Source: Tepidiforma flava (GTDB lineage Bacteria; Chloroflexota; Dehalococcoidia; Tepidiformales; Tepidiformaceae). From it: 64,000 bases of DNA. The DNA is taken from contig NZ_CP115149.1 in NCBI RefSeq assembly GCF_027594505.1, positions 1,148,812-1,212,811 on the forward strand, read 5' to 3'. Below are positions 1-64,000 of the stretch, piece by piece. How positions within the stretch are numbered: the stretch's first letter is position 1; each line of letters opens with the position of its first letter. The notes under the pieces are model-generated. The model saw only the letters and a program-made list of their open reading frames with translations, searched no databases and was not told where the DNA came from. Made by a program: the position numbers and the translations under genes.

Positions 1-2
1 AA

Positions 3-161
3 CGGTTCTGCGAGCGGCACGGCGACCTCCTCGCCGGCAAGGTCATCGTCCACAAGACCGTCGAGCACTGGCACCTCGAGAAAGGCGCGGTGGTCGTCGA
101 TGACGTGTTCGAGGACGAGCTCGAGGGAGAGCCGGATGCCGCCGCGCAGGCCGGGAGCTGA
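3..161 (+). CDS. hypothetical protein, C-terminal fragment
   Basis: An open frame enters from the left edge and stops with TGA at 159-161, leaving the last 52 residues of a protein whose start lies outside the window. The visible tail begins FCERHGDLLAGKV, continues with alternating charged and hydrophobic residues (EHWHLEKGAVVVDDVF) and ends in an acidic, Ala-rich stretch. I recognise no family. Codon use matches the GC-rich host genes. The next gene starts 43 bases downstream on the same strand, so the two may share a transcript. Confidence 0.55.
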   Translation, partial: RFCERHGDLLAGKVIVHKTVEHWHLEKGAVVVDDVFEDELEGEPDAAAQAGS

Positions 162-203
162 GGGCCGGGCCGGCGAGCCGGCGGGAAGGGTGACGGTGCG
201 CGG

Positions 204-623
204 GTGAGCTGGTTCGTCTTTGCGCTGTTCTCCGCGGTGTTCGCGGCGGCGACGGCGGTCCTCGGCCGGCTCGGCGTGAAGGACGTCAATTCGAACCTCG
301 CCACCGCGATCCGAACGGTGGTGGTGCTCGTCTTCGCCTGGGGGATCGTCTTCGCGACGGGGGCGCAGCAGGAGCTGGGGAAGCTCTCGCGGGGCACGGT
401 CGGTTTCCTCATCGCCTCCGGGCTGGCGACGGGCATTTCGTGGCTGTTCTATTTCCGGGCGCTGCAGCTGGGCACGGCTTCGAAGGTCGCGCCGGTGGAC
501 CGGTTCTCGGTGGTGCTGACGGTGGTGTTTGCGGCGGTCTTCCTCGGCGAGCGGCTGAGCTGGGGGGTGGCCGCCGGCGCTGCGCTGGTGACGGCGGGGA
601 CGATCCTGATCGCGCTGGGGTAG
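204..623 (+). CDS. EamA-family half-size membrane transporter
   Basis: This 139-residue, very hydrophobic protein has about five membrane segments and matches one EamA (drug/metabolite transporter) repeat. The segment LFYFRALQLGTASKVAPVDR, followed by a membrane helix with LGERLSWG and a final helix LVTAGTILIALG, is the usual end of an EamA domain. Typical EamA transporters have two such repeats (about 290 residues), so this one would have to work as a dimer. The start is GTG at 204, with GGGAAGGG upstream as a possible ribosome site. The substrate cannot be told from sequence. Confidence 0.85.
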   Translation: MSWFVFALFSAVFAAATAVLGRLGVKDVNSNLATAIRTVVVLVFAWGIVFATGAQQELGKLSRGTVGFLIASGLATGISWLFYFRALQLGTASKVAPVDRFSVVLTVVFAAVFLGERLSWGVAAGAALVTAGTILIALG

Positions 624-632
624 GCGGGGGCA

Positions 633-1376
633 TCAGATGGGGACAGCACCCGGCGCAAGATTATGCCATCTACTGTCGGAGTCATCCGCGATGGCAGAAA
701 GCCTTGCGAGAACTTGCTCAGGCACGTTCCCTAGGCTATATTCGTTCAGAAAGCACCCTGAACTGATCGATGATGTTCCACTAATGTACAACACTGCAGC
801 TATCTTTGAAAAATGCCCTGGTTCGCCTTCGAAGATCTTTTTGATGGTATCTTGAGCTGGGATGCTCCCGGCAGAACGAAAGTCGACCACAGCTAGAATA
901 TTGTTCTGGCTCTCAGAGAACTGCCTGGAACCGTCGCGCATCACTGCCTCAAGTTTCTTCCAAAAGTCATCATCTGTTGTCCGAAGCTTTTCATGAAGCA
1001 CCAATCTCTTGACTTCCACATAGCCGGACCATCTATCAATCTCAATCCCCAAATCAGGACCTTTCCTCCCGCATGGCTCAACCGTGATTATGAAGCCTTG
1101 CTCAGCCAGCCTGTTCGCTATCACAATCTCCCGCCCGAGCCCTAGAATGTTGTTTCGGAAATAGAGGTCGTTTTGCCCATCCACCGGGATACGCAGCCGA
1201 GCCAACTTCCTCTCGAAACACTCCGCGGCGGCTGTATTACCTGATTTCCGGAGGGATTCAAGCTGGTAAGCAATACCGGCAGGCGTATGCCCGTCGCCCT
1301 GTTGTCGCAGGGCATCCAAGACCATTTCTGCTTTCGCGTTCATGCTCTTATCATACCTCATGGACAGACTCGCCAT
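633..1376 (-). CDS. PD-(D/E)XK nuclease-like protein of unknown function
   Basis: This 247-residue protein has visibly lower GC than its neighbours, which suggests transfer. Residues about 80-125 show a PD-(D/E)XK signature: GREIVIANRLAEQGF (helix with a conserved Glu), then GRKGPDLGIEID, then a strand GYVEVKRL carrying the E-x-K pair. This is typical of restriction-like or DNA-repair nucleases. The rest has no family I recognise. The start at 1376 overlaps (TAATG) the stop of a possible small upstream frame; an internal Met at residue 12 (1343) is an alternative. A defence or selfish-element role is inferred from fold and composition. Confidence 0.7.
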   Translation of the reverse strand: MASLSMRYDKSMNAKAEMVLDALRQQGDGHTPAGIAYQLESLRKSGNTAAAECFERKLARLRIPVDGQNDLYFRNNILGLGREIVIANRLAEQGFIITVEPCGRKGPDLGIEIDRWSGYVEVKRLVLHEKLRTTDDDFWKKLEAVMRDGSRQFSESQNNILAVVDFRSAGSIPAQDTIKKIFEGEPGHFSKIAAVLYISGTSSISSGCFLNEYSLGNVPEQVLARLSAIADDSDSRWHNLAPGAVPI

Positions 1377-1609
1377 TACAAATGCTGCAGCCGGGCCAGG
1401 CCGCCGCAGGCGAGCGCTTCCGCGCCGGCGAAGCCGCGCCAGGGGTTGTCGTCGAGCGAAGCTACGATGTGTGGCAGGCGGTGGCCCCGGATTTCGCAGC
1501 TGCCGTCATCGGCGATGCTCGCCGGCTTCGGCCCCTCTTCAACTGGCTCGCCCGCTCCGGTACCTGAGAACTCGCCGAGCCCAAATCCCGCTCTAGGGTC
1601 GCCCGTCAT
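1376..1609 (-). CDS. possible small protein upstream of the nuclease-like gene
   Basis: This is a 77-residue open frame whose TAA overlaps the ATG of the next minus-strand gene (TAATG), as in translational coupling. The C-terminal half looks protein-like (CEIRGHRLPHIVASLDDNPW), but no family is recognised. A competing 61-residue plus-strand frame covers 1382-1567. The interval may equally be non-coding spacer of about 230 bases. Confidence 0.3.
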   Translation of the reverse strand: MTGDPRAGFGLGEFSGTGAGEPVEEGPKPASIADDGSCEIRGHRLPHIVASLDDNPWRGFAGAEALACGGLARLQHL

Positions 1610-2006
1610 GGACCGTACCCCCATTCCCGCACTCGACGCCGAGCGGCTCGAAGAGCTCCGCGCATGGGCCGCGGCGATGCGTCCCATGCCGAAGCGGCGC
1701 GCCGTCATCCCTTACCGCCGCCGGTTCGCCCCCCGTGAACTCGCCCGGCTCGCCTATGGCCTCGTCCCGGAATCGATGGACGACAAGTGGGTCGGCGTCC
1801 TCCGGGAAGGGTGCGTCGACTTCTTCCGCAGCTGGACCGGCCATCACATCTACCGGCTCCCGCTCCGCGCGGCGAACGGCGGCATCGAAACCGAGGCCAT
1901 CATCGCCAACCGCGGCCCGCGGCAGTACCGTGACCGCGACGCAGAGCACGACATCGAGACGGTCGAGCGCCTCCTCAACTGGATGCTGACCGGCGACCCC
2001 GGCTGA
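1608..2006 (+). CDS. hypothetical protein, 132 residues
   Basis: This soluble, charged protein has host-like GC and codon use. It begins MDRTPIPALDAERLEELRAW and continues with a basic segment (KRRAVIPYRRRFAPRELARL), a central part with FFRSWTGHHIYRLPL and a short acidic C-terminal helix ending in LLNWMLTGDPG. There are no signal peptide or membrane segments. I do not recognise the family. ATG at 1608 is preferred to in-frame starts further upstream because those translate GC-rich spacer that does not look like protein. Confidence 0.65.
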   Translation: MDRTPIPALDAERLEELRAWAAAMRPMPKRRAVIPYRRRFAPRELARLAYGLVPESMDDKWVGVLREGCVDFFRSWTGHHIYRLPLRAANGGIETEAIIANRGPRQYRDRDAEHDIETVERLLNWMLTGDPG

Positions 2007-2015
2007 GCCGCCCCT

Positions 2016-2351
2016 TCAGCCGCGCGGGCCGAACATCATGAGCGCCATGCCCGCGAGCGCGAGCCCGGCCCCGGCGAGGTCCCACCGGTCCGGCCGCCAG
2101 CCGTCGGCGATGGCGCCCCAGGCCAGCGCGAGGACGATGAACATGCCGCTGTAGGCCGCCTGGATGCGCCCGAACTCGGATTCGCTCTGGAGCGTGTGGA
2201 TGACGCCGTAGGTGAACAGGACGGCCGCACCCGCCAGCCCGAACGGGAACGGCCGCTCGACCCGCAGCCACTGCCAGACGAGCCACGACCCGAACAGCTC
2301 CGCGCAGCCGGCGAGGAAAAAGACGAGAATGGCGCGGTACGGTTCCGGCAT
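2016..2351 (-). CDS. YnfA/UPF0060-family small membrane protein
   Basis: This 111-residue protein has four hydrophobic segments and the organisation of the YnfA (UPF0060) family, which resembles small multidrug resistance pumps. The first helix carries AGCAELFGSWLVWQWLR, the third contains RIQAAYSGMFIVLALAWG, and the last two boundaries read DGWRPDRWDLAGAGLALAG, a hallmark of the family. Length matches the usual 105-110 residues. The start at 2351 (MPEPYRAILVFF) is chosen because the upstream extension is Arg-rich and unlike the family. It converges with the 1608-2006 gene, 9 bases apart. Transport function is inferred. Confidence 0.85.
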   Translation of the reverse strand: MPEPYRAILVFFLAGCAELFGSWLVWQWLRVERPFPFGLAGAAVLFTYGVIHTLQSESEFGRIQAAYSGMFIVLALAWGAIADGWRPDRWDLAGAGLALAGMALMMFGPRG

Positions 2352-2424
2352 CGCAACGCTCGCAGAGCGGGGTTCGCCCCCGAGGATGCCAGCCGCCCGC
2401 CTTGACGGCCACATTCCTTCTCGG

Positions 2425-2769
2425 TTAGGCCGGCAACGATGGCGGTTCGCCGTTCCCCATCAACGTGAGTCGCGTTATGTAAGAGCTGCCGCTCACAACC
2501 GTTTCGATGTTCACGAGAAGGCACTGCCCGCTCGAGCCATTCGGCAACCGAAGTTGAAGGCTCGCCCTAGGGTTATTTCGAAGCGGCTGCCAAACTTGAA
2601 GGACCGCGGTCCAGTCTGTTAGCCCGAAACGATTCCGTCGAACGACGACTTGAGCCACGCCGGCGGCGATTCGGGACTGATTCTCATCAATAAGATCCGC
2701 GGGGCCCGTCCAGAACATGACAAGCTCGTCCAGAATTCGGAATCTTCTTGAGCATAAAGCATTCCGCAA
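2425..2769 (-). CDS. possible hypothetical protein in a lower-GC stretch
   Basis: This 114-residue frame is the most protein-like reading of the 595-base interval between the YnfA-like gene and the first DUF1801 gene. It contains strand-like segments (AAGVAQVVVRRNRFGL, TAVLQVWQPL, ASLQLRLPNGSSGQ, YITRLTLMGNGE) suggesting a small beta-rich protein. No ribosome site is obvious at 2769 or at the internal Met at 2718. GC is lower than in the surrounding host genes. It could also be a decayed or non-coding remnant. Confidence 0.35.
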   Translation of the reverse strand: MRNALCSRRFRILDELVMFWTGPADLIDENQSRIAAGVAQVVVRRNRFGLTDWTAVLQVWQPLRNNPRASLQLRLPNGSSGQCLLVNIETVVSGSSYITRLTLMGNGEPPSLPA

Positions 2770-2946
2770 TCTTTGGGCAACGATCTGCTGCTATTTCGGT
2801 GGTCGCCTCTGAAGGGGGAGCTTGCGAGGGTCTCAACCTGAAGACCATTTGGAATCTTTTTTGGGCGGTAGGCCCTCCCCAATGCAACTACATCCGGCCC
2901 AGTGTCTGTTTCGGCGTCCGCCAAGCGACTAGACTTGGGTTCGCAC

Positions 2947-3360
2947 ATGGCCGAAACGACGCCGCCCGACCCGATCGCCGAGCGCATCGCCGCCTGGGGC
3001 GGCTGGCGCGCCGAGACGCTCGCCCGCATCCGCCAGCTCATCCGCGAGGCCCTCCCCGGCGTGGTCGAAGAGCTGAAGTGGGTGAAGCCGACGAACCCGC
3101 TCGGCGTCGTGGCGTGGTCGCACGCCGGCCTCCTCTGCACCGGCGAGGCCTACCGCGACAAGGTGAAGCTCACCTTCGCCCGCGGCGCGAGCCTGCCCGA
3201 CCCGTCCGGGCTCTTCAACGCCGGCTTCGGCGGCGGCACCCGCCGCGCCATCGACCTCGCCGAGGGCGACACGCTCGACGCCGATGCCTTCCGCCAGCTC
3301 GTCCGCGCTGCCGCCGACCTCAACGAGGCCGCGAAAGCCGCGAAGGGGCGCGCCCGGTGA
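2947..3360 (+). CDS. DUF1801-type protein 1
   Basis: This 137-residue protein has the layout of DUF1801/YdhG-like domains: an N-terminal helix with ETLARIRQLIREALPGVVEE, then LKWVKPTNPLG, then strands around GLLCTGEAYRDKVKLTFARG, and a C-terminal helical tail rich in Ala/Lys. ATG at 2947 follows a lower-GC leader. Its TGA overlaps the GTG start of the next gene (GTGA), so the two related proteins are probably translated together. The biochemical function of DUF1801 is not established; the fold is related to the frataxin-like/YjbR group. Confidence 0.8.
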   Translation: MAETTPPDPIAERIAAWGGWRAETLARIRQLIREALPGVVEELKWVKPTNPLGVVAWSHAGLLCTGEAYRDKVKLTFARGASLPDPSGLFNAGFGGGTRRAIDLAEGDTLDADAFRQLVRAAADLNEAAKAAKGRAR

Positions 3361-3785
3361 GCGGCGCGGGCGGCGAGGGGCCGCGGCTGCTGGCGGGCGG
3401 CAACCCGCAAATCCCGAAGGGCGACGGCAACGCCCCGGTGCAGGCCTACATCGCCGCGATGCCGGGCTGGAAGCAGGACATCGGCCGGCGGTTCGATGCG
3501 CTCGTCGAGCGCACCGTGCCCGGCGTGAAGAAGGCCGTCCGCTGGAACTCGCCGTTCTACGGCGTCGAAGGACTCGGCTGGTTCTGCAGCGTCCACTGCC
3601 TCACGCGCGCCGTGAAGGTGACGTTCTTCGCCGGCGCCGGGCTCGAACCGGAGCCGCCGGGGAAGGGGAAGGACCCGGATGCGCGCTGGGTCGATATCCC
3701 CGAAGGCGGCTTCGATGCGCTGGAGGCGCAGCTCGAGGCGTGGGTGCGGCAGGCGGCGGCGCGCCGCGGCTGGGCAGGCTTCTGA
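3357..3785 (+). CDS. DUF1801-type protein 2
   Basis: This 142-residue protein starts with GTG at 3357 inside the stop of the preceding gene (4-base GTGA overlap). After a Gly-rich lead it reads GNAPVQAYIAAMPGWKQD, then VERTVPGVKKAVRWNSPFYG, then GWFCSVHCLTRAVKVTFFAG, which is the DUF1801 pattern, and ends with a helical region FDALEAQLEAWVRQA. It is probably a diverged paralogue of the upstream protein, giving a tandem pair. No enzymatic role is known for the family. Confidence 0.85.
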   Translation: MSGAGGEGPRLLAGGNPQIPKGDGNAPVQAYIAAMPGWKQDIGRRFDALVERTVPGVKKAVRWNSPFYGVEGLGWFCSVHCLTRAVKVTFFAGAGLEPEPPGKGKDPDARWVDIPEGGFDALEAQLEAWVRQAAARRGWAGF

Positions 3786-3827
3786 ACGCGACGCTACCAT
3801 TGGCGGGACACCGAGGATGGGTAGACG

Positions 3828-7270
<3,443 letters not shown>

Positions 7271-7326
7271 GGCCGGCCGGCGCCGAACCGCCGCATCCGC
7301 TGCCGGGGGAACGCAGCGATGGACCG

Positions 7327-7349
7327 GGGGCTGCCCAGTGGGCAGCCCC
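7327..7349 (+). terminator. katG 3' hairpin, probable terminator
   Basis: A perfect 10-bp stem, GGGGCTGCCC paired with GGGCAGCCCC and a 3-base loop (AGT), lies 57 bases after the katG stop. The downstream tract (TTGCCCATCC) is only weakly T-rich, so termination may be partial. The next gene on this strand starts about 100 bases further on. Confidence 0.6.
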
Positions 7350-7379
7350 TTGCCCATCCCCAAACACCCCTGCTACCAT
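7350..7379 (+). promoter_or_regulatory. possible promoter of the methyltransferase gene
   Basis: TTGCCC (7350-7355), an 18-base spacer and TACCAT (7374-7379) lie directly after the katG hairpin and about 67 bases before the methyltransferase ATG. The -10 hexamer is the same as in the katG promoter. The -35 match is moderate. Confidence 0.4.
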
Positions 7380-7446
7380 TGCGGGGAGTTACTTTAAGCC
7401 CACCCACTCAACCACCGCCAATACCCCGAATCCACCAGTTGGTGTA

Positions 7447-8454
7447 ATGTCCCACCAAACGGCCTTTTCAGTGGTTTCTCTGTTTTCCGGATGCGGCGGC
7501 TTTGACTTGGGCTTCGTGGGCGGTTTCACGTTTCTAGGACACTATTACCCTTTCAACGCATTTGCCATTATTTGGGCCAACGACATTGATCCCTCCGCAG
7601 CCCGCACCTATTCCACCAATGTCGCACCAAACATCATTGCCGCCGACGTTCGCGATGCCCTTCCTCAACTACCATCCGCAGCCGACCTCGTCATAGGCGG
7701 CTTTCCTTGCCAAGACGTCTCAATCAACGGCAAGCGCCAAGGCCTCGCCGGGAAACGCACTAACCTTTATACCGTGATGCTCGATGTCATCTCTCAGCTT
7801 CGCCCGCGCATGTTCGTCGCCGAGAATGTCAAATCTCTCCTGTTTAAATACAATCGCACTACCTTCTCCAGGATACTCGCTGATTTTGCCTCCCTCGGCT
7901 ACACACTGACCTTTCAGGTCTTAAACGCAGCCGACTTTGGCGTCCCGCAGATTCGGGAACGTCTATTTATCGTAGGAACCCACCACGGCATTCCCCCGTT
8001 CACCTTCCCCACCCCAACTCACACCCAAAGCCAGTGGATCACTTCTCACATCGCCCTTTCCGATCTCGAAGACTCACCGGAAAATCCTTCCATACAGCAC
8101 ATTTGGAGTCGGGCAAAACCAAGTCCAGACCAAGGTAAACGACAAATCGCCCGCGACCGTCCCGCCACAACCATCAGGGCTGAACACCACGGCAACATCC
8201 AATTCCATTACCTTGGCCACCGTCGTCTTTCGTTACGAGAAGCCGCCCGCCTTCAGTCTTTTCCTGACTCGTTTATATTTCATGGCGGTATGCGTGCCAT
8301 TGAACGCCAGATTGGGAACGCGGTCCCTCCCGTGCTAGCCTGGCATGTCGCTACGGCGTGCGCCGCCACCCTCACCGAAAGAGAACTTCAGACGGGACCC
8401 ATCCCACGGCCAGCCTATCAACTTTCGCTAGCCACGTCCGCTTCCGATCTTTAA
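7447..8454 (+). CDS. DNA (cytosine-5) methyltransferase of a type II R-M system
   Basis: This 335-residue C5-cytosine methyltransferase transfers a methyl group from AdoMet and protects host DNA from the adjacent restriction enzyme. Visible motifs in order are VVSLFSGCGGFDLGF (motif I), WANDIDPSAARTY (II), DLVIGGFPCQDVS (IV, catalytic Cys88), MFVAENVKSLL (VI), GVPQIRERLFIVG (VIII), and near the end LREAARLQSFPDSF and RQIGNAVPP (IX/X). Base composition is much less GC-rich than katG, indicating transfer. Its 3' end overlaps the 3' end of the oppositely transcribed restriction gene by 83 bp. The recognition sequence cannot be read from the protein. Confidence 0.95.
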   Translation: MSHQTAFSVVSLFSGCGGFDLGFVGGFTFLGHYYPFNAFAIIWANDIDPSAARTYSTNVAPNIIAADVRDALPQLPSAADLVIGGFPCQDVSINGKRQGLAGKRTNLYTVMLDVISQLRPRMFVAENVKSLLFKYNRTTFSRILADFASLGYTLTFQVLNAADFGVPQIRERLFIVGTHHGIPPFTFPTPTHTQSQWITSHIALSDLEDSPENPSIQHIWSRAKPSPDQGKRQIARDRPATTIRAEHHGNIQFHYLGHRRLSLREAARLQSFPDSFIFHGGMRAIERQIGNAVPPVLAWHVATACAATLTERELQTGPIPRPAYQLSLATSASDL

Positions 8455-9385
8455 ATGACGGGCTATCACCCCAGAATTCGAGAATTAATTCATCGCTCAG
8501 ACGAAGCAAAGCTTCCTCTAGTTCCTTTTCTATATCCACCATGGCTCGTTGTACATAATTGCCGCCCCGCGTTGGGTCCCCTCTCAACGCGACACTGCCC
8601 GCGGAAAAAAGGTCCCGCAATTGAGGAGCGACTACTCCATAACGCGCTACAAGCAATTTTGCCGCTCGAGTATACTTACGTCTATTCCGACCACCAGAAA
8701 CTACTTCCGGGCATAGTATAGATACTTCGGCTCTCAGTCGCCTCTTTTCACTTTCTTCCAGCTCCTGAAACAGGCGAACTTCTGCCGGTAACGCTGTGTC
8801 TAGCTCGTCGTCGTCTGGGAGCCACCAAAGGACCCTATGCCCACGAGCCTTCATTCTCGCGTAATCTCGGATGATTCTCATCTTTGCTTTAGGATCCATC
8901 GCACTAAACTCATCGTAGGAAATACCGACCCGGTCCCAAATGTTTTTTCCTTCGGCCCGATCGCCAAGGTCCATATCGATTTCAAAACGGGGCACATGCG
9001 AGGTCCGCACGTGAACTATAACGTCTTTGTACTTGGCCCACCGGACCGCAACCAACCCTCCCGCCTTGCCATATATCACGTATACCTCGCGAACGTCCTT
9101 GACCTTCGAAGACTCCAAAACGCTGTTAGCAACGCCACGCCAGGTGTCTTGATTGGTAAATTTCACCTCTATTCCTACATTGTCAATGACAATGTCAGGA
9201 AAAGCATAAGGCCGGTCTTTATACATAAACGGGAGATGCCGCGCTTTGGCAAATTCTTTAGCTCTCTCTGCAACGACTTCCTCGAACGTAACGGAACTAA
9301 TGCGAGCACTACTGTTCGCAAGCAAAGATTCTAAGTCTCGACAAAGAGGTTGTAGCAAATCAGTTTCAATATCATGCAGTTCCAT
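8372..9385 (-). CDS. type II restriction endonuclease (PD-(D/E)XK)
   Basis: This 337-residue protein is placed as the cognate nuclease between the methyltransferase and Vsr genes. The active site is plain: YAFPDIVIDNVGIEVKF gives Asp64, Glu73 and Lys75 of the PD-(D/E)XK fold, preceded by a helix with FEEVVAERAKEFAK. The remainder (GHRVLWWLPDDDELDTALP and a C-terminal helical part) is not assigned to a named specificity. ATG at 9385 is chosen (GAGGG 8 bases upstream) over TTG at 9400; it overlaps the end of the Vsr gene by 14 bp, so the two are probably co-translated. Low GC matches the rest of the module. Confidence 0.88.
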   Translation of the reverse strand: MELHDIETDLLQPLCRDLESLLANSSARISSVTFEEVVAERAKEFAKARHLPFMYKDRPYAFPDIVIDNVGIEVKFTNQDTWRGVANSVLESSKVKDVREVYVIYGKAGGLVAVRWAKYKDVIVHVRTSHVPRFEIDMDLGDRAEGKNIWDRVGISYDEFSAMDPKAKMRIIRDYARMKARGHRVLWWLPDDDELDTALPAEVRLFQELEESEKRRLRAEVSILCPEVVSGGRNRRKYTRAAKLLVARYGVVAPQLRDLFSAGSVALRGDPTRGGNYVQRAMVDIEKELEEALLRLSDELILEFWGDSPSFKDRKRTWLAKVDRLAVGWVPSEVLFR

Positions 9386-9794
9386 CGGCTTGGCCCTCAA
9401 TTATGGGCTTTAATAGTTTAGCAATGCTGATGTGAGGAATATCATGCTCCCAGATGCGCCAAACACGCCAGCCATTGATCATGAGAACCGTCGTGACTAA
9501 TGAATCTCTTAGCTTGTTGGTTGCTATCTTAGTCTTCCAGTAGTCCGAATTGGTTTTAGGCATTCTGCAGTGCAAATCACAACCGTGCCAGAAGCAGCCA
9601 TCAAGGAAAATCGCGAACTTCAGGGAAGGAATCACAATGTCCGGTTTTCCCGTTATATCTCGCGGGTTGAGAACGAACTGAAGGCCGGAGCTTGTTAGGT
9701 CAGCAATTACGGAAAGCTCCGTCGACGAGCATTGCTTTGACCGTACGCGGGACATTATCTCCGATCGCTTTGCTCGATTGACTCTGTCGACCAT
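9372..9794 (-). CDS. vsr: very short patch repair endonuclease Vsr
   Basis: This 140-residue Vsr-family mismatch endonuclease nicks beside T:G mismatches created by deamination of 5-methylcytosine, protecting the genome from mutation at the methylated site. It opens with the family start KRSEIMSRVRSKQCSSTEL, has the catalytic region DITGKPDIVIPSLKFAIF, and the zinc/active-site signature DGCFWHGCDLH followed by PKTNSDYWKTKI, ending with VWRIWEHDI. Length is normal. It is the first gene of the minus-strand pair with the restriction gene, and its presence supports 5-methylcytosine as the product of the neighbouring enzyme. A GGAG site precedes the ATG. Confidence 0.96.
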   Translation of the reverse strand: MVDRVNRAKRSEIMSRVRSKQCSSTELSVIADLTSSGLQFVLNPRDITGKPDIVIPSLKFAIFLDGCFWHGCDLHCRMPKTNSDYWKTKIATNKLRDSLVTTVLMINGWRVWRIWEHDIPHISIAKLLKPIIEGQADGTA

Positions 9795-9810
9795 AAAGCT
9801 GCTCCGCTGT

Positions 9811-9823
9811 TTTTCTTAGAAAA
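9811..9823. promoter_or_regulatory. AT-rich 13-bp palindrome upstream of vsr
   Basis: TTTTCTTAGAAAA is a perfect inverted repeat (6-bp arms around a central T) 17 bases upstream of the vsr start. In a GC-rich genome it stands out. It may be an operator controlling the vsr-restriction operon; no separate controller gene was seen nearby. Confidence 0.35.
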
Positions 9824-9923
9824 CGGGCAATCGCGTGGGTGGTCCCTTGACAAGGCTAGGTTAACAGCTGGACCCTAGCTTATCTACGGCGCCCCGGCCC
9901 CGCCGCGCCGGGAAGGAGCACCC

Positions 9924-10682
9924 GTGCAGTTCACCGCGGAATCCACCGAACTCGGCGTCACCGAACGCGCCTTCGAGATGACCATCGAGGGCGAGCGCGT
10001 GCCGGGCATCCTCTGGCTCCCGGAGGGCGCCCGCGGGCCCCGGCCCCTCCTCCTCCTCTGCCACGGCGGCATGCAGCACAAGCGGGTCGATACCCTGCTC
10101 GCCAAGGCGCGCGCGTTCGTCCGCCACCACGGCTACGCCTGCCTGAGCATCGACAACCCGGGCCACGGCGAACGCGCCAGCGAGGCCGAGCTGGCGCAAG
10201 CCCGCGCCCTCCGCGGGGCCGCCGCGCTGCCGCCCATCGACCCCGATCGGATGCGCCAGCTCGCCGCGCGCGTCGGCCGCGCCGTCGGCGAATGGAAAGC
10301 CGTGCTCGATGCGGCGCAGCAGCTGCCGGAGGTCGGCGCCGGGCCGGTCGGCTGGTGGGGGCTGTCGATGGGCACCGCCATCGGCGTGCCGTTCGTCGCG
10401 GGCGAACCGCGCGTGCGCGCTGCCGTCCTCGGCCTCGCCGGGGTGCGGAACGAGGAATTCGGCCGCCTCGCCCGGCAGATTACGGTGCCGGCGATGGTCA
10501 TGTGCCAGTGGGACGATGAGGTGGCCCCGCGCGATTCCGTGCTCGCGCTGTTCGACGCGCTCGGCTCGGCGGAGAAGACGCTCCACGCGAACCCGGGCCG
10601 CCACGTGCAGGTCCCGCTCTACGAACGGCAGGCGTGGGAGGAATTCTTCGCCCGGCACCTCGGCCGGGCCGCAGCTGGCTAG
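9924..10682 (+). CDS. alpha/beta hydrolase, dienelactone hydrolase-like
   Basis: This 252-residue cytoplasmic serine hydrolase has the catalytic triad visible: nucleophile Ser148 in GWWGLSMGT, acid Asp198 in CQWDDEVAP and His227 in PGRHVQVP. The oxyanion region LLLLCHGGMQHK (about 43-53) and the segment LSIDNPGHGE are typical of alpha/beta hydrolases acting on esters or lactones. The start is GTG at 9924, with GGAAGGAG ten bases upstream. The gene converges with a TetR regulator and both use a shared CTAG for their stops. The substrate is unknown. Confidence 0.88.
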   Translation: MQFTAESTELGVTERAFEMTIEGERVPGILWLPEGARGPRPLLLLCHGGMQHKRVDTLLAKARAFVRHHGYACLSIDNPGHGERASEAELAQARALRGAAALPPIDPDRMRQLAARVGRAVGEWKAVLDAAQQLPEVGAGPVGWWGLSMGTAIGVPFVAGEPRVRAAVLGLAGVRNEEFGRLARQITVPAMVMCQWDDEVAPRDSVLALFDALGSAEKTLHANPGRHVQVPLYERQAWEEFFARHLGRAAAG

Positions 10683-11293
10683 CTGAGCGGCCGGACGGCC
10701 GCCATCGCCTGGTCGAGCAGGGCGGCGAAATCGGCTTCGGGGCCGCAGGCGAGGCACGCATCGGCAACGATGGAGACGCACCCGAGCGCTGCCGCGACGA
10801 GCGCCTCGGCGCGGAGGTCCGGCCCCGGGCCGGCATGCGGCGGCAGGCGCGCTGCGAGGATCGGCGCGGCGGCCTCCACCCAGGCGCGCTTTTGCCGCTC
10901 GGCATACTGGCCGCGGAGGGCCTCCGTTTCGTTCAGCAGGCGGGTGAGCCCGTAGTTCGCCGCCCGGTCCGCCTCCGCCTCGGCCACGACGGCATCGAAC
11001 GCCCGGCGGAGCGAGACCCACGGGTCCTCATCGGCCGGGCGCGCTGCCAGCGCCTCCGTGACGGTCGCCGCCAGCTCGTCGAGGTGGGCGAGCACCACTT
11101 CGTCCTTCGAGGCGAAGTAGCGGAAGAAGCTGCGGCGCGAAATCCCCGCGGCGGCGGCGATCTCCTCGACGGTGGTCGGTTCGAACCCGTTGCGGAGGAA
11201 GAGCTCCATGCCGACCCGCGCGATCTCGGCCCGGATGGCCCGGCGGGCGCGTTCGCGCAGGCCGCCCGCCGGGGCGGCTGTTCCCTGTCCCAT
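10679..11293 (-). CDS. TetR-family transcriptional regulator
   Basis: This 204-residue repressor has an N-terminal helix-turn-helix (about residues 22-66): MELFLRNGFEPTTVEEIAAA, then GISRRSFFRYFASKDEVV, the classic TetR recognition helix with FFRYFASKDE. The C-terminal ligand-binding part is all-helical. It is divergent from an SDR and an MMPL exporter gene, with an imperfect palindrome between them, so it probably represses that operon (and itself) until a small molecule binds. ATG at 11293. Convergent 4-bp overlap with the hydrolase gene. Confidence 0.93.
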   Translation of the reverse strand: MGQGTAAPAGGLRERARRAIRAEIARVGMELFLRNGFEPTTVEEIAAAAGISRRSFFRYFASKDEVVLAHLDELAATVTEALAARPADEDPWVSLRRAFDAVVAEAEADRAANYGLTRLLNETEALRGQYAERQKRAWVEAAAPILAARLPPHAGPGPDLRAEALVAAALGCVSIVADACLACGPEADFAALLDQAMAAVRPLS

Positions 11294-11337
11294 GGCGGGA
11301 TTTTACGCGATGCCGAACGGTGCGCTCAACGCCAGTA

Positions 11338-11366
11338 TTGACACTGAGTGACAGATAGTCGACGAT
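11338..11366 (+). promoter_or_regulatory. probable SDR/MMPL promoter with TetR operator
   Basis: TTGACA at 11338-11343 is a consensus -35. It overlaps an imperfect palindrome TGACACTGAGTGACA (11339-11353; 6 of 7 positions pair around a central G), well suited to a TetR dimer. The -10 expected at 11361-11366 (GACGAT) is weak. Location between the divergent regulator and SDR genes supports an operator role. Confidence 0.45.
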
Positions 11367-11396
11367 GGCGGCATCGAACACGGCACGGAGGTCTCG

Positions 11397-12173
11397 ATGG
11401 AAACGGCCGGGAATCTCCACGGCAGGGTTGCGCTCATCACGGGAGCGGCCTCGGGCATGGGGCTCGCGATGGCGCGGAAGTTCGCCGCCGCGGGCGCGAA
11501 GCTCGTCCTCGGCGACTGGAACGGCGAGCGGCTGGATGCGGCCGTCGCCGAGCTGCGGCAGGCCGGCGCTGCCGTCGAAGCCGCCCAGGGCGACATCTCG
11601 GACCGGGCGGCCGCCGAGGCGCTCGTCGACCGCGCGTTCAGCGCCTACGGCCGGCTCGATGTGCTCGTGAACAACGCCGGGGTGATGGATTCGATGGCGG
11701 GCGTCGCGGAAGTGAGCGACGAGACGTGGCGGCGGGTGTTCGCCATCAACCTCGAGGGGCCGCTCCACACGATGCGCCGCGCGATCCCGAGGCTGGCGGA
11801 ACAGGGCGGCGGGAGCATCATCAACATCGCCTCAGTGGGCGGGCTGCACGGCGGCGCGGCGGGCGCGGCCTACACGGCATCGAAGCACGCGCTCATCGGG
11901 CTGACGAAGAACACCGCCTACATGTACGGCCCGAAGGGCATCCGCGCGAACGCCATCGCCCCGGGCGGGACGAAGACGAACATCGGCGAATCGATGGCGC
12001 GGGCAGGGGTCGACCCGGCGGGCATGGCGCGGGTGCAGGCGTTCACGAGCCTGATGCCGGGCCTGCTCGAACCGGAAGACATCGCCGCCGTCGCGCTCTT
12101 CCTGGCTTCTGACGCTGCCCGCGGCATCAACGGGACCGTCATCACCGTCGACCTCGGCTGGACGGCGGCCTGA
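11397..12173 (+). CDS. short-chain dehydrogenase/reductase
   Basis: This 258-residue classical SDR oxidoreductase has the cofactor motif TGAASGMG at residues 15-22, NNAG at 92-95, and a catalytic Ser146, Tyr159 and Lys163 (IASVGG, then YTASK). After the first strand, GDWNGERL contains an acidic residue that usually signals NAD(H) preference. It ends with GTVITVDLGWTAA, typical for the family. CACGGAGG precedes the ATG. It is followed 45 bases later by the MMPL exporter gene and is probably controlled by the divergent TetR regulator. The substrate is not evident. Confidence 0.92.
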   Translation: METAGNLHGRVALITGAASGMGLAMARKFAAAGAKLVLGDWNGERLDAAVAELRQAGAAVEAAQGDISDRAAAEALVDRAFSAYGRLDVLVNNAGVMDSMAGVAEVSDETWRRVFAINLEGPLHTMRRAIPRLAEQGGGSIINIASVGGLHGGAAGAAYTASKHALIGLTKNTAYMYGPKGIRANAIAPGGTKTNIGESMARAGVDPAGMARVQAFTSLMPGLLEPEDIAAVALFLASDAARGINGTVITVDLGWTAA

Positions 12174-12218
12174 GCGCCGCCGCCTGCCTGGCCCACCAGC
12201 TCCGGAGGTTCTCTTTCC

Positions 12219-14422
12219 ATGGCCCAGCTCCTGTATCGTCTCGGCCGGTTCGGCTACCGCCGCCGGTGGCCCGTCATCGCCGCATGGGCGCTCATCCTCG
12301 CAGGCGCCGTCGCCGCGGGCATCGCCTTTTCCGGCCCGCGCGAAGATTCGTTCACCATCCCCGGCACGGAGTCGCAGGAGGCGCTGGACCGCCTCGGGCG
12401 CGAATTCCCGGAGGCGAACCTGGCCGGCGCCTCTGCGCGGGTCGTGATCGCCGCGCCCCCGGGGCAAACGCTCGATGACCCGGGCGTCCAGGAGCGGGTG
12501 CAGGCGCTCGGCCGCGACCTTGCGCAGCTGCCCGGTGTGGCCTACGCGCTGGACCCCTTCGCCGCGGGCGCCATCAGCCCCGACCGCCGGGTCGGCATCG
12601 CCGAGGTTTCGTTCGTCGAACCGGCGGGCCAGCTCGATGCGGCCTCGAAGCGGGCGCTCGAGGCTGCGGTGGAGCATGCGCGGGCCGCAGGGCTGACGGT
12701 GGAGGTTGGGGGCGATGCCCTGCGGGAGTTCCACGCCGGCAGCACGGGCGAAATCCTCGGCGTGGCCGTCGCGGCCGTCGTCCTCTTCCTCAGCTTCGGC
12801 TCGCTGGTGGCAGCCGGCCTGCCGCTCATCTCGGCATTCACCGGCGTGGGCATCGGCTCGCGGGCATCGCCGCTCTCTCGGGGTTCACCAGCATCGGGAC
12901 GAACACGCCGACGCTCGCGATGATGCTCGGGCTCGCCGTGGGCATCGACTACGCGATGTTCATCCTCTCGCGCTTCCGGCACGAGGTCGCGAGCGGCCGG
13001 AGCCCGGAGGAGGCGGCCGGCTGGGCGAACGGCACAGCCGGCTCGGCGGTCGTGTTCGCGGGGCTGACGGTCGTCATCGCCCTCTGCGGCCTCGCGGTGG
13101 TGAACGTCCCGCTGCTCACCCAGATGGGGCTCGCCGCCGCCGCGACCGTCTCGCTCGCCGTGCTCATCGCGGTGACGCTGCTGCCGGCCCTGCTCGGCGC
13201 GGCGGGCCGGTTCGTCGCCGGCCGGGCTGTCCGCGACCCCGAATCGCATGGCGCCGGGGCCGCGACGGGGCTCGCCGCCCGGTGGGCCGGGCTCATCACG
13301 CGGCGGCCGTGGGCAGCGGCCATCGGCGGCATGGCGCTCCTCGGCATCGTCGCCATCCCCGCGCTCGATGTGCGCCTCGCGCTGCCCGATGACGGCATGG
13401 CCGCGCCCGGCGCCACCCAGCGGAAGGCCTACGACCTCGTGAAGGAGGCGTTCGGGCCGGGCTTCAATGGACCGCTCGTCGTCATCGTCGATGCCGCCGG
13501 GGGCGAACCGGCGGCAGCAGGCGAGGCTGCCGCGGCGCAGCTCCGGGCGCTCCCCGGCGTGGTCGCCGTGAGCCCGCCGACGGTGAACCCGGCAGGCACG
13601 CTCGCCCTGCTGCGCGTCATCCCCGCCGGCGGCCCGGCCGATGCGGCCACCGCCGACCTCGTCCACGCCATCCGCGCACAGGCGCGGGAAACGGGCACAA
13701 GCCTCGCCGTCACCGGGCAGACGGCCATCCAGGTCGACTTTTCGGAACGGGTCGGGGCGGCCTTCCTGCCGTACGTCGGCGTCGTCGTCGGGCTCGCGCT
13801 GGTGCTCCTGTTGCTCGTGTTCCGCTCGGTGGCGGTGCCGGTGAAGGCGGCGGCGGGCTTCCTGTTCACGATCGCTGCGACGCTCGGCGCGGTGGTGGCC
13901 GTGTTCCAGTGGGGATGGCTGGCGCCGCTGTTCGGGGTCGACCAGGAGGGGCCGATCCTCAGCCTGATGCCCATCTTCCTCGTCGGCGTGCTCTTCGGCC
14001 TGGCGATGGATTACGAGGTGTTCCTCGTGACCCGGATGCGCGAGGAGCACGTCCACGGCCTGGGCGAACGCGAAGCGATCGTCTACGGCTTCCAGCACAG
14101 CGCGCGCGTGGTGACGGCGGCGGCGCTCATCATGCTCTCGGTGTTTGCCGGCTTCATCCTCGCGAGCGAAACGCTCATCAAGATGATGGGGTTCGCGCTG
14201 GCGCTGGGCATCGCGTTCGACGCCTTCATCGTGCGGATGACGATCGTCCCGGCGGTGCTGGCGCTGCTGGGCCGGGCTGCCTGGTGGATGCCGGCGTGGC
14301 TCGAGCGCCTGCTGCCGAAGGTCGACGTGGAGGGGACCGGCCTGCGCAACGGCGACGCCGCGAGGGCGTACCGGGCGGAGAACGCGGGCGTGGCGGGGCC
14401 AGCCGGCCAGCCCGGCGCCTGA
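12219..14422 (+). pseudogene. MMPL-family RND transporter, interrupted by a frameshift
   Basis: Together the two frames encode a roughly 734-residue MMPL/YdfJ-type exporter: a first membrane helix (WPVIAAWALILAGAVAAG), an extracellular domain, a helix bundle with LGLAVGIDYAMFILSRFRHE, a second extracellular domain, and a second bundle with LFGLAMDYEVFLVTRMREEH. The first frame runs correctly to GVGIG (12857). The family sequence then resumes one frame away as AGIAALSGFTSIGTNTPTLA. One missing base between 12857 and 12858 (GGC-TCG for GGC-GTC-G) explains it. No slippery heptamer is present. It is either a real inactivating deletion or a sequencing error. GGAGG precedes the ATG. It lies downstream of the SDR gene. 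Confidence 0.9.
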
Positions 14423-14539
14423 GCGCCCGCTCCCGCCCCCCGGCCGGTCGGGCCTGCCTTCTTTCCCGGGCCTGTCCCGGCGTTCCGTGGCCGCGCGCGT
14501 ACAATGGGGGCAGGCGGGCCGTTCGCCCGCGGGTTCGCT

Positions 14540-15082
14540 ATGGAATCGGAACAGTACGTCTCGCCGGTGCTCGCGGCGGGCTCCATCGGCATCGTGTTCG
14601 CGGCCCTCTTCGCCATCCTCGCCGCCGAGCACCCGGCGGCGAGCCGGCTGCGCAGCTTCCTCACCGGCCACGGGCAGAAGGCGATGTTCGCCGTTGCGGC
14701 AACCGCGATGGCCGGCTCGCTCTACTACTCGGAGTACGTCGGCTTCACCCCCTGCGACCTCTGCTGGTACCAGCGCATCGCGATGTACCCGCTCGCCATC
14801 CTGCTCGGCGTCACGGTCGTGAGCCGGGGGCGGCTGGCGCCGAAGTACCTCGTGACGCTGGCCGGGATCGGCCTGCTCATCTCCATCTACCACTACCAGC
14901 TCGAGCTGTTCCCCAACCAGGCGCAGATCTGCACCGGCTCCGCGGTCTCGTGCACGGTGCGGTTCGTGGAGGAGTTCGGCTTCGTGTCGATCCCGTTCAT
15001 GGCGGGGGCGAGCTTCCTCACCATCCTGCTCCTGCAGGCTGCCGAGTGGCGGGTGCGCTACCTGGAGGCGCGGGGGCTGTAG
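14540..15082 (+). CDS. DsbB/BdbC-like disulfide bond formation protein
   Basis: This 180-residue membrane protein has about four or five helices and reoxidises an extracytoplasmic thiol oxidase, passing electrons to quinone. The first Cys pair is in TPCDLCWYQRI (Cys72, Cys75), the DsbB hallmark, and the second periplasmic loop carries ICTGSAVSC (Cys131, Cys138). LYYSEYVGF before the first pair is also conserved in BdbC/DsbB. ATG at 14540 is preferred; an ATG at 14504 would add a short polar stretch. TACAAT at 14498-14503 could be a -10 box giving a short leader. No thioredoxin-like partner is in view. Confidence 0.9.
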   Translation: MESEQYVSPVLAAGSIGIVFAALFAILAAEHPAASRLRSFLTGHGQKAMFAVAATAMAGSLYYSEYVGFTPCDLCWYQRIAMYPLAILLGVTVVSRGRLAPKYLVTLAGIGLLISIYHYQLELFPNQAQICTGSAVSCTVRFVEEFGFVSIPFMAGASFLTILLLQAAEWRVRYLEARGL

Positions 15083-15161
15083 CCTCGAGCGTGCCGCGGC
15101 GCATGGCGCTGGCGCCACCGCGCACAAGGGCACGGCTGGTGCAGGAGGGAGGCAGCCAGCC

Positions 15162-18100
15162 TCAACCGGCGAGCACGCTGGTGAGAACCTCCCTGGCCAG
15201 GGTGCGGTCGAGCATCTCGTGCGCGTCCTGGTTCCGGTAGGAGCGCAGGCAGCCGTAACACGAGCTGTGCTCGCCGCAGGTGCACTCACACACGCGGATG
15301 GCTTCTCTGATGACCTCCTCAAAGCGTTGGAATGCCTCCTTCGCAAGGCCGGCGCCGCCGGGCACCTCGTCGTAAATCACGAAGACCGGGTTCCGGCTGT
15401 CGGACGTGTACACGAGGCCATTGATGTCGCCCGCGCGCACCTTGAGGGCTCGCCGCGCACCCTCGAGGAGCGCCGCCAGGACCGAGGCGCGGAGGCTTTC
15501 ATCCCTGGGTTCGACGTCCAGGTGAGGGAACTCGAACTCGGCGATATCGGACGCAAACCGGTGCCCGAGATGAACCTTCTCGACCTTCCCGCTGCACTCA
15601 CGTGGCGATACCGGATTTCTGTGTTTCCAGCTCTCATCCTTTTTTGACCCGCCCGGGTGAGCGGCGCCACAATCGGCACAAAAGCGGAAGCCGCGACCTC
15701 TCGCGTCATTGACGACCGCCAGCCAGCCGTTGCGCGCATAGCGGCCCAGTACCGTCGTCCTGCCCCGCAGTGCGGGCAGCGGCTTTCGCGGCTCCTGGGC
15801 CTCAGATGCGCCGCCGATTTCGTGGAAGAGCACGCGGCTGGCATAGAGCCGCGGGGGCGGGTCGTCACCGAGGCTGGAGTTCGGCTGGCCCGCGACGAAC
15901 CCGTACACCGGCTCGACCATCCGGTCGCCTCGTACGGGGCCACCACACCGCGGGCAATCTCCCCCGGTCATATCGGGGCTTGTGTAAAGCCTGTTGCAAC
16001 CAGGGCAGCGCCAGTATTCGCGCTCCGGCAGCCCCTTGCTCGGCAAAAGGCGAAGGCCAACCGAACGCCACACCTGCTTCGCGGCGACGACGGCCGAACC
16101 CGGGGCGTACTCGGAAACCGCGATCCGCAGGTCGCGTTCGAGCTCGAGCTGCCGGGCCACGGTGGAGTCGAGGTGCGACGTCATCAGGCCGACGACATCG
16201 ACCGGGAAGCCATACTTGGGCAGCACGCCGCGGCTCGCCAGCAGGTTGATGAGCCAAGCCTCGCGGATAGTCCGGAGCACCCACTGGTACCGACGGGCGG
16301 CCGTGTAGTTGGCGCTGTCGGATGCCTCCCTTTCCAGCTGCCGGAAGAGCTCGACATCGGCACGGTACTGCTGCTCGGCCAGGGCGAGGGGCGATTTGTT
16401 CGCATCGTCCGACGCGAGGCGGTCGGCCCATTCCCAGCTTTCGATGCCGAGGTCGCTCCACAGCTCCTCCGGGACGATACGCTTGAGCTCGTCCTGGAGT
16501 TCGGCCTCCCTGCTTTCGAGGTAGCGGCGAAGCAAGTCGCAAGGCAAGCCTTCCCATTTCGAGGAACCATCGGCCGCCTCGAAAAATTCGTGGGCGAATC
16601 TCGGCCAGACGGAGCCATCCGGGCCGGCGATCTTTCGCAAGAAACGCGACATCGCCACGGAATGGACGTGGCGCCGGACGATCCGTTCGTTGCGCGCGGG
16701 GATGCGCGGCGCAGGCACGTTCCCGGCGACCCAGTCCTCGGCGCGCTCAAACGCCTGTCGGTCGTGGGGCCGCAGCTGAGCAAAGGTGACCACCAGGCTC
16801 GTTGACGACAGCCGCCGGCCGACGCGGCCTGCGCGCTGGACGTAGTTCGCCGCTGTCGGCGGAACGTTGCGGAGGAAGACCGCTTCGAGTTCGCCGACGT
16901 CCACCCCAAGCTCGAAGGTCGTCGAGCAGCTGAGGACGTTGATGTCGCCATCCGGCTTCACGAAGCGTTCCTGCACACTCCCCGCCTGGCTCGAGGCCCA
17001 CTGGGCGGTGTGTTCTTCCGCGACCAGCGGGCCGGCCGGCGGCTGCTCGTATAGCCGCCGGTAGTGATGGCTGTCGTCAAAGCCGTCGAACGGATGAGCG
17101 GTTCCGCGGCAGCGGAACGAGGGGCAGAACGCCGCGCACGGCCCCGTGCTCCACCGTGCCGCAGAGGTCGCACCGGAACAGGTCGGACGGGGGGACAAAC
17201 TCCCAGGAGTCGAACCGGAGCTGGTAATACTGTCCGACCTGCCGCCCCGAGGTTCGTTCGATTGCGCCAGCAAGCGGCCCGCCGGGCTTCATCAAGTATT
17301 TCCAAAGCCCCTCGAGCGAGCGCACCGCTGTCTCCCTGCGCTCAGCGGGGTCCATCCCGGGCGCGGTGCGCTCGAGCACCCGGACGAGGAGGTCGACCCG
17401 GGCGTTCGTGCCGGAATCCCGGCCGGGCAGCCACCCTTTCAGAATGAGGTTGGGGCGGCTCTCCCCGCCGCGCTCCCGGAACCCGACGGGCTTATTCCGC
17501 GGGTTGAACACGGGGTCGGTCAGACTCACCCCGCTGGGGACGGTGACCACCTGGTCATCGAGCAAGGTCCGCAGGAGCGCCTGGATGAGCCACCACGCCT
17601 CGTTGGGGGTCAGCGACCATGGTGCCTGGAGGAGCGCCCGGGGCGGCTCCCAGTCCTTCGGCCTGGCGAGGCGCCGGGCCGCCAACCCCACCCCGGCGAG
17701 GGACTGCCGGGAATCGATCGCCGTCAGCTCAGCCAGCACCCATCCCTTCAGCGTCTGGGAGAGTTTGAGCGCGTCGCCGTTGGAACCGGGGAACCCCAGC
17801 TCGCTCGCCAGCGGCTCCATGTAGGGAACGAGACTTTCCAGCCGGACGCCCAGGCCCCGTGCATCATCCCATGCCTTCCGGAGCGCCTGGAGCATGACCC
17901 GGCGGCGGGCGGCCCGCCCATAGGTCCGCTCGAGGTACGGCGCGAAAAAGGCGGCATCCTGCCGGCTGTCGGCAAAACTGAGGAAGCGCGGACGCCTCTC
18001 GCCCCGGGGGAGCGCATCGAACAGCGCTGATGCGACAACGGCCGGCGGGGCATCGGTGCCGAGCCTCAGGCGGCGGAGTCCCCCCTGGCTGCTCGGGGCG

Positions 18101-19863
18101 TTGCAATTGACGCAGCGGTAGGCGAGGCTCTTGGTCCGCTCGGCGATCTTCGCCGTGACAACGTTCGGCTGGGCGCAGTCGCAGCTGTTGCCCTGGACTT
18201 CACGGGCGCAGCCGAGACAAAACGCGAGAAGTTTCTCCGGTTCCGGCGGGGCGAGGAGCTCACCCTCCACCGTGGGCGCGGGTTCATCGTCGTTATCTTC
18301 GTTCGGCTCTGGCCCGGTTGCCGGCGCCAGGTAGCGAATCGCCGGCACAGTGTCATCGAGGTCGCTCGCCCGCACGAGGCGGTCGCGGTTCTCACCGTCC
18401 GTTTTCCGCTGCCCCCGGAGGTGCCACTGGCTGCAGCGCCGGCAGATGGCGAGCTCCGAGACCGGGGCATCCTCTCCGCACTCCGGGCAATGGCGCTGCG
18501 GTTCGAGAAAGACGCGCGGGAGACCGTCGGCGTGGCGGCGAAGGCAGACGTCGACGCTTTCGGGCGACCGCACGAACGTGTGGTACCGCGCCCGGAGCGC
18601 CGGCGCACCCGTCTGGGGGTGCTGCTCACTGCCCAGGCGCTCGATGAGCCGCACAGCGAGCGTCTTCCGCGGCGGGTCGGAGATCAGGCGGGCGATCGCG
18701 TCGAGTGACAGCGGCCGCTCGGCGAGGCCCGTGACGACCGCCTGGACGCGCGGGTCGGCGAGCAGCCGCTCAAGGGCTCCCGGGGAGCGGTCATCCGCGG
18801 CGGCTTCGAGGTCGACCTCCTCACCCGGTAGCGGCAGCACCGGGGGCTCAACCTCCGCAACAATGACGTCCTGCCGGCCCGGGTCGGCCGCTTGCCACTC
18901 GAACCGGAGGCCAAAAAGGTCGTCCGCGAACCGGGCGATGGCGTCCCGGTCGCCAGGCCCGCCGGCGGTGGCTGACGTGGCGATGCCCTGGATGCTGCCG
19001 GGACCCCGCTGGACGCGGTCGAGCAGGCGCCGGAGGAGCATGCCCATCTCCATGCCCATGGCGCCGTCGTAGGTGTGGACCTCGTCCAGCACAACGAACC
19101 GCCAGCCGAGCTCCCCCTTCGGGTCAAACAGCGGCGAGTCGGTCGGCCGCAGGAGGAGGTACTCGAGCATGGCGTAGTTGGTGAGGAGGATGTGGGGCGG
19201 CGACGCCTGCATCTCCTCGCGGCCGAGGAGTTCGTTGGGGAGGATCGGCTCGTCCGGGAACCAGTTTCGAAGCGCCTGTTCGCCCTTCCGCCGGCTATCC
19301 GGCGTCTCTCCCGTGTACCGCCCGAAGGTGATGTCCGGCGAGTGCTGGAGGAGTTCCCGGAGCCGCCGCAGCTGGTCATTGGCGAGCGCGTTCATCGGAT
19401 AAAGCAGCAGGGCGCGGACGCCCGGCCCGAGCTCACCGCGCTCCTTCTGCCGGAACAGCTCATCGAGGATAGGGATAAGAAAGCTCTCCGTTTTCCCGCT
19501 GCCGGTGCCCGTCGCGACCACGATGTTGCGGCCCTGGCCGGCAGCCTTGCGGACAGCCGATTCCTGGTGCGCATACAGGGCCCGGTCCACGCCAAACGTG
19601 TCGCCGAAGTTTCGCTCCAGCCATTGGCGCGAAAGGACACCCTCTTCGACGAGCTGTCGGATTGTCGCGCCGGCGCGGTACCGGGGCGAGGCCTGCACGA
19701 TGGGGCCCTTCACGAGGGGACTCTTCAGTTCCTCAATGGCCCGCGCCATCGCCGCATTGATGTTCGCATCGTTTGTGTGAAGCGTCGTTCGCAGGTAGCG
19801 AAGATAGGTGGCGGCGATGGCCTCAGTGGCTGCGATAGGGTTCAGTTGCTCTGCTGTCTCCAC
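15162..19863 (-). pseudogene. large DEAD/DEAH-box helicase with DUF1998-type C-terminus (DruE-like), frameshifted
   Basis: If repaired this encodes about 1566 residues. The N-terminal superfamily 2 helicase has VVATGTGSGKTESF (Walker A, about 121-125), LLYPMNALANDQLRR, VVLDEVHTYDGAMG (Walker B), and later SCSTTFELGVDVGELE and YVQRAGRVGR (motifs V/VI). The C-terminus ends with VFVIYDEVPGGAGLA and CTCGEHSSCYGC, the DUF1998 Cys cluster. The frame breaks near 17127: CDLCGTVEHGAVRGV is in one frame and CPSFRCRGTAHPFDG in the next, splitting one zinc ribbon; one extra base explains this. GTG at 19863 has AGGAG upstream and overlaps the upstream gene by 22 bp. Pairing with a ~1180-residue protein resembles Druantia type III; that assignment is inference. 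Confidence 0.8.
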
Positions 19864-22800
19864 TCGAACTCCTGGCAACAGAGGATTTCGGCAAGCATGA
19901 GGTCACGTTCATAGACAGGGAGGAGGAGCCGGGCAAGAGCCGCGGCGACGTCGTCGAGCTCTCTGAACCGCTCCCGGGGCAGGACCGCCTCGCGCCGGGC
20001 GACCAGGCGGCGCGCCGCAGCCGCGACCAGGGAGACCCGGCACAGGAACGCCCACGGGTACTGCTCGCGATGAACCTGCCGGGAATCAAGACCCAGCGCC
20101 GGCAGGAGCTTCACGACCGCCTGCTCGAGCTGGGGCGCGAGGTTCCCATACTTGCGGATGAGCCGGTCGCGCTCAGGCTCCAGCTGAGCTGCCCTGCCTG
20201 CGAGGCCTTCCAGCGTTTCGAAGCAGGCGTTGAGCCAGCCATCCCGGTCGAAGGGCCGAGAGGGCACCGGGCTCAGCAGCGCCTTCATGGCCGCTATCCG
20301 AACCGGCTCCGGGCTGAATTCCGTTCCGCCGGCGCTGCCGACCTCAGGAAGCCCCCCGGGGCGGTCGGCGATTTTCGCGGTACGCCCGGAATCCCCACCT
20401 TCCGGGGCATCGTCTTCGGCGCCGTTGACCTCCGCGGACCCGGGAAAGCCGAGGAGGTCTGAGCACCTCTCGAAGGCCTGGGGGTCGACCGGGCACAGCC
20501 GCAGCTCGGCAAGCGCGCCCAGCGGCTTCCATAGCTGCCAGAGCCGCGCCCGCGCTTCTGCGGTCAATGGTGCGCCAGCGAGCGCCGGCGCACGGTCCAA
20601 CCCCGCCGCGACGAGCAGCGGCGCAGACTGGCTGTCGCCGGGGGTGACCGGGAGCGCTGTGATGAGCGTTTCGAGGTCTGCCGACGGAATCCGCGTGACT
20701 GCCGGGGCAAGCTCCTCCCAGGGCAATCGGAGGAGTTCGCCGCCCCGCCCTGTGGCACACGCACGGAATACGAGCCCCAGGAGTTCGCCGGCCTGGTGCG
20801 GCCCCATCCCGCGGACAAGTTCGCGAAACCGGGTATCGCGCGAGCTCATGTCCCGGTCAAGGAGCAGGTCTTCGAGCTTGCCCTCAACCGTCGGCGGGAG
20901 GCCCTGGACGCGGCGCCGCAGCTCTTGCAGGCTGCCTTTCCACGTCTCGACGGGGTCACCAAGCGGTGTCGTGCCCGTCCAGGGGTCGTCGACGAGCAGC
21001 TCGAACCGGTAGCGGCCTGGGGACATCAGCCGGAAGGTCGCCCGGCAGACTCCACCCGTGCCGACCTCGGCAGAGGCTGTCTCGGCGTCTTCCCACGGCC
21101 GTGCGAGGCTCGTGACGCGCGCCTGCAGGTTCTCCGGGGGCTTCCGCAGCTGCCACTCGACCGTGGTGCCGTCCCCGGTATCGAGGAAGTTCAGCTCGCC
21201 AACCTCGATGCGGCGGCGGACCCGGGCGACCTCCGCGCTCCCGAGGACTTCGTCGCGCCTGCCGATGAGCTCGAGGCGCAGGTGGCCCGTCGTGCTGATT
21301 TCGCCTTCGAGCGTTGTGAGGTAGCTCGCGAGCTCGAAGAGGACCGCCTGCCCGGCCTTGACCTGCTCCTGGAGCAGGTTGCCGGCGTGGCCGTACAAGC
21401 GAAGCGCGAGGCGGTGACCCGTGGGGTTCTCCGCGCGCAGGCGGGGAGCGGAGCGGGCCTCGAGCTCCTCGACGACGAGCGAAAGCGGGGCATTCGCGGC
21501 CGAGCCCCAGGCCCCGTGGCCGGTCCACCACCACTGGACGACGGGCAGCTTGAGCAGCGCGTGGACTTCCCGGCCAGTCCGGCTGTCGAGCACTCTGAAT
21601 GGGATGCGGCCGTTGCGGTTACGGTCGAACAGCTCCCACCCGTGTTCGACCGGGGCGTGGGCGTCGCCCTCCTCAAGGACTTCCATCCCCTCCCGGGTCC
21701 GGGCGATGACCCGCGCGACCGGGAGGTCGGGCCCGGCGACCCCGACAGCCTCCTCCGCGCCTTCGAAGGCAATATCGGGAAGGAGCGCCAGCCGCCGGCG
21801 CAGGCCCTGCCCCAGGGGCCCGAGCAGTTCGATATTCCATTCACCAACGTCGTGGCCCGGGATGAGGTTTTCGAGGCGGACCCGAAAGCCCCCACCGGGC
21901 TCGGGAGAGGGGTCGAGGTCTTTTGCCGGCATTTCGATGTGCGGGCCCTCACGGTCCGACCACGTGCGGGCGACCCAGCTTTCGGGCAGACCTTCATGCG
22001 CGCCCGCGCCTGAGCGCGGCGGAAGCACCACCGTCGGCAGCCGGGATTCGAACGCGAGGACGGCATCGGTCATCGGCGCGAGATAGGGCGGCAGCTCAGG
22101 AGTGTCGAGATACGCCGCCTTCGGCTGCTGGATGCGCCTGAGGCGAAACTCCTCCCGTCCAGCCACGAGGACGAGCTCATCGACGGACTGTTCAACGACG
22201 AAACGGCGGACAGTGAGGTCCGGCCAAGCCCCGAACGGTTCGCCCAGGTCTTCCTTCGCGCGCAGTTCCGCGCCGCCTGCCAGCACGATGGCGGCGGACG
22301 CAGGCATGACGATGTACCAGTCCGAACCGGAGAGGTAGCGCTGGTCGGCGAGGACCCGGCCGGAACGGGCATCGAAGACAAGATACGGCCGGTCCACTGA
22401 CAGCCCGCCGAGAGAGCGCGTCACGGTGCGCCCATTCCCAAGGGAGCAATCAACCCGCAGGCTGCTGAAGGGCCGCTCGACTGCGACACTCTCGGCTGCG
22501 CCGAGCCGCTTCCAGGGTGGCGTGTAACCGACTTCAGCGATGCGGTCCCCCGAAAAGCTCACCGCCCACTTCGCCGACGGGTCGTCAAGATACGGCAGCT
22601 CGAGCTTGACCTGGACGAAGACTGGGTCGAACCGCAGCACCGGGGGCCGCCAGGAGGTCCGCTGCCGGGGCCGCCCCCGGCCCAGGCCGCCGGCGGCGCG
22701 CTGCCGCACCCAGGCGACAATCTCATCCTGGAGCCAGCCCGGCAGGAGCTTTGGCGGCTCCTCTCCGGCGCCGGCGGCACCCGCCACATCGAGCGACCGT

Positions 22801-23378
22801 TCGAGGATATCGCGGGCCACGCGCCCGCCGTGGACGATGAATCGCTGAAGCGGCCGCGGCATAACCTGCTGCCGCCGGGCCACCAGCTGCTGGATCTCCT
22901 CCGCCGTGGCTCCGTACCTCGAAGGGTCCTCGACGCTCGGCCAAATGACGCGCTCCATGAAATGGGGCACGAGTGCGCAGGGGATGAGCGAGTGCCCCAG
23001 GATCGGTGTCAGAAATCGGAGCGCGCCTTCCTCGACGAGGTGCGCGAAGGTCGGCAACCGGTTCTTCCGAAGGTAGCCTTCGAACCACTGGCCGAGCGCC
23101 GACTGGTCGCTCATGTCGAACCGGCGGAGACCGAACGCCTCCTTCAGATGCGGCCAGAAGGCGTCGCCGTCGTACCAGAACCGCGCTACCGCAACGATGC
23201 CCACGGCAAGGCAGTGGGGCCACCGGATCTCGGCAGCTCCGAGTCCAAGGCGGCCGAGGTTTCGGCACAATTCTTCGGCATTGCGCTGCTGCAAGGTGAC
23301 TTCGCCGAGCAGCTCAACCCCGGCGACCCTTGCCCGCAGGTGCCGCTCTGCTTCCGTGAGAACTGCGTCGATGCCCAT
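19842..23378 (-). CDS. large defence-associated protein, DruH-like candidate
   Basis: This 1178-residue cytoplasmic protein has no recognised catalytic motif. Residues about 1-230 are helical, with LGQWFEGYLRKNRLPTFAHL, then RFLTPILGHSLIPCALVPHF, then LQRFIVHGGRVARDILERSL. The middle (about 260-850) is beta-rich and looks like several Ig-like or sandwich domains (VQVKLELPYLDDPSAKWAVS; SPGRYRFELLVDDPWTG). The C-terminal third is helical. The helicase gene starts inside its last codons, so both are one operon. Size, order and partner fit DruH of Druantia type III, but I cannot confirm homology by eye. ATG at 23378 is chosen over an upstream extension to 23543; its ribosome site is weak. Confidence 0.7.
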   Translation of the reverse strand: MGIDAVLTEAERHLRARVAGVELLGEVTLQQRNAEELCRNLGRLGLGAAEIRWPHCLAVGIVAVARFWYDGDAFWPHLKEAFGLRRFDMSDQSALGQWFEGYLRKNRLPTFAHLVEEGALRFLTPILGHSLIPCALVPHFMERVIWPSVEDPSRYGATAEEIQQLVARRQQVMPRPLQRFIVHGGRVARDILERSLDVAGAAGAGEEPPKLLPGWLQDEIVAWVRQRAAGGLGRGRPRQRTSWRPPVLRFDPVFVQVKLELPYLDDPSAKWAVSFSGDRIAEVGYTPPWKRLGAAESVAVERPFSSLRVDCSLGNGRTVTRSLGGLSVDRPYLVFDARSGRVLADQRYLSGSDWYIVMPASAAIVLAGGAELRAKEDLGEPFGAWPDLTVRRFVVEQSVDELVLVAGREEFRLRRIQQPKAAYLDTPELPPYLAPMTDAVLAFESRLPTVVLPPRSGAGAHEGLPESWVARTWSDREGPHIEMPAKDLDPSPEPGGGFRVRLENLIPGHDVGEWNIELLGPLGQGLRRRLALLPDIAFEGAEEAVGVAGPDLPVARVIARTREGMEVLEEGDAHAPVEHGWELFDRNRNGRIPFRVLDSRTGREVHALLKLPVVQWWWTGHGAWGSAANAPLSLVVEELEARSAPRLRAENPTGHRLALRLYGHAGNLLQEQVKAGQAVLFELASYLTTLEGEISTTGHLRLELIGRRDEVLGSAEVARVRRRIEVGELNFLDTGDGTTVEWQLRKPPENLQARVTSLARPWEDAETASAEVGTGGVCRATFRLMSPGRYRFELLVDDPWTGTTPLGDPVETWKGSLQELRRRVQGLPPTVEGKLEDLLLDRDMSSRDTRFRELVRGMGPHQAGELLGLVFRACATGRGGELLRLPWEELAPAVTRIPSADLETLITALPVTPGDSQSAPLLVAAGLDRAPALAGAPLTAEARARLWQLWKPLGALAELRLCPVDPQAFERCSDLLGFPGSAEVNGAEDDAPEGGDSGRTAKIADRPGGLPEVGSAGGTEFSPEPVRIAAMKALLSPVPSRPFDRDGWLNACFETLEGLAGRAAQLEPERDRLIRKYGNLAPQLEQAVVKLLPALGLDSRQVHREQYPWAFLCRVSLVAAAARRLVARREAVLPRERFRELDDVAAALARLLLPVYERDLMLAEILCCQEFEWRQQSN

Positions 23379-23663
23379 AGGTTCCGGGCGCAAACAGTAG
23401 CCCGCGGCCGCGCCCCGCCGCAATAGCGACAAGATTTGTCGTGATTGGGCGCACCCCTCCGCCGGCGCGATGACGCCCTCGAGCAGGCGACAACCACCCG
23501 CGTACCCGCTCGGCGCTACTGCAGCGATGGACAGGTGCGGCACGTGCTCGCCGACACCTCATCGGCGAGTCAATTGATGGCTTTCAGCGGGACGCATATG
23601 ACAGCCCGGGGACTCCTCCGCCACAATTCGGCCGAATACCTGCACCTCCGGGCGAGACGTCAC

Positions 23664-24896
23664 ATGCCCGTCATCTTTCGAAAAACACAAGCTCAGCGCC
23701 ACCCAAGCGAGCCGGCCGCGATTTCGCGAACGCACGCGGCGGTTATCACGTGCGCCGCACTCTGCCTGCTCCCCATCCTGTCCGCCTGTGCTGACCGGGA
23801 GCCCGCGCCAAACCAGTCGGCTGACGTGGACAGCCTCCGTGCGACGGTGGCCGCCCTCCAGACGGCAGTCGTGACGCCTACCCCAAGCCCGCCTACCCCG
23901 CAACCAACGGAATGCGGCCAGCAGGACATCGCCCGAGCAAGCCGCGCGGTGGTGCGCATCTTGACCGAACAAAGCTCCGGGTCCGGGTTCTTTGTCAGTC
24001 CCAACGTGCTCGTGACGAACCGCCACGTCGTCGGCACCAGCGACGCCGTGACCATCGAATGGCAGGACGGGCGCCGCTCATCGGCAAGCGTTTACTACGT
24101 CTCTCCCGACCGGGACCTGGCGGTTGTGCTCAGTGCCGAGCCTTCATTTGAAACCCTTACGTGGGCCGAGGCGGGCGCGGTCCGTCTCGCCGACGAGGTC
24201 TACGGAATCGGCTATCCGCTGGGCGCGAGGGGGCTTCCAGTCGTGACGCGAGGCATCGTCTCCCGTTACGGAGAAACATCGGCTGGCCGAATCGTGCAGA
24301 CTGACGCCGCGCTCAACCCCGGGAACTCCGGCGGCCCGCTCGTGGACCGTTGCGGGCGGGTGGTAGGAATCGTCACGTGGAAGTTCACCATTGCCGAGGG
24401 CATCGCCTACGCGATTGCAACCGCCGACGCGCGGCCGAGGGTGGAGCCGGCAGTCGAATTCGTGTCCGGGCGCGCCCGGAGCCCGCTGTTCTCTGACCCG
24501 TTTTCGTTCTGTCGCTGGGTCGACACCATCGACTGGCCGGTGCACCAGCAGCCTCTCGGCATCTACTATGCGGGCGACCCTTCGCCCTTCGGGGGACAGC
24601 CCGGGGAGGAGGTCGTCTGGCGCTGCTGGGCCGGGAAGGTGCTGGGCTGCCGGGTCATGGCCAGTGCCGGGCCATGCATGAAGGCGAACACGAGCCGGGA
24701 GCCATCCCCCGAACTCCTGGCGTGGTGCCGCGCCAATCCATGGACGTCCCCGCCGCTGGCGGTGACCGGCCACAACTCCATCTTCCGCTGGGAGTGCTCC
24801 GGTTCGAACCCTATCATCGCGGAGCAGCTCATCCCGGACAGCAGCATCGACGGGCTGGGGTATTTCCTGGGCCCCTGGTTCGAAATCCGCCCCTAG
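23664..24896 (+). CDS. trypsin-like serine protease lipoprotein with Cys-rich C-terminal domain
   Basis: This 410-residue exported protein has a signal peptide ending in the lipobox LSAC (Cys42), then a short helix and a Thr/Pro linker (TPTPSPPTPQPT). Residues about 84-270 form a trypsin/HtrA-like domain with His121 (VTNRHVVG), Asp151 (DRDLAVV) and Ser222 (NPGNSGGPL). No PDZ domain follows; instead there is a ~130-residue Cys-rich module (WRCWAGKVLGCRV, PCMKANTSREPS, AWCRANPW, FRWECSGSNP). Upstream in-frame Mets exist (23577, 23598), but 23664 gives a clean signal peptide. It is divergent from the DruH-like gene and ends in a CTAG shared with lon. Confidence 0.85.
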   Translation: MPVIFRKTQAQRHPSEPAAISRTHAAVITCAALCLLPILSACADREPAPNQSADVDSLRATVAALQTAVVTPTPSPPTPQPTECGQQDIARASRAVVRILTEQSSGSGFFVSPNVLVTNRHVVGTSDAVTIEWQDGRRSSASVYYVSPDRDLAVVLSAEPSFETLTWAEAGAVRLADEVYGIGYPLGARGLPVVTRGIVSRYGETSAGRIVQTDAALNPGNSGGPLVDRCGRVVGIVTWKFTIAEGIAYAIATADARPRVEPAVEFVSGRARSPLFSDPFSFCRWVDTIDWPVHQQPLGIYYAGDPSPFGGQPGEEVVWRCWAGKVLGCRVMASAGPCMKANTSREPSPELLAWCRANPWTSPPLAVTGHNSIFRWECSGSNPIIAEQLIPDSSIDGLGYFLGPWFEIRP

Positions 24897-27313
24897 CCCA
24901 GCGCTTCCCGCATCACCTCCTCCGCGTCGGTCACGAAGACGAAGCGGAGGTCCTTTCGCGCCTCTTCGGGGACATCTTCGGTGTCGCGCTCGTTCTCTTT
25001 CGGCAGGATGACCGTCCGGATGCCGGCCCGGTGCGCGGCCAGCACCTTCTCCTTGATGCCGCCCACCGGCAGCACCCGGCCGTGGAGCGTGATTTCGCCC
25101 GTCATCGCCACGTCGGAGCGCACCGGTCGGCCGCTCGCCAGCGAAACGAGCGCCGTCGCCATCGTGATGCCCGCGGAGGGGCCGTCCTTCGGCACCGCGC
25201 CCGCCGGCACGTGGACGTGCACCGCCTTGTGCTCGAAGAAGCCCGGGTCGATGCCCAGCTTCGCCGCGTTCGAACGAACCCACGTCAGCGCCGCCTGCAC
25301 GCTTTCGCGCATCACATCGCCAAGCTGACCGGTGAGGATGAGCCGCTCCTCGGCGGCGGGCATGGCCGCAGCTTCGACCTGGAGGACGTCGCCGCCGGCG
25401 GGCGTCCAGGCGAGCCCGGTGGCGATGCCGGGCCGGTCGATGCGGATGAGCGACTCCTCCGGGATGCGCGGCCGGCCGAGGTACGTTTCGACGGCAGCGA
25501 CGTCGACCGTCACGGGCGTGGCTTCGCCTTCGACGACGCGGCGGGCGATGCGGCGGACGACGCCGGCGATTTCCCGCTCGAGCCCGCGCACGCCCGCTTC
25601 GCGCGTGTACCGGCGGATGATGTGGCGGAGGGCCGCCTCCTCGAAGACGATTTCGCCGGGCTGGAGGCCGTGGGCGCGCAGCTGCCGGGGCACCAGGTAC
25701 CGCTCGGCGATGTGGAGCTTCTCCTCCTCCGTGTAGCCGGAGAGCTGCATCACCTCCATGCGGTCGCGCAGGGGCGGCGAGATGGTGTCGAGCGTGTTCG
25801 CCGTGGCGATGAAGAGCACGGCCGAGAGGTCGAACGGCACGCCGAGGTAGGTATCGGTGAAGCGGTGGTTCTGGGCCGGGTCGAGCACTTCGAGGAGGGC
25901 CGCGGCCGGGTCGCCGCGCCAGTCGCTGCCAACCTTGTCGATCTCGTCGAGCATGATGACCGGGTCGCGCGTGCCGGCCTGCCGGAGCGCCTGGATGATG
26001 CGGCCGGGCATCGCGCCGATGTACGTCCGCCGGTGGCCGCGAATCTCCGCTTCGTCGTGGACGCCGCCGAGGGCAACGCGGGCGAACTTCCGGTCCAGCG
26101 CGCGGGCGATCGACTGCCCGAGGCTCGTCTTGCCGACGCCGGGCGGGCCGACGAAGCAGAGGATCGGCTCGGCGGCGGCGCGCTCGGCGGGCGGCGCCTC
26201 TTCGCCGCCATCGGCAGCGGCGGCGGCGCGCTCGGCGCGGAGCTTGCGCACGGCGAGGTAATCGAGGATGCGGTCCTTGATCTTCTCGAGGTCGTAGTGG
26301 TCCTCATCGAGGACGGCGCGCGCGCGTTCGATGTCGATGGCGGAGCCGCTGAGCTGCTGCCACGGGAGGTTCGCCATCCAGTCGAGGTAGGTGCGGATCA
26401 TCCCCTGCTCGGGCGAGCCGGGCGGCAGCAGGGCGAGCCGGTCGAGCTCGCGCTCGGCTTCGGCCTTCGCCTCGGGCGGCAGGCCGGCCTCCTCGATGCG
26501 CCGGCGGAGGTCGGCGATCTCCTCGCCTTCGCCTTCGCCGAGCTCTTTCTGAATGGAGCGGAGCTGTTCGCGGAGGAAGTATTCGCGCTGCGATTTCGAA
26601 AGCCGCTGTTCCGTCTCCTCGGCGATTTTGCGGCCGAGTTCGCGCACGGCGATTTCGTGCTGGATGAACTCGACGAGTTTGCGGAGCTTCGCCTCGACGG
26701 TGTCGAGCTCGAGCAGCTCCTGCCGCTGCGCGCCGGAGAGGGGGAGCGCGGCGCCGACGAGATAGGCGAGCTGGAGGGGGTCGGTGAGGGCCTCGGCGGC
26801 GGCGACGAACTCCTGCGGCAGCTGGATGACGGCCACCAGCCGGGCGATGAGTTCGAGCACGGCGCGGCGGAGCACTTCGCCTTCCGGCCCCTCGGCCGGC
26901 CGCTCGGGGGCGCGTTCGACGCGGGCCTGCAGGTACGGCTCGGTGGCGGTGAACTCGAGGATGCGGATGCGCTCCATCCCCTGCACCACGACCTGCAGGG
27001 TGCCTTCGCCCGAGCGGGCGAGGTGGTGGACGACGCCGATGGTGCCGATGCGGTGGACGTGCTCCGGCCCGGCGAGGTCGACGGCGTCGGTGTTCTGGGC
27101 GACGAAGACGAGGCGGCGGTCGGCCCGCATCACATCGTCGATGAGGCGGACGGAGCGGGGCTGGCCGACGGCGAGCGGCACGACGGCGAAGGGGAAGACG
27201 ACGGTGCCGCCGCGGAGGGGGAGGACGGGAAGGGTTTCGATGCCGCCGTCATCGGCGGGCGTGCCGGGGTCGGCGGGCCGGCGTTCGGCCGCGGGCAGGG
27301 CGTCGTCGCTCAC
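24893..27313 (-). CDS. lon: ATP-dependent Lon protease
   Basis: This 806-residue Lon (S16) degrades misfolded and regulatory proteins in the cytoplasm. The N-terminal substrate domain begins LPVLPLRGGTVVFPFAVVPL. The AAA+ module has GPPGVGKTSLG (about residue 389) and VIMLDEIDKVG. The protease domain has the Ser/Lys dyad in PKDGPSAGITMATAL (Ser near 711) and VGGIKEKVLAAHRAGI. The start is GTG at 27313, overlapping the TGA of the upstream hsp20 gene (GTGA), so chaperone and protease are translationally coupled. Longer upstream starts would run through hsp20. It converges with the protease lipoprotein gene at a shared CTAG. Confidence 0.97.
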   Translation of the reverse strand: MSDDALPAAERRPADPGTPADDGGIETLPVLPLRGGTVVFPFAVVPLAVGQPRSVRLIDDVMRADRRLVFVAQNTDAVDLAGPEHVHRIGTIGVVHHLARSGEGTLQVVVQGMERIRILEFTATEPYLQARVERAPERPAEGPEGEVLRRAVLELIARLVAVIQLPQEFVAAAEALTDPLQLAYLVGAALPLSGAQRQELLELDTVEAKLRKLVEFIQHEIAVRELGRKIAEETEQRLSKSQREYFLREQLRSIQKELGEGEGEEIADLRRRIEEAGLPPEAKAEAERELDRLALLPPGSPEQGMIRTYLDWMANLPWQQLSGSAIDIERARAVLDEDHYDLEKIKDRILDYLAVRKLRAERAAAAADGGEEAPPAERAAAEPILCFVGPPGVGKTSLGQSIARALDRKFARVALGGVHDEAEIRGHRRTYIGAMPGRIIQALRQAGTRDPVIMLDEIDKVGSDWRGDPAAALLEVLDPAQNHRFTDTYLGVPFDLSAVLFIATANTLDTISPPLRDRMEVMQLSGYTEEEKLHIAERYLVPRQLRAHGLQPGEIVFEEAALRHIIRRYTREAGVRGLEREIAGVVRRIARRVVEGEATPVTVDVAAVETYLGRPRIPEESLIRIDRPGIATGLAWTPAGGDVLQVEAAAMPAAEERLILTGQLGDVMRESVQAALTWVRSNAAKLGIDPGFFEHKAVHVHVPAGAVPKDGPSAGITMATALVSLASGRPVRSDVAMTGEITLHGRVLPVGGIKEKVLAAHRAGIRTVILPKENERDTEDVPEEARKDLRFVFVTDAEEVMREALG

Positions 27314-27729
27314 CGGGTGGTGCCTCCGTTGGCTTTCGGGAATTCGAGGATGAGCAGGCCGTTCTCGTAGCTGGCCCGCGTGGCGTCGTGGTCGATGGCG
27401 CAGGGGAGCGGCACTTCGAGCCGGAACGGCCCCTGCCGGATCTGGGCGGCGTGGTAGCGCGCATCGACTGGCGGGGGCGGCAGCCGGCGCCGGCCTTCGA
27501 TGACGACCGCGTCGTCGTAGAAGAGGAGGTCGATATCGTCGATGGAGACGCCGGCGAGCTCGACCATCACGGTCAGCGCGCCGGGCGATTCGGCGATGTC
27601 GGCCGCGGGCTGCCACCACGTCTGGGCGAGGCGGACGCGCTCCCGGCCGGGGAGCAGCCCCGCGCCGAGGGGCTCCGGCCCGGTGCGGACCATGAGGGCA
27701 TAGCGGTAGCTGATACGGCGGTAGCGCAT
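27310..27729 (-). CDS. small heat shock protein, HSP20 family
   Basis: This 139-residue alpha-crystallin-type chaperone holds unfolding proteins until refolding or degradation. The core includes WQPAADIAESPGALTVMVEL, AGVSIDDIDLLFYDDAVVIEG, GPFRLEVPLPCAIDHDA and YENGLLILEFPKANG, the normal order of HSP20 strands. The C-terminal I-x-I anchor is short or missing (ends NGGTTR). ATG at 27729 is chosen. The gene is translationally coupled to lon, a logical chaperone-protease pair. The leader can fold strongly and the GAGG ribosome site lies within a CCTCGCGAGG palindrome. Confidence 0.9.
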   Translation of the reverse strand: MRYRRISYRYALMVRTGPEPLGAGLLPGRERVRLAQTWWQPAADIAESPGALTVMVELAGVSIDDIDLLFYDDAVVIEGRRRLPPPPVDARYHAAQIRQGPFRLEVPLPCAIDHDATRASYENGLLILEFPKANGGTTR

Positions 27730-27739
27730 GGGGCCGAAA

Positions 27740-27783
27740 CCTCGCGAGGGGGCCCGCCCGGGCGGGTCGTCCCCCTCATTGTA
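27740..27783 (-). promoter_or_regulatory. hsp20-lon promoter -10 and structured leader
   Basis: Read on the minus strand, TACAAT (27783-27778) is a good -10 and transcription would start near 27771. The leader then begins with GAGGGGG (27777-27771), which can pair with CCCCCTC (27752-27746) around the inner palindrome CCCGCCCGGGCGGG. The next palindrome CCTCGCGAGG (27749-27740) overlaps that stem and contains the likely ribosome site GAGG. Two mutually exclusive folds, one hiding the ribosome site, suggest an RNA thermometer or similar control. No good -35 is seen 17 bases upstream. Confidence 0.4.
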
Positions 27784-27943
27784 GGGGCTCGCGGGCGACG
27801 AACGGGGGACGTCGCGGCGAGGGCGGGCGGCGGCGGGCCCCGGCCCGGCGAAGGTAAAGGCCGACCGCTTCACCTAGGACCATTCTCGGCCACGGGGGCT
27901 GGTGCAACACTGGATGCAATCTTTGGCCGAGGAGGTGCAGCGC

Positions 27944-28438
27944 ATGAAACGCAACGCGGACGGCGACCTGATCAGACTCTTCAAGGAGGTGCTCGAAGAA
28001 GTCATGCGCGAGGAATTCATCGCCCGCCCCCGCATCGAGGCCCTGAAGCGGGTGGCGAACGTGGACGTCTTCTGCCCGGTCGAACGGTGCGCGCTCGCCC
28101 GGGGGGAGCTGGCCTGGCCGGTGGTCGAGATCGCCGGCCACCTGGCGGCGGTCCACGGGTGGGAGCCGGCCCGCATCCGCCGCTGGGTGGAGCGGCAGGC
28201 TGAGTGCCCGGTCTGCCTCGGCACGGGCGCCTACCCGTACGGCCGGGCGCAGCGCCTGCCGCTCGGGGAGTGCCTGAACTGCGAGGGCACCGGCCGCGCC
28301 GTCGAGGGCTGCTACCGGTTCGCGGCGAAGACGCGGCGCAGCTACTGGCGGCGGCACTTCAAGGCCGAACCGCCCTACCGGATTGCGTGGCGGCGGCACG
28401 CCGAGGCCGAGGGCGTCCTGCCCATCGAGCCGTACTAG
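27944..28438 (+). CDS. hypothetical protein with a DnaJ-type CxxCxGxG zinc motif
   Basis: This 164-residue soluble protein begins with an acidic helix (LIRLFKEVLEEVMREEF). It has VDVFCPVERCALARGELAWP (Cys pair) and then CPVCLGTGAYPYG...GECLNCEGTG, two CxxCxGxG-like knuckles as in DnaJ or tryptophan-operon anti-TRAP zinc domains. The C-terminus is basic and aromatic (TRRSYWRRHFKAEPPYR). ATG at 27944 has GGAGG ten bases upstream; an in-frame ATG at 27914 does not. It is divergent from hsp20-lon. Zinc binding is likely; the role (RNA, DNA or protein binding) is unknown. Confidence 0.75.
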   Translation: MKRNADGDLIRLFKEVLEEVMREEFIARPRIEALKRVANVDVFCPVERCALARGELAWPVVEIAGHLAAVHGWEPARIRRWVERQAECPVCLGTGAYPYGRAQRLPLGECLNCEGTGRAVEGCYRFAAKTRRSYWRRHFKAEPPYRIAWRRHAEAEGVLPIEPY

Positions 28439-28472
28439 CCGGCGCGGCCGGCCCCGGCCCGCGCCAGCGCGG

Positions 28473-28491
28473 CCCGGCGGAATCCGCCGGG
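28473..28491. terminator. hairpin between convergent genes
   Basis: CCCGGCGG and CCGCCGGG form a perfect 8-bp stem around AAT, 35 bases after the stop of the zinc-motif gene and 44 bases from the stop of the opposing small membrane gene. There is no T-tract on either side, so it may act as a bidirectional, partly factor-dependent terminator. Confidence 0.4.
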
Positions 28492-28534
28492 GCCTTCGCT
28501 CATCCCGGGAGGCGGCTTCGGGGGTGGCGCGAGC

Positions 28535-28771
28535 TCAGCCGCTCCGCCGCCAGCGCTCCAGCAGCCGGAGCAGGTCATCGACCGGGAAGCTGAGCGCCTG
28601 GAGCGAGACGACGAGGATGGCCGCCGTTGCGATGGTCAGCTCATCCGGGCCGGCGCCGGTGACGTCCTGCCAGGCGAGCGCGGCGCCGCTGATGAGCGCG
28701 AGGGCGGCAGCGAGCGTGGTTCGGACGCGGCCGTGGTAGCCGTTCCCGCCGCCCGGCGCGCCGGCGCTCAC
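28535..28771 (-). CDS. small two-helix membrane protein
   Basis: This 78-residue protein has two hydrophobic segments (TTLAAALALISGAALAWQ and LTIATAAILVVSLQALSFPV) and a charged C-terminal helix (DDLLRLLERWRRSG). The start is GTG at 28771, overlapping the TGA of the upstream tiny gene (GTGA). The two form a coupled pair of micro-membrane proteins. Size and topology recall holins, but no phage genes are nearby and no family is recognised. Confidence 0.55.
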   Translation of the reverse strand: MSAGAPGGGNGYHGRVRTTLAAALALISGAALAWQDVTGAGPDELTIATAAILVVSLQALSFPVDDLLRLLERWRRSG

Positions 28772-28932
28772 GGCAGCCTCCGCGCGAGGCTGCCCGCGAC
28801 GGCGGCCGGCAGGCCGAGGGCGAACGCGGCGATGAGCGCGGCGGCCGGGCCGGCGGCCGAGGCGATGAGCGCGGCCGCGAGCGCGTTGGCGGCGGCGGCA
28901 GGGCGGAGGACGGAGATGTGACGGTGAGCCAC
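28768..28932 (-). CDS. 54-residue hydrophobic peptide gene
   Basis: This very short gene is supported by a strong ribosome site (AGGAGG, 7 bases before the GTG at 28932) and by the GTGA overlap with the next gene. The product is Ala-rich with one or two membrane segments (AAAANALAAALIASAAGPAA, then ALIAAFALGLPAAVAGSLAR). Function unknown; it may form a membrane complex with the 78-residue neighbour. Confidence 0.5.
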   Translation of the reverse strand: MAHRHISVLRPAAAANALAAALIASAAGPAAALIAAFALGLPAAVAGSLARRLP

Positions 28933-29043
28933 GGGGGGACCTCCTGGGGCGGATTTCCCCCGAGCGTGCGCCGCCCGCGCCGCAGCCCCGAGCGCCGGCC
29001 GTCACACCAGGCCCCCAAAACCCGGTCCGGGCGGCGAAACGAA

Positions 29044-29072
29044 GCGGGCGGGGGAGCTGGTCCCCCGCCCGC
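29044..29072 (-). terminator. strong terminator of the liv operon
   Basis: A perfect 12-bp stem (GCGGGCGGGGGA paired with TCCCCCGCCCGC, 5-base loop) lies 36 bases beyond the stop of the substrate-binding protein gene. On the minus strand the stem is followed by TTCGTTTCG, a moderately T-rich tail. It is the clearest terminator in the window. Confidence 0.75.
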
Positions 29073-29107
29073 CGGTCATGCGAAGCAGTGTGCGGCTGGC
29101 CGCCCGC

Positions 29108-30448
29108 CTACTTCTTCTTGCTGATGTCGATGACCTCGCCGAAGAGGTCCCACTTCTTGGCGGAGGGGTTGTACTTCGCCAGCTGCTCGGCCTGGATCGG
29201 GTAGTAATCCGGCGTGGCCGAGTCGACCGGCGAGGTGTTGATGAGGATGCCCGGCAGGAGGACGTCGATGCGGAGGTCCTTCAGGCTCGTCGCCTGCTTC
29301 AGGATGTTCTCCCGGGTGAGGTTGTTGCCGGCGTTCTTGAGGACTTCGACGAGCGTCTGGGCGACGGCGTAGCCGTACACGTTGAAGCCGTCGTTCACGT
29401 TGCCCGAGGGGTAGTACTTCGCCATGAAGTCCTTGTAGGCCTTGATGGCGGGGTCGTTCGCCCACTGCGGGTCGCCCGGGTCCTTGATGTAGAAGGTGGT
29501 GATGATGTTGCTGAGGTCGGCGCCCTGCTGCGCGGCCGGGTCGAGGACGGACGGGATCGACTGCGAGACCGAGTTGAGCAGGATCGTCGGCTTCCAGCCG
29601 ATCTGGGTCGCGGCGACGAGCGCCTGGGTGGCGAACTTCGGCGTGGCGACGAGGAAGAAGGTGTCGGCGCCGGATTCCTTCAGCTGGGCGACCTGCGCGT
29701 TGACCGAGGCGTCGGTCGTGGCGTAGGTGGCTTCCTTCACGATGACCTGGGAGGCCTTCGCGCCGAGCGCCTTCTTGAAGCCTTCGACGTAGTCCTTCCC
29801 GTAGTCGTCGTTCTGGTAGAGGATGGCGACTTTCGCGTTCGGCTTCTCCTTGGCGAGCCACTCGACGTAGATGGCCGATTCGGACTGGTAGTCGGGCTGC
29901 CAGCCCATGGTCCACGGGTGGCTCTTCGGGTCCGCGCCCCACTTCGAGGCGCCGGTGGCGACGAACAGGTGCGGGATCTTCTGCTGGTTCAGGTAATCCC
30001 AGATCGCGGTGTTGGGCGGCGTGCCGAGCGTATTGAAGACGAAGAGGACCTTCTCCTGCTCGACGAGTTCGCGCACGGCCTGGACGGTCTTGTCCGGCGA
30101 GTACTGGTCGTCCTTGGTGATGAACGTGATCTTCCGGCCGTTGATGCCGCCCTGCTCGTTCACCATCTTGAAGTAGGCTTCGACGGCCTTGCCGATGGTG
30201 CCGTAGGCAGCAGCCGGGCCGGAGAACGGGTAGACGCCGCCGATCTTGATTTCGGTGTCGGAGGCGCCGGTGTCGTACTTCTTGACGTCCTGCTGCTGGG
30301 TCGGCGTCTGGGCCGCTGGCGTCGTGCCGCCGGCGGCTGGCGTCTTGTCCTTGTCGTCGTCGTCATCGCCGCCGCAGGCGGCAGCGAGGACCATGGCGAC
30401 CGCGGCAAACAGCATGAGCAGCGCGGTCCAGCGTTTCGGTTTCCTCAT
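29108..30448 (-). CDS. branched-chain amino acid-type ABC transporter substrate-binding lipoprotein
   Basis: This 446-residue LivK/LivJ-type receptor has a lipoprotein signal peptide ending LAAACGGDDDDD, then a Thr/Ala/Gln linker (TPAAGGTTPAAQTPTQQQ) and a type I periplasmic-binding fold: IKIGGVYPFSGPAAAYG, ITFITKDDQYSPDKTVQAV, KVAILYQNDDYGKDYVEGF and NVYGYAVAQTLVEVLKNAG. AAGGA lies 5-10 bases before the ATG at 30448. It is the last gene after livG-livF-livH-livM and captures the ligand. The real ligand could be an amino acid, an amide or an aromatic acid; sequence alone does not tell. Confidence 0.94.
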   Translation of the reverse strand: MRKPKRWTALLMLFAAVAMVLAAACGGDDDDDKDKTPAAGGTTPAAQTPTQQQDVKKYDTGASDTEIKIGGVYPFSGPAAAYGTIGKAVEAYFKMVNEQGGINGRKITFITKDDQYSPDKTVQAVRELVEQEKVLFVFNTLGTPPNTAIWDYLNQQKIPHLFVATGASKWGADPKSHPWTMGWQPDYQSESAIYVEWLAKEKPNAKVAILYQNDDYGKDYVEGFKKALGAKASQVIVKEATYATTDASVNAQVAQLKESGADTFFLVATPKFATQALVAATQIGWKPTILLNSVSQSIPSVLDPAAQQGADLSNIITTFYIKDPGDPQWANDPAIKAYKDFMAKYYPSGNVNDGFNVYGYAVAQTLVEVLKNAGNNLTRENILKQATSLKDLRIDVLLPGILINTSPVDSATPDYYPIQAEQLAKYNPSAKKWDLFGEVIDISKKK

Positions 30449-30520
30449 CTGGTTCCTTGTCCCTCCTGTTGGTGTGTGCTCACGCGCCGTGGCCGGCGCG
30501 GGAACCCCCATGCGATCATT

Positions 30521-30540
30521 CGCTGGCCGGGCGGCCAGCG
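30521..30540. repeat. dispersed palindrome copy 1 (GGCCGGGCGGCCAGC family)
   Basis: CGCTGGCC and GGCCAGCG form an 8-bp stem around GGGC. It begins 3 bases beyond the livM stop, between livM and the substrate-binding protein gene. The core 15-mer GGCCGGGCGGCCAGC occurs four times in the window, always near gene ends. It may attenuate transcription into the binding-protein gene. Confidence 0.6.
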
Positions 30541-30543
30541 GAT

Positions 30544-31833
30544 TCACCCCGACCCGCCGCCATCCTGCCGGACGACGACGACCTCCTCCTGCTCGACGAC
30601 CACGACCGTCTCGACGATGGCGGTCCCGCCCGCGCCCGGCTTCCGCAGCCGGAGGCCGGAGCGCGCGTACCGCCACGTCTCCTGCAGGAAGCCGGCGACG
30701 CCGTGCCGCATCGTGTACATCACGACGATGAGGATGATGGCCTGGATGGCATCCGGCGCGGACTTGTTGATGGAGACGGTGACATCCGGCACGAACTGCT
30801 GGAAGAGGCCGCCGATGATGGCGCCGTTGATAGTCGCGACGCCGCCGATGACGGCGCCGACGAGGAAGCGGATCGACAGCAGGGGCGAGTACTGGTCCGG
30901 CGAAACGAACTGGATGACGACGCCGTTGAGCGCGCCGGCGAGCCCGGCGAAGGCGCCCGCGATGCCGAACGCCGTCATCTTGTAGAGCGCCACGTTCACG
31001 CCCATCGCCGAGGCCGCCGTCTCGTTATCGCGGATGGCGATCAGCGCGCGGCCGAAGCGCCCCCGGCGGAGGTTCGCCGCCAGCACGAAGACCAGCAGGG
31101 CGAGCAGCGCCGTCGTGTAGTAGAAGAAGCGGTCCAGGTTGTCCTGCCAGAACGGGACGCCCAGCTTGCCGAACATCACGACGCCCTGGACGCCGCCGGT
31201 GAACTCCTCGAACTTCTTCGCCAGCGGCGTCACCGTCACCGCGAGCGAGAGGGTGGCGAGCGCGAGGTACGGGCCCTTGAAGCGGAGCGCCGGGATGCCG
31301 ATGAGGAAGCCGAGCGCCCCGGCGATGAGCGGCGCGATGATGAGCGACCAGCCCCACGGCATGTCCCATTCGCGGAAGCCGATCGCCAGCGTGTAGCCGC
31401 CGATGGCGAAGAACGCGCCCTGCCCGAGCGAAATCTGGCCGCCGAAGCCTGTCAGCAGGTTGATGCCGACGATCACCATCATGAACTGGATGGCGACCGT
31501 CATCTTCAGCATCGAGGCGTGCGGGATCGCTTCGACGTAGAGCGGCATGAAGGCGAAGAAGGCGATGATGAGCCCGTAGCCGACCCACCGGAGCGCGCGT
31601 TCCGCCTGCGGGCCGCGGTCGAGCACCGGCCGCAAGGCCGTCGCCACGATGACCGTGCCGATGGCCACGATGCTGAGCAGCGCGGCCATCCCGGCGAACG
31701 GCCCGATGAGGTCGCCCACGGCGGGGATGGCGTCCAGCTTCGCCGGCTCGGCCAGGAGCCACACCAGCCCGGCCACGACGAAGAGGGGGAAGAACCAGTT
31801 CCGGCGGTAGTCGAAGGAGCGCACGAAATCCAT
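30544..31833 (-). CDS. livM: branched-chain amino acid-type ABC transporter permease LivM
   Basis: This 429-residue inner-membrane permease carries the LivM signature region MMVIVGINLLTGFGGQISLG followed by QGAFFAIGGYTLA, ALRFKGPYLALATLSLA, and the ATPase-contact loop GRFGRALIAIRDNETAASAM. It has two extra N-terminal hydrophobic segments. The unusual C-terminal tail is Val/Glu-rich and ends VVVVRQDGGGSG. It starts 4 bases after the stop of livH. It forms the channel with LivH, powered by LivG and LivF. Confidence 0.95.
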   Translation of the reverse strand: MDFVRSFDYRRNWFFPLFVVAGLVWLLAEPAKLDAIPAVGDLIGPFAGMAALLSIVAIGTVIVATALRPVLDRGPQAERALRWVGYGLIIAFFAFMPLYVEAIPHASMLKMTVAIQFMMVIVGINLLTGFGGQISLGQGAFFAIGGYTLAIGFREWDMPWGWSLIIAPLIAGALGFLIGIPALRFKGPYLALATLSLAVTVTPLAKKFEEFTGGVQGVVMFGKLGVPFWQDNLDRFFYYTTALLALLVFVLAANLRRGRFGRALIAIRDNETAASAMGVNVALYKMTAFGIAGAFAGLAGALNGVVIQFVSPDQYSPLLSIRFLVGAVIGGVATINGAIIGGLFQQFVPDVTVSINKSAPDAIQAIILIVVMYTMRHGVAGFLQETWRYARSGLRLRKPGAGGTAIVETVVVVEQEEVVVVRQDGGGSG

Positions 31834-31836
31834 GGC

Positions 31837-32724
31837 CTACACCCTCTGCACGACCTGCCGCCCGAAGAGGCCCGCCGGGCGGATGAGGAGGACGGCGACG
31901 ATGACGACGAGCGCGAGGACGATATCGAGCTGCGTGCCGATGAATTCGATGTAGCGGCCGCCGAGAGCCACGATGTTGCCGATGGCGATGCCGCCGACCA
32001 CCGCGCCGGGTGGCGAATCGAACCCGCCCAGCGTGGCCGAGGCGAACGAGAAGATGAGGATGGTGGCCATGAAGTTCGGCTCGAGCTGGACGACCGGGGC
32101 GGAGAGGATGCCCGCCAGCGCGCCGGCCGCCGCCGCGATGCCCCAGCCCAGCGCCAGCATCCAGTTCACGTTGATGCCGACGAGGCGGCTGGAGGCCGGC
32201 TGCGCCGCCGCCGCCCGCAGCCCGAGCCCCAGCTTCGTCCGCTGGAAGAGGACGTAGAGCACGGCCATCAGCGTGATCAGCACGGCGAAGATGAACAGGT
32301 GGTACGGGATGATGAAGATATCGCCCACCTGCCAGGAGGCCTGCCGGATGCCCGTCGGCAGCGGGAACGGCTTCGGCACGCCGGAGTAGATCCAGAGCGC
32401 CAGCGAGTTGAAGAAGAGGTAGAGGCCGAGCGTCACGATGACGATCGTCAGCTCGGGCGCGTTCTGCACCGGGCGGATGAGGATGCGCTGGACGGCGATT
32501 CCGGCGGCGAAGGCGAGGATGAGCGTGAGCGGCACCGCCACCCAGTAGCCCATCCCGGCGTTCAGGAACGACCAGCAGATGTAGGTCGAGAACATCGCCA
32601 TCTCGCCCTGGCCGAAGTTGATGATGTGCGTCGAGCGGTAGATGAGCACGAGGGCGAGGGCGAGCAGGCCGTAGATGCAGCCGTTCGCCGTGCCCGCGAG
32701 GACCAGCTGGATGAATTCGGTCAT
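31837..32724 (-). CDS. livH: branched-chain amino acid-type ABC transporter permease LivH
   Basis: This 295-residue permease of about eight helices has LAGTANGCIYGLLALALVLI, then IINFGQGEMAMFSTYICW (the LivH N-terminal signature), an ATPase-contact loop (QRTKLGLGLRAAAAQPASSR) and SATLGGFDSPPGAVVGGIAI. GGAGGGACCG precedes the ATG at 32724. It lies between livF and livM in a five-gene import operon. Substrate specificity is set by the binding protein. Confidence 0.95.
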   Translation of the reverse strand: MTEFIQLVLAGTANGCIYGLLALALVLIYRSTHIINFGQGEMAMFSTYICWSFLNAGMGYWVAVPLTLILAFAAGIAVQRILIRPVQNAPELTIVIVTLGLYLFFNSLALWIYSGVPKPFPLPTGIRQASWQVGDIFIIPYHLFIFAVLITLMAVLYVLFQRTKLGLGLRAAAAQPASSRLVGINVNWMLALGWGIAAAAGALAGILSAPVVQLEPNFMATILIFSFASATLGGFDSPPGAVVGGIAIGNIVALGGRYIEFIGTQLDIVLALVVIVAVLLIRPAGLFGRQVVQRV

Positions 32725-32748
32725 CGGTCCCTCCCTTCTCCCTTCGCC

Positions 32749-33462
32749 TCAGTAGCCGAGGTAGGCGCGCCGCACGTCGTCGCTCGCGGCGAGCTGGTCG
32801 GCGGTGCCTTCGAGCGCGACCCGGCCGGTCTCGAGCAGGTAGGCGTAGGTCGCCACCTTGAGCGCCCGGACGGCGTCCTGTTCGACGAGCAGCATGCTGA
32901 CGCCTTCCTCGCGGTTGATGGTCGTGAGGATGCCGAAGATTTCCTGGACGATGAGCGGCGCCAGCCCGAGCGACGGCTCATCGAGCAGGAGCAGCTTCGG
33001 GCGCGACATGAGCGCGCGGGCGATGGCGAGCATCTGCTGTTCGCCGCCGGACATCGAGCCGGCGCGCTGCTTGCGCCGCTGGCCGAGCACGGGGAAGTAG
33101 CCGTACATCCGCTCGATGTCGCGCCGGATGCCGTCCTTGTCCCGCCGGGAGTAGGCGCCGAGGAGGAGGTTCTCCTCCACGGTGAAGTCCGTGAACGTGC
33201 CGCGCCCCTCCGGCACCATCACCATCCCCATGCGGACGAGGTCCTGCGTGGATTTGCCGGCGATCGATTCGCCCTGGTAGCGGACGTCGCCCCAGGTGCG
33301 GACCTCGGCGAGGAGGGCGCGGAGGGTGGTGGTCTTGCCGGCGCCGTTCGCGCCGAGGAGGGCGACGATGCCGCGCTCGGGGACGCGGAGGTCGATGCCG
33401 AAGAGCACCGGGCGGTCGCCGTAGGCCGCGCGGAGGTTCACCGCTTCGAGGATGGCGCTCAT
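32749..33462 (-). CDS. livF: ABC transporter ATP-binding protein LivF
   Basis: This 237-residue ATPase has Walker A GANGAGKTTTL, signature SMSGGEQQMLAIARAL, Walker B LLLLDEPSLGLAP and the switch His region following. It has the LivF-specific short length and ends RRAYLGY. Its ATG overlaps the TGA of livG by 4 bp (ATGA). With LivG it drives import through LivHM. Confidence 0.95.
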   Translation of the reverse strand: MSAILEAVNLRAAYGDRPVLFGIDLRVPERGIVALLGANGAGKTTTLRALLAEVRTWGDVRYQGESIAGKSTQDLVRMGMVMVPEGRGTFTDFTVEENLLLGAYSRRDKDGIRRDIERMYGYFPVLGQRRKQRAGSMSGGEQQMLAIARALMSRPKLLLLDEPSLGLAPLIVQEIFGILTTINREEGVSMLLVEQDAVRALKVATYAYLLETGRVALEGTADQLAASDDVRRAYLGY

Positions 33463-34253
33463 GCCTCCACCCCCAGGTAGGCGCGGATGACCTCCGGGTT
33501 GCGGCGCACCTCATCGGGCGTGCCCTCGGCGATCTTCTTGCCGAAATCGAGCACGACGACGCGGTCGCTGATGCTCATGACGAGGCCCATGTGGTGCTCC
33601 ACGAGCAGGATGGTGACGTCGAACCGTTCGCGGATGTCGCGGATGAGGGCGCCGAGGGCGGAGACCTCTTCGTGGTTGAGGCCGCCGGCCGGCTCATCGA
33701 GGAGGAGGAGCTTCGGCCGGGCGACGAGGGCGCGGGCGAGCTCGATCCGCTTCAGCGTGCCGAAGGGAAGCCCGGCCGCCGGGTGCCGCTCGACTGCGCG
33801 CAGGCCGAGGTAGTCGATCGCCTCGTCGACGACCTGCTCCGCGCGGCGCTCTTCGCGGCCGACCCACGGCAGGCGGAGCGCCTGCGAAAAGACGTCCGCT
33901 TTCGTCGAGGCGTGGAGCCCGACGCGGATGTTGTCGCGGACCGTCATCGACGGGAAGAGGGCGAGGTTCTGGAAGGTGCGGGCGATGCCGAGCCGCGGGA
34001 TTTCGTGCGGGGCGAGCCCGAGGAGGTTCGTCTGCCCGAACCAGATTTCGCCCGCCTGCGGCCGGTAGAGCCGCGTGATGGCGTTGAACATCGTCGTCTT
34101 GCCGGCGCCGTTCGGCCCGATGAGGCCGAGGATCTTCCCCGCCGGCACATCGAACGAGACGCCGTCGAGCGCCACGAGCCCGCCGAACCGGAGGGACACG
34201 TCGCGGACGCTGAGGAGAGCCTGGGAACCGTTCGCGCTGACCGTAGCCGCCAC
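33459..34253 (-). CDS. livG: ABC transporter ATP-binding protein LivG
   Basis: This 264-residue ATPase has Walker A GPNGAGKTTMFNAI, the LivG-type insert NLLGLAPHEIPRLGIARTFQ, Walker B LLLLDEPAGGLNHEE, and the C-terminal motif FGKKIAEGTPDEVRRNPEVI with RAYLGVEA, characteristic of the LivG family. The start is GTG at 34253. It is the first gene of the livG-F-H-M-K operon. The family signature Ser-Gly-Gly-x-Gln is replaced by PFGTLKRIELARAL, common for LivG relatives. Confidence 0.94.
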   Translation of the reverse strand: MAATVSANGSQALLSVRDVSLRFGGLVALDGVSFDVPAGKILGLIGPNGAGKTTMFNAITRLYRPQAGEIWFGQTNLLGLAPHEIPRLGIARTFQNLALFPSMTVRDNIRVGLHASTKADVFSQALRLPWVGREERRAEQVVDEAIDYLGLRAVERHPAAGLPFGTLKRIELARALVARPKLLLLDEPAGGLNHEEVSALGALIRDIRERFDVTILLVEHHMGLVMSISDRVVVLDFGKKIAEGTPDEVRRNPEVIRAYLGVEA

Positions 34254-34346
34254 CCCCTGTCCGTTTGGGCCGGGAGTCTAGTGGCTCCTCAGGAAATCAA
34301 GCAAGTGGCGCTCGCGCAGAAGTGTCCGCTGATCGGTGCGCGGACC

Positions 34347-34362
34347 GGCCGGGCGGCCAGCG
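34347..34362. repeat. dispersed palindrome copy 2
   Basis: The core GGCCGGGCGGCCAGC recurs here in the 188-base gap between livG and the DUF3179 gene. The left arm is degenerate (CCGGCC), leaving only a short stem. It belongs to the four-copy family described at 30521. Confidence 0.5.
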
Positions 34363-34421
34363 GAAGCGGGCGCGGATCAGCTTCGCCGCTGGCGTTTCGC
34401 AGCCCCGTGCGCGCGATTCCC

Positions 34422-34437
34422 GGCCGGGCGGCCAGCC
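34422..34437. repeat. dispersed palindrome copy 3
   Basis: GGCCGGGCGGCCAGC again, beginning within 20 bases of the DUF3179 gene stop (34442). Here the left arm reads CCCGGCC. The position just past a stop codon parallels the copies at 30521 and 49578. Confidence 0.5.
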
Positions 34438-34441
34438 CGCC

Positions 34442-35644
34442 TCAGGGCGCCCATATCGCCGTCCCGGGGCGAAAGGCGGCCCACGCGAACCAGAACTCCG
34501 CCGTGTGCAGCGCGGGGCGCAGCTGCCGCCCCGCCAGCGGCCCGGCCACGGCCCGGCCGAAGATGTCCCACGTCGAGCCGGTCGCGTCGTCGACGAACGT
34601 CCCCGGGGCCGCCCCGGGCGCGAACCGCAGGACGCGGCCGTCGAGCCGCGCATCGTAGGCGGCCGCCGCTCCAACATCCCGCGAGGCGGCGATCTCCCGC
34701 TGGTCGAGCGCGGAGGCGGTCCCGGGCGCCCAGAAGACTGCCGCCGGCGCGCCGCCGGCCTCCACGTTCGCGACCTTCGCCTGCTTCAGCGCCGAGAACG
34801 GCACCGCCAGCCCGGCGCCGGCCCGGTCGAGGCCGACCACCCGCTCCAGCGCCGGGAGCCGCGGGTCCGGGGTCCCCGGGAAGAGGAACGGCTGGGCAAG
34901 GGCGTCGTAGAACTCGTACGGGTTGATGCCGTAGGCCCGCTCGAAACCCGTCGCTTCGGTGAGCGCCGGCGCCCCCGGGTGCGCCCGGCGGAACTCGCCC
35001 CACGAGACGATGAGGGCCGGCAGCGGCGTGAGCACCGCCCCCGCGAGCTCGCCCGCGATCGCCTCGCCCGTCGCCTGCTGCCACCAGCTCTCCGTCTGCC
35101 GGTCCCAGAGGATGAGGTCGGAGTGGCGGAGGTTGCCGGAGACACCGAAATCGAGGACCCGGCCGCCGGCGCGCCGGTCGAAGGCGAGCGCGGTGTTGCA
35201 GAGCGGGCAGTAGGTCACCGCCACGGGCCGGTCGCCGAAGCGATCGTTCACCACTTCGTGCCACGTGAGGATATGCAGCGGGTACCCCTTCGCGATGCCG
35301 TCGACGGTGACGACGGCGACGGGCATGCGGTCGGCGTAGCCGAGCGACGCCGCCGGCGCGAAGCGCGCCTGGCCGCCCTGCGGCGCCGGGATGCTCACCG
35401 CGCCCTCGGCATCGAGCGGCGGCAGGCAATCGCGCCCCGGGCAGCCGCGCACCACCTCGCGCGGGTCGACGGCGGCGCGGCTGAAGTCCGTGTTCGGCCA
35501 GTCGGGAAAGTCGGCGCGGAACCTCGCCTCCCGGTCGGCGGGGGCCAGCGCGGCTGTCGGCGGAGGCGGCGACGGCGCGCCGTCGCCGCCGCAGGCCGAG
35601 GCCAGGATAGCGGCCAGCAGCGCGGCCGGCAGCGCACGCGTCAT
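34442..35644 (-). CDS. DUF3179 domain lipoprotein
   Basis: This 400-residue exported protein has a lipobox LASAC followed by a Pro-rich linker (GAPSPPPPTAALAP). The DUF3179 core is evident: VAVVTVDGIAKGYPLHILTW, HEVVNDRFGDRPVAVTYCPL, CNTALAFDRRAGGRVLDFGV, SGNLRHSDLILWDRQTESWW and a C-terminal repeat with DDATGSTWDIFGRAVAGPL. The CPLCNTA motif may bind metal or be redox-active; the family is uncharacterised but common in Chloroflexota. ATG at 35644 is used; ATG at 35656 is four codons upstream. It is divergent from a small membrane protein gene. Confidence 0.9.
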   Translation of the reverse strand: MTRALPAALLAAILASACGGDGAPSPPPPTAALAPADREARFRADFPDWPNTDFSRAAVDPREVVRGCPGRDCLPPLDAEGAVSIPAPQGGQARFAPAASLGYADRMPVAVVTVDGIAKGYPLHILTWHEVVNDRFGDRPVAVTYCPLCNTALAFDRRAGGRVLDFGVSGNLRHSDLILWDRQTESWWQQATGEAIAGELAGAVLTPLPALIVSWGEFRRAHPGAPALTEATGFERAYGINPYEFYDALAQPFLFPGTPDPRLPALERVVGLDRAGAGLAVPFSALKQAKVANVEAGGAPAAVFWAPGTASALDQREIAASRDVGAAAAYDARLDGRVLRFAPGAAPGTFVDDATGSTWDIFGRAVAGPLAGRQLRPALHTAEFWFAWAAFRPGTAIWAP

Positions 35645-35664
35645 GCCGGGTATCATCGCATGCC

Positions 35665-36204
35665 GTGACGCTGGAGATGTGGGTCATCCTCGCGGTGCGG
35701 GTGCTCGGCTCGCTGCCGGTGCTCCGCTGGGCGCTCTTCGGCGGCATCCTCGCCATCCTCGTCGACCTTTCGGACCTGTTCCTGCGCGCGTACCTGGACC
35801 TCGGCGGGGTGCGCAACTACCAGTCGTTCGACAAGTGGTGCGACCAGGTGTACCTGGCGCTCTTCCTCGTGGTGGCGCTGCGGTGGGAGGGGCCGGCGCG
35901 GGCGATCGCCGTCGCGCTGTACGCCTTCCGGCTGGCCGGGTTCGCGCTGTTCGAGCTGACGGGCGAGCGGTGGGTGCTGATGCTGTTCCCGAACGTGTTC
36001 GAATTCTGGTTCCTGTTCGCGGCGTTCACGCGGCGGTGGTGGCGGGGGTTCCGGTGGGAGCGGCGGCCGACCGCGCTGGCGCTGGCCGGGACGGCGGCCG
36101 CGAAGCTGTTCCACGAATACGCGCTCCACGTCGGCCGCTGGTTCGACAGCTTCACCGCGCGCGACGTGGTGGAGTGGGTGGCGGGGCTGGTGCGGTTGGG
36201 CTAG
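35665..36204 (+). CDS. hypothetical membrane protein, 179 residues
   Basis: About five hydrophobic segments are visible (WVILAVRVLGSLPVLRWALF; GGILAILVDLSDLFL; QVYLALFLVVALRW; AIAVALYAFRLAGFALF; VFEFWFLFAAFTRRWW) with a charged loop NYQSFDKWCDQ. The start is GTG at 35665, with ATG at 35677 as alternative. The family is not recognised. Its last 25 codons form part of an 88-bp sequence repeated exactly 1106 bases downstream, so its 3' end was the target of a duplication. The stop shares CTAG with the opposing gene. Confidence 0.75.
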   Translation: MTLEMWVILAVRVLGSLPVLRWALFGGILAILVDLSDLFLRAYLDLGGVRNYQSFDKWCDQVYLALFLVVALRWEGPARAIAVALYAFRLAGFALFELTGERWVLMLFPNVFEFWFLFAAFTRRWWRGFRWERRPTALALAGTAAAKLFHEYALHVGRWFDSFTARDVVEWVAGLVRLG

Positions 36205-36216
36205 CGGGGGGCGCCG
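36129..36216. repeat. 88-bp perfect direct repeat, left copy
   Basis: The 88 bases starting CGTCGGCCGCTGGTTCGACA are identical to 37235-37322 (offset 1106). This copy contains the last 25 codons of the membrane protein gene, the shared CTAG stop and the last codons (GAPR-stop) of the opposing gene. Together the two copies bracket a three-gene cassette. Confidence 0.97.
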
Positions 36217-36572
36217 AGCGGGAGCCGCATCTGGGCAGAGGCGGGGGCCCCGCCACCGACCGGGCCGGAGTGGTAGGTCTCGACGGTCACGAACGTCGAT
36301 GCGCCGCGCGCCGTCGCGACCGTCCATGTCGCAATGGCTGGCCGCTGCGCTCCCGGCGCCGGCGGCCCGGCCGGGCGCTCGAACTGCCGAAGCCGCAGCA
36401 ACGCGCGCCGCCGGGCTGCCCACCGGTCGGCTTCTTCGGGAGCGAACAGGTGTCCGTAGTCGGGGTCCGGTTCGCCCTGCAGGCGGACCGTCCAGACCTG
36501 TTCGCCCGCCCGGAGGACGGGCACATCCACCGTCTCGAGGCGCCGGGTCCCGCCGGATTCGTGTGTCATCAT
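36201..36572 (-). CDS. hypothetical protein of the repeat-bounded cassette
   Basis: This 123-residue soluble protein begins MMTHESGGTRRLETVDVPVL and continues VWTVRLQGEPDPDYGHLFAP, a Pro/Arg-rich middle and a beta-like C-terminal part (TWTVATARGASTFVTVETYH). Its last codons and stop lie in the 88-bp repeat, so its C-terminus (LGAPR) was supplied by the duplicated host sequence. It lies 6 bases after the DUF4258-like gene, probably in one operon. Family unknown. Confidence 0.6.
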   Translation of the reverse strand: MMTHESGGTRRLETVDVPVLRAGEQVWTVRLQGEPDPDYGHLFAPEEADRWAARRRALLRLRQFERPAGPPAPGAQRPAIATWTVATARGASTFVTVETYHSGPVGGGAPASAQMRLPLGAPR

Positions 36573-36578
36573 CCCATC

Positions 36579-36896
36579 TTACCTCCGCGCGGTTCTCCAG
36601 AACTGGGTGACGATAATTGGCCGTTCCCTGCCGTAATTCACCCGGACCCAGAGGGTTTGGCCATTCTCTGCTTCGCACTCGATGGTGACGACGGGACCGC
36701 GCGGGTCCGCGACGCCGCCGTCGTCGGTAATGATGCGGGGGCGGTCTTTTGTCACGCCCCACTCGACGTCCAGGTGGTTCGGCCGGTCTTCGTCAGCCGC
36801 TCGTGCCAGGGCATGCTCCGAGATGCGGTAGTCGCGCCGCCGGAACCGGCTGACGATCTCCTCGAGGTCAGCCGCGGGCCGGGAGGGGCCAGTCAC
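36579..36896 (-). CDS. DUF4258-like, possible toxin-type protein
   Basis: This 105-residue protein fits DUF4258/RelE-like small proteins: an N-terminal helix, DYRISEHALARAADEDRP, then VEWGVTKDRPRIITDDGGVA, then VVTIECEAENGQTLWVRVNY and the closing strand RPIIVTQFWRTARR. The ISEHAL...R start and closing beta strands are typical of this group, some of which act as mRNA-interferase-type toxins. Its start overlaps the end of the upstream gene by 29 bp. A toxin role is inferred, not shown. Confidence 0.6.
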   Translation of the reverse strand: MTGPSRPAADLEEIVSRFRRRDYRISEHALARAADEDRPNHLDVEWGVTKDRPRIITDDGGVADPRGPVVTIECEAENGQTLWVRVNYGRERPIIVTQFWRTARR

Positions 36897-37170
36897 GCGG
36901 GTCGAGCTCCAGCGACTGGTAGACCTCGGGCGGCAGGGCGATTTCGATGCCAGCCGCCGCTTCGTACCGGTTCAACTCCCGGCGGAGGAGCATGGCGAGG
37001 ACTTTCGCCTGCTCGAGCGACATCCGAACCACGGCCCGGTCGCCGGGTTCGGCGGCTGCCCCATCAAACGGCTGGCGGACGGGGCGCGCCCCGAACGCGA
37101 TCGCCAGGCCGTAGGCCGTGAACGTGAACTCGAAGGTATCGGAAAAGACTTCCGGGACGCCATCTGCCAT
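36868..37170 (-). CDS. DUF3467-like small protein
   Basis: This 100-residue protein reads FEFTFTAYGLAIAFGARP, then VVRMSLEQAKVLAMLLRREL, then GIEIALPPEVYQSLELD. The pattern (short beta part followed by MSLEQAKVLAMLL helix and I-x-LPPEV) resembles DUF3467-type proteins. GGAGGCACCTC lies just before the ATG at 37170. It is the first gene of the cassette, overlapping the DUF4258-like gene, as antitoxin-toxin pairs often do; this is inference. Confidence 0.55.
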   Translation of the reverse strand: MADGVPEVFSDTFEFTFTAYGLAIAFGARPVRQPFDGAAAEPGDRAVVRMSLEQAKVLAMLLRRELNRYEAAAGIEIALPPEVYQSLELDPRDWPLPARG

Positions 37171-37234
37171 GAGGTGCCTCCGAACCGGGTGTCGCTGATT
37201 GTCGACGGCCGCCCTGGAGGCAGCAACGAGCCAC

Positions 37235-37322
37235 CGTCGGCCGCTGGTTCGACAGCTTCACCGCGCGCGACGTGGTGGAGTGGGTGGCGGGGCTGGTGCG
37301 GTTGGGCTAGCGGGGGGCGCCG
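37235..37322. repeat. 88-bp perfect direct repeat, right copy
   Basis: Identical to 36129-36216. Here the copy carries a detached 3' fragment of the membrane protein gene and the genuine last codons of the small minus-strand gene at 37307-37474. It marks the right edge of the inserted 1.1-kb cassette. Confidence 0.97.
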
Positions 37323-37474
37323 GTCAGCCCGCGGATCTTCTCGAGCGCCTTCTTCGGGTCGGGCTCGCCGGGCACGCGGACGGTGACGCGCACGCCACCA
37401 CCCTGCCGGACGACCGGGCGCACCGGGGGCCGCCGCCCGGCGTCGTCACCTGCTGAGCCGGAACCGCCGCTCAT
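37307..37474 (-). CDS. hypothetical 55-residue protein
   Basis: This small protein begins MSGGSGSAGDDAGRRPPVRP, then VVRQGGGVRVTVRVPGEPDP and the helix KKALEKIRGLTGAPR. The C-terminal half looks like a genuine small fold. Its start overlaps the 3' end of the upstream membrane protein gene by 29 bp, suggesting coupling. Its stop and last four residues lie in the right copy of the 88-bp repeat; before the insertion it probably converged directly with the 35665-36204 gene. Confidence 0.5.
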   Translation of the reverse strand: MSGGSGSAGDDAGRRPPVRPVVRQGGGVRVTVRVPGEPDPKKALEKIRGLTGAPR

Positions 37475-38246
37475 GTCGGACTTCCTGAGGGCTCCAAACC
37501 ATCTCCAGGACACCGTGCACCTCCCGCAGCTGCTCGGGGCGGCCGAAAAGACCCTGATATCGAACATCAACGACCGTAACGCGCAACCACGACAGCTCAT
37601 GTCGCAGCCGGCAGACTTCGAACGCTGTTACTTGACCGGGCGCGACGTACGCGAAGGAGAGCGAAACGTCGCATTCTTCCCGCACCCCGGGAGACCCTGG
37701 CGCATCTTCGACACCCCACTCGATACGGAGGTCGACAGTAACATCATACGCGATCCCGACCGCCGCATTCTGAAGGTTGCGAACAAAGACAAGCAGGCCG
37801 CGTGGGCCGTCCGCTTGCCCGACGCCCTCCAGAGCCCGCGCGAGGTCGTCGCGGCCAAAGTCCCACGCATTGAACGTTCGTGTCGGGCGGGGTCGGTCGA
37901 ACGACTTCCCGGTCCAGTCTTCATCGAGGTCGACATCGACCCTCAGGTACGGCTGCCTTGCCACGCGCTCCGCTTCTTCCTGAAGCCGAAGCTCCTGGCT
38001 CACGAGAACCACGGTGCCGGCGGCGACGGCCGTTGCGACTGCTCCTCCGACTGACGCGAGCGCGTTCACGAGCGTCCAGTCCACGTAAGGGCCGCGCGTG
38101 TCGAGCCCGCCAAACATCCAGGCTGCGAGGAGAACGATGCCCGGTACGCCCAGGATGAGAAGCGCAACGACGGCCGCCACGCCGAGAGCGCGGCGCCCTC
38201 GAAGCCCTTCTGATCCTCCCACCGGGCGGAAGTCTGGGTCCCGCAA
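37446..38246 (-). CDS. hypothetical two-helix membrane protein
   Basis: About 266 residues if started at TTG 38246. Two N-terminal membrane segments (ALGVAAVVALLILGVPGIVL; ALASVGGAVATAVAAGTVVL) are followed by a coiled-coil-like stretch (SQELRLQEEAERVARQ) and a cytoplasmic beta-rich domain (PYLRVDVDLDEDW, LLVFVRNLQNAAVGIAYDVT, VRYQGLFGRPEQL). The domain resembles proteins annotated only as hypothetical. The start is uncertain: upstream in-frame starts exist (38393, 38480) but would overlap menA. GC is slightly lower than in neighbours. Confidence 0.55.
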   Translation of the reverse strand: MRDPDFRPVGGSEGLRGRRALGVAAVVALLILGVPGIVLLAAWMFGGLDTRGPYVDWTLVNALASVGGAVATAVAAGTVVLVSQELRLQEEAERVARQPYLRVDVDLDEDWTGKSFDRPRPTRTFNAWDFGRDDLARALEGVGQADGPRGLLVFVRNLQNAAVGIAYDVTVDLRIEWGVEDAPGSPGVREECDVSLSFAYVAPGQVTAFEVCRLRHELSWLRVTVVDVRYQGLFGRPEQLREVHGVLEMVWSPQEVRHERRFRLSR

Positions 38247-38307
38247 CAGTACGGCGTCAAGTTCTGCGCCTTCCCCCCGCCGTCGGGAGCGCGTACGCTC
38301 CGCGGCG

Positions 38308-39207
38308 ATGCCGCCGCCCCGCGCCTGGTTCGCCGCTGCTCGGCCCGTCTCCTTCACCGCGGCGGCAGTGCCCGCACTCGCCGGCACGCTCATCGCCGCG
38401 CCCGAATCGTTCACCTGGTGGACGGCCCTGCTCGCCATCCTCGGCGCCGTCCTCTTCCTCGCCGGCACGAACTTCGTCAACGACTACTACGACCACCGGA
38501 AGGGGAGCGACGGCCCGGGCGCGCTCGGCCCGCCGGGCGCCATCCAGCAGGGCATCCTCAGCCCGCGCCAGGTGCTCGCGGCCGGGGCTGCCTGCTTCGC
38601 CGCAGGGGCGGCCATCGGCGTCGTCCTCTGCGCGGCCGTCAGCTGGCAGCTGCTCTGGGTCGGCGGCGCGGGCCTCCTCGCCGGCTTCCTCTACACCGGC
38701 TGGCCGCTCCACCTCGCCTACCGCGCGCTCGGCGAAGCGGTCGTGTTCGCCTTCATGGGCCCGGCCGTCGTCATGGGCGCGGCATTCGTCCAGGCTGAGC
38801 GGTGGACGCGGGAGGCGTTCGCCGTGTCGCTGCCGCTCGGCTTGCTCGCCGCCGCCATCCTCCAGGCGAACAACCTGCGCGACCTCGACCATGACCGGGC
38901 GGTCGGGAAGCGCACCCTCGCCGTCATCCTCGGCCGGCGCGCGGCGGAGGCGGAGTTCTGGGTGCTGCTGGCGGCGGCCTACCTCGCCCTCATCGGCGGT
39001 GCAGCGGCCGGGTTCGTGCCCTGGCCGGCGCTGCTGGCGCTCCTGACGCTGCCGTTCCTCCGGCCGATGGCCCGAACCCTCCGCGCCGTGCGCGAGGGGG
39101 CGAACCCGCGCCGCCTGAATTTCCTCCTGCGCGATGCGGCGCTCCTCCACCTCCGCTTCGGGCTGCTGCTCTGCCTCGGCCTGGCGCTCCACTGGGTCTT
39201 CGGCTGA
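38308..39207 (+). CDS. menA: 1,4-dihydroxy-2-naphthoate prenyltransferase MenA (UbiA family)
   Basis: This 299-residue integral membrane enzyme attaches a prenyl chain to dihydroxynaphthoate in menaquinone synthesis. The two Asp-rich motifs are NFVNDYYDHRKGSDG (about residue 55-70) and NNLRDLDHDRAVGKRTLAV (about 190-208), the second being typical of MenA rather than other UbiA enzymes. The start RAWFAAARPVSFTAAAVPAL also fits. Eight or nine helices are visible. ATG at 38308 is the first Met consistent with the family. No other men genes are in the window. Confidence 0.92.
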   Translation: MPPPRAWFAAARPVSFTAAAVPALAGTLIAAPESFTWWTALLAILGAVLFLAGTNFVNDYYDHRKGSDGPGALGPPGAIQQGILSPRQVLAAGAACFAAGAAIGVVLCAAVSWQLLWVGGAGLLAGFLYTGWPLHLAYRALGEAVVFAFMGPAVVMGAAFVQAERWTREAFAVSLPLGLLAAAILQANNLRDLDHDRAVGKRTLAVILGRRAAEAEFWVLLAAAYLALIGGAAAGFVPWPALLALLTLPFLRPMARTLRAVREGANPRRLNFLLRDAALLHLRFGLLLCLGLALHWVFG

Positions 39208-39216
39208 ACCATCCGC

Positions 39217-39723
39217 TCAGCGCTGCGGCATCCCCGCCAGCCGCCCGTGCGCCCAGTGGGTGATCGCCACGGCGAGCGCGTCGGCCGCGTCGGCCGGCGC
39301 AGGCGGCTTCGCGAGGCCGAGCTGGAAGGCCACCATCCGCGCGACCTGCTCCTTTTCGCCGCGGCCGAAGCCGGCCACCGTCTGCTTCACGAGCGCCGGC
39401 GCATACTCGGCGACCTCGAGCCCGGCATCCGCGAGCGCGAGAATGGCCGCGGCCCGCGCTTCGCCGAGGAGCAGCGCCGAGCGCACGTTCTGCCCGACGA
39501 AGCCGGATTCGATGGCCGCGGCGGCCGCGCCGCTCTCCCGGGCGATGGCCAGCAGGCCGTCGCGCAGGGCGAGGAGCCGCGCGGCCCGCGCCTCCGCCGG
39601 GCGGGTGCGAATCACCCCGTGGCGGACGTACACGGCGCGGTCGCCCGCGATTTCGATGAGGCCGAAGCCGGTGACGTTGAGGCCGGGGTCGATGCCGAGG
39701 ATGCGCACGCCGCCATGGTGCAC
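39217..39723 (-). CDS. ruvC: Holliday junction resolvase RuvC
   Basis: This 168-residue crossover junction endodeoxyribonuclease resolves Holliday junctions with RuvAB. The RNase H-like active site is visible: Asp12 in ILGIDPGLNVTG, Glu72 in AAIESGFVGQN, and Asp145/Asp148 in PADAADALAVAITH. APALVKQTVAGFGRGEKEQV is the DNA-binding loop. The start is GTG at 39723 (or GTG at 39708, directly before RILGIDPG). No ruvA or ruvB lies next to it. Confidence 0.95.
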   Translation of the reverse strand: MHHGGVRILGIDPGLNVTGFGLIEIAGDRAVYVRHGVIRTRPAEARAARLLALRDGLLAIARESGAAAAAIESGFVGQNVRSALLLGEARAAAILALADAGLEVAEYAPALVKQTVAGFGRGEKEQVARMVAFQLGLAKPPAPADAADALAVAITHWAHGRLAGMPQR

Positions 39724-39780
39724 CCTCGCCCGGCCGAGCGCGAACGATTCGCCGTCGCGGGGGCGGGGAGGGCGCCGGCC

Positions 39781-40371
39781 TCAGGCCGGGGTGTGCTCGG
39801 GGCACTCCATGGCGGCCTCCGCCTCGCCGAGGGCGCGGCCGATGAGCGCGCAGTCGTGGGGGCGGCCGCTCCCCGGGTGCGCGCCCGGCCGGAAATGGAC
39901 GCAGCCGGCACAGGGGGCGCTGACGACGAGGCGGCCCGCGCGCACCTGCTCGGCCACCACCTTCGCGATGGCTGCTTCGAAGGCGTCCAGCTCGCCCGGC
40001 CCGAGCGTCTCCAGCGCGGCCTCGAGCCCTGAGCTCCACCGCTCGAGCCGGGCCCACGCCTCCCGCCCGGCCGGCGTGAGCGCCAGCACCGACTGCCGGC
40101 GGTCGAACGGGTGCGGCCGCCGCTCGATGAGCCCGCGGTCGACCAGCGGGTTCACGATGCCGACGGCCGTGGCGTGCCGGACGCCCAGCACCCGGGCAAG
40201 GTGGCCGGGCGTCGCGACATCCGGCCGGGTCTTCGCAGCGAACCGGAGCGCCGCCGCCTGCGCCGGCGTGAAGCCCGCCGCCTGCACGGCCGCGCGTTCG
40301 CCCGCCTCTGCCGCGCGGGCCAGCCGCAGGATCGCCGCTGCGATGCCCGCCGCGCGGGCCGAACGGTCCAT
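39781..40371 (-). CDS. MarR-type transcriptional regulator with C-terminal Cys cluster
   Basis: This 196-residue regulator has a MarR-like winged helix at about residues 32-105: FTPAQAAALRFAAKTRPDVA, then LARVLGVRHATAVGIVNPLV, then RRPHPFDRRQSVLALTPAG (wing). A C-terminal extension holds Cys154, Cys157, Cys174 and Cys190 (CAGCVHF...HDCALIG...MECPEH), suggesting an Fe-S cluster or zinc site that could sense redox or gas. It is divergent from a protoglobin gene with two identical-type palindromes between them. The cofactor is inferred. Confidence 0.85.
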   Translation of the reverse strand: MDRSARAAGIAAAILRLARAAEAGERAAVQAAGFTPAQAAALRFAAKTRPDVATPGHLARVLGVRHATAVGIVNPLVDRGLIERRPHPFDRRQSVLALTPAGREAWARLERWSSGLEAALETLGPGELDAFEAAIAKVVAEQVRAGRLVVSAPCAGCVHFRPGAHPGSGRPHDCALIGRALGEAEAAMECPEHTPA

Positions 40372-40372
40372 G

Positions 40373-40423
40373 TTGACAGCGTACCGTAGGATTCCTACAT
40401 TCTGCAGCCGGTAGGAATCCTAC
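40373..40423 (+). promoter_or_regulatory. protoglobin promoter with twin operators
   Basis: TTGACA (40373-40378), exactly 17 bases, and TACATT (40396-40401) form a near-consensus promoter for the protoglobin gene. Two perfect palindromes, GTAGGATTCCTAC (40386-40398) and GTAGGAATCCTAC (40411-40423), occupy the spacer/-10 and the start region. Their centres are 25 bp apart. Binding would block transcription, so this is very probably the operator of the divergent MarR-like regulator. This is the clearest operator in the window. Confidence 0.8.
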
Positions 40424-40441
40424 AGAACGAGGGAGGGACCG

Positions 40442-41029
40442 ATGCCTGCTTCCACCATCCCCGGCTACCGCTACGGCGACCGGGCGCTGCCGCCGGCCAG
40501 CATCGACGAGGCGGCCTTCCGCGACCTGTGCGCGGCCTGCCTGCTGGCGGACGACGACCTGGCGGCGCTGCGCGAGGCCGCCCCGATCATCGAGCCCCAG
40601 GTGGAGGAGATCCTGGACACCTGGTACGGCTTCGTCGGTTCGCATCCCTTCCTGCTCGCCGCGTTCAGCACGCCGGAGGGGCCGAGCCAGCGCTATCTCG
40701 CCGCCGTCCGGGCTCGCTTCGGCCAGTGGATCCGCGACACGCTGCGCGGGGAGTTCGATGCGGCCTGGCTCGCCTACCAGCGGGAGATCGGCCGCCGCCA
40801 CGCGGATGGGAAGAACGCGACGGACGGCGTCGAGGGAGCGCCTCCCGTGGTGCCGTTCCGTTACGTGGCGGCGCTCATCGTGCCGATCACGGTGACGATG
40901 CGGCCGTTCCTGGCGAAGGGCGCGCGCGACGCGGAGCACCTGGAGCGGATGCACCAGGCGTGGTTCAAAGCCGTGGTCTGCTCCGTCGCGCTCTGGGCCG
41001 AGGCGTACACGCGCGAGGGGTGGTGGTAG
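40442..41029 (+). CDS. protoglobin-like heme protein
   Basis: This 195-residue single-domain protoglobin binds heme and gases such as O2, NO or CO. The pattern YGFVGSHPFLLAAFS (B-C helices, Tyr62 in the distal position), RYLAAVRARFGQWIRDTLRG and AWLAYQREIGRRHADGKNA (proximal His120) is typical, and both positions agree with characterised protoglobins. PFRYVAALIVPITVTMRPF and MHQAWFKAVVCSVALWAEAY complete the fold. GAGGGAGG precedes the ATG. There is no signalling domain. Control is by the divergent Cys-containing regulator. Confidence 0.88.
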   Translation: MPASTIPGYRYGDRALPPASIDEAAFRDLCAACLLADDDLAALREAAPIIEPQVEEILDTWYGFVGSHPFLLAAFSTPEGPSQRYLAAVRARFGQWIRDTLRGEFDAAWLAYQREIGRRHADGKNATDGVEGAPPVVPFRYVAALIVPITVTMRPFLAKGARDAEHLERMHQAWFKAVVCSVALWAEAYTREGWW

Positions 41030-41035
41030 CGGGGG

Positions 41036-43162
<2,127 letters not shown>

Positions 43163-43412
43163 ACGGACCAGTGTAGCCGGGCGGACAGCGACGCGGGGCG
43201 GCGGGAGGGACGGCTGCTGCCGCCGGCCGGCAGGAGGGAGAGCGGGCGGGCGCATCCCGGCCTGCGCCCGCGAAGGTCGGCCCGCAACAGGCGTCGATCG
43301 CTCCGTTTGCCCCTGGGGATCGGTGCCGGGAACCTGCCGCGGGATGGTGGGCCCGGCAGGTCAACGGCGTGCGAACAGCAGGTGAACGTCCTGATCCGTG
43401 GGCGGCGGCGGC

Positions 43413-44210
43413 TCAGCGGCCCCGGAAGACGGGCGGCCGTTTCTCCATGAAGGCGCGGCGCGCCTCCTTGCCGTCCTCGCTGGCGAAGGCCATCCGGATG
43501 CTGGACAGCTCGAGGCGGCACTGCGCTTCGAGGTCGATCGCCGTCGTCGCCTTCACGACGGTCCGCTTCGTGAGCCGCATCGTAATCGGCGAGACGGTGG
43601 CGCAGAGGCCCTGGCAGTACTCGGCCACGCGCGCCTCCCAGCGGTCGTCGTCCACCACTTCGCCGACGAGGCCGAGGCGGAGCGCTTCCTCGGCGTCGAC
43701 CGTCTTGTTTTCGAGGAGGAAGCGCATCGTCTGCTCGTAGCCGATCGCCTGCGAGAGGGTGAACGTCATCCCGCCATCGGGCGAGCCGCCGATGCGGGGG
43801 TAGCCGGCGAGGATGCGCGCGCTCCGCTTCATCAGCCGGATGTCGGTGGCCAGCGCGAGGGAGAGGCCGGCGCCCACCGCCACGCCGTTGATGGCGCCGA
43901 TGATCGGCTTGTCGCACTTCTGCCGGAGGGTGAGGAGGAATTCGGAGACCCAGCTGAGGTCGTCGAGCTGGGTGGTCAGCGGGCTCTTCGGGCTGTAGTC
44001 GCCCGGCCCGCGGAGGTCGAGGCCGGAGCAGAAGGCGTCGCCGGTGCCGGTGAGGCAGATGACCCACGCGTCGTCGACCTTCATGGCGTCTTCGATGGCG
44101 GTGACGATGCCCCAGGCGAGCTCCTGGTTGAGCGCGTTCTTCACCTCCGGGCGGTTGAGGCGGATGGTACGGACGTGGCCGGCGTCTTCGATGGCGATGA
44201 GGCTGGTCAT
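43413..44210 (-). CDS. enoyl-CoA hydratase/isomerase family protein 1
   Basis: This 265-residue crotonase-fold enzyme has IRLNRPEVKNALNQEL near the start, the oxyanion-hole segments GDAFCSGLDLRGPGDYSP and KPIIGAINGVAVGAGLSLAL, and a C-terminal helix ending AFMEKRPPVFRGR. At the usual catalytic region PRIGGSPDGGMTFTLSQAIG the first Glu of hydratases is not obvious and an Asp is present, so it may be an isomerase-type member. ATG at 44210. It probably acts in fatty-acid or aromatic-acid breakdown. Confidence 0.9.
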   Translation of the reverse strand: MTSLIAIEDAGHVRTIRLNRPEVKNALNQELAWGIVTAIEDAMKVDDAWVICLTGTGDAFCSGLDLRGPGDYSPKSPLTTQLDDLSWVSEFLLTLRQKCDKPIIGAINGVAVGAGLSLALATDIRLMKRSARILAGYPRIGGSPDGGMTFTLSQAIGYEQTMRFLLENKTVDAEEALRLGLVGEVVDDDRWEARVAEYCQGLCATVSPITMRLTKRTVVKATTAIDLEAQCRLELSSIRMAFASEDGKEARRAFMEKRPPVFRGR

Positions 44211-44412
44211 GGGGCGGGGCTCCGTGGGGCCGCGGGGCCGCGGCGGGATTTCGGGCAGCATACCATGCGGGTTGCTCCTTGCTACTCACCGCCGCCGCGG
44301 GGCGAGGCCGCCCGCAGCGCCTCCAGCTCGGCGAGTTCGCCCCGCACCTCCCGGGGACGAAACCTCTCGCCCCGGGATATTCGGCCAGCACCCGGCGGGC
44401 GGGAAGGCCCGC

Positions 44413-44760
44413 TCAGTGCATGCCGCGCGCGCCGAGCAGCCAGCGGAGCGCTTCGTCCCGCGCCATGAAGACCGCGAAGGCGGCGCCCTCCTGCAGGCCG
44501 GAGAGCTGGATCGCCTGCCGGCCGAGGCCGAAGACGAGCGGCGAGCCGGCGAGCAGCGCCAGCCGCACGCCCATCCGGTGCAGCTGCTGGGCCGCCACGG
44601 CGATGTTCTCCGCCGGCACCGTCACCTCGCGCACGGCGGTGCAGTCGAGCAGCACCCGCGTCCCGGGCGCTAGGCGCGGGAGTTCGCCGCCGGGCAGCCA
44701 CGTCTCCGGCGTCACCCGCTCCGGCGCGACCCACGTCAGGTACGGCTCGCCGTCGCTCAT
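44413..44760 (-). CDS. hypothetical protein, STAS/SpoIIAA-like
   Basis: This 115-residue soluble protein reads APGTRVLLDCTAVREVTVPA, then ENIAVAAQQLHRMGVRLALL, then AGSPLVFGLGRQAIQLSGLQ and FAVFMARDEALRWLLGARG. The beta-alpha alternation with a strand (VLLDCTAV) leading into a helix and a second strand (RLALLAG) resembles the STAS/SpoIIAA-like fold often seen in Chloroflexota and Cyanobacteria. ATG at 44760. Function is unknown and the fold call is by pattern only. Confidence 0.6.
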   Translation of the reverse strand: MSDGEPYLTWVAPERVTPETWLPGGELPRLAPGTRVLLDCTAVREVTVPAENIAVAAQQLHRMGVRLALLAGSPLVFGLGRQAIQLSGLQEGAAFAVFMARDEALRWLLGARGMH

Positions 44761-44951
44761 CCTCGCGCACACCTCCTGCCGGCCGCGGCCCGCCCTGCGG
44801 CGGCAACGAGGATACGCCGCCGGCATCCCCGGGCGATCACCGGGGCACGGTACGGCACCGGTTCTCGCGCCGCTCTCGCGGCATCGCCCGTGGGCCGCCC
44901 GGCCCGTAGACTTCCGCCCCACGATACCCCCGATTTCGGAGGCACACCCCC

Positions 44952-45824
44952 ATGGGCAGGCTCGAAGGGCAGGTCGCCATCGTCACCGGCGGCGCCAGCG
45001 GCATCGGCGAGCAGACGGTCCGGACGTTCGTCGCCGAGGGCGCGCGCGTCGTCATCGCCGACGTGCAGGAGGAGCGCGGCCACCACCTCGCCGAGGCGCT
45101 CGGCACGCAGACCAGCTTCCTCCGCACGAACGTGGCGGAGGAGGCCGACGTCGCCGGCGCCGTCGACCACGCGCTGGCGAAGTGGGGCCGGCTGGACGTG
45201 ATGTTCAACAACGCCGGCTTCGGCGGCGTCGGCGGCCCCATCGACGAGCTCGACATGGCGGCCTACGACCAGACGATGGCGGTGCTGCTGCGGGGCGTGG
45301 TCATCGGCGCGAAGCACGCCGCGCGGGCGATGAAGCCGGCCCGCCGGGGCGTCATCCTGAACACGTCGAGCGTGGCGGGGCTGCAGGCCGGGTTCGGCCC
45401 GGTGGTGTACAGCGCGGCGAAGGCGGCCGTCGCCCACCTCAGCCGCTGCCTCGCGGTCGAGCTGGCGGAGTTCGGCATCCGGGTGAACGCCATCTGCCCG
45501 GGCGTGACGGTCACGAACATCTTCGCTGCCGGCATGGGGCTGAGCGGCCCGGCGGCCGATGCGCTCCTGCCGCGGATCGATGCGGCCCTGGCGAACTGGG
45601 CGCCGCTCGGCCGCTCGGGCCAGCCGGCCGACATCGCGAACGCTGCCCTCTGGCTGGCGAGCGACGAGGCCAGCTACGTGACCGGCCAGGCGATCGTCGT
45701 CGACGGCGGGCTGACGGCCGGCCGCTCGCTGGAGGAGTTCGGCCAGCGGCTGGCGGCGGCGATGGGGCTCACGCCGGAGCAGTGGCAGGCGATGCGCGAG
45801 GCGGCCCGCGGCGCCGGGCGCTAG
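44952..45824 (+). CDS. short-chain dehydrogenase/reductase 2
   Basis: This 290-residue classical SDR has TGGASGIG (12-19) for the cofactor, ADVQEER with Asp37 suggesting NAD(H), NNAG at 86-89, catalytic Ser139/140 (LNTSSVAGL), Tyr153 and Lys157 (YSAAK), and the closing IVVDGGLTAGR. A C-terminal extension (EEFGQRLAAAMGLTPEQWQA) is longer than usual. TTCGGAGG precedes the ATG. It converges with an enoyl-CoA hydratase gene at a shared CTAG. Together with neighbouring hydratases it suggests acyl-CoA or alcohol metabolism. Confidence 0.93.
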   Translation: MGRLEGQVAIVTGGASGIGEQTVRTFVAEGARVVIADVQEERGHHLAEALGTQTSFLRTNVAEEADVAGAVDHALAKWGRLDVMFNNAGFGGVGGPIDELDMAAYDQTMAVLLRGVVIGAKHAARAMKPARRGVILNTSSVAGLQAGFGPVVYSAAKAAVAHLSRCLAVELAEFGIRVNAICPGVTVTNIFAAGMGLSGPAADALLPRIDAALANWAPLGRSGQPADIANAALWLASDEASYVTGQAIVVDGGLTAGRSLEEFGQRLAAAMGLTPEQWQAMREAARGAGR

Positions 45825-46603
45825 CGGAACTTCGCCGGCCGCTTCTCCTGGAAGGCGGTGACGGCTTCGCGGTGCTCCGGCGTGCTGTAGCACTCGCTGA
45901 TCCGGCCGTGCTCGAGCCGCATCACCGCGTTGTAGTCCGGGTTCGCGCCGTTCTTCGTGATGAGCTCTTTGATCCAGCCCATCTGCCGGTCCGGGTTCTG
46001 GGCGAGCAGGTTCGCGTACTCCATCGCCGCGTCCATCAGCCGGTCGTGCGGCACCACCTTCTGGACGAGCCCCGTCCGGTAGGCCTCCTCGGCATCGACG
46101 AGCCGGCCGGTGAGGCACATGTCGCTCGCCATGCCGAAGCCGACCCGCTGGGTGAGGAAGTAGGTGCTCGCGAGCTCGGGGACGAGGCCCATCTTCACGA
46201 AGAACATGCCGAAGCGCGCCTGGTCGGAGGCGATGATGATGTCCATCGGCAGGATGGAGGTGAGGCCGACGCCGACGCAGACGCCGTTGACGGCGGCGAT
46301 CATCGGCTTGGAGGTGCGGACGAGTTCGACGTAGTTGGTGTCGTCGCGCTCCTCGCGGCGGGCCTGGCCCTGCGAATCGAGGCCGCGCTGGAAGGCGTCG
46401 CGGACGTCGGCGCCGGCGCAGAAGCCGCGGCCCGCGCCGGTGAGGATGATGGAGGCGACCTCCGGGTCGGCGTTGGCGCGGCGGAAGGCGTCGTTCCGCT
46501 CGGCGGCCATCTTCCAGGTCCAGGCGTTCAGCCGCTCCGGCCGGTTCATCGTGATGACGACCGTGTGGCCGCGCTTCTCGTAGAGGATCTGCTCGTACTC
46601 CAT
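45821..46603 (-). CDS. enoyl-CoA hydratase/isomerase family protein 2
   Basis: This 260-residue crotonase-family enzyme shows VVITMNRPERLNAWTWKM, ASIILTGAGRGFCAGADVRD (oxyanion hole), KPMIAAVNGVCVGVGLTSIL (second oxyanion loop), MGLVPELASTYFLTQRVGFG (with the usual catalytic Glu after the conserved Gly-Leu-Val-Pro), and ends TAFQEKRPAKFR. ATG at 46603. The next upstream interval holds the left 39-bp repeat and the higBA cassette. Likely role: hydration or isomerisation of an enoyl-CoA. Confidence 0.92.
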   Translation of the reverse strand: MEYEQILYEKRGHTVVITMNRPERLNAWTWKMAAERNDAFRRANADPEVASIILTGAGRGFCAGADVRDAFQRGLDSQGQARREERDDTNYVELVRTSKPMIAAVNGVCVGVGLTSILPMDIIIASDQARFGMFFVKMGLVPELASTYFLTQRVGFGMASDMCLTGRLVDAEEAYRTGLVQKVVPHDRLMDAAMEYANLLAQNPDRQMGWIKELITKNGANPDYNAVMRLEHGRISECYSTPEHREAVTAFQEKRPAKFR

Positions 46604-46634
46604 GGCTCCCTGCCTTCGAACGGTGATGGTGCGG

Positions 46635-46673
46635 GGAGCCTACGCCGCCGGCGGGGCGCTGTGAAGGTCAGCC
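46635..46673. repeat. 39-bp direct repeat, left copy at the higBA cassette
   Basis: GGAGCCTACGCCGCCGGC followed by a one-base mismatch and GGGCGCTGTGAAGGTCAGCC. It matches 47255-47293 at 38 of 39 positions with an offset of 620 bp. It contains the last codon and stop of higA. The right copy contains the last codon and stop of obg. Confidence 0.95.
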
Positions 46674-46952
46674 GGCGGCCGCGGCCTGCTGGCGCCGCTG
46701 GCGGGCCAGCCGGAGGCGGTGCTCCAGCTCGAGCCGGAGCCAGAACTCCGCCGGGGCGCCGAGCGCCTGCTCGAGGTCGAGCGCGACCTCTTCAGTGATC
46801 TGCCGCTTGCCCCTGATGATGTCGTTGATGAGCTGGGCGGAGCGACCGGTACGGCGCGCCAGTTCCGCCTGCGAGATGCCGCGGGCGGCGAGCTCCTCGG
46901 CGAGGAACTCCCCCGGGTGGGCCGTCCAGCTCCCCGAATCGTCAGTCGCCAT
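46668..46952 (-). CDS. higA: HigA-type antitoxin
   Basis: This 94-residue DNA-binding antitoxin of the HigBA family begins HPGEFLAEELAARGISQAEL, with a helix-turn-helix (ISQAELARRTGRSAQLINDI), then IRGKRQITEEVALDLEQALG and APAEFWLRLELEHRLRLARQ, the standard HigA/VapI pattern. It overlaps the upstream toxin gene by 11 bp; toxin-first order is normal for higBA. The C-terminal codon and stop lie in the left 39-bp repeat. Confidence 0.93.
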   Translation of the reverse strand: MATDDSGSWTAHPGEFLAEELAARGISQAELARRTGRSAQLINDIIRGKRQITEEVALDLEQALGAPAEFWLRLELEHRLRLARQRRQQAAAAG

Positions 46953-47238
46953 AGTGATTCGTCACCTCCTCAACCCGGACGATCCCGGCGGCGTCGACGG
47001 TCACGATGAGCCGCCACCGGTCGTTGAGGGAAAGGGCGTACTGCCCGGCGCGCGCGCCTCGCAGCGGGTGGAGACGCAGTGAGGCCAGCGCGGCGAGCTC
47101 GGCCAGCGACCCGGCGGCTCTCAGAATATCAACTCGCTGGATGTACTTGCGCGCTACGGGGCGTCCCCACGCCCGCTCAGCCTCGCCGGGCTCGAGATAC
47201 CGGCGCCGCAGCTCCTCCGTTCGGAACTCCACGTCCAT
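46942..47238 (-). CDS. higB: HigB-type toxin (RelE superfamily)
   Basis: This 98-residue ribosome-dependent mRNA endonuclease-type toxin begins VEFRTEELRRRYLEPGEAER. It has RKYIQRVDILRAAGSLAELA, then LRLHPLRGARAGQYALSLND and RWRLIVTVDAAGIVRVEEVT, ending NHYGD, the recognised HigB/RelE-like sequence with closing Tyr. Start at 47238. Paired with HigA directly downstream. The two genes form a cassette placed between the 5' end of an enoyl-CoA hydratase gene and the 3' end of obg, bracketed by 39-bp repeats. Confidence 0.92.
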   Translation of the reverse strand: MDVEFRTEELRRRYLEPGEAERAWGRPVARKYIQRVDILRAAGSLAELAALASLRLHPLRGARAGQYALSLNDRWRLIVTVDAAGIVRVEEVTNHYGD

Positions 47239-47254
47239 CGCGCTCGTTAGCGGC

Positions 47255-47293
47255 GGAGCCTACGCCGCCGGCCGGGCGCTGTGAAGGTCAGCC
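47255..47293. repeat. 39-bp direct repeat, right copy at the obg 3' end
   Basis: Same sequence as 46635-46673 except one C/G difference. This copy includes the native obg stop codon and 3' flank, so it is probably the original sequence, with the left copy created when the higBA cassette entered. Confidence 0.95.
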
Positions 47294-48547
47294 TTCCCAG
47301 GCGATCTCCACGTCGTCGAAGACCACCACGTCGCCCGGCTTGATGCCCAGCCGCCGCAGCTCCTTGGCGATGCCCCAGCGCTCCAGCCGCCGCATCACCT
47401 CGTCCAGCGCGCCCGGCATGCCGGTGTCCATCATCTTCACGAAGGTCACCGCCGTGTAGCCGTCCACCACGTACCGCCCGTCCTCGTCGACGGTCACCAC
47501 GAAGCGGTCGACCGGCGCGGGGCGGATGACCGGCACCTCGGCCGGCGGCTGGCTCGCGGCCCGCGCCCGCTCGGCGGCCACCAGCGCCATCAGCTCCTCT
47601 TTCAGCGGCTCCAGCCCGCTGCCGTCGTGCGCGGAGATCACCCGCACGGGGCGGCCGAGGTGGGCCGCGAGCGCCTCCGCCGAGCGCTCCGCCGCCGCGC
47701 GGTCGAGGTCGGCCTTCGTGACCGCCACCACCCGCGCGACGTGGGCGAGGCCCGGGTCGTACGCCCGCAGCTCGCCTTCGATGAGCTCGAAGTCCGTCAC
47801 CGGGTCGGGCGATTCGCAGGAGACGACGTGGAGCAACACGCGGCAGCGCCGGATGTGCTTCAGGAATTCGAAGCCGAGCCCGTAGCCTTCGGAGGCGCCT
47901 TCCACCAGCCCCGGCAGGTCGGCGAGGGTGAACCGCTCCCAGCCGACGTTGACGACGCCGAGCATCGGCTCGAGCGTGGTGAACGGGTAGCTCGCGATCT
48001 TCGGCTTCGCGTTCGAAACGGCGGCGAGCAGGGTCGACTTGCCGGCGTTCGGCAGGCCGATGAGGCCGACATCGGCGAGCAGCCGGAGCTCCAGCCGGAT
48101 GCGGCGCTCTTCGCCTTCCTGCCCCTTCTGCGAATAGCCGGGCGTCTGGTTGGTGGGCGTGGCGAACCGCTTGTTCCCCCAGCCGCCGCGCCCGCCGTGG
48201 GCGACGAGCACCTCCTGCCCCACTTCGGCGAGGTCGGCGAGCAGGTCGCCGGTGTCGGCGTCGTGGACGACGGTGCCAACGGGCACCTCGAGGTAGAGGT
48301 CTTCGGCGTTCGCGCCGTGGCGGAGGTTCGGGCCGCCGTTGCCGCCGTGCCCGGCCTGGAACCGCTTCCGCGAGCGGTACAGTTCGAGCGTGTAGACGTC
48401 GTCGACGGCGCGGAGGAAGACGCGCCCGCCGCGGCCGCCGTCGCCGCCGTCCGGGCCGCCCTGGGGCACGAACTTCTCGCGGTGGTAGCTCACGAGCCCG
48501 TGGCCGCCGTTCCCGCCCTTCACCGTGATTTCGACCGCATCGAGCAT
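47288..48547 (-). CDS. obg: Obg GTPase (CgtA)
   Basis: This 419-residue essential GTPase works in late large-subunit ribosome assembly and stress response. The Gly-rich Obg fold begins MLDAVEITVKGGNGGHGLVS and includes GGPDGGDGGRGGRVFL. The G domain has GLPNAGKSTLL (G1), TLEPMLGVV (switch I), DLPGLVEGA (G3) and VTKADLD (G4). An OCT domain follows (DRFVVTVDEDGRYVVDGYTA). ATG at 48547. The upstream 280 bases carry an array of CGTTGGG boxes shared with the divergent PIG-L gene. The stop lies in the right 39-bp repeat. Confidence 0.97.
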   Translation of the reverse strand: MLDAVEITVKGGNGGHGLVSYHREKFVPQGGPDGGDGGRGGRVFLRAVDDVYTLELYRSRKRFQAGHGGNGGPNLRHGANAEDLYLEVPVGTVVHDADTGDLLADLAEVGQEVLVAHGGRGGWGNKRFATPTNQTPGYSQKGQEGEERRIRLELRLLADVGLIGLPNAGKSTLLAAVSNAKPKIASYPFTTLEPMLGVVNVGWERFTLADLPGLVEGASEGYGLGFEFLKHIRRCRVLLHVVSCESPDPVTDFELIEGELRAYDPGLAHVARVVAVTKADLDRAAAERSAEALAAHLGRPVRVISAHDGSGLEPLKEELMALVAAERARAASQPPAEVPVIRPAPVDRFVVTVDEDGRYVVDGYTAVTFVKMMDTGMPGALDEVMRRLERWGIAKELRRLGIKPGDVVVFDDVEIAWEG

Positions 48548-48611
48548 CCTGATCCCATGGAACCATGCCCTCCCATGGATTGGAAGAGGAGAAAGAAGAG
48601 AAACAGCAGGC

Positions 48612-48791
48612 CGTTGGGAGCGTTGGGTTCGAATCCGCGGGCCGTTTGGTGAGCGTTGGGCGGGCGGTTGGAAAGCGGTTTGGGAGGCGCGCGGCCGCCG
48701 CGGATGGGCCGGCGGCCGTTGGGCTCGGCGCCCGCGAATCCAACGGCGGGGCCGCCAAACCCAACGGTTTCCCAACGGCCTGGGCTACCAT
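48612..48791. promoter_or_regulatory. CGTTGGG/CCCAACG box array between obg and PIG-L gene
   Basis: In this divergent intergenic region CGTTGGG occurs at 48612, 48621, 48654 and 48717, near-matches at 48665 and 48676, and the complement (CCAACGG/CCCAACGG) at 48740, 48760 and 48771. The last two are direct repeats 11 bp apart that overlap the -35 position of a TACCAT -10 box at 48786-48791, the layout of an activator-dependent promoter for the PIG-L gene. The binding protein is unknown. Confidence 0.5.
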
Positions 48792-48827
48792 GGTTGCATT
48801 GCGCAACGCACCGAAGGAGGCTCCTGG

Positions 48828-49571
48828 TTGGCTGCTACCGAGTTCGTCCCCCCAAGCGTCATGGTTGTCGTCGCCCACCCGGATGACGCCGAGTTCCTCT
48901 GCGGCGGCACCGTCGCGAAGTGGGCGGCCCGCGGCTGCGAGGTGACGTACGTCGTCATCACGAAGGGCGACAAAGGCAGCGACGACCCGGCGATGACGAG
49001 CGAGCGCCTGGCCGAAATCCGCGAAGCGGAGCAGCGGGCCGCCGGCGCCGTCCTCGGGGTGCGGAACTTCGAATTCCTCGGCTACCCGGACGGCTACCTC
49101 CAGCCGACGCTCGAACTCCGGCGCGACCTCGCCCGGCTCATCCGGAAGTACCGGCCCCACTCCCTCATCACCTTCGACCCGACGAACCGGTTCGTCTCCG
49201 ATACCTACATCAACCACCCGGACCACCGCGTGGCCGGCGACGTGGCGCTCGACGCCGTCTTTCCCACGGCCCGCGACCGGCTCACCTTCCCTGAGCTGCT
49301 CGTCGACGGCTACGAGCCGTGGAAGGTGCGGCAGGTGTGGCTCGCCACCGCGGCGGAGCCGAACACCTGGGTCGACATCTCCGAGACGGTGGAGCTGAAG
49401 AAGCAGGCGCTGCTCTGCCACCCGAGCCAGATCGGCCCGGAAGTGGCGGCCTTCGTCGAAGCGCGGGCGCGGGCGGCCGGTGCGGTGAAGGGGCTGGAGG
49501 CGGCCGAGGCCTTCCGCCGCTTCATCCTCGAGGCCGACCCGGTCCACGAGGCGCCGCCGCCGGGGAGCTGA
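48828..49571 (+). CDS. PIG-L family deacetylase
   Basis: This 247-residue zinc-dependent LmbE/PIG-L-type enzyme probably removes an N-acetyl group from an amino-sugar conjugate. The zinc site is visible: VVVAHPDDAEFLCGGT (His, Asp, Asp) and FVSDTYINHPDHRVAG (His). VITKGDKGSDDPAMTSERLA and EIREAEQRAAGAVLGV also match the family. The start is TTG at 48828 with AAGGAGG 8 bases upstream, the best site in this region; no ATG fits. Candidate substrates include mycothiol- or bacillithiol-type precursors or glycolipids, but nothing here settles it. A dispersed palindrome lies 6 bases after the stop. Confidence 0.9.
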   Translation: MAATEFVPPSVMVVVAHPDDAEFLCGGTVAKWAARGCEVTYVVITKGDKGSDDPAMTSERLAEIREAEQRAAGAVLGVRNFEFLGYPDGYLQPTLELRRDLARLIRKYRPHSLITFDPTNRFVSDTYINHPDHRVAGDVALDAVFPTARDRLTFPELLVDGYEPWKVRQVWLATAAEPNTWVDISETVELKKQALLCHPSQIGPEVAAFVEARARAAGAVKGLEAAEAFRRFILEADPVHEAPPPGS

Positions 49572-49577
49572 GGGGGC

Positions 49578-49595
49578 GCTGGCCGGGCGGCCAGC
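49578..49595. repeat. dispersed palindrome copy 4
   Basis: GCTGGCC, GGGC, GGCCAGC: a 7-bp stem starting 6 bases past the PIG-L stop. It has the same core as copies at 30521, 34347 and 34422. The position fits a terminator or REP-like element. Confidence 0.6.
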
Positions 49596-49700
49596 CAACC
49601 GCCGATACCACCCATATCCGCGGTCTATGGCAGAATACGGGCCCGGCCGGCGGCGCGCGGTGCCCTCCCGGCCGCCAACTCCCGCCCCTGGAGGTCCCGC

Positions 49701-51434
49701 ATGAAGCCCTGGGTGGTCGGCAGCCGCCCCAGCACGCGCTACCCGCTCTGGACGCGCGCCAACGTCGGCGAAGTCTTCCCCGACCCGGTCTCGCCGCTCT
49801 CCTACACGCTCCTGATGGAGAAGGACACGGAAGGCGCCTGGCGCGACGCCCTCGTGAGGATGGGCGCGTTCACCTACGACGAGTTCGACCCCGACAACCT
49901 GGAGACGCTGGGGATTTTCGGCTCGTACTGCTACCTGAACGCGCAGGTGACGCGCATCCTCGGCGAGCGCGCGCCCGGCCTCTCCGCCCAGGCGATGGAC
50001 GACCTCTTCTACGGCGCGCAGCCCGGCGTCCCGCCGTACGAGCCGGCGCCGGGCGACCACAACGAAGAGCGCACCGCCGCCCTCGGCAAGACGTTCGAAT
50101 GGGCGATGACCGTGCAGCACCTGGAGCGGCCCGCGCTCGATGCGAAGCGCGTCGCCGGCCTGCGCGCGGCCCGGCCCGAGCTGGAGAACCTCTCGAACGA
50201 GGCGCTCTGGGCGTACGGCAAGGGCATCGCCCTCGCCAACCACCGCCGGCTCTTCTCCGAGCACATCTTCACCACCTTCGTCTCCACCGTGCCCGTCGGG
50301 GCCGTGACGCAGATTTGCGCCGCCGTCGGCCGGCCGGCCGATGCCCTCCGCGTCATCCAGGGCGTCGGCGACGTCGAATCGGCCGCGCCCTCGCTCCGGA
50401 TGTGGGAGATGGGGCGGATGATCGCCGCCGACCGGGAGCTGAGCGCTGCCTTCGATGCCGGCGTCGAGGGCGCGCTCGACCGCATCCGGGGAGTCGGCGA
50501 AAACGGGCAGCGGTTCCTCGCCGCCTTCGATGCGTTCCTCTACGACTACGGCTGCCGCGGCCCGAACGAATGGGAGAGCCGCTGCCACACCTGGGAGACG
50601 AAGCCGGAGCTCGCCCTCGCCGCCATCGACCGGATGCGGCTCGCGCCGGAGAGCGCCGACCCTGCCGCCCGCAGCGCCGAACTCGCCGCCGAGCGCGAGC
50701 GCGTCACGCAGGAGATCGCCGCCATGCTCGCCGGCGACCCGCAGACGCAGGGCCTCTTCCTCGCCGCCGCCAACGCCGCCCGCGTCTTCCAGGCCGGCCG
50801 CGAACGGACCAAGACGAACAACATCCGGATGATCCACGAGGTCCGGATGGCGCTCCACACCATCGGCCGCCGGATGGTCGCGGCCGGCCACCTGGACGAC
50901 GTGGGCGACTACGCCTTCCTCGTCGCGAGCGAGTTCGACGACTGGCTGCAGCACCCGGCGAAGTACCTCGCCACCATCCGCGAGCGGAAAGCGCTCTACG
51001 ACGAGTACAACAGCCTGCAGGAGCCGTTCGTCTTCTGGGGCGAAATCCCGGACCCGGACACCTGGCCGAAGAAGGCCGACGTCCGCATCGACCCGGTGAA
51101 GCCCGGCGACGTGCTGCAGGGCTTCCAGGGCTGCGCCGGGAAGGCGACCGGCCGCGCCCGCGTCGTCCTCGACCCGCTGGACCCGCGCGGGCTCGAGCCC
51201 GGCGACATCCTCGTCGCGCCCATCACCGACCCCTCGTGGACGCCGCTCTTCGTGCCCGCGGCCGCCGTCGTCGTCGATGTCGGCGCGGCTCAGAGCCACG
51301 CGATGATCGTCAGCCGCGAACTCGGCATCCCCTGCGTGCCCTCGGTGACGAACGCGACGAAGCGGATCCCGGACGGCGCCACCATCACGGTGGACGGCGA
51401 TGCCGGCACGGTCACCGTGCTCGCCCTGCCCTGA
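49701..51434 (+). CDS. PEP-synthase-type phosphohistidine (swivel) domain protein
   Basis: In this 577-residue protein the C-terminal ~110 residues are the mobile phosphohistidine domain of PEP-utilising enzymes: LQGFQGCAGKATGRARVVLD, LEPGDILVAPITDPSWTPLF, then GAAQSHAMIVSRELGIPCV with His533. Residues 1 to about 440 are helical and resemble the middle part of rifampicin phosphotransferase or phenylphosphate synthase subunit 1 (VGEVFPDPVSPLSYTLLMEK). There is no ATP-grasp domain and no PEP barrel. GGAGG precedes the ATG. It lies 10 bases before a PPDK-like gene that does have an ATP-grasp, so the two may act together on an unknown acceptor. Confidence 0.85.
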   Translation: MKPWVVGSRPSTRYPLWTRANVGEVFPDPVSPLSYTLLMEKDTEGAWRDALVRMGAFTYDEFDPDNLETLGIFGSYCYLNAQVTRILGERAPGLSAQAMDDLFYGAQPGVPPYEPAPGDHNEERTAALGKTFEWAMTVQHLERPALDAKRVAGLRAARPELENLSNEALWAYGKGIALANHRRLFSEHIFTTFVSTVPVGAVTQICAAVGRPADALRVIQGVGDVESAAPSLRMWEMGRMIAADRELSAAFDAGVEGALDRIRGVGENGQRFLAAFDAFLYDYGCRGPNEWESRCHTWETKPELALAAIDRMRLAPESADPAARSAELAAERERVTQEIAAMLAGDPQTQGLFLAAANAARVFQAGRERTKTNNIRMIHEVRMALHTIGRRMVAAGHLDDVGDYAFLVASEFDDWLQHPAKYLATIRERKALYDEYNSLQEPFVFWGEIPDPDTWPKKADVRIDPVKPGDVLQGFQGCAGKATGRARVVLDPLDPRGLEPGDILVAPITDPSWTPLFVPAAAVVVDVGAAQSHAMIVSRELGIPCVPSVTNATKRIPDGATITVDGDAGTVTVLALP

Positions 51435-51444
51435 GGTGCCGGCG

Positions 51445-53616
51445 ATGGACGTGGTCTTCCTCAGCGACCCGCTGCCGGCGGGCACGGACGCGAAGCTCCT
51501 GCTCGGCGGGAAGGCCGCCGGCCTCGTGACGATGACGCAGGAGCTCGGCCTGCCGGTGCCGCCGGCCTTCACCGTCACGACGGCCGTCTGCCGCCGCTTC
51601 CTCGCGGAGGGCTGGCCGCCCGGGCTCGATGACGCGGTCCGCGCGGCGCTGGCCCGCCTCGAAGCCGCCTCGGGGCGCACCTTCGGCGGCGGCGAGCGGC
51701 CCCTCCTCGTCTCCGTCCGCTCCGGCGCCCCGGTTTCGATGCCGGGGATGATGGACACGCTCCTCAACGTCGGCATGACCCCGGCCGTGCGCGAGGCGCT
51801 CGCGCGCGAAAGCGGCGACCCCCGCTTCGCCGCCGATACGTGGCTCCGCTTCGTCCGCTGCTACGCCGCCATCGTCCTCGGCGTGCCGGAGGACCAGGCG
51901 AGCCACGCCGCCATGCACGACGGCACCCCGGATGCGATGCTCGCCGCCGCTGACCGCGTGCAGGCGCTGGCGGACCGCTTCGGCGGCATCCCGGCGGACC
52001 CCGTCGCGCAGGTGCTCGAGGGCATCCGCGCCGTCTTCCGCTCGTGGGAGTGCGACCGCGCCCGCGTCTTCCGCGAGCGGGAGGGCATCGACGGCGCGCT
52101 CGGCACCGCCGCCACCGTGCAGGCGATGGTCTTCGGCAACCTCGACGACCGCTCCGGCACCGGGGTGGCGTTCACGCGCGACCCCTCGACCGGCGCGCGC
52201 GGCGCCTTCGGCGACTACCTCGCCCGCGCGCAGGGCGAAGATGTGGTGGCCGGCACCCACGCCGTCAGCGGCCTCGATGCGCTCCGGGAGCAGCTGCCGG
52301 CCGTCTACGACGAGCTGCTGCGCTACCTCGACCGGCTCGAGCGGCACGAGCGCGACATGTGCGATGTCGAATTCACCGTCATGGCGGGCCGGCTGTACAT
52401 CCTGCAGACGCGCATCGGCCGCCGGAGCCCGCTGGCCGCCGTCCGCATCGCGGTCGACATGGCGGAGGACCCGGGCTTCCCGCTCAGCCGCGAAGAGGCG
52501 GTCGCGCGGGTCGGGCCGGAGACGCTGCAGGCGCTCGCGAAGCTCGGCGGGGTGGACCCGGCCGCCGAGCCGGTCGGCCGCGGCCTCGCCGTCTCGCCGG
52601 GCGTCGGCGCCGGCGTCCTCTGCTGCGACGCCGACCGTGCGGCGGCCCTCGCTGCGGAGGGCGCGAGCGTCGTCCTCGCCCGGCCGGAGACCTCTCCCGC
52701 CGACGTCCACGGGATGGTGGCGGCGGCTGCGCTCGTGACCACCACCGGCGGCGTCGTCAGCCACGCTGCAGTCGTCGCCCGGGGCTGGGCCATCCCCGCC
52801 GTCTGCAGCCTGCAGGATGCCTGCGTCGAAGAGGGCGCGCTGGTGGTCGGCGGGCTGCGCATCGCCGAAGGCGAGTGGGTGACGGTCGACGGCACCCGCG
52901 GCCTCCTCTTCGCCGGCGACCGGCGGACCGACGGCGCGGCCGACCTGCCCGAGGTGCGGAAGCTGCGCCAGTGGGCCGCCGAGCTCGCCGAATCGGGCGC
53001 CGGCGACGGCGCGGGCGCGCCGGCCGGGGCGGAGACGCGCCCGGTCAGCCGCTACGCCGTCCTGCGCGCGCTCGGGCTGAAGGGGCTGGCCGCGCCGGAG
53101 CGGATTGCGGCCGTGCTCGAAGCCGACCCGGCGGCCGTCGAAGCCGAGCTGCGCGCCGCCGCCGCCGAAGGCCTCGTCCGCGAGACGCCGCGCGGCTTCG
53201 CCATGCTCCCCGCCGGCCGCGAGGCCGTGCTCGCCGCCCTCGCCGAGGAGCGCGCCGGCATCGACCCGGCGGCCATCGGCCGCGTCTTCGCGGCGTTCGA
53301 CGCGCTCGACAGGGAGTTCAAGGCGCTGGTGAGCGGCTGGCAGCAGGCGCCGCCCGCCGAAGCCGAGGCCGCCTGGGCCCGCGCCGCCGCTGCGCTCGAC
53401 GACCTGCACGCGCGGCTCGGGCCGGTGGTCGCGGAGGCGGCCGCGCTCGCGCCCCGGCTCGCGCCCTACCCGCGCCGGTTCGCGGCCGCGCTCGAGGCGG
53501 TCCGCGCCGGCGACCAGTCGATGCTCGCGTCGCCGCTGAAGGAGAGCTACCACACGGCCTGGTTCGAGCTGCACGAGGAGCTGATCGCGCTCAGCGGCCG
53601 GAAGCGGGAGGAGTAG
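51445..53616 (+). CDS. PPDK-like protein lacking the PEP/pyruvate barrel
   Basis: In this 723-residue protein the N-terminal part is a true pyruvate-phosphate-dikinase ATP-grasp: LLGGKAAGLVTMTQELGLPV, SVRSGAPVSMPGMMDTLLNV, ARAQGEDVVAGTHAVSG, RDMCDVEFTVMAGRLYILQT. The swivel domain follows with TTTGGVVSHAAVVARGW (phospho-His440). The usual C-terminal TIM barrel is absent; instead there is a winged-helix-like part (RYAVLRALGLKGLAAPERIA) and a helical tail. It cannot therefore make PEP by the standard route. ATG at 51445. It is probably co-transcribed with the 49701 gene. The acceptor is unknown. Confidence 0.88.
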   Translation: MDVVFLSDPLPAGTDAKLLLGGKAAGLVTMTQELGLPVPPAFTVTTAVCRRFLAEGWPPGLDDAVRAALARLEAASGRTFGGGERPLLVSVRSGAPVSMPGMMDTLLNVGMTPAVREALARESGDPRFAADTWLRFVRCYAAIVLGVPEDQASHAAMHDGTPDAMLAAADRVQALADRFGGIPADPVAQVLEGIRAVFRSWECDRARVFREREGIDGALGTAATVQAMVFGNLDDRSGTGVAFTRDPSTGARGAFGDYLARAQGEDVVAGTHAVSGLDALREQLPAVYDELLRYLDRLERHERDMCDVEFTVMAGRLYILQTRIGRRSPLAAVRIAVDMAEDPGFPLSREEAVARVGPETLQALAKLGGVDPAAEPVGRGLAVSPGVGAGVLCCDADRAAALAAEGASVVLARPETSPADVHGMVAAAALVTTTGGVVSHAAVVARGWAIPAVCSLQDACVEEGALVVGGLRIAEGEWVTVDGTRGLLFAGDRRTDGAADLPEVRKLRQWAAELAESGAGDGAGAPAGAETRPVSRYAVLRALGLKGLAAPERIAAVLEADPAAVEAELRAAAAEGLVRETPRGFAMLPAGREAVLAALAEERAGIDPAAIGRVFAAFDALDREFKALVSGWQQAPPAEAEAAWARAAAALDDLHARLGPVVAEAAALAPRLAPYPRRFAAALEAVRAGDQSMLASPLKESYHTAWFELHEELIALSGRKREE

Positions 53617-53636
53617 CGGCCGGCCGGGGCCGGCCC

Positions 53637-54449
53637 TCAGCCCTGGCCCCGGCTCCAGCGGAAGCTCAGCCGCGCCAGGACGGCCGCGCCGGCGAACCAC
53701 GCCGCCAGCACCAGCAGCGCCGTGCCCGTCTGCCAGCTGCCGTAATCGTCCCGGCCGATCCAGTCCGGGAGGAAGACGGAGCGGAGCGCCTGCGCCATCC
53801 ACTTCAGCGGGAAGACGCTCGCGACCGCCTGCAGCCAGCCCGGCACGACCGAGTACTGCAGGAACACCCCGCTGATGAACTGGAGGACGAGGTAGGGCGG
53901 CTGGACGACCGCCGGGGCCGAGCCGGCGCTCCGGATGATGCGCGTGTAGGCGATGCCGAGCAGCGAGCACGAGCCCGCGCCGAGGAAGAGCACGGCCGCG
54001 AACACGGCCCACTTCGCCGGCTCGCGCGGGAGGCTCACCCCGAAGGCCGCCACCCCGATGGCGAGGATGACGATGACGATGAGGACGGAGGTGACGAAGG
54101 CGAGGGCGACCTTGCCGGCGAAGTAGGCCGAGCGCGGCAGGGGCGTGGCCGCCAGCCGCCGGAGCAGGCCTTCGTGCTGTTCGATGGCGATGCCGGTCGC
54201 GAGGTTCGCGAACGTCACGCTCACGATGCCGGAGGCGATCATCCCGGGGACGAAGTACTGGGGGAACGGCACCGCCGGCTCGCCCGGCGGCCCCTGGATG
54301 TCGCCGCTGAAAATCGTCGAGAAGACGACGACGAAGAGGACCGGCAGGAGGAAGGTGAAGAAGAGCTGGTCCGGCGTGCGGAAGAAGGTCAGGAGTTCGA
54401 CCTGCAGGCGGAGCAGGGCGAGGCGGGCGAAGCGGCGGGAGCCGGTCAT
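53637..54449 (-). CDS. ABC-2 type transporter permease
   Basis: This 270-residue membrane protein has six helices in the ABC-2 arrangement: LLTFFRTPDQLFFTFLLPVL, VPGMIASGIVSVTFANLATG, EGLLRRLAATPLPRSAYFAG, VLIVIVILAIGVAAFGVSL, AAVLFLGAGSCSLLGIAYTR and a last segment ending LSFRWSRGQG. Its start overlaps the TGA of the ATPase gene by 4 bp, so they form an exporter pair. The substrate (drug, lipid or polysaccharide) is unknown. Confidence 0.92.
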   Translation of the reverse strand: MTGSRRFARLALLRLQVELLTFFRTPDQLFFTFLLPVLFVVVFSTIFSGDIQGPPGEPAVPFPQYFVPGMIASGIVSVTFANLATGIAIEQHEGLLRRLAATPLPRSAYFAGKVALAFVTSVLIVIVILAIGVAAFGVSLPREPAKWAVFAAVLFLGAGSCSLLGIAYTRIIRSAGSAPAVVQPPYLVLQFISGVFLQYSVVPGWLQAVASVFPLKWMAQALRSVFLPDWIGRDDYGSWQTGTALLVLAAWFAGAAVLARLSFRWSRGQG

Positions 54450-55405
54450 GCGCTGCCCCCGGCGGGGAGCGCCGCTGCGGCGTCGGCTTCCGCGTCGTGC
54501 GCGCGGACGAGGCGGAGGTAGACGTCCTCGAGCGTGGGCCGGCGGATTTCGAGGCCGGGCAGCTCCGGCTCGCCGAGGGCCTCCGCCCAGCGGGCCAGCT
54601 CGGCGACCGCCCGGGTCGGCGCGGCAGTCGCGAGGGCGACGCGGCCGTCCGGCAGCCGTTCGAGCCCCGGCAGCGGCGGGAGCGGCGCCTCCGCGAGCCG
54701 CCCGGCGGGGTGGAAGGTCACGGTCGCGCGGCCCTCCTCGCGGCCGCCGATCGCCGCCGGCGCGCCCTGCGCCGCGAACCGCCCGCGGATGATGATCGCG
54801 ACCCGGTCGGCGAGCGCTTCCGCTTCTTCGAGGTAGTGGGTGGTGAGGAGGACCGTCTTGCCGAGCGCGGCGAACTGGCGGATGACGGCCCAGAGCTGGC
54901 GGCGGCCCTCCGGGTCGAGCCCGGTCGTCGGCTCGTCGAGGAAGATCAGCTCCGGGTCGCCGACGATGCCGAGGGCGAGGTCGACGCGGCGCTTCTGGCC
55001 GCCGGAGAGGTGCTTCAGCCGGCGGCGCTCCTGGCCATCGAGGCCGACCATGGCGATGACGCGGGCCGGGTCGAGCGGCGCCGGGTAGAAGCTGGCGAAG
55101 TGGGCGACCACCTCGCGCACGGTGAGGACGTCGAAGAAGCCGGCGGACTGGAAGACGACGCCGATGCGGGCGCGCCAGGCGGGGCCGGCGCGGGCCGGGT
55201 CTTCGCCGAGGACGCGCGCCTCGCCCGCGCCGGGGCGGCGGAACCCTTCGAGGATTTCGACCAGCGTCGTCTTGCCGGCGCCGTTCGGGCCGAGGAGGGC
55301 GAACACTTCGCCCGCGGCCACCTCGAGGTCGACGCCGGCGAGCGCTTCGACGGCGCCGTACCGCTTGACGAGGCCGCGCGCGGCGATGGCGGGCGGGGCT
55401 GCCAT
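54446..55405 (-). CDS. ABC exporter ATP-binding protein
   Basis: This 319-residue DrrA-like ATPase reads GLVKRYGAVEALAGVDLEVA, Walker A LLGPNGAGKTTLVEIL, signature HLSGGQKRRVDLALGIV, Walker B LIFLDEPTTGLDPEGRR and the His switch LLTTHYLEEAEALADRVAII. A ~90-residue C-terminal regulatory part ends with ETPTLEDVYLRL-like sequence (RRPTLEDVYLRLVRAHDA). ATG at 55405; ATG at 55414 is three codons earlier. It powers the downstream ABC-2 permease. Confidence 0.93.
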   Translation of the reverse strand: MAAPPAIAARGLVKRYGAVEALAGVDLEVAAGEVFALLGPNGAGKTTLVEILEGFRRPGAGEARVLGEDPARAGPAWRARIGVVFQSAGFFDVLTVREVVAHFASFYPAPLDPARVIAMVGLDGQERRRLKHLSGGQKRRVDLALGIVGDPELIFLDEPTTGLDPEGRRQLWAVIRQFAALGKTVLLTTHYLEEAEALADRVAIIIRGRFAAQGAPAAIGGREEGRATVTFHPAGRLAEAPLPPLPGLERLPDGRVALATAAPTRAVAELARWAEALGEPELPGLEIRRPTLEDVYLRLVRAHDAEADAAAALPAGGSA

Positions 55406-55462
55406 GGCGGGCATTGTAGGCGCCGCGCGCGGGCGGCTGAGAAGGCCCGGACGGGCCCCTGC

Positions 55463-57139
55463 TCAGGGGGTCTTCCCGGCCTCGCGCAGGAGCCGGAGGA
55501 ACTCTGGGTCGCCCTGGAGGATGGCGAGCCGCGGGTCGGCGGCGGCTTCCCGGGCGTAGCCGGCGTCGAGGGCCAGCGCCCGCTCGATGTGGCGGAGCGC
55601 CTCCTCCCGGTTGCCGAGGACAGCCGCGGCCTGGGCCGCGCCGTAGTGGGCGGCCGGGTCGCGCGGGTCGAGCCCCGCGGCGGTGAGGAAGTCCTGCAGC
55701 GCGCCTGCGGCGTCGCCGCCGTGGAGCCGGGCGAGGCCGCGGTTCACCATCACGGTCGTATCGCCGGGGTCGATGGCCAGCGCAGCGTCGAAATCGGCGA
55801 TGGCGGCGCTGGAGTTGCCGCGGTAGAGGAAGAGCATGCCGCGGTTGTTGAGTGCGTCGGCGTCGTTCGGCAGGAGTTCGAGGGCCTTGTTGTAATCGGC
55901 GAGCGCGCGGTCGTAGTCGCCCGAGCGGGTGTAGGCGTTCGCCCGGTTGTAGTAGGCGGCGGTCAGCTCCGGGTCGAGCAGGATGGCCTGCGTATACCGG
56001 TCGATGGCGAGGGCGAACTGGCCGACGTTGAAGTAGACGTTCCCCTCGTCGAGGTACGACTCGGCCGAGCGGCGGGGAGGCGGCTGGATCGGGCGGGGGG
56101 CGAGCTCGTCGAGCGCCTCTTCGACGCTGGCGAAGAGCGGCTCCTCCGGCGCGGCGGGCTGGGCGGGCGGTTCGGGCGGCGCGGGCGGGACGACCCGGCC
56201 GGCCTCGTCGCGGGCGAGGTCGACCGGCGGCGCGTCCGGCGGCGGGGCCATCCCCTCCGCGGCGGCGTCGGCGACAGCCCGCTCGAGCTGCTCCGCGGCC
56301 GAGGGCGCGGGCGGCTCCTCCGGCTGCGCGGCCAGCTCTTCGAAGCGGCGGAGGATGACGTCCGCCTCCGCCTCGGCGCGCTCCTCGAGCGCCTCGACGG
56401 GGTGGGCGAAGGCCTCGGGCGGTTCGGCGGCGGCGGCGCCGGGCTCCGGCCCGCCGAAGGTGCCGGCCATCGCCTGCTCGAGCTGCTCGAACTCGGCGAT
56501 GGCGCGCTCGAACTCCTCCGCCTCGGCGAAGAGCTGCTTCACCGCCTCGTCGGAAAGCTCTTCGAGGTCGTCGAGGCCGCGGAGGGCCTCCTCCGCGGCG
56601 GCGGCATCGTCCCCGGCGAGCGCGGCCTGCTCTTCGGGCTCGGCGTCGAGCGCCGCCTCCTCGCCGATTTCCGCCGGTGCGGCGAGCGATTCGGCGGCCT
56701 CCTCGCCGCGGAGCGCCTCCTCCGCGGCGGCAGCATCGTCCCCGGCGAAGGCCTCCGCGAGTGCGGCCTGCTCGTCGGGCCGGGCCTCCTCCTCCGGGCT
56801 GAGCGTGAACGCCTCCCCGTCCTCCGCGGCCGGCGGTTCGAGGACGGCTTCTTCGGCGGGCGGCTCGGGTTCGACGACGCGGCCGGTTTCGTCGATGGCG
56901 ACGTCGACGGGCGGCTCCCAGTCGGGGGCGCGCATGCCTTCGGCTTCGGCGTCGGCGATTTCGCGCTCGAGCTCGTCGTCTTCGTCGAGGGTGAGCGCGG
57001 GTTCGACGGCGGGCGGGCTCCAGCCGGGCTCGGGCGCGGGCCAGGCAGGCCGGCGCCGGCGGAGGGCCTGCACGGCGAGGGCGGCCGCGCCGGCGAGCAG
57101 GGCGGCGATGAGCAGGAACTTCAGCAGGCGGCCCATCAT
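55463..57139 (-). CDS. membrane-anchored acidic TPR protein
   Basis: This 558-residue protein has an N-terminal membrane helix (RLLKFLLIAALLAGAAALAV) followed by Arg residues and a ~320-residue Ala/Glu/Pro-rich acidic stretch with internal repeats (AGDDAAAAEEALRG twice; PPVD-x-A-x-DE-x-GRVV twice). The C-terminal part has four or five TPR units (SYLDEGNVYFNVGQFALAID, AYYNRANAYTRSGDYDRALA, ALNNRGMLFLYRGNSSAAIA). ATG at 57139 overlaps the upstream stop by 4 bp. It is probably a scaffold at the membrane. The repeated acidic segment is low-complexity, so its length may vary between strains. Confidence 0.85.
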   Translation of the reverse strand: MMGRLLKFLLIAALLAGAAALAVQALRRRRPAWPAPEPGWSPPAVEPALTLDEDDELEREIADAEAEGMRAPDWEPPVDVAIDETGRVVEPEPPAEEAVLEPPAAEDGEAFTLSPEEEARPDEQAALAEAFAGDDAAAAEEALRGEEAAESLAAPAEIGEEAALDAEPEEQAALAGDDAAAAEEALRGLDDLEELSDEAVKQLFAEAEEFERAIAEFEQLEQAMAGTFGGPEPGAAAAEPPEAFAHPVEALEERAEAEADVILRRFEELAAQPEEPPAPSAAEQLERAVADAAAEGMAPPPDAPPVDLARDEAGRVVPPAPPEPPAQPAAPEEPLFASVEEALDELAPRPIQPPPRRSAESYLDEGNVYFNVGQFALAIDRYTQAILLDPELTAAYYNRANAYTRSGDYDRALADYNKALELLPNDADALNNRGMLFLYRGNSSAAIADFDAALAIDPGDTTVMVNRGLARLHGGDAAGALQDFLTAAGLDPRDPAAHYGAAQAAAVLGNREEALRHIERALALDAGYAREAAADPRLAILQGDPEFLRLLREAGKTP

Positions 57140-57546
57140 GCGCCTCCGCGGGCAGTTTCCCGTTCGAGCAGCGCTTCGGTCACGAGCCGCAGCGCCTCGT
57201 AGAGGTAGAGCACCTGGTCGCGCGGGTGGAGCTCGACTTTCTTGAGCGTCTCTTTCCGGGCGGTGACGGGGTCCCACGAGCCGGTGAGCTCGATGCTCTC
57301 GTGGTCGATGCCCATCTGGAGTTCGTACAGCTCGCCGTCCTCGGCGACGACGATGCAGCCGATCTCCGGGTCATTCGCGAGGGGGCCGATGTCGACTTCG
57401 ATGGCGTTGGTGAAGAGCGCGTTGGGGAAGGGTGGGAAGGGGCGGAGCTCGGCGCACGCTTCGCGGAGGAGGTCGGCGAGCTGGAAGGCGGCCCGCTCGA
57501 GGATGGCATCGGCCTGGGCTTTCCGCCGGAGTGCTTCGCTGGCCAT
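57136..57546 (-). CDS. conserved hypothetical protein, 136 residues
   Basis: This soluble protein begins MASEALRRKAQADAILERAA, then FQLADLLREACAELRPFPPF, a beta segment (ALFTNAIEVDIGPLANDPEI, GCIVVAEDGELYELQMGID) and a final helix (DQVLYLYEALRLVTEALLER). I do not recognise the family. It is translationally coupled (ATGA) to the TPR protein gene and divergent from dnaE, with 127 bases between the starts. It may assist the TPR scaffold. Confidence 0.7.
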   Translation of the reverse strand: MASEALRRKAQADAILERAAFQLADLLREACAELRPFPPFPNALFTNAIEVDIGPLANDPEIGCIVVAEDGELYELQMGIDHESIELTGSWDPVTARKETLKKVELHPRDQVLYLYEALRLVTEALLERETARGGA

Positions 57547-57673
57547 ACGGCCGCAGTATACGGCGGCGCGGGCGCCGGGTCTGCGGGCCATTGCGGGCTG
57601 CGAAGGAGCGGCCCGGCAGGGTGTCGTCCTTCGAAGCCGCCCGCGGGTGTAGACTGGGGCACCCGGGCAACAA

Positions 57674-60600
57674 ATGTTCACCCACCTGCACACTCACACC
57701 GAATATTCGCTGCTCGACGGCATGAGCAAGATCGGCCCGCTCATGGACCGGGTGAAGGCGCTCGGCCAGGAAGCCATCGCCATGACGGACCACGGCGCCC
57801 TCTACGGCGCCATCGATTTCTACCGCGAGGCCACGGCCCGGGGCATCAAGCCGATCATCGGCGTCGAGGCGTACGTCGCGCCCGGCAGCCGCTTCAGCCG
57901 GGAGAAGAGCGAGAGTTCGCCCTACCACCTCGTCCTCCTCGCCCGGAACCTCACCGGCTACAAGAACCTCATCGCGCTCGTGACGAAGGCGAACCTCGAG
58001 GGCTACTACTACAAACCGCGCATCGACCGGGAGCTGCTGGAAAAGCACTGCGACGGCCTCATCGCGCTCTCCGGCTGCCCCTCCTCCGAGTTCCACCGCC
58101 GGGTGCAGGAGGGCGACCGGGAGGGCGCCATCGCCGTCGCGAAGTACTACCGCGAGCTGCTCGACGGCCACTACTACCTCGAAGTGCAGGACCACGGCGA
58201 CGAGAAGTTCACCCGGCTGAACCCGGTCATCGCCGATATCGGCCGGGAGCTCGGCATCCCCGTGGTGGCCACGAACGACAGCCACTACACCTTCCCGGAA
58301 GACGCCGAGGCGCACGACGTCCTCCTCTGCATCGGCACGAACGCGACGGTCGACCAGCGCGACCGCTACCGGTTCGACGGCCACGGCTACTACGTGAAGA
58401 GCGAGGAGGAGATGCTCCGGCTCTTCCCGGAGAACCCCGAGTTCATCACGAACACGATGCTCGTGGCCGATGCCTGCGACCTCGACCTGAAGTTCGACCG
58501 GCAGCTGCTGCCCGAGCCGCCGGTGCCGCCCGGCCGCACGAGCGACGACTACCTCGCCGAGATCTGCTTCCGCGGCCTGCGCGGGCGGTTCGACGTCGTG
58601 ACGCCGGAGCTGGAGGAGCGCCTCCGCTACGAGCTCGACGTCCTCCGGCAGACGGGCTTCACCGACTACATGTTCGTCGTGAAGGAGATCGGCGATTTCG
58701 CCCGGAAGTCCGGCATCCGCATGGGGGTGCGCGGCTCGGCCGCCGCCTCGCTCGTCCTCTACGTCCTGAAGGTGACGGACATCGACCCGGTGGCGAACCG
58801 GCTCGTCTTCGAACGGTTCCTCAACATCGAGCGGCGCGAGATGCCGGACGTGGACTTCGACTTCGCCGACGACCGGCGGGACGAGATGATCCGGTTCGCC
58901 TACGAGCGGTACGGGCGGGACCGCGTGGCCCAGATCATCACCTTCGGGACGCTCGGCGCGAAGGCCGCCATCCGCGACGTCGGCCGGGCGCTCGGCCTGA
59001 GCTATGCCGAGACGGACCGGGTGGCGCGGCTCGTGCCGGACGTCCTCCACATCACCCTGCCGGACGCGCTCGAGCAGTCGGCCGAGCTGCGGGAGGCGTA
59101 CGAGAGCGACCCGAAGGTGCGCCGCCTCGTCGATACGGCGAAGCGGCTGGAGGGCGTCGCCCGCCATGCGAGCACCCACGCGGCCGGCGTCGTCATCTCG
59201 CGCGACCCGCTCATCGAGCACGTGCCGCTCCAGCGCCCCAGCCGGGGCGATGAAGACAGCATCCCGATGACGCAGTTCGCCATGGAGCAGGTGGCGAAGA
59301 TCGGGCTGCTGAAGATGGACTTCCTCGGCCTTTCGAACCTCACCATCCTCCAGCGCGCGACGGACCTCATCCGGGAGACGACGGGGCAGGAGATCGACCT
59401 CGTCCGGCTGCCGGACGGCGACCCGAAGACGATGGAGATGCTGGGCAAGGGCGAGACGTTTGGCGTGTTCCAGCTGGAATCGGCGGGGATGCGCCGCTAC
59501 ATCCAGGAGCTCCAGCCCACGAACATCGCCGACCTCTGCGCGATGGTCGCCCTCTACCGCCCGGGGCCGATGCAGCACATCCCCCGCTACATCGACGGCA
59601 AGCACGGCCGGGTGCCGATCACCTACCCGCACCCCGACCTCGCCGACATCCTCGACGAGACGTACGGCGTCATCGTCTACCAGGACCAGGTGCTCCTCAT
59701 CGCGCGGAAGTTCGCCGGCTACACGCTCGGCCAGGCCGACATCATGCGGAAGGCGATGGGGAAGAAGAAGGCCGAGATCATGGCGGAGGAGCGCGGCCGC
59801 TTCATCGCCGGGGCCGTCGCCAAGGGCTACGCGGAGGAGGATGCGCGCGCCGTCTTCGACCTCATCGAGCCATTCGCGGGCTACGCCTTCAACAAGGCGC
59901 ACAGCTGGTGCTACGGCCACATCGCCTACCAGACGGCCTACCTGAAGGCGAACTACCCGGTGCAGTACATGACGGCCCTGCTCCAGCTGGCGAAGAACGC
60001 GCCGGATACGCACGCCCGCATCGCCGCGGCCGTGGCGGAGTGTTCGAAGCTCGGCATCGAGGTGCTGCCGCCGGACGTGAACGCCAGCCAGGACAACTTC
60101 AGCGTCGAGCGCCGCCCGGACGGCTCGATGGCGATCCGCTTCGGCCTCGGCGTCATCAAGAACGTCGGCTCGGCGGCCGTCGAGGGCATCATCGCCGAGC
60201 GCGAACGGGGCGGCCCCTACCGCGACATCGAGGATTTCTGCCGGCGCGCCGACCTTTCGTCGGCGAATTCGCGGGCGCTGGAGCACCTCGCGAAGGCGGG
60301 GGCGTTCGATATGCTCGGCGGGCCGCCGGGGCCGTACAACCGCGCCACCCTCGCCTTCAACGCCGAGCGGCTGATGGGGCTCGCGAAACGGGAGCGGGAG
60401 CTGCGCGAATCCGGCCAGGCGACGATGTTCGACCTCTTCGGCAGCCAGGTCGAGACGCCGCTGCCCTCGCTCGACCTCGAGGCGGTGCCCCAGAAGCGGG
60501 AGGACCTCCTCGCCTGGGAGAAGGAGCTGCTCGGCGTCTACGTCTCGGACCACCCGTTCAAGTCGGTGGCCGCGGAGGTGGCGCGGTTCGCCACGCACAG

Positions 60601-61396
60601 CATCGCGGACCTCGGCCCGGAGCTGGCGGGCCACCCGGTCACCGTCGCCGGCATGCTCACGCGGGTGCAGGCGCGGAGCACGCGCGACGGCCGGAAGTTC
60701 TACCTCGCCGAACTCGAGGACCTCTCCGGTTCGGCGGAGCTGATGGTCTGGAGCGACACCATCGAGCTCACGGGCGAGGAGGCGTGGGCGGAGGGGCGCG
60801 TGCTCGTCTGCCAGGTGGAGGTGCGCGACCGCGGCGACCGCGGCGTCGGCTACTCGGTCCGGAAGGCGGCGCCCTACGACGCGGCGAGCGGCACGGCGGC
60901 CGGGTTCGCCGCCGCCCAGTGGCAGGTCGAAGCGCCGAAGAAGCGGCCCGCGCCGGCCCCCGCGGCCGACGACGAGGCGCGGCGGCCCGCCGGCGAGGCT
61001 GCGCCCCGCCCGAACGGCCGCCCGCCCGCGGCGAACGGCGCACAGGGCAACGGGAACGGCGGCTACCGCGCGGCCGGCCCGGCGGCGGAAGCGAGCCGCC
61101 CCGGCGTCACCCCGCCGGTCGAGGGCGAAGCCGCGCGCCTCGCCATCACGCTCATCGAAACGGATGACGTCGACGCCGATGAGGCGCTGCTGAAGGCGGT
61201 GGTGGAGCTGCTGGGCAAGCACCCGGGGAACGACGAGGTGCGGGTCGTCATCCGCGACACGGCGGGCGAGGAGACGGAGTTCGATTTCCCGCGGGCGCGC
61301 GCCTCGGAGGAGCTGGCGCGGTCGCTCCGGAGCCTGCTGGGGAACCGCGGCAGCGTGCGGCTGGCCGGCGGCGCGAAGGTGGCCGGCGCGGCGTAA
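57674..61396 (+). CDS. dnaE: DNA polymerase III alpha subunit DnaE
   Basis: This 1240-residue replicative polymerase has an N-terminal PHP domain with apparently complete metal ligands (THLHTHTEYSLLDG, AMTDHGALYG, IIGVEAYVA, SPYHLVLLARN, LSGCPSSE, ATNDSHYT), suggesting built-in proofreading. The palm has RGSAAASL and the catalytic MPDVDFDFADDRRDEM (about 390-400); DLCAMVALYRPGPM and AFNKAHSWCYGHIAYQTAYL follow. An OB domain (VTVAGMLTRVQARSTRDGRK) is joined by a Pro/Ala/Asn-rich linker (about 1095-1145) to a small C-terminal domain. ATG at 57674. It converges with a lipoprotein gene 4 bases away. DnaE1-type length. Confidence 0.97.
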   Translation: MFTHLHTHTEYSLLDGMSKIGPLMDRVKALGQEAIAMTDHGALYGAIDFYREATARGIKPIIGVEAYVAPGSRFSREKSESSPYHLVLLARNLTGYKNLIALVTKANLEGYYYKPRIDRELLEKHCDGLIALSGCPSSEFHRRVQEGDREGAIAVAKYYRELLDGHYYLEVQDHGDEKFTRLNPVIADIGRELGIPVVATNDSHYTFPEDAEAHDVLLCIGTNATVDQRDRYRFDGHGYYVKSEEEMLRLFPENPEFITNTMLVADACDLDLKFDRQLLPEPPVPPGRTSDDYLAEICFRGLRGRFDVVTPELEERLRYELDVLRQTGFTDYMFVVKEIGDFARKSGIRMGVRGSAAASLVLYVLKVTDIDPVANRLVFERFLNIERREMPDVDFDFADDRRDEMIRFAYERYGRDRVAQIITFGTLGAKAAIRDVGRALGLSYAETDRVARLVPDVLHITLPDALEQSAELREAYESDPKVRRLVDTAKRLEGVARHASTHAAGVVISRDPLIEHVPLQRPSRGDEDSIPMTQFAMEQVAKIGLLKMDFLGLSNLTILQRATDLIRETTGQEIDLVRLPDGDPKTMEMLGKGETFGVFQLESAGMRRYIQELQPTNIADLCAMVALYRPGPMQHIPRYIDGKHGRVPITYPHPDLADILDETYGVIVYQDQVLLIARKFAGYTLGQADIMRKAMGKKKAEIMAEERGRFIAGAVAKGYAEEDARAVFDLIEPFAGYAFNKAHSWCYGHIAYQTAYLKANYPVQYMTALLQLAKNAPDTHARIAAAVAECSKLGIEVLPPDVNASQDNFSVERRPDGSMAIRFGLGVIKNVGSAAVEGIIAERERGGPYRDIEDFCRRADLSSANSRALEHLAKAGAFDMLGGPPGPYNRATLAFNAERLMGLAKRERELRESGQATMFDLFGSQVETPLPSLDLEAVPQKREDLLAWEKELLGVYVSDHPFKSVAAEVARFATHSIADLGPELAGHPVTVAGMLTRVQARSTRDGRKFYLAELEDLSGSAELMVWSDTIELTGEEAWAEGRVLVCQVEVRDRGDRGVGYSVRKAAPYDAASGTAAGFAAAQWQVEAPKKRPAPAPAADDEARRPAGEAAPRPNGRPPAANGAQGNGNGGYRAAGPAAEASRPGVTPPVEGEAARLAITLIETDDVDADEALLKAVVELLGKHPGNDEVRVVIRDTAGEETEFDFPRARASEELARSLRSLLGNRGSVRLAGGAKVAGAA

Positions 61397-61400
61397 GGCG

Positions 61401-62273
61401 CTACCAGAGCAAGGAAGGGCCGCCCCGGATCCAGTTCGGCTGGAAGCCGATGACGCGCGCGTTCGCCGGCACGTGGAAGCAGATCTGGCCTTCGAGGAAG
61501 CGCCCGGGCAGGAGGTCGAACCCGCCGTATTTGTCGTTGACTTCCTCGAACGGCTGGGGCAGGTCCCAGCAGGAGCTCGACCACGCGGTGCCGTCGGCGA
61601 GGACGAGCGCCGTGCAGGTGTCGCCGCAGAAAATCTTCTCGGTGTTCGGCCCGATGTTCGTCGCGCGGGCGTAGATGACCACCGTGCGTTTGCCGGCCGG
61701 CACCCAGCCGGTGCCGACGTACGGGTCGATGATGCTGATGACCTCCCAGCGAATGACCGAGTCGTAGGTGCGCACATCGATGCTGCGGCCGATGGGGACG
61801 GGCACGTTCCGGGGCGCGGGGGTTGGGCTCGGCGTCGGCGTCGGTGTCCGGGTGGGCGTTGCTGTCCGGGTTGGTGTCGCGGTGGGCGTCGGGCTCGGGG
61901 ACGGCGTCGGCGTCGCTGTCGGCGTCGGCGTCGGTGTCGGCGTGGGAGACGGCGGCAGCGAGGGCGAGGCAGCCGGCGCTTCCGCGCCGGCGGTCGTTGA
62001 TGCGCCCGGCGAGGGTTCGGGGGTGGGCGTCGGCGTTGGCGCAGGCGGCGGGCCCGCGGCCGCCCGCGGGGGCGCGGGGGTTGGGCTCGGTGTTGGCGCG
62101 GCCGGCGGGACGGTCGGCGCGGCCGTTGGGACGCGGACGAGGTCGCGCCGGAGGTAGCGCGGGCCGGTGTCGGCATCGACCGGCGCGGCTTCCTGCGGGG
62201 AGCAGGCGGCGACGAACATGGCGAGGGCCGCGGCGGCGAGCGCCCAGGCGCAACCCCGGGCCGGCGACTTCAT
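61401..62273 (-). CDS. Thr/Pro-rich lipoprotein with C-terminal beta domain
   Basis: This 290-residue exported lipoprotein has a signal peptide ending [10 protein letters not shown], a ~110-residue linker of Thr-Pro and Ala-Pro repeats ([20 protein letters not shown]), then a ~130-residue domain ([60 protein letters not shown]) that looks like an Ig-type or DUF4352-like fold with a probable disulfide. The linker is encoded by near-repetitive GC-rich sequence. Start at 62273, or 62282 three codons earlier. Function unknown; likely cell-surface. Confidence 0.8.
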
Positions 62274-62343
62274 GCGCGGCATTCTGCACCGGGTTGGGAG
62301 CGCGCTGCCAGTGGCGCCTGGCGGCCGGCGCCCCGCAGGTGGC

Positions 62344-63471
62344 CTACCGCGGCGCTGCGCCGGGGTTCGCCTGCTCCCAGGCGATGAAGGCGTCGGCCAT
62401 CCCGGCGAACGTGCTCCAGGCCACTTCGCCCGACGCCGCGAGCGGGTCGACGGTTTCGGTGAGGAACCGGTCGATGACGGCGAAGGGCGCGCCGCCGCCG
62501 CCGCGGAACTCGCCGGGGTGGATGGTGACGTGGGCGACGTTGACCCGGTCGGCGCGGCTGGCGGCGAGCGAGGCCCGGAGCCGTTCGCTGAGGTAGGCGA
62601 AGTAGGCCTCGTCGCCGCCGAACTGGCCGCTCCGGCGGGCGCCGGCGAAGTCCTCCCGGTCGTACGCGCCTTCCGGCAGGAAAATGACCGGCCCGGCCGG
62701 GTCGTGGCGGCTGAAGGCGGAGAACTCCCGGCCGTCGGTGCCGCCAGCGGGCCGCCACGGGTTCACCCCGGTGAGTTCGAGCGGCGTCGACTGGCTGGCC
62801 GGGTTTTTCCAGTCGGAATTCACCTCGAGACCGGCGGCGGCCGCTGCCTCGCAGAGGTGCGGGTAGAGGTTGCCGCCGCTCCAGGAGCGGATGCGGTCGA
62901 CGCCGCTCGCCTGGCGAACCAGCGCGAGCTCCTCTTCCAGCACGGCGGTCCAGCGGCTCACGGGGAGGGTGCTGGATGACGCGCCGAGGTGCGCGTCTTC
63001 GTGGAAGTGGAGGGCGATCTCATGGCCGGCGTCGGCGAGGTCGCGGAGGATGCTGCTGCCGTTGGCGATGGCGGCCGAGGTGAACGGCGACTGTGCCTGC
63101 ACGGTCATCCGGCCGCCGTGCCGTTCGACGATCGCCGCGACGGCGCGGATGTCCTCGGACTGGCGTTCGAAGAAGGTGCGGTCGGCATAGTCGAGCTGGC
63201 GGCCTTCGACGGCGCCCGAGCGGAACCCCTGCGCGGTGGTGCCGAGCGGCTCGATGTGCATGCCGATGGTGAAGCGGAGCACGGGCTTGCCGGCAGCCGG
63301 CGAAGGGGATGGGACGGGGCTCGCGCCCGCGGACGGTGTGGGCGCTGGCGGGGGGCCGCCGGAGGGGGTCTCCGGGGTGCAGCCGACCAGCGCCAGGGCT
63401 GCCGCGCCGCCGAGGGCGAAGAGTCCCCGGCGGGTGAGCGTGCGGCGGTTCGAAAAGCGCGGCTGCGTCAT
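62344..63471 (-). CDS. Tat lipoprotein, polysaccharide-deacetylase-like fold
   Basis: This 375-residue protein has a twin-Arg signal ([20 protein letters not shown]) and lipobox LVGC, so it is exported folded and lipid-anchored. A Pro/Ser linker follows. The mature part has [54 protein letters not shown] (His-rich, metal-binding-like), [20 protein letters not shown] and [16 protein letters not shown]. The beta/alpha layout with an H-x-H-x-D element resembles polysaccharide deacetylase/DUF2334-type barrels. ATG at 63471. Substrate unknown; possibly cell-wall sugar. Confidence 0.75.
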
Positions 63472-63560
63472 GGGCTGCCTCCGTTACCGTCCGTATGGCG
63501 CACCGGGGGCAGAAGTGACGGGGGTCTGCGGCCGCGGTGTGTTAGAGGTTCATACGTGCG

Positions 63561-64000
63561 TCACCCCGGCAGCAGGCCGGCCTTCCGGGCGTCGTCGAGG
63601 AACCGCTCGATGCCGACGTCCGTGAGGGGGTGCTTGAGCATCTGGGGCAGGAGCGACGGCGGGATGGTCGCGATGTGGGCGCCGGCGAGCGCGGCCTGCG
63701 TGACGTGGAGGGGGTGGCGGAGGCTCGCCGCGAGGACGCGCGCCTTCAGGCCGTGCGTTTCGACGATCTCGACGCACTGGCGGATGAGCTCCATGCCGTC
63801 GTGGCCGACGTCGTCGAGTCGCCCGACGAAGGGGCTCAGGTAGGCGGCCCCGGCGAGTGCGGCCAGGAGCGCCTGGTTGGCGGAGAAGATGAGCGTCACG
63901 TTGACGCGGATCCCCTCCCGGCTGCAGCGGTGGATCGCTTCGAGCCCCTCGGCATCGATGGGGATCTTCACCACGACGTTCGGGTGCCAGCTCGCCAGCT
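63561..64000 (-). CDS. transaldolase / fructose-6-phosphate aldolase family, 3' part
   Basis: The frame is open to the right edge, so the N-terminus is missing. About 146 residues are visible. [20 protein letters not shown] contains the Schiff-base Lys of the TalC/FSA subfamily; INVTLIFS-like [20 protein letters not shown], then [20 protein letters not shown], then [20 protein letters not shown] and [20 protein letters not shown] follow, ending a normal C-terminus. It transfers dihydroxyacetone units between sugar phosphates in the non-oxidative pentose phosphate pathway. The MipB/TalC short type (~215 residues) is expected. Confidence 0.92.

Follow-up and report, generated by a model that had tools for sequence, protein, structure and literature searches.

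In the 64,000-nucleotide stretch of Tepidiforma flava DNA analysed here (the window), two open reading frames (ORFs) lie on the minus strand with a 37 bp overlap, druH-like gene first, which is the layout of Druantia type III. The druH-like gene (19842..23378) encodes 1178 aa from its ATG, with a predicted helical N-terminus (residues 1-230), an all-beta middle (245-800) and a helical C-terminus that carries the motif YERDLMLAEI, including D1159. The druE-like gene spans 19878-15162 and encodes a YprA-family SF2 helicase of about 1570 aa, read in two pieces. The upstream piece (17077..19878, minus strand, 933 aa) contains the Walker A sequence GTGSGKT, DEVH, a SAT motif and CxxC clusters; the downstream piece (15162..17273, minus strand, 703 aa) contains the RecA2 part with QRAGRVGRR, CxxC clusters and an MZB domain at 600-676. 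Pfam places a DEAD domain, alongside the CxxC motifs, on the first piece, and Helicase_C and MZB (the MrfA Zn-binding, DUF1998-type domain) on the second. The coupling of a protein of about 1178 residues to an SF2 helicase with a DUF1998-type cysteine cluster, as first read from the DNA alone, is borne out by the ORFs and by these Pfam domains.

Both genes lie in DNA (15088..24889) that is missing at the same variable site, between a dsbB-like gene and lon, in three congeners (G421, G226 and G423). This 9.8-kb insertion holds the pair and one other gene only, encoding a trypsin-like (Trypsin_2) protein (23445..24896, plus strand) and divergent from the druH-like gene. A role for it as a third component was rejected on its divergent orientation and on the start of its product, which we take to be lipoprotein-like; the gene is probably a passenger. 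The flanks of related loci gave 329 PADLOC family matches against 42 in a control set (92 ORFs of 150-1200 aa each), counts of matching families, with many models per protein, and with one stretch of the window's genome as control; the excess speaks for a defence locus.

The best DruE models of PADLOC scored 316 and 284 bits on the two helicase pieces, against at most 28 bits for DrmA and at most 78 bits for DpdJ, and by these profiles DruE is by far the best match of the helicase. The original prediction had proposed this comparison, naming DISARM and MrfA as competitors; for both pieces the DruE models stand far above the DISARM and Dpd models, and the matches included no separate MrfA model. 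On the C-terminal piece DruE1 scored slightly above DruE3 (316 versus 298 bits), as might be expected if the locus belonged to another YprA-family system (DISARM, Dpd, ARMADA, TALON or Druantia I). We regard such a home as very improbable: none of their further components is present in the insert, the partner can be aligned with DruH (below), and all five were rejected on profile scores and insert gene content. Druantia type I has DruA-D beside DruE; in the 9.8-kb insert there are only the pair and the trypsin-like gene.

The helicase ends 27 residues beyond the MZB domain, which bears out the shorter helicase that had been proposed. The PLD nuclease domains of type III-A are absent from it, and it has no C-terminal region to house one. 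In the helicase tree, five DruE proteins taken as III-A form a clade of their own (support 1.0) and the window helicase groups with its Chloroflexota relatives; the five were chosen by their YjiT/STY4851 partner and four of them are truncated where the locus ends, deep nodes of the N-terminal tree have low support, and the trees include one ARMADA reference and leave out Druantia I and II and the published III-B representative. With little sequence beyond the zinc domain, no PLD nucleases and a position outside the III-A clade, the helicase probably fits type III-B. On sequence grounds the locus as a whole probably belongs with the type III-B branch, most of which is free of nucleases (PMC12458937) and of which no published representative stands in the tree; the initial alternative of a Chloroflexota member or a sister system is supported and can be sharpened accordingly.

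The partner protein had no match to any PADLOC, Pfam or NCBIfam model. The PADLOC DruH models detected 0 of 33 family members, the window protein included, at E 0.01, and matched E. coli YjiT, the positive control, as expected. Comparison of the partner profile with a profile of five DruH proteins (hhalign) gave 707 columns at E 1.1e-6, and another comparison gave 602 columns at E 3.3e-6; reversed, column-shuffled and helicase-profile controls gave E values of 0.1-1. By its sequence profile the partner is a distant DruH, visible by profile-profile comparison only: the suspected DruH kinship was recovered in this way, with clean controls, and not by the direct PADLOC DruH models. The all-beta stretch at 245-800 in the predicted structure (medium confidence, pLDDT 69.8) is consistent with the Ig-like beta domains foreseen for this protein; for DruH the fold to be expected is Ig-like or phage baseplate J-like, and among the 50 fold matches listed for the model there are only weak ones of Ig type, with the solved DruH 9tud not among them. 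D1159 of the partner (P0003) aligns with position 1108 of the partner at a mycobacterial locus (L181), in a column with D in 23 of 34 rows. Of the 11 published DruH residues, it is the only one whose letter recurs in the window protein. Position D1108 of Mycobacterium smegmatis DruH is needed for defence (PMC13316683), and the conserved aspartate ties the window protein to it.

A DruE-like helicase lies at most 400 bp from the partner homologue in 15 of the 17 Chloroflexota genomes that have one (own genome included), so that the pairing is not due to chance. In one exception (G423) the partner is in two pieces with no DruE-like gene beside it; in the other (G382) the contig is just 3936 bp long. 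The window pair belongs to a broad two-gene family, to which 48 of 80 named loci belong, the 80 being the best-ranked among 582 loci that the genome scan confirmed. The partner HMM scored 240-259 bits on three mycobacterial proteins, each beside a DruE-like helicase of about 1661-1668 aa. The comparison with M. smegmatis rests on these look-alike pairs, matched by residue letters rather than through the published sequences: the L181 partner has 6 of 11 published DruH letters at the published positions and the L183 helicase 5 of 8 published DruE letters, against at most 4/11 and 3/8 for the same letters in proteins of the wrong kind. The partners at L182 and L183 have only 3/11 and 4/11 DruH letters, and three of the DruE letters at L181 sit in the SAT, QRAGRAGRR and MZB motifs. 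Judged by these sequences, the family includes mycobacterial pairs resembling the experimentally tested M. smegmatis DruH-DruE.

The C-terminus of the DruH-like protein varies. A helical terminus of the D-L-x-x-A-E type occurs in the window and its family relatives as well as in many actinomycetes, and a Cys-containing terminus in other Chloroflexota. In 7 of the 17 Chloroflexota genomes the protein is fused to a sigma factor of the RpoD type; such in-frame fusions occur in two Chloroflexota families, and those scanned have sigma regions 1.2, 2, 3 and 4. Type III-B DruH could be a modular sensor whose C-terminal module, a 'bait' or an output, is exchangeable. The sigma module would then be an integrated decoy that senses when a phage takes over the RNA polymerase of its host (with anti-sigma proteins, for example), or it would tie DruH toxicity to transcription; we offer this as a speculative and rather unlikely idea. 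The fusions would make it possible to test directly what DruH senses.

The two helicase pieces are one gene, because four relatives (L008, L033, L034 and L041) read its zinc ribbon in a single frame, as C..C......A.RGVCP..RC.GT. Aligned to them, the upstream piece is in frame up to about 17122, and the window switches frame between 'FRCDLCGTVEHGAVRGV' and 'CPSFRC', near 17122-17127, within a break region at 17110..17140 (minus strand). A frame shift near 17127 inside a zinc ribbon, as originally predicted, is thus confirmed. The unbroken druE of Druantia type III is found in relatives such as L034 and not in the window, and since the gene is interrupted in the assembly, the locus would not work in the form read here, barring an artefact at the break. 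The 654 codons downstream of the break are still open, and they are as constrained as those upstream (pN/pS 0.42 versus 0.45 against L033, and 0.55 versus 0.55 against L034), so any frame-breaking mutation must be recent. The break is either recent or an artefact.

The original prediction had left open whether the locus is inactive, phase-varied or mis-sequenced. Phase variation by slippage might be suspected from the breakage of the same gene in congener G226, but the breaks lie at different places and no homopolymer within 17090-17160 exceeds four bases; it is highly improbable, and we rejected it for want of a long homopolymer at the break. A sequencing or assembly error, with the locus intact in the cell, is in our judgement just as probable as not. 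Six of 122 genes of this assembly appear broken against G226, some perhaps as artefacts of method; the tblastn surveys covered genes with at least 60% identity, and some of their entries are start-site or opposite-strand artefacts. Another gene that appears split, an MMPL gene, lies 2 kb away, and the single-contig source genome is 91.7% complete, against 98% for the single-contig congeners G226 and G423 (G421, 92%; G422, 94%). On the other hand, almost every conserved window gene is intact: 17/17 against G226, 22/22 against G422, 17/18 against G423 and 22/25 against G421. Of the three ORFs flagged against G421, two are situated opposite a longer ORF of the window.

A real mutation may instead have inactivated druE, leaving the DruH-like gene without a working partner in a decaying locus. 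G226 likewise has an unbroken druH-like gene beside a two-frame druE-like gene, broken elsewhere in the gene, and G423 retains only two pieces of its druH-like gene. The open and constrained downstream codons confine such a mutation to the recent past, and M. smegmatis DruH is toxic when alone (PMC13316683, section 2.2), which argues against a stable druH-only state. We hold decay to be a possible explanation, tentatively and with less than even confidence.

Whatever the origin of the break, the observed gene content and order, homology, motifs, lack of a C-terminal nuclease region and absence of the locus from three congeners lead us to consider it likely that the locus was acquired horizontally and belongs to Druantia type III, in the III-B branch that mostly lacks nucleases. 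It would work as the published systems of M. smegmatis and E. coli do. The DruH-like protein would be an infection sensor whose Ig-like recognition domains allow a structural protein of the phage, for instance a minor tail protein, to activate it; it may be toxic once unleashed, and DruE would keep it in check. DruE may load onto the 3' single-stranded DNA of phage replication intermediates, and upon infection the pair would block phage DNA circularisation and replication, with abortive-like death as the putative outcome. Such a system would bring Chloroflexota into the range of the DruH-DruE defence known from experiment. The DruH of this branch escapes the 2023 PADLOC models, and two-gene Druantia systems are therefore probably under-counted.

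Among known systems, DISARM DrmA, Dpd DpdJ and MrfA share the YprA-family helicase core, and MrfA also the MZB zinc domain (Pfam). DISARM has a DrmA helicase and a separate DrmB, whereas here DrmA models reach at most 28 bits and the MZB domain lies inside the helicase gene; DrmA and DpdJ score far lower than DruE, with no fitting operon partners. Chloroflexota are named for TALON in PMC12458937, where the operon includes NERD nuclease, TPR-CSD and TBP genes; none of these is in the 9.8-kb insert. With III-A of E. coli and other Pseudomonadota (DruH of the YjiT or STY4851/ECs_5259 family; PMC13192584) the locus shares operon layout and distant DruH homology, and the helical, beta-rich, helical order described for III-A DruH recurs in the window partner. 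However, III-A DruE has two C-terminal PLD nuclease domains (PLDi/PLDa), for which the window DruE has no room, the window helicase falls in another clade, and the window DruH-like protein is not detectable by PADLOC models. The III-B branch (PMC12458937, representative GIH50614.1) is a distinct DruE branch, separate from III-A and most often without nuclease, whose DruH is unnamed in that text; the window shares its YprA-like helicase, zinc-binding modules and missing C-terminal nuclease.

The M. smegmatis Druantia III (DruH MSMEG_1253, 1132 aa; DruE MSMEG_1254, 1667 aa; PMC13316683) likewise consists of two overlapping genes in druH-druE order, against 1178 aa and about 1570 aa in the window. 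Identity between the window partner and the Mycobacterium partners L090 and L091 is only 18-19%, and the druE-like frame of the window is broken. Both DruE proteins have DExD/H, helicase C and DUF1998 domains with no nuclease domain named, and the D1108 position of M. smegmatis DruH is kept in the window protein.

The locus comprises a pair of genes on the reverse strand. The upstream one encodes the 1178-aa partner (19842-23378, -), located by ORF scanning, and shares 37 bp with a 933-aa ORF carrying a DEAD domain (17077-19878, -), which is overlapped in a different frame by a 703-aa ORF carrying Helicase_C and MZB (15162-17273, -). The 933-aa and 703-aa ORFs are a single helicase gene, as Pfam assigns DEAD to the former and Helicase_C and MZB to the latter; both pieces are collinear with relatives in alignment. 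The original prediction, of a two-gene locus with a helicase split inside a zinc ribbon, was right in coordinates and description. A scan of ten neighbouring window genes showed ordinary kinds, such as lon, a peroxidase and transporters.

The best PADLOC models were DruE1 (316.5 bits) and DruE3 (298.2 bits) for the C-terminal helicase piece and DruE3 (284.2 bits) for the N-terminal piece. The competing models DrmA and DpdJ scored 28 and 78 bits, and the top NCBIfam helicase model, TIGR03817, 67 and 82 bits versus a cut-off of 874. Walker A (GTGSGKT), DEVH, the SAT motif, QRAGRVGRR and the MZB cysteines were all found. The window helicase stops 27 residues past MZB, whereas in type III-A DruE the helicase is followed by two PLD domains (PMC13192584). 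A separate type III-B branch of YprA-like helicases with zinc-binding modules, mostly lacking a C-terminal nuclease, is described in PMC12458937. In trees built for each piece (103 leaves each), the five DruE proteins taken as III-A formed one clade (support 1.0), and the window helicase clustered with those of three Chloroflexota loci, L033, L008 and L034, in three- or four-member clades (supports 0.97-1.0).

At thresholds up to E 1, the partner matched no PADLOC, Pfam or NCBIfam model. By profile search, homologues occur in 14 of 400 sampled Chloroflexota genomes and, within the family, in 5 of 38 (own genome counted in each), giving 17 genomes over both samples. In 15 of the 17 (exceptions G423 and G382), no more than 400 bp separates the partner from a DruE-like helicase, and the order is partner-helicase save in G219. 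On named genomes, the helicase profile found at least 582 relatives among 591 candidate stretches; in the best 80 of these, the partner profile matched 52 loci at E <= 1 and 48 at E < 1e-5, the partner being directly upstream of the helicase in all 48. The matches come from Actinomycetota, Bacillota and archaea, among other groups. Profile-profile comparison of the partner family with five Pseudomonadota DruH proteins aligned 602 columns with 14 sequences (E 3.3e-6) and 707 columns with 33 (E 1.1e-6), versus E 0.1-1 for controls (three reversed profiles, ten with shuffled columns and two with the helicase profile). The PADLOC DruH models do recognise E. coli YjiT; with a cut-off of E 0.01 they missed all 33 partners. 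The Chloroflexota partner profile and the classical DruH profile each give a weak match to a Methanomicrobiales partner (L147:1-3732), which may link the two DruH branches.

Window positions 15088-24889 are absent at the same site from three congeners, in which the flanks lie 522 bp (G421), 1743 bp (G226) and 2274 bp (G423) apart; in G422 they fall on different contigs. This variable site lies between a dsbB-like gene and lon. G226 and G423 hold other, differing DNA there, including a gene that resembles a PIN-domain toxin, as judged by eye from its translation. A separate copy of the pair is present in G226 elsewhere on the chromosome (L008:8533-13208). GC3 is 0.81-0.84 for the pair; among the nearest neighbours it runs from 0.80 (the trypsin-like gene in the insert) through 0.85-0.87 up to 0.97. 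We looked for repeats bounding the insert and saw none.

Alignment to relatives places the frame change inside a zinc ribbon near 17122-17127, a site that is in frame in L008, L033, L034 and L041. Downstream of it 654 codons remain open, and pN/pS is alike upstream and downstream (0.45 and 0.42 versus L033, 0.55 and 0.55 versus L034, 0.68 and 0.62 versus L041), so the break is either young or an artefact. It could be a real mutation or an assembly or sequencing error. Over 264 kb of the source genome, comparison with G226 makes 6 of 122 genes look frame-disrupted, and the reverse comparison 5 of 117; at that rate, we estimate that about one gene in six of this length would be broken in one genome or the other. 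Inside the window itself, almost every conserved gene is intact. The druE-like gene of G226 is also in two frames, broken elsewhere along its length; that of G403 has a premature stop some 120 bp short of where a contig ends, and that of G401 is unbroken. Near the insertion site, an MMPL transporter gene (12219-12923 and 12920-14422) also looks split into two frames; its homologues in relatives are mostly one ORF of about 700-810 aa.

We surveyed the flanks of 14 Chloroflexota pairs other than the window's (92 ORFs) and, as a control, 92 ORFs from elsewhere in the window's genome. Counted as PADLOC families matched at E <= 1e-10 rather than as proteins, since many models match one protein, the flanks gave 329 versus 42 in the control. 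Among the matches listed, restriction-modification, NERD, PglX, BrxA and mads were commonest in the flanks, and methyltransferase models predominated in the control.

Seven of the 17 Chloroflexota genomes, from six genera and two families, encode a DruH-like protein that runs in frame into an RpoD-type sigma factor (L010:15360-19433, L036:8280-12320, L037:8298-12323, L038:8365-12399, L039:8886-14036, L040:9396-13433 and L042:7342-10755). Sigma regions 1.2, 2, 3 and 4 are present in both fusions scanned (L038 and L119, the G352 protein); in L039 the sigma profile is matched over part of its length only, and the L042 fusion lacks the N-terminal ~200 residues. The sigma part occupies the place of the window protein's D1159 terminus. 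Sigma factors have a precedent in defence systems: MzaA has been described as one (PMC9523054), and the PADLOC MzaA model matches the sigma part of the G279 protein. Speculatively, the fused module might act as a built-in decoy for phages that take over RNA polymerase. In two Streptomyces loci of the helicase set, a separate sigma-70-type gene (L112:4886-6634, -; L140:5007-6737, -) adjoins a DruE-like helicase and a large partner, neither partner matching the DruH-like profile. An Anaerolineae locus (L154:1110-9803) encodes, upstream of its DruE-like helicase, a 2897-aa protein in which type ISP restriction-modification domains are joined by a sigma region 4 and by domains resembling the RNA polymerase alpha CTD.

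The M. smegmatis pair, a DruH of 1132 aa and a DruE of 1667 aa, confers protection against many phages, and D1108A, among other mutations, abolishes defence (PMC13316683). Our comparison was made through the look-alike mycobacterial pairs L181-L183 and the published residue letters. The partner protein of Mycobacterium sp. ENV421 was matched in 20 of 297 genomes of its genus, two matches being short fragments. The L181-L183 helicases are ~1661-1668 aa and the partners ~1100-1130 aa, the latter scoring 240-259 bits with the Chloroflexota partner profile. Of 11 published DruH letters, the partners of L181, L182 and L183 carry 6, 3 and 4 at the published positions; of 8 DruE letters, the L183 helicase carries 5 and those of L181 and L182 carry 4. 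With the letters swapped between the two proteins as a control, the highest counts were 4 for DruH letters on helicases and 3 for DruE letters on partners. A292, A1016 and C1516 of the L181 helicase fall within the expected motifs. D1159 of the window protein (in YERDLMLAEI) aligns with position 1108, a column holding D in 23 of 34 rows; at the other ten published DruH residues, the window protein lacks the published letter. The same source reports that the M. smegmatis pair is activated by Gp25, a minor tail protein, and then blocks phage DNA circularisation and replication, and that DruH by itself is toxic, its toxicity being neutralised by DruE (PMC13316683). Should the break in the window be real, the intact druH next to a disrupted druE would conflict with that toxicity.
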